A stretch of DNA of 32,317 bases, from contig CAKKPG010000155.1 in NCBI GenBank assembly GCA_919901555.1, positions 1 to 32,317 on the forward strand, read 5' to 3'. The notes beneath the pieces were generated by a model. The model searched no databases. It saw nothing but the letters and a program-made list of their open reading frames with translations, and was not told the origin of the DNA. A program made the translations under genes and the position numbers. This document shows, one piece after another, positions 1 to 32,317 of the stretch. Positions within the stretch are counted from its first letter, which is position 1. Each line of letters opens with the position of its first letter. This stretch comes from Nitrospiria bacterium. GTDB lineage: Bacteria; Nitrospirota; UBA9217.

Positions 1-26
1 AAATAACTTTCATATTTCGTCGCAGC

Positions 27-2372
27 ATGACGGTGTTGGCCGCCACGCTTATCTTTATTGCGCATCCGGCAGTGACTGATGTGGCGGGGTTTTCCTCCAC
101 TGCGGAAGCAGAGACCGACGATTATCTGAAAGACGTGCCGCCGTCGGATGTTTCCGAGTGGAACTATTATGGTATAGATGCCGAAGAATCCAAGAAATGG
201 ATACAGGAGGGAATTATTTTCGCGGGCTGGGCGGCGCAGTGGCGAAGCGAGGGATTCAGCGCCGAGGCTGCAGGAAGGTGGCGCAAGATCGCGAATGTGT
301 ACACCGCGGGGGACTTCTTAAAAAACGGCTTTGGTCCTGATGAGGCCAAGGCGTGGATGGATAACGGCATTCGCTCCGGATTGCGCGCGAGAGAGTATCT
401 GACGGCAGGGCTTACGGCGACGGAGGCCGGATCCTTCTGGAAGGCGGGGTTTTTTCCGCAAGAAGTAAAAGAATGGCGGGATGCCGGCTTCGATGCCGAG
501 GCGATGCTTCAGTGGCGCTATGGACCGAGGGAAAGCGCTTTCTTTTACACAAAGGATTCGCCCTCCGGCAGAACCGTATATAAGCTCGACATGGCGGTGA
601 AATGGCGCTCCGCCGGTTTTGCGCCGCTGGAAGCCCATCTGTCCGGCGTATACGGCATATTACTTACGGAAGCGACACGATGGAAAGAGGCCGGCTTCTC
701 TTTTGATGATACCGTGAACTGGAAGGATTCGGGTTTTACGCTCGATGAGGCTGTTGTAAACAGAGACTCCGGATTGAGCCATGTTGAAGCCGAGTTGAAG
801 CGTTATGACGAATCGGACAATAAAGGAGACGAAATAACGAGCTATGACACGGACATTACCGTACATATGAACGGCGCGCTTGATGTTATCGAAACGATCG
901 CGATGATCGACAGGCCGGGCGGCGCATATCAGAACGGCTACTACCGTGTTCTGCCCCGCAACGAGCAACTGAGGTCTTTGCGGTCATTCGGATTCGGCAA
1001 GACCACGTATTCTCAACCCGGATTCCAGGTAACTTCAGTAGACGTGGACGGTGTGCCCGGCGACTATTACCTCTCCGACGGCGTTTTGCATTTCGGAAGC
1101 AAACATGCGCCCCTTCAGGAAGGCACGCATCTCATCAAAATATCATATACGACCGACAGCAGGATCCTGGATGAGCCGCATCACGACGAACTCTATTTCG
1201 GCATGGTCGAGGATAATCATGCAGGAAGATATATACGAAAGTCCTCGGCAACCATCAGGCTTCCGAAGGGCGCTGAGGTGATATTCACCGACGGCAAGGC
1301 CGGCCTGTATCAGAGAAAGGACTTTGTTTCGAGCGTTGAGGAAACGGACAGCGGCGATATTGCGCATTTTACGCTTGCAAGGCCGCTCAAGGAGGGAATG
1401 GATTTCGCGGTAAATGTCGCGTTTATAAAGGGACATGTGAACGAGGGAAGCCTGCACCGGATCGCTCAGCTTGATAAGCGCACGGGCAGGTTTTTATCGA
1501 GCCTGGGTGTTTTTGTGCTGGGCTTTACGGTCTCGTTTTTCTATTACGTTATCGCATGGTTCAAGGTCGGGCGCGATCCGAAAAACCGCGGCCCCGCTGT
1601 TGCGGAGTTCTCGGCGCCCGACAACGTGGATCCTGCCCGTATGAGAGCGCTCCGCGCAAAGGCAAGGACGGATTCTTTGAGCGTTGCCGCGGAGCTGCTC
1701 TATCTTGCAGAGCGAGGGCTTGCCACAATCTCCGAACGGGAAGGGACCTATAAAATAGACAGGATGCAGGCTGATTCCGCTCATCTGACGCCTGTCGCAA
1801 AGGCGTTTTCAGAGGCTTTCTTTGGCGAGAAAAGCAGCGTATTCCTGACGCGACGCGGCAAGAGCAAAGAAGCCTCACACGCCGTTCATGCGCTGAGGAC
1901 GCTGCTGAAGACCGAGTATGCAAAGCATGGCGCGTCAAACCGGCGTTTTCTGTGGCCCGGCATGATCATTTCTCTTGTGTCGATCGGCGCCGCCCTGGCA
2001 GTGATCGACCATCAGGAGCTTGATGGCGGGATAGCAGGCGCTGCATTCGCTTTCTATGCCGTCTTTCTGTCATCAGTCTTCAGCGCGCTGTCGTTCACGT
2101 TCATGCGCCTCTTGCGCACGCGCACCAGGGAGTATGTGCTCCTGCTCGAACGGATCGGCAATTACGATGATTTTTTGGCGCGCAGCTTCGCCGACCGCGG
2201 CGCAGCGCGCTTCCTGCCGCCGTTCTTGCAGGAGCATCTACCCTATGCGGTCGCCGCAGGCATTGATGTTCATGATATAATAATTCGGAACGGAGAAGCG
2301 AAATGGTATCATGGAACGTCGGGCGGTTTCGGATGCGCGGACTTTCTCAATACCGTGAAAAAAATAGTGTAG
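27..2372 (+). CDS. DUF2207 membrane protein with N-terminal W-GF-EA repeats
   Basis: The protein is 781 aa if it starts at this ATG. The frame stays open to the window edge, so the true start could lie upstream. A hydrophobic N-terminus (about residues 1-20) suggests a signal or anchor. Residues 43-260 carry a degenerate 13-residue repeat of form W-[KR]-x-x-G-[FI]-x-x-x-E-A-x-x; tryptophans fall near 45, 58, 72, 85, 110, 138, 150, 163, 193, 219 and 232. From about 270 the sequence matches a DUF2207 extracytoplasmic beta-rich region, followed by one membrane helix near 490-515 and a pair near 640-695. The usual glycine-rich DUF2207 tail is short here. DUF2207 proteins often neighbour lemA, as here. 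Function is unknown; an envelope role is inferred. The DUF2207 call is good, while the repeat block is not a family I can name. Confidence 0.8.
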   Translation: MTVLAATLIFIAHPAVTDVAGFSSTAEAETDDYLKDVPPSDVSEWNYYGIDAEESKKWIQEGIIFAGWAAQWRSEGFSAEAAGRWRKIANVYTAGDFLKNGFGPDEAKAWMDNGIRSGLRAREYLTAGLTATEAGSFWKAGFFPQEVKEWRDAGFDAEAMLQWRYGPRESAFFYTKDSPSGRTVYKLDMAVKWRSAGFAPLEAHLSGVYGILLTEATRWKEAGFSFDDTVNWKDSGFTLDEAVVNRDSGLSHVEAELKRYDESDNKGDEITSYDTDITVHMNGALDVIETIAMIDRPGGAYQNGYYRVLPRNEQLRSLRSFGFGKTTYSQPGFQVTSVDVDGVPGDYYLSDGVLHFGSKHAPLQEGTHLIKISYTTDSRILDEPHHDELYFGMVEDNHAGRYIRKSSATIRLPKGAEVIFTDGKAGLYQRKDFVSSVEETDSGDIAHFTLARPLKEGMDFAVNVAFIKGHVNEGSLHRIAQLDKRTGRFLSSLGVFVLGFTVSFFYYVIAWFKVGRDPKNRGPAVAEFSAPDNVDPARMRALRAKARTDSLSVAAELLYLAERGLATISEREGTYKIDRMQADSAHLTPVAKAFSEAFFGEKSSVFLTRRGKSKEASHAVHALRTLLKTEYAKHGASNRRFLWPGMIISLVSIGAALAVIDHQELDGGIAGAAFAFYAVFLSSVFSALSFTFMRLLRTRTREYVLLLERIGNYDDFLARSFADRGAARFLPPFLQEHLPYAVAAGIDVHDIIIRNGEAKWYHGTSGGFGCADFLNTVKKIV

Positions 2373-2385
2373 GGGGCGGTGTCGA

Positions 2386-2889
2386 ATGCGAACAGCGGAT
2401 CAATTAAATCCCTGGTCATCGAGATTGTTATTTGCTCTTTGCCTGGTGCTGTCGTTCTTGCTTCCGTATACTGCGGCAGTGCTTGTCGAGAATGCGATCA
2501 TCAAACACTGGGAGGGTTACGGGTTCACGCCCGAGCAGACTCGCTCGTGGTGGGACAACGGCATCCTGTCCATGGATACGGCAAAGATGTGGCGCGCCGG
2601 GGGATTCTCACCATCGGAGGCCAGGCCGTGGATGAGCATGAACGTTTCTCCCGGCGAGGCGCGCGAATGGAATGACGCCGGAGCGGCGTTATTCGTTGCC
2701 GTTGAGTGGAGAAGATATGCCTTTACGCCCCTTCGGGCAAGGGACTGGATGCGTTTCAGCTTCAGCAGGGGCGATGCGATCGCATGGCGCAAGCACGGGT
2801 TTGAGGCGGAGGAGGCGGCGACGTGGAGGGAAAAGGGCATGAGCCCGACAGGCGCTGCCGAGGCAAAACGCCGGGGAGCCACGCCATGA
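2386..2889 (+). CDS. small membrane-anchored W-GF-EA repeat protein (first)
   Basis: This 167-aa protein has a short cytoplasmic N-terminus and one membrane segment (about residues 10-32). About ten consecutive 13-residue repeats of the type W-x-x-x-G-F-[ST]-P-x-E-A-x-x run to the C-terminus. The same repeat fills the N-terminal part of the preceding DUF2207 protein. The gene starts 13 bases after that gene's stop, behind an AGGGGG stretch, and its stop overlaps the next start as ATGA, so translation is probably coupled. No catalytic motif is visible. The protein may be a repeat scaffold or ligand-binding solenoid on the outer face of the membrane; that is inference. Confidence 0.75.
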   Translation: MRTADQLNPWSSRLLFALCLVLSFLLPYTAAVLVENAIIKHWEGYGFTPEQTRSWWDNGILSMDTAKMWRAGGFSPSEARPWMSMNVSPGEAREWNDAGAALFVAVEWRRYAFTPLRARDWMRFSFSRGDAIAWRKHGFEAEEAATWREKGMSPTGAAEAKRRGATP

Positions 2890-3398
2890 TTCAGCCAAAT
2901 AATCAGGGAGCGGCCCGAAGGAGGCCGCCGGACTCTTTATTCAAAAGCATTTCACCCTGGCTGGCCAAGCTCATTATCATTTTCGGCCTTGCGTCCTCTT
3001 TTTCCGTTCCCTATTTTGCCGTTGTGGTGAAGGAGGCCTATGAAAACAGAGACTGGTTAAAGACCGGTTTGAGCGGATACGAGATCGACGAGTGGAAGCG
3101 CGAAAATATCGCCATGCATTTGGCGGTGAGATGGCGCAACGAGGGGTTTCACCCGCCGCACGCATCCATCTGGGTAGGCAACGGTTTTGATCCGGAAGAG
3201 GCCGGCATGTGGAGCAACAGAGGGTTTTCCCCGAGCGAGGCGATTTCGTGGCGGGACAGGGGATTTACGGCGCAGGAGGCCGCTGCCTGGAAGGCCAGCG
3301 GGTTTTACTATACGGAGGCGAGCGATTGGAAAAAAGGCGGCGCAAGCCCGGCGGACGCGGCCGCAAGAAAAAAGAAGGGCGAGTGGCCCGGCAGATAG
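2886..3398 (+). CDS. small membrane-anchored W-GF-EA repeat protein (second)
   Basis: This 170-aa paralogue of the preceding gene has a basic N-terminus, one membrane helix (about residues 26-48), and then about eight 13-residue repeats with clear W, G-F and E-A positions. Repeats in the middle are the most regular, for example WSNRGFSPSEAIS. The frame is open upstream to 2823, but the ATG at 2886 is preferred because it overlaps the upstream TGA as ATGA and gives a protein laid out like its neighbour. lemA follows 24 bases downstream. Function is unknown. The paralogues probably arose by duplication of an anchor-plus-repeat module. Confidence 0.75.
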   Translation: MIQPNNQGAARRRPPDSLFKSISPWLAKLIIIFGLASSFSVPYFAVVVKEAYENRDWLKTGLSGYEIDEWKRENIAMHLAVRWRNEGFHPPHASIWVGNGFDPEEAGMWSNRGFSPSEAISWRDRGFTAQEAAAWKASGFYYTEASDWKKGGASPADAAARKKKGEWPGR

Positions 3399-3422
3399 CA
3401 AAATAGATAAAGGAGGATTCAT

Positions 3423-3986
3423 ATGGACATGAAGGTACTGGCGGGGATTGCCGGGACGGTGATATTTCTGGTGCTCGTGATTTATATCTACAATAAACTC
3501 GTGCGCTTGAGATATGCGGTCAAGAATTCGTGGTCCGATATCGACGTGCATTTGAAGAAGAGGTACGAGCTTTTGCCGAACCTGGTCGAAGCCGTGAAAG
3601 GATTCACGACGCACGAAAATGAAACGCTTGTGAAGGTAACGCAATTGCGGTCCGCGGCAATGAGAGCGCAAACGCCGCTTGAAAAGGCCAAGGCGGACAA
3701 CATGCTCACGCAAACATTGAAAAGTCTTTTTGCGGTCGCGGAGGCATATCCGGAGCTCAAGGCCGACGCGCATTACAAAGAGATAATGGACAACATGAAG
3801 GAACTGGACGACAACATCGAGCACGCGCGCAGGTTTTACAATGCCGCGGTGAGGGATTACAACATCGCTACGGCCGTATTTCCGACGAACATCGTAGCCT
3901 CGTCGTTTTCCTTCAAGCCGGAGGAGTTTTTCTCGCTTGAGGATGAGAAAGCGGAGCGTAAACCTGTTAAGGCCAGTTTTAAATAA
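3423..3986 (+). CDS. lemA: LemA family protein
   Basis: This 187-aa protein has the LemA layout: an N-terminal membrane helix (about residues 5-23) with an outward N-terminus, then a helical domain. It contains the family landmarks NSWSDIDVHLKKRYELLPNL near residues 34-55 and a motif around FYNAAVRDYN near 138-148. An AAGGAGG ribosome binding site sits just before the ATG. LemA proteins are common in bacteria but of poorly defined function, and they often pair with DUF2207 or TPM-domain proteins. Here it is the last gene of a tight operon with the DUF2207/W-repeat proteins, which suggests a shared membrane complex. Confidence 0.92.
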   Translation: MDMKVLAGIAGTVIFLVLVIYIYNKLVRLRYAVKNSWSDIDVHLKKRYELLPNLVEAVKGFTTHENETLVKVTQLRSAAMRAQTPLEKAKADNMLTQTLKSLFAVAEAYPELKADAHYKEIMDNMKELDDNIEHARRFYNAAVRDYNIATAVFPTNIVASSFSFKPEEFFSLEDEKAERKPVKASFK

Positions 3987-4058
3987 CAGTGGTTAAAAAT
4001 TTGATGAGCTTCTCCGTCGCTTTTCAAAATTTGGTGCACTTTTTGAGAACGTATCTTA

Positions 4059-4129
4059 ATCGGGTAAGGGACGGTCTTTAGCCGTCCCTCCCCACACCAC
4101 CCGGCGTGCGGGTCCGCACCAGGCGGTTC
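4059..4129 (-). ncRNA. group II intron 3' end (domains V and VI)
   Basis: Read on the minus strand, the segment folds as two adjacent hairpins typical of a group II intron 3' end. The first pairs ACCGCC with GGTGGT around an inner GTGCG/CGCAC stem (domain V-like). The second pairs GGGACGG with CCGTCCC and ends in TTACCCGAT (domain VI-like with the usual 3' terminus). It lies just downstream of the maturase fragment on the same strand, as expected. No intact 5' end is visible, so this is a relic. Confidence 0.65.
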
Positions 4130-4140
4130 GCGGAAATCAT

Positions 4141-4157
4141 CCTTCGACAGGCTCAGG
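4141..4157. repeat. CCTTCGACAGGCTCAGG dispersed repeat motif
   Basis: The 17-base motif CCTTCGACAGGCTCAGG is, from general knowledge, a short interspersed sequence seen in many bacterial genomes. It sits inside the decayed intron region, between the intron 3' end and the maturase remnant. Only one copy was noticed in this window. Confidence 0.4.
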
Positions 4158-4232
4158 ACGCCGTGGCCGGATGGTTCACCCCGTTAGAAACCTTCCCTCT
4201 CTTCAACGTTCACAGAAACGCCTCATCATTTT

Positions 4233-4590
4233 TTAAACCGTAACTGCACCAGAAAAACATCGCTTTCTAACGGGGTAAATCTTGATCCACAGTGTTCTCA
4301 TTGACGGAAGCCCCTGCTTTGTGAGATAGGCATTCGATAAGCCGAGGGATTTCTCGGAGACCGTCAGCCTTTTTCCGGTGAAGGTGAAGCCGAGAAACGT
4401 ACTCGCTTCCGCCCTCACCACTTTGCTTTTGTCCCTGTTGACCTGCACCTTGAGTTTCTTTTCAAGGAACCGGCTAATGTTCTCCATCACGCGCTCGCCG
4501 CTGCGCTTTGACTTCACCAGAATGATGAGGTTGTCCAAAAGGATGTTGCTGAGCAGGGGCGAAAGCGGCCCGCCCTGCGGCACTCCTCTT
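4233..4590 (-). pseudogene. ltrA: group II intron reverse transcriptase/maturase fragment
   Basis: The minus-strand frame begins at GVPQGGPLSPLLSNILLDNL, a hallmark of LtrA-type reverse transcriptases, and continues through SGERVMENISRFLEKKLK and FLGFTFTGKRL. The N-terminal half is missing: an upstream in-frame stop and AT-rich sequence follow at about 4595. The segment that should carry the catalytic Y-A-D-D is also gone, because DNL runs straight into IILVKS near 4530, an in-frame loss of roughly 18 codons. The C-terminal domains end early. It is clearly a non-functional remnant belonging with the intron 3' end at 4059-4129. Confidence 0.85.
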
Positions 4591-4609
4591 CAAACCCTCA
4601 ATTTTCCGC

Positions 4610-4637
4610 TTGCATAATATATAAAAACTTATATAAT
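4610..4637 (+). promoter_or_regulatory. putative promoter of the toxin-antitoxin pair
   Basis: TTGCAT at 4610-4615 and TATAAT at 4632-4637 are separated by 16 bases, giving a reasonable sigma-70-type promoter 13 bases before the toxin start. The stretch is much more AT-rich than its surroundings and lies at the junction with the truncated maturase. Confidence 0.5.
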
Positions 4638-4650
4638 ATAAAATGAGAGC

Positions 4651-4965
4651 ATGAAGCCTCTAAACTTCATCGGCACTAGCCTGGACGAACTCCGGAACTT
4701 CCCGGACGAAGCTCGCAAAGCGGCGGGATTTTAATTATATTCCGTTCAATGCGGACTCGAGCCGAACGACTGGAAGCCCATGTCCGGCATAGGTCGTGGG
4801 GTGAAAGAAATTCGCATACACGTCTTGGGGGAATGGCGCATCATCTATGTGGCGAAGTTCGTGGAAGCGGTGTATGTGCTTCATTCGTTTCAAAAGAAGA
4901 GCCGAAAAACGAATCAACACGATATTGAGTTAGCTCGCAAGCGATTCAAGCAAATTGGAGGGTAG
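4651..4965 (+). pseudogene. HigB/Gp49-like toxin, broken by a TAA stop
   Basis: Translated from the ATG at 4651, the frame reads as a phage-derived Gp49/HigB (RelE superfamily) toxin. It includes SLDELRNFPDEARKAAGF, WKPMSGIGRGVKEIRI, WRIIYVAKF, VYVLHSFQKKSRKT and DIELARKRFKQI. Codon 28 (4732-4734) is TAA, where relatives normally have glutamine (AGFQL); CAA to TAA is a single transition. The rest of the frame is intact to 4965 and would be about 104 aa. An internal ATG at 4780 could give only a 61-aa C-terminal piece lacking the first helices. The antitoxin gene follows after 4 bases. The toxin is probably inactivated; a sequencing error at one base is the main alternative. Confidence 0.75.
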
Positions 4966-4969
4966 CATT

Positions 4970-5254
4970 ATGAAAGAACCTATTGTCAAATCTTCCGGCA
5001 ACGTATTTCTCGATCTCGGTTTTCCCCCTGAGGAAGCCGCAATTCTTCAGATGCGTTCCGAAATCATGGTTGATCTTCGGAAGTTCATCAAGAACAAAAA
5101 ACTAACACAAGCAAAAGCGGCTGCGATTCTTGGTGTCAGTCAGTCCCGGGTCTCTGATCTCATAAGAGGAAAATGGGAGAAGTTCAGCTTGGAAATGCTC
5201 ATCGCTCTCGCAACAAAGGCTGGGATGCGTATCAGCCTTAAAAGGGCCGCATAG
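4970..5254 (+). CDS. HigA-like antitoxin, XRE-family helix-turn-helix
   Basis: This 94-aa protein has a C-terminal helix-turn-helix of the XRE/HTH_37 type: LTQAKAAAILGVSQSRVSDL at about residues 44-63, followed by the usual WEKFSLEMLIALA helix. It starts 4 bases after the toxin stop, with GGAGGGTAG overlapping the end of the toxin gene; the ATG at 4970 is preferred over an in-frame codon at 4955 for this reason. Antitoxins of this type neutralise the partner toxin and autorepress the operon. With the toxin gene broken, it may persist as an orphan regulator or a remnant. Confidence 0.85.
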   Translation: MKEPIVKSSGNVFLDLGFPPEEAAILQMRSEIMVDLRKFIKNKKLTQAKAAAILGVSQSRVSDLIRGKWEKFSLEMLIALATKAGMRISLKRAA

Positions 5255-5261
5255 TGACACG

Positions 5262-5308
5262 AGTTAACAAGTCGCTCCAGGCCGACCGCTACGCGGCGTG
5301 TGAGCTTA
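5262..5308. other. possible remnant of an integron attC site
   Basis: Directly after the antitoxin stop comes AGTTAACAAGTCGCTCCAGG, then GCCGACCGCTACGCGGC. This resembles the left arm and central stem of attC recombination sites, which typically read TAACAA...GCCGAC...CGCTTCGCGG and end in GTTRRRY. A matching right arm and GTTRRRY core are not seen before the smsB stop at 5312, and pairing of the outer arms is poor, so at best this is a half site. Toxin-antitoxin pairs are frequent integron cassettes, which fits. The call is tentative. Confidence 0.35.
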
Positions 5309-5311
5309 CCA

Positions 5312-6247
5312 TTACCGCAGTATCCCCTTTACGATAACATCCACCGCTTCTTCAGGCGAGAGGCCATGGGCCATGAGGGTCTCCATCTGGCGCTTGTCCA
5401 CGCTCCCGATCGCCGCCTCGTGGGTCACCTTGGCAAGGGGATTGTTTACCTGTACAATGGGGACCGCCTTTGCCACGGCGCCGTCCTTGACGATCTCCAT
5501 GCAGTCCACATGCCCCCGGGCGCCTGCGGCATTCCCCTCGGTGATGCCCGTCACCTCGGCCGTGGCCCTGTCTTCGATGGCGACGCGCGTTTTGATCAAT
5601 CCCCGGGCATTCCTGCCGGAAAGCACGACCCGGTCCCGTATCCGGACATCATCGACGGCGTGGCCGAAGACCCGCGCCGCCAGCTCTACCACGGAATCTT
5701 CACCAGCCTCCACGGTATAATCCAGCGCAAGCTTTCCCACCCTGCCGCTCGTTAAGGTAAAATCCGAGAAGAACCTGCCGTTCCTGTGGACCGTGACCCG
5801 GGATTTCGGTATAACTTCGATGCCGCCGAAGAGGCCGTGAAAATGAGTCTCGGAATAGCGCATCTCCGCCCCTTCGCCGATATCCACAACGGCGTCCATG
5901 AGATGCCGCACCTTCTCGGCTTTGGGGAATATGCAGTGCGCGATAAAATGAGCGGACGAGCCCGGCTCCAGCCGCACGTCCATCTTGATTTTCTGGGTCC
6001 CCTTTTTATGGAGCACGCCGAAGCACATATGCACCGGGTTTTTGACCTTCACGCCCGCCTTGACCGTGACGCGGGCGCTGATACCGCTCATGGTCTCTTT
6101 TGCTTTGACTTCGAGCCCCGGAATGTCCCGTGCGCTCAAGATCTTGTGTCCGCTTGCAACGAGATGGGCCGTGCCCGCGTCAGCGAGAACTCCCTTGTCC
6201 CCGCCGGCCTCGCCGAAGGCGCGCATAAGTTCATCAAGCTCAGACAT
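5312..6247 (-). CDS. smsB: SufB/D-like Fe-S assembly scaffold (SmsB type)
   Basis: This 311-aa protein belongs to the SufB/SufD family. It is shorter than E. coli SufB (about 495 aa) and matches the compact form found with a single SufC in many archaea and anaerobic bacteria, recently called SmsB. The C-terminal beta-helix core is recognisable: GRNARGLIKTRVAIED, ATAEVTGITEGN, ARGHVDCMEIV, then VTHEAAIGSVDKRQMETL and a final GLSPEEAVDVIVKGIL helix. It would act with the SmsC ATPase as a scaffold for building Fe-S clusters in the cytoplasm. The ATG at 6247 overlaps the smsC stop region (TATGTCTGA), indicating translational coupling; a GTG at 6262 is the alternative. No sufS, sufE or sufU lies nearby. 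Confidence 0.88.
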   Translation of the reverse strand: MSELDELMRAFGEAGGDKGVLADAGTAHLVASGHKILSARDIPGLEVKAKETMSGISARVTVKAGVKVKNPVHMCFGVLHKKGTQKIKMDVRLEPGSSAHFIAHCIFPKAEKVRHLMDAVVDIGEGAEMRYSETHFHGLFGGIEVIPKSRVTVHRNGRFFSDFTLTSGRVGKLALDYTVEAGEDSVVELAARVFGHAVDDVRIRDRVVLSGRNARGLIKTRVAIEDRATAEVTGITEGNAAGARGHVDCMEIVKDGAVAKAVPIVQVNNPLAKVTHEAAIGSVDKRQMETLMAHGLSPEEAVDVIVKGILR

Positions 6248-6965
6248 AGTGGCACTCCACACCGTCGCAGGTGAGACAATGGCGCGCCTTGTAGTGCTCC
6301 GCCACCCTTTCCGGAGTTCCGGAACAGACGATCTTTCCGTTGCAGAGCTGTGAAGCGCGGTCGGCGATCATCGCGATCTCTTCCCGGTGGGTGATGAGGA
6401 GCACCGACGCGCCCCGCTGCTTGAAGGCGTTGATCACGTTGATGATGTCCTGGGTGGAAAGCATGTCGATGCCCGAATCGGGCTCGTCGAGAACAGCAAG
6501 CCTGGGGTGCAAGGCAAGGACGGATGCAAGTTCGATCCTCTTCCGCTCGCCGCCGCTCAGGGATTTATCGACCATTCTGCCGAGGTAGAGCGCCGGGTTC
6601 AGTCCGACCAGCTCGAGAAACGGAGCAGGATCAGCGTCTCTGCTCTTCAGGGAAAGGTAATCACGCACGGAAATGCCTTCGAATCGGACCGGCTCCTGCC
6701 ACGCCATGGTGATGCCGAGCCGCGCCCGTTCGTGGATCTTCAAGTCGTTGATGCACGGACCATTGAAGCATATCTCGCCCGAGAGGGGGCAATATCCGTC
6801 GCACCCCATGATGAGATAGGCCAGGGTGCTCTTGCCGGTACCGTTCGTGCCCAGGAGCGCATGGACCTCCCCTGCTTCGATGGCAAGAGAAAGTCCCGAG
6901 AGAATGGGCAGACTCCCTTCCGGCCCGACTTCATAGGAAATTTGTTTGAGTTCAAGCAGAGGCAT
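6240..6965 (-). CDS. smsC: SufC-like Fe-S assembly ATPase (SmsC type)
   Basis: This 241-aa ABC ATPase of the SufC family has Walker A GTNGTGKST near residues 38-46, a Q-loop in MAWQEPVRF, signature LSGGERKRIEL, Walker B LAVLDEPDSGID and an H-loop in LLITHR. The D-E-P-D-S-G-I-D segment is characteristic of SufC rather than transport ATPases. It powers Fe-S cluster assembly on the SmsB scaffold encoded immediately downstream. An unusual feature is the C-terminus, which ends with cysteines at 230, 233 and 238 (C-x2-C-x4-C). The ribosome binding site is weak, and TACAAT lies about 15 bases upstream of the ATG, so the leader may be very short. Confidence 0.92.
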   Translation of the reverse strand: MPLLELKQISYEVGPEGSLPILSGLSLAIEAGEVHALLGTNGTGKSTLAYLIMGCDGYCPLSGEICFNGPCINDLKIHERARLGITMAWQEPVRFEGISVRDYLSLKSRDADPAPFLELVGLNPALYLGRMVDKSLSGGERKRIELASVLALHPRLAVLDEPDSGIDMLSTQDIINVINAFKQRGASVLLITHREEIAMIADRASQLCNGKIVCSGTPERVAEHYKARHCLTCDGVECHYV

Positions 6966-7080
6966 TCGTTATTACTATTGTAACATGAGCGGAGTGGAGC
7001 GCGGGGAGGCGGGTGCTTTTACCGCAAACTTAAGTATTATGAGGAAGGGCCGGAGAACCTTTGGCCGCGGGCTGCTGCTG

Positions 7081-7118
7081 AAAAAACCGCTGCCTCCCGC
7101 GAAAAGGGGGGCAGCGGT
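7081..7118 (-). terminator. intrinsic terminator after the HesB-like gene
   Basis: On the minus strand ACCGCTGCC pairs with GGCAGCGGT around a loop of about 14 bases, followed directly by six T residues. It lies about 35 bases past the stop of the HesB-like selenoprotein gene and before smsC. It therefore probably separates the two transcription units. Confidence 0.75.
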
Positions 7119-7151
7119 CAGTTAATACCTATAATGCAGGATGATCACAAC

Positions 7152-7454
7152 TTAGCAGCTGCAGGAAGAACTACAGGAACTCTGTTGCATCCCCGTGAGC
7201 ACGAAGCCCTGTTGCTCCACAAAATCGATGCTCGTGTTCGCAAGCATCAGATTCGCCCGGTCCTCCAGGAAGACCCTGAGGCCGTCCTGCTCGAGCGTCG
7301 TATCGCCCTGCTGGGCGGCTTTGGCTATGTCCATAGCCAGAGAGGGGCTTCAGCCGCCGGGGACGAGGAATATTCTCACCCCGTCGCTGGGGGTGCCCTG
7401 CTGCTCAACGACTTCCTTGAACTTCTTTACTGCGCTGTCCGTCAAACTGACCAT
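7152..7454 (-). CDS. HesB/IscA-like selenoprotein with in-frame UGA (Sec35)
   Basis: The minus-strand frame starts at ATG 7454 behind AAGGAGGAAGTA and runs 100 codons to TAA at 7152. Its only interruption is a TGA at 7352-7350 (codon 35). Read as selenocysteine it gives VRIFLVPGGUSPSLAMDIA, where HesB/IscA-like proteins carry their first conserved cysteine (GGC-x-P-S-L). The remainder matches the family: DGLRVFLEDRANLMLANTSIDFVE and a cysteine-rich end with C94, C98 and C100. A hairpin meeting bacterial SECIS rules follows the UGA (separate entry). HesB-like selenoproteins are an established bacterial family. A-type proteins carry or transfer Fe-S clusters; the role of Sec here is unknown. 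Conventional gene calling reports only a 60-aa C-terminal fragment. SelA, SelB and SelC are not in the window, so the alternative of a nonsense mutation cannot be fully excluded. Confidence 0.85.
7306..7358 (-). promoter_or_regulatory. bacterial SECIS element of the HesB-like selenoprotein
   Basis: On the minus strand, ten bases after the TGA, TGGCTAT pairs perfectly with ATAGCCA around a GGAC tetraloop. The apical loop starts 17 bases after the UGA and carries G at its first two positions, within the published bSECIS constraints (about 16-37 bases, loop G). An outer stem, GGCGGCT with AGCCGCC, encloses the UGA itself. SelB-bound selenocysteinyl-tRNA would be recruited here. Confidence 0.8.
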
Positions 7455-7516
7455 TACTTCCTCCTTGCCATATTTTAAGAAGACCGAACCTCAGCTCAGA
7501 ATTCATAAAGTTATGT

Positions 7517-7545
7517 ATAATACCAATATATTCATACAACTGCAA
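7517..7545 (-). promoter_or_regulatory. sigma-70-type promoter of the HesB-like selenoprotein gene
   Basis: On the minus strand TTGCAG (7545-7540) and TATTAT (7522-7517) are separated by exactly 17 bases in an AT-rich gap, about 60 bases upstream of the ATG at 7454. This suggests that the selenoprotein gene has its own promoter rather than depending only on the arsenic operon upstream. Confidence 0.55.
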
Positions 7546-7599
7546 CTGTTTTTTTCAACATTTTACGGTTCAACCTTATAAAGCGCCGTGATCACTTTT

Positions 7600-8673
7600 T
7601 TATACCGGTTCCGCCGTGGTTATACGGCAATACTCACTGCGATAATATTTTCTTTGAAAATACCTCGCTACGTTCACCAGCCCGATCAGGACCGGCACTT
7701 CCACCAACGGGCCGATGACCGTGGCAAAGGCAACGCCTGAATTGATGCCGAAGACCGCGACTGCCACGGCGATGGCAAGCTCAAAATCGTTCGATGCCGC
7801 CGTGAAGCTCAGGGTCGCTGATTTGGGATAATCGGCCCCGATCTTCTTTGCTATCCAGAAGGTGACCAGGAACATGAACACGAAATAGATGAAGAGCGGC
7901 GCCGCGATGCGCAGTACGTCAAAGGGCAGCTTGATGATGTACTCGCCCTTGAGCGAGAACATGACGACGATGGTGAACAGCAGCGAGATCAGCGTGACGG
8001 GGCTGATCTTCGGAATGAACGTCTCGTGATACCATTTTTTATCCTTGATCCTGATGAGCGTAAACCGGGTGATGACGCCCGCGAGGAACGGGATCCCAAG
8101 GTAAATAAACACGCTCTTGGCGATCTCGACGATCGAAACGTTCACCGCAACTCCGGAGAGTCCAAAGTAGGGCGGAAGAATAGTGACAAAGAACCAGGCG
8201 TAGACGGAATAGGTGAGCACTTGAAAGAGCGCGTTGAAGGCCACGAGCCCGGCCACGTACTCCGGGTCTCCGCAGGCGAGGTCGTTCCAGACCAGGACCA
8301 TGGCGATGCAGCGCGCAAGGCCCACGAGGATCACGCCGACCATATAGTCGGGATAGGAGTGGAGAAAGAGAATCGCCAGGACGAACATGACGATGGGACC
8401 GACGATCCAGTTCTGGATAAGGCTCACGGCCAAGATCCTCCAGTTGCGGAACACGGCCGGAAGCTCCTCGTACCTGACCTTGGCAAGGGGTGGATACATC
8501 ATGAGGATAAGGCCGATTGCGATGGGGATGTTCGTCGTCCCGACCTGGAAAGTATTGATGAACGTCTCGACGCCGGGAATGAAATACCCCAGCCCCACGC
8601 CGAACGCCATTGCCGTAAAGATCCAGAGCGTCAAAAATCGATCAATGAACGACAGACCTTTTCCGTTTGTCAC
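7600..8673 (-). CDS. acr3: ACR3-family arsenite efflux permease
   Basis: This 357-aa integral membrane protein has about ten hydrophobic helices and the ACR3 landmarks [46 protein letters not shown] (with the conserved Cys and the W-N-D segment) and [21 protein letters not shown]. It exports arsenite, and in some relatives antimonite, driven by the proton gradient. The GTG at 8673, behind GGGAGGAG, gives the normal ACR3 length. The frame is open further upstream, but that part overlaps arsR and has no family similarity. It is the last gene of the arsR-containing operon, 31 bases after arsR. Confidence 0.95.
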
Positions 8674-8704
8674 GCTGCTCCTCCCTTCCTTCCTGTCATG
8701 CTTT

Positions 8705-9112
8705 TTATGCGGGACGATGCCGCGACAGCGCTCCCGGCCCGCAGCATCTTTTTCCCTGCGCCTTGATTGAAATGACGGTTCCCTTCGAACCCTTTTTTTC
8801 CATGAAGGACGCGAGCCTCGTTCGATCCTCCCGGACCGCTTCCCGGGAGACACGCTCGCATACTGAAAGAAGCAGCATTCTCCTGAACAGGTCGTTATCG
8901 TTCAGACTGTAATGGGTCCACCTGCCCTGCTTCCGGTCTTTGAGGAACCCCGCCTCCTTCAGTGCACTCAGATGGAACGACACCTTCGGCTGGACCATGT
9001 CCAAGGCGGCCACAATGTCGCAGACGCACAGCTCGCCCTGTTCCAGCAGCTTCACGATCCTGAGCCTGGTCTCGTCGGACAGGGCCTTAAATATGGTCAC
9101 CAGTTCGTTCAT
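8705..9112 (-). CDS. arsR: ArsR-family metalloid-responsive repressor
   Basis: This 135-aa winged-helix repressor has the arsenite-binding signature ELCVCDIV at about residues 26-33, and a recognition-helix region [16 protein letters not shown] followed by GRWTHYSL in the wing. Arsenite binding to the C-V-C motif releases it from DNA. The ATG at 9112 aligns with the usual family N-terminus ([19 protein letters not shown]); an ATG at 9133 would add seven residues. The C-terminal tail contains CC and is longer than usual, possibly a further metalloid ligand. It lies between the thioredoxin-like gene and acr3, consistent with autoregulation of the operon. Confidence 0.93.
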
Positions 9113-9137
9113 ATTTTTTTCGCCCCCATTCACCCTT

Positions 9138-9383
9138 TCACCGATTCACACCCTGAATGAGCTCCTTTACCTTTTCCAAATTCGGAAGCGGCTTGCCGGA
9201 GTGCTTGATCTTCCCGTTCACGATAAGGCCGGGCGTGGATAAAATACCGTGCATGGCGATCTGGCCGATGTCCGTTATCTTCTCGATCTTCGCATCTATA
9301 CTAAGTTCCTTAACAGCAGTCTTCGCCAAGTCCTCCATTTTATGACAATTGGCGCAACCTGGTCCGAGCACTTTGATTTCCAT
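9138..9383 (-). CDS. small thioredoxin-fold redox protein (CxxC)
   Basis: This 81-aa protein is of the small redox-active disulfide/thioredoxin-like type. It has a C-A-N-C motif in LGPGCANCHKM (about residues 7-17), the cis-proline region LSTPGLIVNGKIKHSGKPLP and a final helix. Such proteins often sit in arsenic and permease operons, where they probably supply reducing equivalents. The ATG at 9383 overlaps the stop of the DUF2703 gene (TGATG), with GAGGAG upstream, so translation is coupled. Confidence 0.88.
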   Translation of the reverse strand: MEIKVLGPGCANCHKMEDLAKTAVKELSIDAKIEKITDIGQIAMHGILSTPGLIVNGKIKHSGKPLPNLEKVKELIQGVNR

Positions 9384-9859
9384 CACCGAGTTCTCCTCAA
9401 AGAATCATTTTTTGCGCTTCTAGGCAATATCTTCAGTATTGGTTTTCGCTGAGTTGTTTGAGGTGGTTTCACATCAAAGACCTGCGATGCGGCAACGAGT
9501 CCAGCCCTGACGATTAAATCAGCAGGGATCGTTTCATGGATCTCGTCGGCGTACTCAACAGTTCTGCATTCTGCGTCGCCGCACGTTTCACAGCATTTGC
9601 TTTGACCGGTTTTAGCCCCAAGCCATTCTTCAAGGGTTTTCCCGGCGATCAGGATCTTATTGGACTGCAGCACGTCCTTTTTGAAGCTCTCCGAATCGAT
9701 GGCTTTTTTAACCAGGCTGGCGATAACTCCGGATTGTTTGAGCAATTGGTTGAGTTCCTGTATGGCCTTGTCGACCTCCTGCTCCGTGGAGCCGCATCGG
9801 GGACACGTCTGTTTCTGTTCATCAAGCAGCCGTTGCCATTCAACAACAAGCGTCTTCAT
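9383..9859 (-). CDS. DUF2703 family cysteine-rich protein
   Basis: This 158-aa protein matches the DUF2703 pattern. It has an N-terminal KTLVVEWQRLLDE, a C-P-R-C motif near residues 19-22, the central ILIAGKTLEEWLGA, a C-C-E-T-C-G-D-A-E-C cluster near 89-98 and an ETIPADLIVRAGLVAA helix. The last 25 or so residues are basic and not typical of the family. Its biochemical function is unestablished; the cysteines and the operon position suggest metalloid or metal handling. It lies 13 bases after the permease gene and overlaps the next gene. Confidence 0.85.
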   Translation of the reverse strand: MKTLVVEWQRLLDEQKQTCPRCGSTEQEVDKAIQELNQLLKQSGVIASLVKKAIDSESFKKDVLQSNKILIAGKTLEEWLGAKTGQSKCCETCGDAECRTVEYADEIHETIPADLIVRAGLVAASQVFDVKPPQTTQRKPILKILPRSAKNDSLRRTR

Positions 9860-9872
9860 CTCCGCTCACCTC

Positions 9873-10826
9873 CTACATGATCGCGTTGAACAGGTAGCCA
9901 ACGCCGATGATCGTGACCGTCATGATCCCCACGAACACGGCGAGAAGCTTGATTTTCAGCACCTTCCGCAAAATGATCATCTCCGGGAGCGACAGGGCGG
10001 TCACGGCCATCATGAAAGCCAGCACCGTGCCCATGCTCATGCCCTTTTCCATCAGGGCATAAACGATCGGTATTACACCTGCTGCATTGGAATAGAGAGG
10101 CACGCCGAGCGCAACTGAGATCGGGACACCAAAGGGATTCTGCGGCCCGGCGTACCGGACCAGGAAATCCTCAGGCACATATCCGTGAATGAAGCCGCCG
10201 ATGCCGATGGCAATGATCACATACAACCATACCCGCTTGAGAATGTCCGCCGTGCTCCAACGGGCGGAGACAAGCCGCTCCTTGAACGTCTGCCTTGCGA
10301 TCTCCTGAGCAGCGCCGAGGGAATGGATCTTATAGACGTACTCCTCGACCCATTTTTCGAGCTTCAGCCTGCCGATGACCATTCCCGCAGCAATCGCTGC
10401 CAGAAGACCCGTCGCCATATAGATGACGGCGATCTTCCAGCCGAAGAGGCCCCAGAGGAGCACGAGAGCGACCTCGTTCACCATGGGTGATGAGATGAGG
10501 AAGGAAAAGGTCACGCCAAGCGGCACGCCGGCTTCGACAAAACCGATAAAGAGCGGGACCGCCGAACATGAACAGAACGGCGTGACCACGCCGAGGAGTG
10601 CGGCGAGAATGCTTCCTATAAACTCTTTTTTATGAGATAGGATGCGCTTGGTCCGTTCCGGCGGAAAGTAGCTGCGAATGATGGAAACGATGAAGATAAT
10701 AACGGAAAGGAGCAGAAATATCTTGATTGTATCGTAAATGAAGAAATTCAGCGCGTCGGCCAGCCGCGTTCCCTGCTCCAGACCAAAGAGGGCATACACG
10801 ACGTAGTGGGAAAAACCTTTCAACAT
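9873..10826 (-). CDS. DUF318/ArsP-like permease
   Basis: This 317-aa polytopic membrane protein of the DUF318 permease family (PF03773, which includes the organoarsenical exporter ArsP and SO_0444-type transporters) has about eight hydrophobic segments. The hallmark motif is TPFCSCSAVPLFIGFVEAGVPLG near residues 85-107, followed by SSPMVNEVAL. A related segment, GVPLYSNAAGVIPIV, sits in the C-terminal half, as in the family. The ATG at 10826 is chosen because GGAGG lies just upstream. It is the first gene of the arsenic operon. The substrate is probably an arsenical or another thiophilic metal species; this is inferred. Confidence 0.85.
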   Translation of the reverse strand: MLKGFSHYVVYALFGLEQGTRLADALNFFIYDTIKIFLLLSVIIFIVSIIRSYFPPERTKRILSHKKEFIGSILAALLGVVTPFCSCSAVPLFIGFVEAGVPLGVTFSFLISSPMVNEVALVLLWGLFGWKIAVIYMATGLLAAIAAGMVIGRLKLEKWVEEYVYKIHSLGAAQEIARQTFKERLVSARWSTADILKRVWLYVIIAIGIGGFIHGYVPEDFLVRYAGPQNPFGVPISVALGVPLYSNAAGVIPIVYALMEKGMSMGTVLAFMMAVTALSLPEMIILRKVLKIKLLAVFVGIMTVTIIGVGYLFNAIM

Positions 10827-10836
10827 CCCCGCCTCC

Positions 10837-10860
10837 ACATATAAACCATTTTTTATATAT
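10837..10860 (-). promoter_or_regulatory. AT-rich imperfect dyad upstream of the arsenic operon (possible ArsR operator)
   Basis: On the minus strand ATATATAAA and TTTATATGT form an 8-of-9 inverted repeat with a 6-base spacer, just upstream of the ribosome binding site of the first operon gene. ArsR-family operators are commonly AT-rich dyads overlapping the promoter. There is no direct evidence for binding. Confidence 0.35.
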
Positions 10861-10915
10861 TAAAGAGGGGGAACGAGGATGTCAAGGGGAATTTTGCCGT
10901 ACGGGAAAGAAAAAC

Positions 10916-11008
10916 AAAATCCAAATTGCAGAATTGCGGTATGGCATTAGGCGCTGATTTTATCCTCATTTTGCCTTTTGCATTTTGCACTCTGCATTAT
11001 GCATTATG
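10916..11008. repeat. dispersed repeat copy plus CATTNTG heptamer array
   Basis: Positions 10916-10970 resemble 32256-32317, sharing AATTGCGGTATGGC / AATTGTGGTATGGC and then similar AGGC..TGATTT.AT text. They are followed at 10967-11008 by six in-phase heptamers of the form CATTTTG / CATTATG. The array ends only about 14 bases past the apbE stop. Confidence 0.6.
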
Positions 11009-11021
11009 CATTCATCACGCG

Positions 11022-12014
11022 CTACCTGTCTATCTTTATCCCCTCCGTAGCAGCCACCCTCCCCCTGTCATCCACAAAGATCGCATCGCAGCCCAGGTCC
11101 TTCACCATCTTCATGCCTTTGCCCGGCCCGAGGATAAAGAGGGCCGTCGTCAGCGGATCGATGACGGCGCCGCGGTCGCCGATGACCGTCACGGATTCCA
11201 TGCCTTGAGACGGCTTCCCCGTGCGCGGATCGAGGATATGGTGGTACCGTTTTTTCTTCACGATCCGGAAACGTTCGTAATCACCGGAGGTGGAGACGGA
11301 CTTGTCCGAAAGTTCGAGCACCGTGAGCGTCTTGTTTTCTTTTCGCGGATGCTGGACGCCGATGCGCCAGGGTCTTCCGTCTTCGCGGCGCCCCATGGCC
11401 CGGATGTCGCCGGCGATGGCCACGATGCCGTTCCGGATGCCCTGTTTTCTAAGGACCTCCGCCGCCTTGTCCGCGGCATAGCCCTTGGCGCATCCGCCGA
11501 AGTCCATGATCATGTCCGGCTTTTTGAGAAAGAGCGTGGACGCCTTTTTGTCGATGACGATGTTCCAATAACCGACGCGGGGCAGTATCCTTTTGATCTC
11601 CTCGTCAGTCGGGACCTTTCCTTCTTTGAGGCCCATCTGCCAGAGGACGACAAGGGGGCCTATGGTGACGTCGAATGCGCCGTTGGAGAGCCGGGCAATC
11701 TTTTCCGCCTCCGCAGCGACCTCGATCATTTCAGGGGAAACGCGGACGGGGCGTTTCCCCGCCGCAAGGTTCACGCCGGTGATCTCGCTGTCGTCCTTGT
11801 ACAGGGACATCATGGCGTCGAGCCGTTTGATCTCGGTCATTGCCGCATCGATGGCCGCTTCCCCTTCCCCGGCTGTCCGCGCGACGACGGTCACGGTCAC
11901 CTCCGTGCCCATGATGGACTCCGTCTTCTGGACGGTCTTGGGCGAAAGTTCCTGCTGCACGCATCCGGCAGCGGACAGGAACAGCGCGGCAAGAAGAAGA
12001 GAAATCCGTTTCAT
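11022..12014 (-). CDS. apbE: ApbE-type FAD:protein FMN transferase lipoprotein
   Basis: This 330-aa protein has a lipoprotein signal (MKRISLLLAALFLSAAGC, with Cys18 as the lipidation site) and then the ApbE fold. Landmarks are ESIMGTEVTVTV, LSNGAFDVTIGPLV, the flavin-binding FGGCAKGYAADKA, VAIAGDIRAMG, ILDPRTGKP, and the metal site around VIDPLTTALFILG. ApbE attaches FMN covalently to threonine or serine in partner proteins such as NqrB/C and RnfD/G, on the outer face of the membrane. The ATG at 12014 follows GAGGGAAAACA. No obvious flavinylation target lies next to it. It may be co-transcribed with the upstream hypothetical gene. Confidence 0.93.
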   Translation of the reverse strand: MKRISLLLAALFLSAAGCVQQELSPKTVQKTESIMGTEVTVTVVARTAGEGEAAIDAAMTEIKRLDAMMSLYKDDSEITGVNLAAGKRPVRVSPEMIEVAAEAEKIARLSNGAFDVTIGPLVVLWQMGLKEGKVPTDEEIKRILPRVGYWNIVIDKKASTLFLKKPDMIMDFGGCAKGYAADKAAEVLRKQGIRNGIVAIAGDIRAMGRREDGRPWRIGVQHPRKENKTLTVLELSDKSVSTSGDYERFRIVKKKRYHHILDPRTGKPSQGMESVTVIGDRGAVIDPLTTALFILGPGKGMKMVKDLGCDAIFVDDRGRVAATEGIKIDR

Positions 12015-12079
12015 TGTTTTCCCTCGGAATGGATGGAGGTAGAGTGATACAGGCGGGGCGGAAAGAGGTTCAAGGTCCC

Positions 12080-12880
12080 TTACTTGTGCCTTTGCCGTTT
12101 CGAAATAAGATTTCTCGCCGCCGCCCTTACCGGCTCGCTCACGTTCCGGCTCTTCTCGATCATGGAGAGGTCCTTGTCCATAAGCCTGCTCACGAAGTTC
12201 ACCGCGACTCCCGGCGGCGTCTTCGGATTGTTCACAAGGGCCAGGGCCACGGAGTACTTCTTGGACCACTCGGGATTCGATCCGATCGTGCGGATCACTT
12301 CCTCGCTCAGGTTCGTGGACTTGGCGAAGGACTCCACCTCCCCGTCGGTCAACCGGGGATTATGCAGAACGGCAAGGGCGATCTGCTTGTTCGATTCCCT
12401 CACCAGGAGCCCCCGCGCCTCCTTCGCCCCCCGCATGGCCACCCGTATCTTTTGCGGCGCGGTCATGCGCTGAAGCTGCATCATGAGGTTCAGCTTTTTC
12501 TTCTCTTTGCCTGCGCCGGCCGGCCCGAACTTCGCTCCCGGCGCCAGGGCGGTCTCGCTTTTTACCAGCGCCCCCGGGGCATCTTCCACGGCGACGAGCT
12601 CCATGACGCGGGTGCCGGAAATAAAGCTTTTGACCTCGTCCGATGCGGCCAGGGCGATGAACGCCAGCGTCGTCTCGGAAAGATTGGGGCAGCGGACAAG
12701 GTCGCGCAGGATGTGTTCATCATCACAATAGGCCTGGGCGATGCGGTCGAGGATTGCCGGCGGCGTGCGGACATCGAGGATGATGTGCCGGAGGGCGATG
12801 GGCGAGCAGTGTTCAACGTCCAGCGGAAGCTTCCGCCGGAACCGGGAAAGGATGACTTTCCAACGGGAATAAGGGTCCAT
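12080..12880 (-). CDS. hypothetical helical-repeat protein
   Basis: I do not recognise a named family for this 266-aa protein. It is soluble, helical in character and shows repeated units such as ILRDLVRCPNLSETTLAFIA, ALAVLHNPRLTDGEVESFA and SVALALVNNPKTPPGVAVNF. Each has a short helix, an N-P-x-L/T turn and a second helix spaced about 40 residues apart, resembling HEAT-like or leucine-rich-repeat-variant solenoids. A K/M-rich linker of about 30 residues splits the protein in the middle. The ATG at 12880, preceded by GGAGG, is favoured over GTG at 12886. It sits between the aldolase and apbE genes on the same strand. A protein-interaction role is only inferred. Confidence 0.65.
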   Translation of the reverse strand: MDPYSRWKVILSRFRRKLPLDVEHCSPIALRHIILDVRTPPAILDRIAQAYCDDEHILRDLVRCPNLSETTLAFIALAASDEVKSFISGTRVMELVAVEDAPGALVKSETALAPGAKFGPAGAGKEKKKLNLMMQLQRMTAPQKIRVAMRGAKEARGLLVRESNKQIALAVLHNPRLTDGEVESFAKSTNLSEEVIRTIGSNPEWSKKYSVALALVNNPKTPPGVAVNFVSRLMDKDLSMIEKSRNVSEPVRAAARNLISKRQRHK

Positions 12881-12905
12881 CTGCACCTCCGGGCTTCACC
12901 CGTCG

Positions 12906-12930
12906 CCCTGTCCGGAAGGTCCGGACAGGG
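12906..12930. terminator. 10-bp hairpin between the aldolase and hypothetical genes
   Basis: CCCTGTCCGG pairs perfectly with CCGGACAGGG around the loop AAGGT. No T-run follows on either strand, so it is not a standard intrinsic terminator. It lies downstream of the class II aldolase gene and could be a processing, stability or weak termination element. Confidence 0.4.
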
Positions 12931-13007
12931 GGCAGGGCGGGCACGGCTCTATTATATCAAAAAATCCGGCTCGCCCATGCCCGCAGATGCTTTTTTTCGG
13001 AGGCCTC

Positions 13008-14087
13008 TTACTTGTCCAGGAGCCTCTTCGTGACCAGAGAAGCGGTGCCCCTGGCACGGAAGGCGGTGATAAACTCCGCGGCTGATTTGTAGGACATGTC
13101 CTCGATCTTCTTCACGCTCTCCCTGGAGATGGAGTTGATCTCGGCCAGGAACTGCTTGGTGGCGAACTTGATGTCCTTGTTCTCCTTCTTTGCCCAGTCG
13201 CGCATGGTGTTCATAAGGTCCGCGGGCAGCCCGTCATGGGCGATATTCTGCCAGTTGGTGCCCACATTGCCCTTGCGGATGCCGTAGTCGGCGAACTGGC
13301 CCACGAGGTCCAGGGGGGTGCCGGTGATGCCGTGCTGGGCGATGCAGACGCCCCATTTTTTGATCGCATGATAAATTTCGCCCGTGCGCTTGAGCTCTAT
13401 ATGGACTTCTTCGCCGGGCTTGTAGTTGCCGTGCTTGGAGCCGTTGTTGGTCGCCAGGAGGTCCGCGTGCACGCCGGCCTTTTCCATGCCCTCGATGAAC
13501 TCCACGGCCTCCTCGACCGTGGTGATCTCGCCGCCCTCTTTCGTGGACTTGATCTCGCCCACCTCGGCCTCGAGCCCCGCGCCGGCGTCGAGGACCATCC
13601 TGCCCAGTTCCGCGCTGATCTTGATGTTGTCCGCCGTCTCATTGAACGACGCGTCAACGGCAATGGACGTGTACCCTGCTTCCAGTTCGGCCTTGATGAG
13701 CTCGCGGGAATCGCCCACGACCGCGGGGTCCGGGCTCTTGGTGGTCACGTGGTCGCCGTGGATGAAAAAAGGTTTCGTGAGCTTTACGGCCTCCGCGTAG
13801 CCGAAGACCGTATCGGCAAAGATATGGGGCGGCATACCCGTGTATCCGCCCTTGAGGTTGCCCTCGCTCTTGGCGAGCTCGAAGCAGACGATGGCGTCCA
13901 GGTCCTCGGCCGCGCGCATGATCCCGGGGATCACGTGCTTGATCCGGGTGTTGCACGCCATGATGATCACCTTTTCGTCCTTGAGCACTCTGAAGACGTC
14001 ATGAGAGGACAGCACGTTCAGTTTCGCGGCGCTCCCCAATTTCTTCCGCGCGTTCGCGGGCATCAAATTCTGGAGTGTCTTTGCCAT
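13008..14087 (-). CDS. class II fructose-bisphosphate aldolase family protein
   Basis: This 359-aa protein has the class II aldolase fold signature. Zinc and active-site segments are IHGDHV (about residues 109-114), LEAEVGEI in the middle, NNGSKHGNYKPGEEV and QHGITGTPLDLV. These correspond to the conserved metal-binding histidines and phosphate-binding glycine loops of the Fba/GatY superfamily. Fructose-bisphosphate aldolase activity in glycolysis or gluconeogenesis is most likely, but other ketose-bisphosphate substrates are possible. The ATG at 14087 follows ACGGAGG; an in-frame extension upstream to 14159 lacks family similarity. Confidence 0.88.
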   Translation of the reverse strand: MAKTLQNLMPANARKKLGSAAKLNVLSSHDVFRVLKDEKVIIMACNTRIKHVIPGIMRAAEDLDAIVCFELAKSEGNLKGGYTGMPPHIFADTVFGYAEAVKLTKPFFIHGDHVTTKSPDPAVVGDSRELIKAELEAGYTSIAVDASFNETADNIKISAELGRMVLDAGAGLEAEVGEIKSTKEGGEITTVEEAVEFIEGMEKAGVHADLLATNNGSKHGNYKPGEEVHIELKRTGEIYHAIKKWGVCIAQHGITGTPLDLVGQFADYGIRKGNVGTNWQNIAHDGLPADLMNTMRDWAKKENKDIKFATKQFLAEINSISRESVKKIEDMSYKSAAEFITAFRARGTASLVTKRLLDK

Positions 14088-14196
14088 CGGAACCTCCGTA
14101 GAGAGAAGTAGGTTTAAAAAAGCACGTGCAATTATACTGAGCAGAGCAGGGGTTGTCAAGCTTTCCGACGGGAACGTGTCCGAGGGGGACGCGCGA

Positions 14197-14412
14197 CTAG
14201 GGCGTTGAAGGGACTTTGTATCCCGCTTCCACCACCGCGAAGGAAAGCTTCTCTGGCGTCACTTTGCTGTCGTCGTACGTGACCACCGCTTCGCCTTTCT
14301 GCAGGTCCACCTGGGCGTCCTGCACCCCCGCGGTCCCCTTGAGCGCCTTCGCCACCCGCATCACGCAGTGATTGCAGGTCATGCCTTGTATCTTGAGCGT
14401 TGCCTTTGCCAT
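14197..14412 (-). CDS. CopZ-like heavy-metal-associated domain protein
   Basis: This 71-aa single-domain HMA protein has IQGMTCNHCVMRVAKAL, with the metal-binding M-T-C-x-x-C at about residues 10-15, and ends in the usual VEAGY segment. Proteins of this type carry Cu(I) or another soft metal in the cytoplasm and hand it to P-type ATPases or regulators. AAGGAGGATTTCCC lies before the ATG at 14412. An apparent upstream extension is an artefact of heptamer repeats. No P1B-ATPase lies adjacent. Confidence 0.92.
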   Translation of the reverse strand: MAKATLKIQGMTCNHCVMRVAKALKGTAGVQDAQVDLQKGEAVVTYDDSKVTPEKLSFAVVEAGYKVPSTP

Positions 14413-14433
14413 GGGAAATCCTCCTTGGTTAAT

Positions 14434-14454
14434 GATGCACGATGCATGATGCAC
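14434..14454. repeat. GATGCAC heptamer array (three units)
   Basis: GATGCAC, GATGCAT and GATGCAC occur back to back, 22 bases upstream of the CopZ-like start. They belong to the same period-7 TGCA-containing class as the arrays at 10967 and 14501. Confidence 0.6.
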
Positions 14455-14500
14455 GTATATACATGATACCGGATTCGCGCCCGAAGTAAAAGGGGTTTTT

Positions 14501-14524
14501 CATTCTGCAATCTGCATTCTGCAT
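14501..14524. repeat. CATTCTG heptamer array
   Basis: CATTCTG, CAATCTG and CATTCTG occur in tandem and are followed by a partial unit. They end four bases before the stop codon of the NtrC-type regulator gene on the minus strand. Confidence 0.55.
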
Positions 14525-14527
14525 CCG

Positions 14528-15877
14528 TCATTTTATTCCATACTTCTCCATCCGGTAGATCAGCGTGGGACGGGTGATCCGCAGGTATTCCGCTGCCCGC
14601 GTCTGGTTGCCCTTGTGCCTTTCGAGGGCCTTGATGATCAGGTTCTTTTCGAGCTCCTCCAGGGATATCCCGTCGTCGGGAAGGTTCAGGATTATGTCGT
14701 CCACACCCATGGCCGTTTTCCTGAACTTGTCCGGCAGCTCCGCAAGGGTTATCAGGTTGCCGCGCCTGAGCACGGTCGCCCGTTCAATGACGTTCTCCAG
14801 TTCCCGCACATTCCCGGGCCAGCCGTAGGCCGTGAGCGCTGCCAGCGCCCCGGGATCGACGGCGATATCCGCCGTCTTGTACTTTCTGAGGAAATGGTCC
14901 ACGAGCAGGGGAATGTCGTCCCTCCGCTCCCGGAGCGGCGGCATGTGCAGGGTAATGACGCTCAAGCGGTAGTAGAGGTCTTCGCGAAACGCCCCCTCCT
15001 TCACCGCCCGCTCGATGTCCCGGTTCGTTGCGGCAAGCACGCGTACATTGAACGGGACGGGACGGCTGCCGCCCACGCGGTCCGCCTCCCGTTCCTGGAG
15101 CGCCCGGAGGATCTTGGCCTGAAGGTCGGATCGCAGCTCGGCGATCTCATCGAGGAGCAGGGTGCCGCCGTCGGCAAGCTCGAACTTCCCTTCCTTGTCC
15201 CGCACCGCGCCGGTGAAGGCGCCCTTCACATGGCCGAAGAGCTCGCTCTCGATGAGGTTCTCGGGGATGGCGGCGCAGTTCACGGCAACCAAGGGCCCCT
15301 CTGCGCGCCGGCTGTTGTAGTGGATGCCTTTGGCCAGGAGTTCTTTGCCCGTGCCGCTCTCGCCCGTGATCAGGACCGTGGCGTCGCTCGCTGCCACGCG
15401 GCCGGCCGTATCGAGCACGTCCCTGATCTTGTCGCTTGTCCCGATGATGCCGTCAAAGGAGTATTTGTCCCTGATCTGGGCGCGGAGTTCAACGTTCTCC
15501 CGCTCCAGCCCCCGCATCCGGAGCGCCTTTTCGAGAGTGAGACGGAGTTCGTCGCGGTTAAAGGGCTTGGTAATATAGTCGAAGGCCCCCTGCTTCATGG
15601 CCTCGACGGCGCTCTCGATGGTGCCGTAGGCCGTGATGATAATGACGGGGAGGTGGCCGTCGGACCGGCGGACGTTCTTCAGCACTTCCATGCCGCTCAT
15701 GCCGGGCATGGTGATGTCCGTGATCACGGCGTCGAAGGATCCCTTTTCGAACAGCCGCAGCCCTTCTTCGCCGCCGGCCGCGGTGTGCACGGCATATCCC
15801 GCTTCGGCCAGGCTGAACTCCATCACCCGGCGGAGGCTGTCGTCATCGTCTATGAGAAGGATGGATGGTTTTTTCAT
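14528..15877 (-). CDS. NtrC-family sigma-54-dependent response regulator
   Basis: This 449-aa protein has three domains. The receiver (residues 1-120) has Asp54 in VITDITMPG as the phosphorylation site. The AAA+ domain has Walker A GESGTGKE near 171, the sigma-54-contacting GAFTGA near 217, and Walker B in [14 protein letters not shown]-terminal Fis-type helix-turn-helix, [26 protein letters not shown], ends the protein. It activates transcription from sigma-54 promoters when phosphorylated. The cognate kinase gene lies 119 bases upstream on the same strand. The ATG at 15877 lacks a strong ribosome binding site, and the gap before it holds three 15-bp palindromes (separate entry). The target genes are unknown. 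Confidence 0.95.
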
Positions 15878-15893
15878 GTTTATTCTGGACCAA

Positions 15894-15962
15894 GGCAACC
15901 ATGTTGCCGTGATTTTGGACCGAGGGAACCGTGTTCCCGTTATTTACGTCGACGCGGTCGAC
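15894..15962. repeat. three tandem 15-bp palindromes between kinase and regulator genes
   Basis: GGCAAC-N3-GTTGCC (15894-15908), GGGAAC-N3-GTTCCC (15924-15938) and GTCGAC-N3-GTCGAC (15948-15962) all have 6-base arms and 3-base centres. The first two lie in an imperfect 30-base direct repeat with shared TTGGACC-like text. Arm bases differ between copies, but the pairing is kept in each. Confidence 0.7.
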
Positions 15963-15996
15963 TTGGTCCATATGTGCGGCTCGCTCCATAGTTGCC

Positions 15997-17100
15997 TTAT
16001 ACCGGAATCCTCACCGTGAACCTCGTCCCCTTTCCCGGTCCGCTCGCAACGGCGATTCTGCCGCGGTGGTTCTGAATGATGCGGTACGTGATCGCAAGGC
16101 CGAGCCCGGTGCCGTTCTTCCTGGTGGTGAAAAATGGGCTGAAGAGCTTCTTCCGGTTCTCCTCGGGGATGCCGATGCCGGTGTCGGAAATCGTTACCTC
16201 GATCGTGCTGTCCTTGATGCCGCTCTCGACGGTGAGAACGCCGCCGCCGGCCATGGCCTGGATGGCGTTCAGGATCAGGTTCAGGAACGCCTGCTTGAGG
16301 AGCCCTGCATCGAGGCTGTGCATTCCGATGGAGGGGTCGAGCCGCTTCTCCACCCGCACGCCCGCCTTCCTCGCTTCCTGCGCGGTAAGGGTAAGCACGG
16401 ACTCCACCGCCTCGTTCACGTCGGTCCGGTGGAGCTCGGGCTGCTTGGGCCTGGCAAAACTCAAAAACTCCTGTACGATGCGGTTCAGCCGATCCGTTTC
16501 TTTCAGGAGGATCTGGATGAACTCACGCTTGGGCGCGTCCGGTCCGTAGTCGTCTTTGAGGATCTCCGCCGCGCCCTTGATGGAGCCCAGGGGATTGCGG
16601 ATTTCGTGCGCCATGCCCGCCGAGAGCTCGCCCAGGGCGGACAGCCGATCGGCCCTCCTGAGCTGTTCCTCGGTCTCGAACAGGACATCCGTCTGTTTCT
16701 TCAGTTTCCGGTGCGATTCGTCCAGCCGCACGATGGCCTGTTCATAGCGGACCCGCTGGCCTCGCTCCATCTGGCTGAGCACTCCCGTCGTGCCCCCGAT
16801 AAGGAGAAAAAGAAAGATCTCGACGAAATTATAGAGATCGAGAAAGGGGTCGGTCCAGTGAAGAAACAGGTGCGGCGAGAACAGGACCGTCGAGACGATG
16901 GACAGCGAGACCCCGCCCTTGATCCCGTACCAGTATGCCCCGAGGATGATGGGCATGATGTACAGATGGCCGAGAATACTGTGGAGAAGGCCCGCCCCTG
17001 CCCCGCCCACGAGGTAATGGACCAGGGTGATGAAAGCGAGGAGGCCCGCGAGCACGACCGGCCTGATCCCTTTAAAGCGCTTTTTCAAAATACCGGTCAT
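15997..17100 (-). CDS. membrane histidine kinase, NtrB/ZraS-like
   Basis: This 367-aa sensor kinase has four or five N-terminal membrane helices (about residues 12-110) with little periplasmic sequence. A coiled-coil linker follows, then the HisKA phosphoacceptor region ALGELSAGMAHEIRNPLGS (His about residue 165). The ATPase domain has an N-box LNLILNAIQAM, G1 ISDTGIGIP, an F-box FSPFFTTRKNGTGLGLAI, and G2. It would autophosphorylate and activate the NtrC-type regulator encoded next. The signal is unknown; the membrane-embedded sensor could detect a lipophilic or envelope cue. No periplasmic ligand domain is seen. Confidence 0.93.
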   Translation of the reverse strand: MTGILKKRFKGIRPVVLAGLLAFITLVHYLVGGAGAGLLHSILGHLYIMPIILGAYWYGIKGGVSLSIVSTVLFSPHLFLHWTDPFLDLYNFVEIFLFLLIGGTTGVLSQMERGQRVRYEQAIVRLDESHRKLKKQTDVLFETEEQLRRADRLSALGELSAGMAHEIRNPLGSIKGAAEILKDDYGPDAPKREFIQILLKETDRLNRIVQEFLSFARPKQPELHRTDVNEAVESVLTLTAQEARKAGVRVEKRLDPSIGMHSLDAGLLKQAFLNLILNAIQAMAGGGVLTVESGIKDSTIEVTISDTGIGIPEENRKKLFSPFFTTRKNGTGLGLAITYRIIQNHRGRIAVASGPGKGTRFTVRIPV

Positions 17101-17160
17101 ATAATAAGGCGACGACGGAGGACGGACGACCGCTCACTATGTTCGCTTTCCCGCGACCGT

Positions 17161-17559
17161 TCACCGCGCATCCACGTTGAACGTCGCCATGGCTGCGGGC
17201 TTGCCCGGCCGCGCCACGGTGATCTCTACCTTCCACCCCCCCTCCATGGGGATGTTCGCAGAAAAGGCGTAGCCGTTGCCTTTGAGCGTCGCCTGGGTAT
17301 TGAAGTCCATGGGCGCCATGCCCGCCATGGGCGGCATATAGTACCGCACATTCACCGCGCCGTCCGTCATGGCGGCGCCCGCGGCGTCCGTCACTTTGAC
17401 CGTGAGCGTGTTGTCGCTCTTGACGAGCGGATACCGCGCCACGGAGAGCGTGATCGTCAGGTCGCCCGCGCTTTTCGTTGATTCATGCCCTTTCGAACAC
17501 CCCAGGAACACCACGGCCAATGCAGCAGCAATGACAATCAATAAAGAGACTCTTTTCAT
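17161..17559 (-). CDS. YtkA-like/FixH-like lipoprotein
   Basis: This 132-aa protein has a lipoprotein signal (MKRVSLLIVIAAALAVVFLGC, with Cys21 lipidated) followed by an immunoglobulin-like beta domain of the YtkA/FixH type. Visible features are DLTITLSVARYPLVKSDNTLTVKVTDAAG, a methionine-rich MPPMAGMAPM stretch near residues 80-90 and a final GGWKVEITVARPGK. YtkA-like domains often accompany copper efflux or cytochrome oxidase systems, and the methionines could bind Cu(I). It precedes the two-component kinase gene by 60 bases and may share its transcript. GGAGG lies upstream of the ATG. Confidence 0.8.
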   Translation of the reverse strand: MKRVSLLIVIAAALAVVFLGCSKGHESTKSAGDLTITLSVARYPLVKSDNTLTVKVTDAAGAAMTDGAVNVRYYMPPMAGMAPMDFNTQATLKGNGYAFSANIPMEGGWKVEITVARPGKPAAMATFNVDAR

Positions 17560-17684
17560 GATGCATACCTCCTTCGGTTTTGGTAGTGTGTGATGCGCTT
17601 TTTATAGCATGGGAAAAAGACGATTTTTGCGATGTTCGGCTTTATTGAACAGCCGGTTGAGAATCCGTCATCGCCCGAATGCGC

Positions 17685-18368
17685 TTAGGGCTCCCACCAC
17701 AAGAGCAGCTTCTTTGTTTTCTTGAGGTCCCTGACAAATTCATCAGTGCCCGTCGCCCCGCCATCTATTGCATCGGGACAGAACTCGCCCACTTCGCCGG
17801 CAAAGGCCTTCAGGTCGCGGGGAAGCGTCTTGAACTCGAGCTCCACCCACTCGTAATTGGCGCCGATGATCTCGAAGGGGTAACACTTTTCCCATTCCTT
17901 GAGCTTTTCGATGATGTCGTCATTCGTGATGTCGTAGCTGTTTCCGTTCGTCTGCATGAGCCCCAGTATCTCGTACTGGTCCGTGCCTTTTTTGAGGACG
18001 CCGATCTTGTCGGTCTTGATCCCCTCGTTCGTTTCGACCACAAAGGCCATGTGTTTCAGGGGGCGAAGTTTGCGCCGGAGGAGTGAAAGCATTCGTTCCG
18101 TGTTTTCCTCGGGAACGGACGCGCAGATACCGTCGGCCATGATCTGGTACCCCTCCTCGTTGTACCCGGTGAGGCGATGAATGTGCTCCTCCCCGACCAG
18201 GTCCCTCACCATGAGGAAGACCTGACGGTCAAACCCGGTCTTCTTCGCCATGTCCTCTTCGGAGGGAGAGAGCGTGGCCGGTTTTTGCGGCCCTGCCGCC
18301 GCGATGCCGATCATGACGAGCAGCAGGACCGGAACATGCCGAAATGTTCGGAATAGGTTTTTTTTCAT
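17685..18368 (-). CDS. exported DUF4253 domain protein
   Basis: This 227-aa protein has an N-terminal signal peptide (hydrophobic core about residues 13-25, A-A-A-G cleavage region). The mid part, MLSLLRRKLRPLKHMAFVVE, leads into a C-terminal DUF4253-like region: YDITNDDIIEKLKEWEKCYPFEIIGANYEWVELEF, LPRDLKAFAGEVGEFCPDAID and a terminal LLLWWEP. The family has no assigned function. DUF4253 proteins I know of are mostly cytoplasmic, so the signal peptide here is unusual. It could instead be an uncleaved anchor. Confidence 0.75.
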   Translation of the reverse strand: MKKNLFRTFRHVPVLLLVMIGIAAAGPQKPATLSPSEEDMAKKTGFDRQVFLMVRDLVGEEHIHRLTGYNEEGYQIMADGICASVPEENTERMLSLLRRKLRPLKHMAFVVETNEGIKTDKIGVLKKGTDQYEILGLMQTNGNSYDITNDDIIEKLKEWEKCYPFEIIGANYEWVELEFKTLPRDLKAFAGEVGEFCPDAIDGGATGTDEFVRDLKKTKKLLLWWEP

Positions 18369-18546
18369 GAATGTCCCCCTCGCCGCACAGGTCTCTCGAC
18401 GCTCTCCGTGTTCCCGGGACGGTTCCTCGAAGAGAGAGAAAACAGTGTAACAACTGCATGAAATATATCATATCGCCCGGGGAAAAACAACGAAAGAGAA
18501 AGGCCGGAAGCGCCACTACTATCCTTTATTTTCCGCCTATTTCGGG

Positions 18547-18552
18547 TATAAT
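18547..18552 (+). promoter_or_regulatory. possible -10 element before the HAD hydrolase
   Basis: A TATAAT box stands 27 bases upstream of the ATG at 18580. No good -35 match lies 16-18 bases further upstream. The gap 18369-18579 separates divergent genes and otherwise shows nothing recognisable. Confidence 0.35.
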
Positions 18553-18579
18553 AAAAATGGATCATAGCTGAAAGGATTC

Positions 18580-19200
18580 ATGCGCCGTATGGGAGCAACA
18601 CTGAAGGCGGTCATTTTTGATTTCGGCGGCGTCCTGGCAGAGGAAGGCTTCAGGGAAGGGCTCCTGTCTATCGGAAGGAAGAATGGTCTCGATCCCCTGC
18701 GGTTTTTCCAGACAGCGGACCGGCTTATTTATGAAACGGGGTATCTCACGGGCAGGGCCGATGAGGCGACGTTCTGGAATGCACTCCGGAGAACGACGGG
18801 CATAGGGGGGAGCGACCGTGAGCTCAGGACGGAAATTCTGACCCGGTTTGTTCTGAGGCCCGCCATGATATCCGGTGCGCAGCGCCTGAGATCTACGGGG
18901 TTGGCCGTCGCCATCCTGAGCGACCAGACAAACTGGCTTGATGAGATCAATGCCGGGACGCCCTTCTTCGGCCATTTCGATGCGGTATTCAATTCCTTCC
19001 GGATCCACAAAAGCAAGCGTGACCCGTCGGTGTTTCGGGACGTCTGCACAAACCTGAACATCAGGCCCGGCGAAGCGCTCTTTGTGGATGATAACATAGA
19101 CCACATCGAGCGGGCATCGAAGGAAGGTCTCCACGTTATACATTTCCGCGATTTCCAGTCGTTCCGGGAGCAGCTGGAGAAGTTCGTTGATCTGCAATAG
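18580..19200 (+). CDS. HAD-superfamily hydrolase (subfamily IA)
   Basis: This 206-aa protein carries the four HAD motifs: nucleophile Asp in VIFDFGGVLAEE (motif I, residues 9-20), Ser in AILSDQTNW (motif II), Lys in HKSKRDPSVF (motif III) and the acidic FVDDNIDHIE (motif IV). Motif I has glycine where many phosphatases have a second Asp, as in several HAD-IA members including YihX-like phosphatases. It probably acts on a small phosphorylated metabolite; the substrate is not predictable. AAAGGA precedes the ATG. Confidence 0.9.
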   Translation: MRRMGATLKAVIFDFGGVLAEEGFREGLLSIGRKNGLDPLRFFQTADRLIYETGYLTGRADEATFWNALRRTTGIGGSDRELRTEILTRFVLRPAMISGAQRLRSTGLAVAILSDQTNWLDEINAGTPFFGHFDAVFNSFRIHKSKRDPSVFRDVCTNLNIRPGEALFVDDNIDHIERASKEGLHVIHFRDFQSFREQLEKFVDLQ

Positions 19201-19229
19201 CCTGCGCCCGATCGCGGAGAGAAGCGGCT

Positions 19230-19244
19230 GACCTGAGTAGTTAC
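19230..19244. repeat. solo copy of the 15-bp GACCTGAGTAGTTAC repeat
   Basis: The sequence GACCTGAGTAGTTAC is identical to the right end of the 188-bp inverted-repeat element at 31095-31282, and similarity extends into the preceding GAAG(CGAAGT)GGCT. It lies 22 bases before the glutamate synthase start codon. Confidence 0.7.
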
Positions 19245-19266
19245 TTTTTCACAAGGACTGAATCTT

Positions 19267-22200
19267 ATGAGCAATACCGCTATGTCAGCCTCCTGCGGAG
19301 TGGGGTTCATCTGCAACGTTCACGGGACGAGGAGTCATGAAATCGTCAGGCAGGGTGTGGAGGCCGTCGTAAACCTCACCCACCGGGGGGCCGTGGGCGC
19401 CGACGGGAAAACCGGGGACGGCGCAGGCGTGCTCATTCAGCTTCCGAAGAAGTTCTTTCGCAGAGAGGGCGAGAGGCTGCTGGGATATGCGGTCCCGGAC
19501 ACGGACACCCTCGCTGTCGGCTTCTTTTTTATCTATCGAGACGATAAAGAATCCGGGATCGAGGCGATCCTGCGCAGCCACGGGCTTACGCCCCTGGGCT
19601 GGAGAGAGGTGCCCGTGAATGACAGCGCCCTCGGCGCCTCGGCCCTGGCGGCAAAGCCGCGCATACGCCAGCTGCTCATAGACACCGCCGGCATTGAGGC
19701 CTCGCAGCGGGAGGTGAGGCTCTACCTGGCCCGGAGAACTATCGAAAAGGCCTGCGGCAAGGACGTCTATGTCCCCTCCCTGTCCTCACGGACCATCGTA
19801 TACAAAGGCATGCTCATCGCACCCTACCTCGCCCAGTTCTACCCGGACCTGGTCGATGAGGACGTGGAATCCGCCTTCTGCCTCTTTCATCAGCGGTTCT
19901 CCACGAACACCTCGCCGGACTGGACCCTGGCGCAGCCCTTCCGGGTCCTCGGCCACAACGGGGAGATCAATACGCTCCAGGGTAACAGAAACTATATGTC
20001 CGTCCTCGAGCACGAGGTGCAGCACCGCCTGTTCGGGGACAAGGCGGAGCTTCTGCGGCCCCTCATATCCTATGAAGAGAGCGATTCGGCGTCCCTCGAC
20101 AGGATCGTGGAGCTCATGGTCCTCTCCGGCATGTCTCCCGAGCATGCCGTCAGCATGTGCATCCCTCCGGCATGGGAAAACAGGGACCGGAACGGCGACG
20201 AGAGGGCGTTCTTCGAGTATCAATCGGTGCTGATGAAGCCCTGGGACGGACCGGCGGCCGTTGCCTTTACGGACGGCGAGACCGTCGGCGCCCACATGGA
20301 CCGGAACGGCCTGCGGCCGCTCCGGTACGCGCTTACGGAGGACGGCATTCTGGTCCTGGGTTCGGAGATCGGGATGGTCGACCTCGGGAACAGACCGATC
20401 AGGGAGAAAGGAAGGCTCGGCCCGGGAGAGACCCTTGCCGTAAACACCCGGACGTCCCTCATCAGGTTCACCGATGAGATCATCGGGGAACTCGCGGCGA
20501 AGAGGCCCTATGCGGAATGGATGAGAACGTCTTTCGTGGGTCCGAAGCCCCGGACCGTCGTGAAGCCCGATCCCGATGAAGAGATTGTCAGAAAACAGAT
20601 CGCCTTTGGTTATACTATGGAAGAGATCGACGCGTCCCTCAGGGAAATGGCGGTCACGGGCAAGGAACCGGTATTCTCCATGGGAGACGATACGCCCCTG
20701 CCCTCACTCGCCGCGAAGCCGCAGCTCCTGTTCCGGTATTTCAAACAGAAATTCTCCCAGGTCACGAACCCGCCCATCGACCCCATCCGGGAGCGCATGG
20801 TCATGTCGCTCAGGATGTATCTGGGGCCGAAAGGGAACTTCCTCGAACAAGCGCCTGCATATGCGCGGCAGCTTGCCATCGACTCACCCATACTGAGCAA
20901 GGACCAACTCCGGGAGATCGAGTCGCAAAAGACCTTCGCGGTAAAGCGGATCCCCCTGACCTATCCTGAAGCAGGAACGAACCTTTCCCAGGCCGTCAAA
21001 ACACTCCAGGAGAGCGTTCTCCATGCGGCGCGCGAAGGCGCCGAGATCATCGTCCTGTACGATTCCGGCGTTTCCGGAGATCGTCTGGCGATACCGTCCC
21101 TCCTCGCGGTCTCCGCGTCGTTCAAGAGGCTCTTGCGAGAGAAGATGGCAAATAGGGCGAGCCTGATCGTGGAGACAGGCGAGGCAAGGGACGAGCACCA
21201 CATGGCCTGCCTCATCGGGTACGGGGCCTCTGCCGTATGTCCCTCTCTCGCCTTCCAGACCATCAACGACCTTTGTGAAAAAAGCGCTATAAAACTTCCC
21301 TACCAACAGGCAGCGCTCAATTATATCAGGGCGCTGGAGAGCGGACTTTTGAAAAGCATCGCCCGCATGGGCATCTCCACGGTGAGGTCCTACCACGGCG
21401 CACAGCTCTTCGATTCCATCTGTTTGAGCAGGGCCGTCGTTGACGAGTACTTCGCGGGCACGCCGGTCACCCTCGAGGCCGACGGCCTGGACGAAATAGA
21501 GGACTCTCTCAGGAAACGGCACGAGGCGGGCTTTGGTCCGACTGCGCCCGCAACCGATTACGGTGGAAATCTTCGGTACCGGAAAGAAGGAGAGTATCAC
21601 GCATGGTCCGCACCCATCGTGGCCGCGCTGAACCGGTTTGCCAAAAGCGGCGACCACGCCCTGTACAAGGAATTTTCACGCCTTGTTGACGGTCGTCCCC
21701 TTTTCATCCGCCACCTTCTCGGCTTCAGGAAAGGGTCTGCGATGCCTCTCGATGCCGTCGAGCCCGAGGAGGCGATCCTCAGGCGGTTCGTGGCAGGCGC
21801 CATGTCCGTAGGGGCCCTCTCGCCCGAGGCGCACGAAACCATTGCCGAGGCCTGCAACCGCCTCGGCATCAGGAGCAACAGCGGCGAGGGCGGCGAAGAC
21901 CCGGCGCGGTACTTCGGTCCGAAGAACAGCGCCGTAAAACAGGTGGCCTCCGGCAGGTTCGGCGTGACCCCCGCCTACCTGGCCTCGGCAGCGGACCTGG
22001 AGATCAAGATAGCGCAAGGAGCAAAACCCGGAGAAGGCGGCCACCTCCCGGCGGTCAAGGTGGATTCCTATATCGCCATGCTCAGGCATTGCGCGCCGAA
22101 CATGCTGCTCATCTCGCCCCCTCCCCACCACGACATCTACTCCATCGAAGACCTGGCCCAGCTCATCCATGACCTGAAACAGGCGAACCCCAAAGCCCAC

Positions 22201-23589
22201 GTCTGCGTCAAGCTCGTGGCAGAGACCGGGGTAGGGACCATTGCCGCAGGCGTTGCCAAGGCCTACGCCGACATCGTCCAGATAAGCGGGTGCGAAGGGG
22301 GCACCGGCGCGGCAACCATCAGTTCCATCAAGAACGCGGGAAACTACTGGGAGATCGGGCTCGCCGAGACGCAAAAAATCCTGATCGACAACGGCCTGCG
22401 CGACAGGATACGGGTGCGGGCCGACGGCGGCATGCGCACCGGCAGGGACGTGATCATTGCCGCGCTCCTCGGAGCGGATGAGTTCGGGTTCGGCACCGCC
22501 GTGATGATCGCCGCGGGATGCGTCATGGTCAGGCAGTGCCATGCCAACACCTGTCCCACCGGAATCGCCACGCAGGACCCGAAATTGCGGGCGCGCTTCC
22601 GGGGCACCGTGGAGGGCGTCACGGCGTACTTCCGCGCCGTGGCACGCGAGGTCCGGGAGATCATGGCGGAGATGGGCGTCACCGGCCTCACCGGGATCAT
22701 CGGCAGGTCCGATCTGCTGATTGCCGCCCGTCCCGAGGGACATCGGGCAAGCAACAGAATAAAAATAGAACGATTCGCCGACACCTACGTGCCGGGACAA
22801 CCGCGGCAATGCGCGCGGGAAAGGAACGACAATCCCGCGCCTTCGATGAACGATGTCCTTGTTGCCGAGCTGCTGCCGTTTATCGAAAAGGCCGAAAGGG
22901 TGGAAAGAGAATACACGATCAGGAACATCCACCGGAGCGTGCCCGTAAAGCTCAACTATTACATCGCGCGGGCATACCGCGATCAGGGCCTCCCGCCGGA
23001 CACGATCCAATTGACCTTCAGAGGCACCGCCGGCCAGAGCTTCGGCGCCTTCAACCACCGGGGGCTTTCCCTGACGCTGATCGGCGATGCCAACGATTAC
23101 GCGGGCAAAGGCATGTTCGGCGGCAGGATCGCCGTCATTCCGTCGGACATCGCGGAACCCCGGCGACAGGTGATCGCAGGGAACACCGTGCTCTACGGCG
23201 CCACCGGCGGCGCGTTTTACGCCGCAGGCAGGGCCGGAGAGCGCTTTGCCGTCCGGAACAGCGGCGCCCTGGCCGTCATCGAGGGCACGGGCCATCACCT
23301 TTGCGAATACATGACGAGGGGGACCGTTGTCGTGCTCGGCGAGGTCGGATACAACGTGGGCGCCGGCATGACGGGAGGGGTGCTCTATATTCCGGATGAC
23401 AACGGTTCCCTCCTGCGAAAGATCAATACGTCCTCTGTTGTAATGCACGATCTTGTCGACGACGATGTACGGACGCTCAGAACCATGATTGAGAACCATC
23501 GCACATACACCCGAAGCGTCCGCGCCGCCGAACTCCTCGCCGACGTTGACGAAATCCCTGGGAGGTTTAAAAAAATCCTGCCCATTTGA
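19267..23589 (+). CDS. gltB: glutamate synthase large subunit
   Basis: This 1440-aa protein has a full GltB layout. The class II glutamine amidotransferase domain has Cys10 (SASCGVGFI), exposed after propeptide removal, followed by LTHRGAVGADGKTGDGAG and a central linker domain to about 720. The FMN-binding barrel contains MSVGALSPEAHETIAEACNRLG near 841 and NSGEGGEDP. The 3Fe-4S ligands are Cys1085, Cys1091 and Cys1096 (C-x5-C-x4-C). A GXGXG beta-helix ends the protein. It makes two glutamates from glutamine and 2-oxoglutarate. No gltD small subunit lies on either side, so the electron donor could be ferredoxin or a GltD encoded elsewhere. Confidence 0.96.
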   Translation: MSNTAMSASCGVGFICNVHGTRSHEIVRQGVEAVVNLTHRGAVGADGKTGDGAGVLIQLPKKFFRREGERLLGYAVPDTDTLAVGFFFIYRDDKESGIEAILRSHGLTPLGWREVPVNDSALGASALAAKPRIRQLLIDTAGIEASQREVRLYLARRTIEKACGKDVYVPSLSSRTIVYKGMLIAPYLAQFYPDLVDEDVESAFCLFHQRFSTNTSPDWTLAQPFRVLGHNGEINTLQGNRNYMSVLEHEVQHRLFGDKAELLRPLISYEESDSASLDRIVELMVLSGMSPEHAVSMCIPPAWENRDRNGDERAFFEYQSVLMKPWDGPAAVAFTDGETVGAHMDRNGLRPLRYALTEDGILVLGSEIGMVDLGNRPIREKGRLGPGETLAVNTRTSLIRFTDEIIGELAAKRPYAEWMRTSFVGPKPRTVVKPDPDEEIVRKQIAFGYTMEEIDASLREMAVTGKEPVFSMGDDTPLPSLAAKPQLLFRYFKQKFSQVTNPPIDPIRERMVMSLRMYLGPKGNFLEQAPAYARQLAIDSPILSKDQLREIESQKTFAVKRIPLTYPEAGTNLSQAVKTLQESVLHAAREGAEIIVLYDSGVSGDRLAIPSLLAVSASFKRLLREKMANRASLIVETGEARDEHHMACLIGYGASAVCPSLAFQTINDLCEKSAIKLPYQQAALNYIRALESGLLKSIARMGISTVRSYHGAQLFDSICLSRAVVDEYFAGTPVTLEADGLDEIEDSLRKRHEAGFGPTAPATDYGGNLRYRKEGEYHAWSAPIVAALNRFAKSGDHALYKEFSRLVDGRPLFIRHLLGFRKGSAMPLDAVEPEEAILRRFVAGAMSVGALSPEAHETIAEACNRLGIRSNSGEGGEDPARYFGPKNSAVKQVASGRFGVTPAYLASAADLEIKIAQGAKPGEGGHLPAVKVDSYIAMLRHCAPNMLLISPPPHHDIYSIEDLAQLIHDLKQANPKAHVCVKLVAETGVGTIAAGVAKAYADIVQISGCEGGTGAATISSIKNAGNYWEIGLAETQKILIDNGLRDRIRVRADGGMRTGRDVIIAALLGADEFGFGTAVMIAAGCVMVRQCHANTCPTGIATQDPKLRARFRGTVEGVTAYFRAVAREVREIMAEMGVTGLTGIIGRSDLLIAARPEGHRASNRIKIERFADTYVPGQPRQCARERNDNPAPSMNDVLVAELLPFIEKAERVEREYTIRNIHRSVPVKLNYYIARAYRDQGLPPDTIQLTFRGTAGQSFGAFNHRGLSLTLIGDANDYAGKGMFGGRIAVIPSDIAEPRRQVIAGNTVLYGATGGAFYAAGRAGERFAVRNSGALAVIEGTGHHLCEYMTRGTVVVLGEVGYNVGAGMTGGVLYIPDDNGSLLRKINTSSVVMHDLVDDDVRTLRTMIENHRTYTRSVRAAELLADVDEIPGRFKKILPI

Positions 23590-23765
23590 GATTCCATGCG
23601 ACTTCCCCAAAAAAATCTGGTATACTTTCATGGTCAGGCAATAATCAACCTACCGGATCGGACGGGATATGAATCGTCCATGAGTTGCGCTCACAAAGGG
23701 GAATGAAAATCGGCAACTTACGGCTGCTCGGTCATCACCCCCACCTTTGAATTCGTTCATAGAGC

Positions 23766-23816
23766 CCCCTCTCCCTTTGTCCCTCTCCCTCAAGGGGAGA
23801 GGGGTAGGGGTGAGGG
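23766..23816. repeat. CCCTCTCCC...GGGAGAGGG interspersed hairpin repeat
   Basis: CCCTCTCCCTCAAGGGGAGAGGG is a hairpin (about 9-bp stem) within a CT-rich then AG-rich stretch, of a type dispersed in many bacterial genomes. It lies between gltB and the methyltransferase gene. The remainder of 23590-23823 shows nothing recognisable. Confidence 0.55.
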
Positions 23817-23859
23817 TCATCTATTGTCGGGGAGGAGCTTTGGAGAAAGGCATTTTCAG

Positions 23860-24474
23860 GTGAAAAACAAAATAACAGAGAACGTTTATTTCAACTTCTG
23901 GAGCGAGTACGTCAGGAACTTCCGCGAGATCGGAACGATCGGGCCCGATTCCGCCGTCTGTGTCAACGGCCTCTTGAAATCCGTTCCCTTTGAATCCGCA
24001 GAACTCATCGTCGAATACGGGGCAGCCAGCGGTTCCGTCACCCGGGAGATCCTCAAGAGAAAGAACCGGAACAGCACCCTTATCTGCTTTGAAAAAAACA
24101 GCGCCTTCTGCAGCCTTCTGGGAAAAACCATCCAGGGCAGGAATGTCTTCGTCGTCAACGACGACGTGTTCAATGCTGCGGACATTCTTTCGTCCAAGTT
24201 CGAGATAAGGACCGGGAGCGTGGACTGCATCATCTCCACCCTTCCCTGCTCGTCGATGCAATTCGGTGAACTGCTCCAGAAATCCGTCCTGCCGCTGCTC
24301 AAGGAAGACGGCACCTTCATCCAGTACATGCACACCGTCTCCGCCCTCAAAGGGTTCAGGCTGAAGCCCGTCCTGCAGAAATACTTCAGAGAGATCGATT
24401 CCGGCTTCGTCTTCCTCAACATCCCGCCGGCGCTCATCTATACCTGTCGCGGGCACGATAGACAAAAGTCCTGA
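23860..24474 (+). CDS. class I SAM-dependent methyltransferase, PmtA/KsgA-like
   Basis: This protein is about 204 aa from GTG 23860; a TTG at 23824 would give 216 aa. Motif I is VEYGAASGSVTREIL, corresponding to the V-E-x-G-P-G-T-G-x-x-T of phospholipid N-methyltransferases and rRNA dimethyltransferases. It is followed by LICFEKNSAFCSLL (acidic motif II) and VDCIISTLPCSSM in place of the usual motif IV. Overall it looks most like the PmtA-type family that methylates phosphatidylethanolamine, but the replaced glycine-loop residues make the substrate uncertain. GAGAAAGG lies nine bases before the GTG. Confidence 0.75.
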   Translation: MKNKITENVYFNFWSEYVRNFREIGTIGPDSAVCVNGLLKSVPFESAELIVEYGAASGSVTREILKRKNRNSTLICFEKNSAFCSLLGKTIQGRNVFVVNDDVFNAADILSSKFEIRTGSVDCIISTLPCSSMQFGELLQKSVLPLLKEDGTFIQYMHTVSALKGFRLKPVLQKYFREIDSGFVFLNIPPALIYTCRGHDRQKS

Positions 24475-24677
24475 CAAAAAGAGGGGGGGGCGGCTCTACC
24501 ATCTGCCGCGCCTTCAGGCAGGCTGCCGGCATGGTGAATGACCATACGGCAGACCGCCTCCGACACCGTAAAGCAGCTCGTTTACCGTGAAGTTCCTCCG
24601 GCAGGAACCGGGGCACGTTTTGACGCAAGCAAGCTTTTATCTTCGGACCGCTCTCCCTCTCCGGACGGGAGCCTTAA

Positions 24678-24699
24678 GTTTTATCCGGTCAGATAAAAC
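24678..24699 (+). promoter_or_regulatory. perfect 8-6-8 palindrome upstream of the radical SAM gene (candidate operator)
   Basis: GTTTTATC-N6-GATAAAAC is a perfect inverted repeat with the 22-bp geometry typical of dimeric helix-turn-helix regulators. It lies 18 bases before a TATAAT at 24718-24723 and about 107 bases before the ATG at 24807, so it covers the -35 region. The rest of the 332-base gap 24475-24806 holds no recognised gene. Confidence 0.5.
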
Positions 24700-24717
24700 C
24701 TGTTGTAATTTTTGCTG

Positions 24718-24723
24718 TATAAT
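24718..24723 (+). promoter_or_regulatory. -10 box of the radical SAM gene
   Basis: A perfect TATAAT lies 83 bases upstream of the start codon. No -35 consensus is present at the usual spacing; the palindrome at 24678-24699 occupies that position, which fits activator-dependent or repressed transcription. Confidence 0.45.
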
Positions 24724-24806
24724 GGATAATAAGATACGATGTGAATCCCGCTTATCGGTTGCGGAGAACTTTCTTATTACTCATAGTTCGCGATCAAGGA
24801 GCGCAC

Positions 24807-26309
24807 ATGAATATTCTTCTCGTCTACCCCAAGTACCCCGACACGTTCTGGAGTTTTAAATACGCTTTGAAGTTCATTTCAAAAAAAGCGTCCTATCCGC
24901 CGCTCGGGCTTCTGACCGTGGCCGCCATGCTCCCCCGGGAGTGGGAGCAAAAGCTTGTGGACATGAACGTGGAAGAGCTGAAGGACAAAGATCTCCGCCG
25001 GGCCGATTATGTCTTTCTGAGCGCCATGTCGATCCAGCAGGAATCCGCCAAGGCGGTGATCTCGCGGTGCAAGGCGCTGGGAGTCAAGATCGTCGGCGGC
25101 GGGCCGCTGTTCACTGCAAACCATGAAGAATTCGACGACGTGGACCACTTTGTCCTGAATGAGGCTGAGCTCACGCTCCCGCTGTTTCTCAATGACCTGA
25201 AGAGCGACCGCGCCCTCCGACTGTACACGTCTCCTCACTGGGCCGACCTGAATGTCACGCCCGCCCCCCGCGTCGACCTCATGAACTTGAAGAAATACGC
25301 CTCCATGAACATTCAGTATTCACGGGGATGCCCCTTTGACTGCGACTTCTGCAATATCACCGTGCTCTACGGCCGCGTCCCGCGGACCAAAAGCGCGGAG
25401 CAGGTCCTCGCCGAAATGGAAGGCATCTATGCGCGGGGATGGAAGAACGGCGTTTTTTTCGTCGACGACAACTTCATCGGGAACAAGGGAAAGTTGAAGA
25501 AGGAGATCCTGCCCGCCATCATTGCATGGATGGAGAAACGCAAGCACCCCTTTGCTCTCTCAACAGAAGCATCCATCAACCTCGCCGATGACGAAGAACT
25601 GATGCAACTCATGGTCCGGGCGGGCTTCGACACGGTCTTTATCGGCATAGAATCGCCGAATGAGGAAAGCCTTGCCGAGTGCAGCAAACTCCAGAACAAG
25701 AACCGTGACCTCATTGCCTGCGTCAAAAAAATCCAGCGGTCCGGCCTGCAGGTCCAGGCGGGCTTCATCGTGGGGTTCGACAAGGACCCGGCTTCGATTT
25801 TTGAGCGCCTCATCGCCTTCATCCAGGAAAGCGGGATCGTGACCGCAATGGTCGGCTTGCTGAACGCGCCCCGGGGCACGAAGCTCCACCAGCGGCTTCA
25901 GAATGAAGGCCGATTATTGAAAGACGCGACCGGCGACAACACTGATTTTTCCATCAACTTCATACCCCGGATGAACTCGGACACGCTCATCAAGGGCTAT
26001 CAAAAAGTTCTGCGCACCATTTACTCACCGAAACACTACTATGCGCGGGTAAAAAGTTTCCTGAAGGAGTATCGTCCCCTGCAGACCCCGGGGTTCCACT
26101 TCCAGTTCAGCCACCTGAAAGCGGCCATCAAGTCCGCTGTGCGCCTGGGGATCATCGGAAAAGAGCGGTTCCAATACTGGAAGCTGTTTTTCTGGTCACT
26201 CTTTCGCCGCCCGCGGCTTTTGCCGCTGGCCATCACTTTTTCGATCTACGGGTTTCATTTTCGCAGGATATTCAAGCGCCACGAGAAACAGCTGAAGCTC
26301 GGTCTTTAA
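24807..26309 (+). CDS. B12-binding radical SAM protein (DUF4070 type)
   Basis: This 500-aa protein begins with a cobalamin-binding domain (MNILLVYPKYPDTFWSFKYAL, SYPPLGLLTVAAML, VGGGPLFTANHEEF). The radical SAM core follows, with its 4Fe-4S motif in FSRGC-like SRGCPFDCDFCN near residues 172-183 (C-x3-C-x2-C). Then come VFFVDDNFIGNK, ALSTEASINLADD, VFIGIESPNEESL and a C-terminal helical DUF4070-like region. The overall layout resembles the HpnP/HpnR branch of B12 radical SAM methylases, which modify hopanoids, but no hopanoid genes lie nearby, so the substrate is open. The ATG at 24807 follows AAGGAG. Confidence 0.92.
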   Translation: MNILLVYPKYPDTFWSFKYALKFISKKASYPPLGLLTVAAMLPREWEQKLVDMNVEELKDKDLRRADYVFLSAMSIQQESAKAVISRCKALGVKIVGGGPLFTANHEEFDDVDHFVLNEAELTLPLFLNDLKSDRALRLYTSPHWADLNVTPAPRVDLMNLKKYASMNIQYSRGCPFDCDFCNITVLYGRVPRTKSAEQVLAEMEGIYARGWKNGVFFVDDNFIGNKGKLKKEILPAIIAWMEKRKHPFALSTEASINLADDEELMQLMVRAGFDTVFIGIESPNEESLAECSKLQNKNRDLIACVKKIQRSGLQVQAGFIVGFDKDPASIFERLIAFIQESGIVTAMVGLLNAPRGTKLHQRLQNEGRLLKDATGDNTDFSINFIPRMNSDTLIKGYQKVLRTIYSPKHYYARVKSFLKEYRPLQTPGFHFQFSHLKAAIKSAVRLGIIGKERFQYWKLFFWSLFRRPRLLPLAITFSIYGFHFRRIFKRHEKQLKLGL

Positions 26310-26529
26310 GGTCACCGGCTGGTGAGGACGGACAGCGCCGCCTCGGCCTCAGAAGGGGGCGTGCGATGAATCATGCATCGTTCCAGCCGCCTATCGGAAG
26401 TCAGGGAGCCCGGCGAGCGGTGGTCCTTGAGGCAAAGATCAGGCTTTGATCTTATCGGCCTTTATTCGCGTATATTCGATTTTTCAGCGTTCTCAGAGCG
26501 CTTTTGGGGAGTATTGATCGGCAGACGAT

Positions 26530-27042
26530 ATGAGCAGACTCAGAACGCCTCAGAAACAGGGTTCCAAGTACATAACTCCGGAAGGGAAAAAACGGCTGGT
26601 TGATGAGTTCACCCATCTCTGGAAGGTGAAGCGGCCGCAAGTGACCCAGGCCCTTGCCGCGGCGGCTGCCGAAGGCGATCGGTCGGAAAATGCGGAATAC
26701 ATCTACCGCAAGAAGCAGCTGCGGGAAATCGACCACCGGATCCATTTTCTCAAAAACCGCCTTGAGGATGTTGTGGTGGTGGACACCGTGCCTGATGATG
26801 AAGGCCGGGTGTTTTTCGGTGCATGGGTGAGGCTGGAAGACTCCGACGGAACCGCCTGTGAGTACCGCATCGTCGGCCCCGATGAGTTCGATCCCGGGAA
26901 AGGCTATATCAGCATGGACTCGCCCATGGCAAGGGCGCTGATGAGGAAATGCGAAGGAGATGAAGTGGTTGTCCGGCGGCCGAAGGGCGACGCCGTGTTC
27001 ACCGTCACCGGGGTGCAGTATCGTCCTGTTCGTTCTGAATAG
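26530..27042 (+). CDS. greB: transcription elongation factor GreB-like
   Basis: This 170-aa protein has an N-terminal coiled coil (about residues 15-85) with the catalytic acidic tip in AAEGDRSENAEYIYRKKQLREID, where the Asp and Glu stimulate RNA cleavage by stalled RNA polymerase. The C-terminal FKBP-like domain contains YRIVGPDEFDPGKGYISMDSPMARALM and the final GDEVVV segment. The GreB-type N-terminus (MSRLRTPQKQGSKYITPEG) favours GreB over GreA. A hairpin terminator follows the gene. Confidence 0.93.
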   Translation: MSRLRTPQKQGSKYITPEGKKRLVDEFTHLWKVKRPQVTQALAAAAAEGDRSENAEYIYRKKQLREIDHRIHFLKNRLEDVVVVDTVPDDEGRVFFGAWVRLEDSDGTACEYRIVGPDEFDPGKGYISMDSPMARALMRKCEGDEVVVRRPKGDAVFTVTGVQYRPVRSE

Positions 27043-27050
27043 GAGCGGGG

Positions 27051-27070
27051 CTGCCGGCTCGGCGGTTTTT
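27051..27070 (+). terminator. intrinsic terminator after greB
   Basis: CTGCCG pairs with CGGCGG (one G-T wobble) around a 3-base loop and is followed by TTTTT. It lies nine bases after the greB stop. Confidence 0.6.
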
Positions 27071-27119
27071 ACGGCCTTGTACCGCGGTGCTGATGCACCA
27101 ACGGTACGCAGCCGTTATC

Positions 27120-27383
27120 TCATTGCTTGACAAGAGGGAAGGATATCCCGCTGCTTGACGACCGCCTCGGGCCCCCGGCTGGGCCTGACCGGCCCTGTCT
27201 GCTCATGCGGAGGCTCTTCTGCTTTTGCTTCTGCGCTTCTCTCCGTTTTCTTTTCTTTTTAAGGGAAGGCTTTTCGTAGAAACGTTTATTTTTCAGTTCA
27301 CGAAATATGCCGTCCCGCTGTATTTTTCGTTTGAGAAGGCGGATGGCTTTTTCGATGTCATTGCCGTCAACTCTTATCTCCAA
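27120..27383 (-). CDS. rpsU: ribosomal protein bS21
   Basis: This 87-aa protein matches bS21: an N-terminal beta/helix part (EIRVDGNDIEKAIRLLKRKIQRDGIFRELKNKRFYEKPS), then a strongly basic KKKRKRREAQKQKQKS helix. The C-terminal 25 or so residues, rich in G, R and S, extend beyond the normal 60-70-aa family length. The best start is a TTG at 27383 lying inside the last codons of the upstream RRM gene, with GGAAGGA upstream, so translation is probably coupled. bS21 binds the 30S platform and assists initiation. Confidence 0.88.
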   Translation of the reverse strand: MEIRVDGNDIEKAIRLLKRKIQRDGIFRELKNKRFYEKPSLKKKRKRREAQKQKQKSLRMSRQGRSGPAGGPRRSSSSGISFPLVKQ

Positions 27384-27739
27384 TTGCTCTGTTTCCTTCC
27401 ACCCCCGCCCCCGCCGCCACCGCCGCCGAAGCCGCCGCGCCGGTCTCTACCTCCGCCGCCGCCGAACCCCGAGCCGCCTCTTCCCTTTTCGCGCTGCGGC
27501 CGTGCTTCGCTGACGTTAATCTGCCTCTCCAGGAGCGTGGTGCCGTTCAGGGTGGAAATCGCCTTGTCAGCGTCCTCATCGGAGGCCATCTCTACAAAGC
27601 CGAACCCTTTTGACCGACCCGTCGCCGCGTCGGTGATGATCTTGGCAGACAGCACTTCCCCGATGGGAGCAAAAATTTCCTTTAACTCTTCTTCCGTGAC
27701 GTTGTACGACAAATTCCCTACATACAGCTTCTTGGCCAT
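27374..27739 (-). CDS. RRM-domain RNA-binding protein with glycine-rich tail
   Basis: This 121-aa protein has one RNA recognition motif with RNP2 KLYVGNLS (residues 4-11) and RNP1 KGFGFVEM (about 44-51), and a tail rich in glycine and arginine after residue 85. Bacterial proteins of this build bind single-stranded RNA and are often cold-induced; cyanobacterial rbp genes are the best-studied case. Its 3' end overlaps rpsU by ten bases. AGGAGG precedes the ATG. A cold-shock protein gene lies just upstream on the same strand. Confidence 0.94.
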   Translation of the reverse strand: MAKKLYVGNLSYNVTEEELKEIFAPIGEVLSAKIITDAATGRSKGFGFVEMASDEDADKAISTLNGTTLLERQINVSEARPQREKGRGGSGFGGGGGRDRRGGFGGGGGGGGGGRKQSNWR

Positions 27740-27796
27740 GTGCCCCTCCTCCGAGTAATAAGCTTATGACGCTTTCTGTCCCGCCAACAACAAGGA

Positions 27797-27822
27797 GGCC
27801 CCTGCACTCAAGTACAGGGGCC
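27797..27822 (-). terminator. hairpin between csp and the RRM gene
   Basis: GGCCCCTG pairs with CAGGGGCC around a 10-base loop, directly after the csp stop. The following bases are T-rich but interrupted (CCTTGTTGTTGG), so it may be a weak terminator or a processing element allowing partial readthrough into the RRM-rpsU pair. Confidence 0.5.
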
Positions 27823-27831
27823 GTTCCGTTG

Positions 27832-28032
27832 TCAGAGCTTTACGACATTGACTGCCTGAAGGCCTTTCGGTCCTTTTTCGACGTCAAAACTCACTGAGTC
27901 GCCCTCTGCCAGTGACCTGAAGCCTTCACCTTTGATTGCCGAGAAGTGAACGAATACATCGCTTCCTTCCTCTGTCGTGATGAAGCCGTACCCCTTTGCA
28001 TCGTTGAACCATTTTACCGAACCCTGTGACAT
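27832..28032 (-). CDS. cold-shock-domain protein
   Basis: This 66-aa CspA-family protein has [12 protein letters not shown] (RNP1) and DVFVHFSAI (RNP2), with the expected five-strand OB-fold length. It binds single-stranded nucleic acid and opens RNA secondary structure. The ATG at 28032 follows AAGGAGG. The leader contains a strong terminator-like hairpin 64 bases upstream. Its neighbours, an RRM protein and bS21, fit a translation-adaptation role. Confidence 0.96.
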
Positions 28033-28096
28033 CGAATACTCCTCCTTACTGAGAATAATAATGATATGCCGTGATTTCCGGCCCCTGCCCCTCAAT

Positions 28097-28129
28097 AAAA
28101 AAACCGCAAAAACGATAAAGTTTTTGCGG
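28097..28129 (-). terminator. strong intrinsic terminator upstream of csp
   Basis: On the minus strand CCGCAAAAAC pairs perfectly with GTTTTTGCGG around a 6-base loop and is followed by seven T residues. It points towards csp and ends 64 bases before its start codon. No minus-strand gene is seen between here and 28480, so it either ends a small RNA or acts as an attenuator in the csp leader. Confidence 0.75.
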
Positions 28130-28143
28130 CTCCTAATCAACAA

Positions 28144-28488
28144 AAACTCCCAAGAATGCTATATACTTGACCGTGAAACGCACTTTTAACGCTTTTAAAA
28201 ATCATCATATCCTCGACCGTAGGAAAAGTCAACCTTAATTTTATGATTTTTCCGCATCTTCGTTGCAAACGGTTCGGCCGGCCCTGCGCGACCTTCCTGT
28301 CCGCGACGACCCGAGAATTCTTTTCCCTGACGGCATTCGATTGGCCCCTTGCCTGAGTAACGGGAAAAATTATGCGCTCCGTCCCTAAATTTTCCTTGCC
28401 AAAATACACCTAACACGTTATTATTAGAGACAGTTCTACCAGTGAATATTCAGACAGTAACGCTTATCCATCTCGCGATGCGGCCTCC
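28144..28488. other. intergenic region with no recognisable gene
   Basis: This stretch lies between the terminator-like hairpin upstream of csp and the nitronate monooxygenase-like gene. Short open frames of 73-90 codons on the minus strand have no familiar features. No known riboswitch class was recognised. It may contain the csp leader or promoter and the promoter of the + strand gene. Confidence 0.5.
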
Positions 28489-28524
28489 TTGCCGAGCGTT
28501 CCCTCTGCAACTCGAGGAGTTATT

Positions 28525-29643
28525 TTGAACAATTTCGATAGTACGTTGCCCCAGCTTTCCATTAAGGGGAAAAAAATCACGGTTCCCGTTGTGCAGGGCG
28601 GGATGGGAGTGGGTGTTTCGCTCTATCCGCTTGCGCGGGCAGTAGCCCTGCAGGGAGGCCTCGGCATCGTGTCGAGCGCCTGTCTCGACAGGCTTGTCTC
28701 CCGGCGGACCGGCAAGAAGCTGAACGCCTATGAGGCGGCTTTCGAGGAAGTGTCCCTGGCCAAGGCCGAGGGAGGGTTTGCAGGCATCAATATTATGTGC
28801 GCTCTCGTCCGGGACTACGAGGCCTCGGTCCGTGGAGCGCTCGATGCCGGGGCGGATGCTATTATCTCAGGCGCCGGGCTGCCCATGACCCTCCCTGCCA
28901 TCCAGCCGCCCCGGGATACCGCCCTGATCCCCATCGTTTCTTCCGGCCGTGCGCTTGACCTGATCTGCAAAAAATGGGAGAAGCTCGGCTACCGGCCCGA
29001 TGCGGTAGTGCTCGAAGGTCCTTTGGCAGGCGGGCATCTCGGGTTCAAGATCGATCAGATAGACCTCGAATCAAACAGGCTCGAAAACCTCCTGCCGCCC
29101 GTCAAGGAAATGGCCGTGAAATACGGCGACTTCCCGGTGATCGTCGCCGGCGGGATCTATACGCACGACGATATCATGCGGTTTCTGAAGATGGGAGCCG
29201 ACGGCGTTCAGATGGGCACGAGGTTTCTTGCGACCGAGGAAAGCAGCGCCACTGCCGCTTACAAAAAGGCCGTGGTGGAGGCAAAAGATGATGACATCGT
29301 CGTCGCCCACGATCCGGGCTCGCCCTGCGGCCTGCCTTTCAGGGTCATCAAGCAGTCTCCCATGTACGTCTCAGCCCTTAAAAAACTGCGTGCTCCCAAA
29401 TGCGACAAGGGCTATGTGCTCCTGAAAGACGGAGAGGGCAAATTCACCCGGTGCCTGGCGAAAGAAAGCAATGAACATCATTTCTGCATCTGTAACGGTC
29501 TCCTGAGCTCCAGCGGATACAATACCGACAAAGAAGAGCCGCTGTACACCGTCGGCACCAACGCCTCAAGGGTCGACAGGCTCCTCACGGTCAAATCCCT
29601 CATGGACGAGCTTACCGGCAAGGCCCTCATTCCCGCTGCGTAA
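28525..29643 (+). CDS. nitronate monooxygenase/2-nitropropane dioxygenase-like flavoprotein
   Basis: This 372-aa TIM-barrel flavoprotein has the N-terminal VPVVQGGMGVGVS loop, AGINIMCAL, a GADAIISGAGLPM segment, LEGPLAGGHLGF with the catalytic-type histidine, VIVAGGIYTHDD and GADGVQMGTRFLAT phosphate-binding loops. This is the NMO/FabK fold. The last 80 residues contain several cysteines (CGLPF, KCDKGY, RCLAKES, HFCICNG), a tail common in anaerobe members and possibly metal-binding. It could oxidise nitronates or reduce enoyl-ACP. TTG 28525 preceded by GAGGAG is the best start; no ATG fits. Confidence 0.88.
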   Translation: MNNFDSTLPQLSIKGKKITVPVVQGGMGVGVSLYPLARAVALQGGLGIVSSACLDRLVSRRTGKKLNAYEAAFEEVSLAKAEGGFAGINIMCALVRDYEASVRGALDAGADAIISGAGLPMTLPAIQPPRDTALIPIVSSGRALDLICKKWEKLGYRPDAVVLEGPLAGGHLGFKIDQIDLESNRLENLLPPVKEMAVKYGDFPVIVAGGIYTHDDIMRFLKMGADGVQMGTRFLATEESSATAAYKKAVVEAKDDDIVVAHDPGSPCGLPFRVIKQSPMYVSALKKLRAPKCDKGYVLLKDGEGKFTRCLAKESNEHHFCICNGLLSSSGYNTDKEEPLYTVGTNASRVDRLLTVKSLMDELTGKALIPAA

Positions 29644-29913
29644 GAGGTCGTTCTGAGCTCTGCTGCCGCAAGGAGCTTTGCGCGTAGATCTCCTGCAGAC
29701 ATGCCCCATGATTTTCCCGCAGTCTCGCGAGGCCCTGCCCCTCTCATCCGTTCCTTTTTCCCGGTGCCTGCATGAGCCGCCTCCTCATCGCGAAGGAACG
29801 CAAAAAGGCCTGTCATTCCTTCCCAACCATTTGTATTCTCCCCCCTCTTTATGGTATAGTAATTTTATTCCTGACAGAAGCCATCTCCTCACAAGAAAAG
29901 CAAGGATGTCTCT

Positions 29914-31008
29914 ATGCAGACGGCAATTCTGATATTGTTGGCAGCGGTGCTTCTTATCCTCCTCTGGCTCGTGCTTCAGTCTCAGAGAAAGACGAGTGAC
30001 CCGGCCGCAGCGCTGCTTCAACAGGAAGTACAGTCTCTCCGCGGCCAGCTCACGGACGCCATGCTCAAAAGCCAGACCGCCCTGAACCAGCAGCTCGGCC
30101 AGATCACCGCGCAGGTGAACGCCCAGCTCGGCCAGGTGACCCAGCAGCTCCAGAAATCCACCGGTGATTTGAATGCGCGGCTCGACAACGCCGCCCGTGT
30201 GGTACAGGAAGTGAGCAAGGGCCTCGGAAGCCTGAGTGAGGCGACCCAGAAGGTTTTTTTAGTAGGCAAGGACATCGCGAGCCTGCAGGAGATCCTCCGC
30301 GCTCCCAAGCTGCGCGGCGGGCTCGGCGAGCTCTTTCTCGGCGACCTGCTGGCCCAGATATTCCCCCCGGCGCACTACACGCTGCAGCACCGGTTCAAGA
30401 GCGGCGAGGCCGTGGACGCGGCCATCAGAATAGGACAGAACCTCGTGCCGGTGGACGCCAAGTTCCCCCTCGAAAACTTCAGACGCATCGTTGAGACCGC
30501 GTCGGAAGAAGAACAGAAGGCCGCGAAGCGAAAGTTCATCGCAGACGTGAAAAAGCACATCGACGCTATTGCCGGCAAGTACATCCTGCCTGATGAAGGC
30601 ACCTTCGACTTCGCGCTCATGTACATCCCTGCCGAGAACGTGTACTACGAGCTTATCATCAAGGACGAGGCAGTGGACACCGACAAGGCGCTCTTGAACT
30701 ACGCCTTTGCCAAACGGGTGATCCCCGTCTCGCCGAACAGCTTTTATGCCTACCTCCAAACCATCCTTTTGGGACTCAAGGGCATGCACATCGAGGAGCG
30801 CGCCCAGGAGATCCTTCAGAATCTCGCGCGCCTTTCCGGGGACTTCAGGAAATTCCAGGATGAGTTCGAGCTGGTGGGAAAACATCTGACGAATACCAAG
30901 ACACGATACGACGAGGCGGACAAGCGGCTTGCCAAGTTCGGCGACAAGCTTCAGTCCCTGAGCGGGGCCGAAGTGCAGATCGAAGAGACGCAGAAACTGC
31001 CGATGTAA
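29914..31008 (+). CDS. rmuC: DNA recombination protein RmuC
   Basis: This 364-aa protein has an N-terminal membrane anchor (about residues 3-21), a long coiled coil (about 30-115) and the RmuC nuclease-like domain. That domain shows LRGGLGELFLGDLLAQIFP, FKSGEAVDAAIRIGQNLVPVDAKFPLENF (PD-D/E-x-K-like core, D-A-K), FALMYIPAENVYYELI and VIPVSPNSFYAYLQTIL. RmuC limits inversions at short inverted repeats. A CAAGGA lies before the ATG. The 270-base gap upstream holds a TATAGT promoter-like box but no gene. Confidence 0.95.
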   Translation: MQTAILILLAAVLLILLWLVLQSQRKTSDPAAALLQQEVQSLRGQLTDAMLKSQTALNQQLGQITAQVNAQLGQVTQQLQKSTGDLNARLDNAARVVQEVSKGLGSLSEATQKVFLVGKDIASLQEILRAPKLRGGLGELFLGDLLAQIFPPAHYTLQHRFKSGEAVDAAIRIGQNLVPVDAKFPLENFRRIVETASEEEQKAAKRKFIADVKKHIDAIAGKYILPDEGTFDFALMYIPAENVYYELIIKDEAVDTDKALLNYAFAKRVIPVSPNSFYAYLQTILLGLKGMHIEERAQEILQNLARLSGDFRKFQDEFELVGKHLTNTKTRYDEADKRLAKFGDKLQSLSGAEVQIEETQKLPM

Positions 31009-31094
31009 TGACCTGGACAGGATTACAGGATGAGCGGAATGAGCGAGCTTTACTGTCCTTTCAGCCTTTCCATCGGCGATATCCTTCCCAATAC

Positions 31095-31282
31095 GTAACT
31101 ACTCAGGTCTGCCGCTGAGCACAAGCGCAAAAAAGCGCGCCGCGACCATCATGGCAGCGCCGCTTCAGCCAAAACAGCGCGTACGCTGCGAAAGCGCTGC
31201 GGGTACGGGTATCGACGGCGTGAAGGGCAATAGCACGCCGGCGCGCCTTGCGCCGAAGCGAAGTGGCTGACCTGAGTAGTTA
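31095..31282. mobile_element. 188-bp MITE-like element with 15-bp terminal inverted repeats
   Basis: It begins with GTAACTACTCAGGTC and ends with the perfect inverse GACCTGAGTAGTTAC; similarity continues a few bases inward (TGCC / GGCT). The inside is GC-rich, with several short inverted repeats and no gene. Ends starting GTAA recall IS66-type termini, but flanking bases do not form an 8-bp target duplication. A lone copy of one end lies at 19230-19244. It fills most of the gap between rmuC and the Bax-inhibitor-like gene. Confidence 0.6.
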
Positions 31283-31308
31283 CCTGCTTCTCTTCTGAAA
31301 ATATGCTC

Positions 31309-32058
31309 CTATCTCCTGCTCCGCATCTTCGCCAGCAGCCTCAAAATCTCGATATACAGCCAGATCAGCGTCACCATGAGACCAAAGGCCGCGTACCATT
31401 CCATATAGTCAGGCGCGCCCTGGGCGGCTCCTTTCTCGATGAAGTCGAAGTCGAGCACTAGGTTGAGCGCCGCGACAATGACCACGAACAGGCTGAAGGC
31501 GATCCCGACGGCCCCGCTCTCATGGATGTACGGCATAGGAATGCCGAACAGCCCGAGCGCCAGCGTGGCCAGATAGACCAAACCGATGCCCATGGTCGCA
31601 GCAAACACGCCAAGCCTGAAATTTTGAGTGGCCTTGATGAGTCCCGACTTGTACGCCATGAGAAGGCCGAAAAGGGACCCGAAGGTAAGGGCCACGGCCT
31701 GGATCACGATTCCGGGATACCGGACCTCGAGCATCGCGGAAAGCCCGCCCAGCAGCAAACCTTCAAGGACGGCATAAACGGGACCCGTAACAGAGGCCCA
31801 GTTCTTCTTGAAGACGGTTATAAGACCGGCCAGAAAGCCGCCGACGGCCCCTCCCCAGATCCAGGGCGCGACGACCCCGGGATCTTTCGCCGTATAAGAA
31901 AGCCTCCATGTCCACGCGGCTGCGAGCAGGAGGATCGCGAGCAGCAGGACCGTCTTGTTCACCGTGCCCTGGATACTCATGGTCCGGTCCCTGTCCATGA
32001 CCCTTCCGAAGCCTTCGAATATCTTGTCATTCAGCGCGGGATTTGCGGTCCTCATCAT
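31309..32058 (-). CDS. Bax inhibitor-1/YccA family membrane protein
   Basis: This 249-aa protein has a polar N-terminus (MMRTANPALNDKIFEGFGRV) and seven hydrophobic segments, with the family features PVYAVLEGLLLGGLSAMLE and a C-terminal LDFDFIEKGAAQGAPDYMEWYAAFGLMVTLIWLYIEILRLL. The acidic D-F-D-F-I-E motif belongs to the pH-sensing, Ca2+-leak-type core of the superfamily. Its role in bacteria is not settled; ion or stress homeostasis is likely. AGGAGG precedes the ATG at 32058. Confidence 0.93.
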   Translation of the reverse strand: MMRTANPALNDKIFEGFGRVMDRDRTMSIQGTVNKTVLLLAILLLAAAWTWRLSYTAKDPGVVAPWIWGGAVGGFLAGLITVFKKNWASVTGPVYAVLEGLLLGGLSAMLEVRYPGIVIQAVALTFGSLFGLLMAYKSGLIKATQNFRLGVFAATMGIGLVYLATLALGLFGIPMPYIHESGAVGIAFSLFVVIVAALNLVLDFDFIEKGAAQGAPDYMEWYAAFGLMVTLIWLYIEILRLLAKMRSRR

Positions 32059-32255
32059 GGTCTATCCTCCTGGTGCGGTAAATTTAATAACCTGCGATGA
32101 TGATTGTAGCGAAAACAAGGCGGGAACACAATAAATAAATTGACATGCATGATAGAGCAGGTAAAATAGCATGACTTCCATTTCCTGACCCGGACAAGCC
32201 GGACAAATATGCCACGAAGACGGGTCGGCGCGAGGAAAGCAGTGCATAAGTCAAA

Positions 32256-32317
32256 TTTCAAAATGCAAAATTGTGGTATGGCCTCAGGCCATGATTTCAT
32301 ATCCCTTAATTTTGATT
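32256..32317. repeat. second copy of the AATTGTGGTATGGC dispersed repeat
   Basis: This runs to the window end and resembles 10916-10975 over about 55 bases: AAATGCAAAATTGTGGTATGGC, then AGGC, TGATTTCAT and CTTAATTTTG. The neighbouring 32059-32255 holds no gene that I can support. Confidence 0.55.

Follow-up and report, generated by a model that had tools for sequence, protein, structure and literature searches.

On comparative evidence, the minus-strand gene at positions 7152 to 7454 of the window (the whole stretch of DNA analysed, 32,317 nucleotides) is a genuine selenoprotein gene. Judged from sequence, its clade is a so far unlisted, shortened variant of the known HesB-like selenoproteins. 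The in-frame UGA at codon 35 is very probably decoded as selenocysteine (Sec), giving an A-type protein. The features of the gene, with the evidence for each, are:

7152..7454, minus strand: predicted A-type (IscA/HesB-like) selenoprotein gene, 100 aa, Sec at residue 35 (conserved UGA, PF01521)
7350..7352, minus strand: predicted Sec codon UGA, residue 35, at the position of IscA Cys35 (conservation, alignment)
7322..7339, minus strand: bacterial SECIS hairpin UGGCUAU-GGAC-AUAGCCA (codon invariance, compensatory G-C to A-U change)
7460..7465, minus strand: Shine-Dalgarno AGGAGG, 5 nt 5' of the ATG (sequence; equivalent sites in relatives)
7155..7178, minus strand: C-terminal Cys tail, C93 and C98-S-C100, counterpart of the IscA CGC (sequence, alignment)
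7081..7118, minus strand: intrinsic terminator, 9-bp outer stem and T-run, -23.5 kcal/mol (folding)

The in-frame UGA and its conservation

The original prediction gave the limits of the gene exactly. It runs from an ATG at 7454 to a TAA at 7154-7152, and the TGA at 7352-7350 is the sole in-frame interruption among its 100 codons. The frame was also said to be intact from a strong ribosome binding site to a terminator, and both signals are in place. The terminator at 7118-7081 was overlooked by the terminator scan because of its long loop, and folding then showed it. As predicted, an ordinary gene caller gives just a 60-aa ORF, starting at 7334.

The UGA lies at the residue-35 codon in 12/12 same-family orthologues, the window gene included. 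Outside the window's own genome, an orthologue (63-79% identity) is present in 11 of 13 family genomes, in each case with TGA at the same codon; the two without a match are 74% complete. In another family, one genome (G049) has a 47% identical gene, again with TGA at this codon. No orthologue of the same family has Cys at the residue-35 position. Homologues do carry Cys there in the alignment, which bears out the claim that UGA stands in place of the first conserved Cys.

In terms of selection, pN/pS is 0.28 before the UGA and 0.34 after it (13 genes), and purifying selection after the UGA therefore nearly equals that before. Decay of the frame past the UGA, which would have spoken against a selenoprotein, is not seen in the relatives. 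It is thus extremely unlikely that the UGA is an ordinary stop, left in a recent pseudogene or separating a short peptide from an internally started 60-aa protein. The 60-aa ORF does have an ATG, and the assembly of this genome yielded neither selA nor selB, as described below. Nevertheless, every same-family orthologue has the UGA at the same codon, as do genes of other families, selection is purifying on both sides of it, the hairpin is nearly invariant, and a 60-aa product would be without the N-terminal part of the fold.

Across the phylum (396 genomes searched), the UGA form, followed by PSLAM or in a few cases PSLTM, occurs in at least seven families (f1, f5, f13, f15, f23, f26, f27). 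A tree computed without the Sec columns groups 24 Sec genes and 2 Cys genes (L097, L101) in one clade, with support of 100/100 within the sampled phylum. In total, the starred branches of the tree force three changes of state. The nested Cys genes read GGCCGPS, against GGU-[S/G/R]PS in the Sec genes. As read from these sequences, one Sec corresponds within the clade to a Cys-Cys pair, and Sec was replaced in two separate places. In its genome, L097 is accompanied by a Sec copy at a distance of about 2 kb. More distant Cys homologues in f20 read GGGCSPS or GGGCAPS and align without gaps. Because it used close-range patterns, a scan of contigs recovered close relatives only.

One genome (contig G245:C143) has Cys (CCGP) and Sec copies, L127 and L128, about 2 kb apart, and a weakened form of the hairpin persists in the Cys copy (GCT ATG GAT ATA GTC).

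The hairpin and the selenocysteine machinery

Published rules for bacterial SECIS elements (bSECIS; PMC13188914) ask for a loop of 3-9 nt, a stem of 4-16 bp, a G in the first two loop positions, a distance of 16-37 nt from the UGA and an MFE <= -7.5. Checked in this way, as the original prediction had proposed, the hairpin at 7339-7322 fits: a 7-bp stem, UGGCUAU/AUAGCCA, encloses a GGAC loop that starts 17 nt past the UGA. The MFE is -7.5 kcal/mol for the isolated hairpin, -8.7 for a 33-nt core and -9.8 for 42 nt.

We dropped any claim of significance from the window sequence alone, where the fold z is -0.98. Approximately 15% of random synonymous recodings produce a stem as good as the one in the window, and they do so often because Leu-Ala-Met-Asp-Ile-Ala is semi-palindromic. 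The predicted SECIS-like hairpin was accepted as real on comparative evidence, namely zero synonymous change and a paired G-C to A-U change.

Codons +5 to +9 after the UGA are GCT ATG GAC ATA GCC in the window gene. Among 23 UGA genes, whose proteins go down to about 47% identity, GCT at +5, ATG at +6 and GCC at +9 are invariant, GAC at +7 is kept in 22, and +8 is either ATA or GTA, a change that preserves a U-G pair. GCT is the rarest Ala codon in the window genes (48/626), yet it is found at +5 in 23/23; ATA is likewise the rarest Ile codon. Synonymous change at +5, +7, +8 and +9 is zero, with flanking sites mostly high (13 genes). Three sequences, L093, L103 and L104, have A-U in place of G-C as the second stem pair; both bases of the pair have changed, substituting Ala40 with Thr and Ala44 with Val. 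Stem pairing holds in 99.4% of cells, compared with 14-45% when the partner is slid. Since the compensatory change alters two amino acids, this hairpin makes an unusually clean evolutionary case for a bacterial SECIS in a coding region.

Other HesB-like selenoproteins were seen in two families. The f19 genomes (L027, L118, L119, L122-L126) have a different one, in which the motif reads GGGU-G-C-G-P-S-Y-G (U-x-C) and the UGA is followed by a conserved hairpin of its own, UCCUAU-GGA-AUAGGA. Those of f20 (L111-L117, L120, L121) have the motif GGGUSTSYGLD and a conserved hairpin, AUCCCCU-GGA-AGGGGAU, with a loop that begins about 38 nt past the UGA, just beyond the usual 16-37 nt.

As for the decoding machinery, the original prediction pointed to selA, selB, selC and selD in the same genome, of which selC and selD were found. 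The assembly, of an uncultured Nitrospirota (3.45 Mb, 220 contigs, 96.5% complete), has a tRNA-Sec (selC) with a UCA anticodon and a selD with its own UGA and a strong hairpin. An fdhA with UGA is present too; it encodes the canonical CARYUHSATVAGLA and has a GGUCU-loop hairpin. On the other hand, neither selA nor selB turned up in this 96.5% complete assembly. In relatives the two are adjacent, and each scores above cut-off in 11/13 other family genomes.

An assembly gap is the likely explanation for the missing pair. A simple gap at a contig end was considered and is not established, because the genes that flank selA/selB in relatives sit elsewhere in this assembly; synteny is lost, and those sites contain no selA/selB fragment. 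One such flanking gene lies close to tRNA-Sec on contig C7, in the form of broken repeats. At that site (L134, G000:C7:1600-5440) we observed repeated, chimeric fragments of an MFS transporter gene, which in relatives flanks selB. This fragment pattern is either a misassembly or a rearrangement.

Loss of SelA and SelB by the strain, with the gene a fresh relic of a former selenoprotein, would also account for the missing pair and for the displaced flanking genes. We consider this very unlikely: tRNA-Sec, UGA-selD and UGA-fdhA are all intact, the window gene has no excess of amino-acid change past the UGA, and in an assembly of 220 contigs two adjacent genes (about 4 kb) could drop out together.

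With Sec decoding in place, SelA would convert Ser-tRNA-Sec using selenophosphate supplied by SelD, and SelB would bind the hairpin right after the UGA and bring the Sec-tRNA. The UGA at codon 35 would then be read as Sec to yield the full-length A-type protein.

Neighbouring genes and possible function

The predicted position of the gene between Fe-S assembly and arsenic resistance genes is borne out, with the following genes downstream and upstream:

5312..6262, minus strand: sufB/smsB-like scaffold gene (PF01458, 67.7 bits)
6240..6965, minus strand: sufC-like ATPase, next gene downstream (TIGR01978, 161 bits, below cut-off 212.8)
7600..8853 (ORF as listed), minus strand: ACR3 arsenite efflux gene, upstream (TIGR00832, 454 bits)
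8705..9133, minus strand: ArsR-family regulator (NF033788, 100 bits)
9138..9386, minus strand: ArsE/MTH895-type thioredoxin-like protein (TIGR00412, 87 bits)
9383..9859, minus strand: DUF2703 protein (PF10865, 120.7 bits)
9873..10838, minus strand: ArsP-like permease (PF03773, 273 bits)

The true start of ACR3 is probably nearer 8655. The DUF2703 gene lies between the thioredoxin-like and permease genes of the ars cluster; L075 keeps it together with both of these genes, and L153 with the thioredoxin gene. Elsewhere in the window, a pair that looks from sequence like a RelE/HigB-type toxin and an HTH antitoxin is present at 4780-5254 (plus strand). A reverse transcriptase-like ORF fragment (PQGGPLSPLLSNILLD), perhaps a group II intron remnant, lies at 4233-4583 (minus strand).

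Profile searches were made with residue 35 treated as Cys. The protein matches Pfam Fe-S_biosyn (PF01521) at 39.2 bits, above the gathering cut-off of 26.3, and many A-type models match it, each below its own cut-off. An AlphaFold2 model built on 34 relatives has a pLDDT of 84.7 and best matches E. coli IscA (1r94; TM 0.73, Foldseek E 3e-7), with a C-terminal tail of low confidence. In an alignment with AQ_1857 (1nwb), the GGCS motif has its first conserved Cys opposite residue 35, and the C-terminal CGC lies opposite C98-S-C100. The ligand set is uncertain because the Cys tail is of low confidence in the model and variable, with SCCG ending some Sec members. A second A-type protein (L002, G000:C44:64394-64705) is encoded in the same genome, Cys-containing and with a Cys/Gly-rich tail.

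We infer that the protein is made, that selA and selB exist in the strain, and that Sec serves as a cluster or metal ligand rather than as a redox centre. The product would adopt the IscA-like fold with Sec35 in the place of Cys35, and Sec35 and the C98-S-C100 pair would presumably be ligands of an Fe-S cluster or iron. Such a protein would act beside the two-gene sufC-sufB system. The fold, the positions of the ligands and the adjoining sufC-sufB genes make a Sec-ligated Fe-S carrier the preferred reading, and a role of Sec35 as Fe-S ligand has a slightly better than even chance.

The arsenic genes offer the main rival to this reading. When ACR3, ArsR, thioredoxin, DUF2703 and ArsC are counted, 13/22 clade loci, in five families, have ars genes no more than 7.5 kb away, against 0/20 control stretches from the same genomes (Fisher P 2e-5, an optimistic value because the loci are related and the controls were picked by hand among known contigs). 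Of the 22 loci, one is a Cys form, one is a second copy within the same genome, and one carries both Sec and Cys copies. The small phosphatases among the genes counted have arsenate reductase as their best match, just below cut-off. Linkage that recurs in this way points to a role for the protein under arsenic or thiol stress.

Sec35 might accordingly be a redox or arsenic-binding selenol, paired with the C-terminal cysteines in an arsenic response and not engaged in Fe-S delivery. This accepts Sec decoding and differs in function alone. Besides the linkage itself, a Cys form placed directly after ACR3 (L146) and the vicinal CC pair of the clade's Cys forms speak for it. Against it, sufC-sufB adjoins the gene in the window and in 7 relatives, the fold and Cys positions match IscA, the 22 loci are phylogenetically non-independent, and co-regulation under stress would give the same picture. 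We regard the selenol function as possible, if rather unlikely, and keep the Sec-ligated Fe-S carrier as the preferred reading.

A broader proposal would join the two lines. A phylum-wide clade of Sec A-type proteins, with one Sec in place of vicinal Cys-Cys, may aid arsenic-stressed anaerobes by Fe-S supply or protection, or by As(III) sequestration, beside ars operons and a carrier-less, SMS-like SufCB. As a whole this is doubtful. The natural Sec and Cys-Cys forms, together with the arsenic-gene linkage, make the role of selenium in HesB-like proteins directly testable.

We found no paper in the open-licence literature that connects HesB selenoproteins with arsenic resistance, and none of relevance to Nitrospirota selenoproteins; this scope makes both weak evidence of novelty.

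Comparison with known systems

The published HesB-like selenoproteins have a UxGP motif (PMC13188914; Zhang et al. 2006, PMC1794560). With these proteins (TIGR01911, NF038090) the window clade shares a small A-type domain, Sec in the UxGP/first conserved Cys region, a UGA with a downstream SECIS, and the presence of Sec and Cys forms side by side. It differs in its motif, U-[S/G/R]-P-S, which is one residue shorter than UxGP.

The HesB/IscA-like identity given in the original prediction stands as regards PF01521 and the IscA fold, but the protein is below the curated cut-offs for HesB selenoproteins. It scores 15.1 bits with TIGR01911 (HesB_rel_seleno; cut-off 66.35), having USPS and not UxGP, and 44.9 bits with NF038090 (IscA_HesB_Se; cut-off 85). 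Swapping CSP for CCGP raises these scores to 23 and 53.5, respectively. The missing residue therefore counts as a genuine difference from those models, but it accounts for just part of the distance. Automatic annotation probably misses the whole clade, because the UGA splits its genes and their products score under the curated HesB/IscA cut-offs.

In the case of the A-type carriers IscA, SufA and ErpA (PMC2682760), the fold, the position of the first Cys and the C-terminal Cys-x-Cys are shared, and the TM of the window model to 1r94, 1s98, 2d2a and 1nwb is 0.66-0.73. The window protein is distinguished by Sec for Cys35, one residue deleted after Sec, CSC for CGC and an extra Cys93. Its score with TIGR00049 is 56, below the cut-off of 58.8.

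Lastly, the two-gene sufC-sufB unit is shared with the SMS or minimal SUF system (SmsCB; PMC12192291), and the scaffold is nearest SmsB, the best NCBIfam match of the window SufB being NF052511 (75.7 against a cut-off of 650). SmsCB of M. jannaschii was published without an A-type carrier (PMC12192291), whereas in the window an A-type gene stands beside the sufC-sufB pair.
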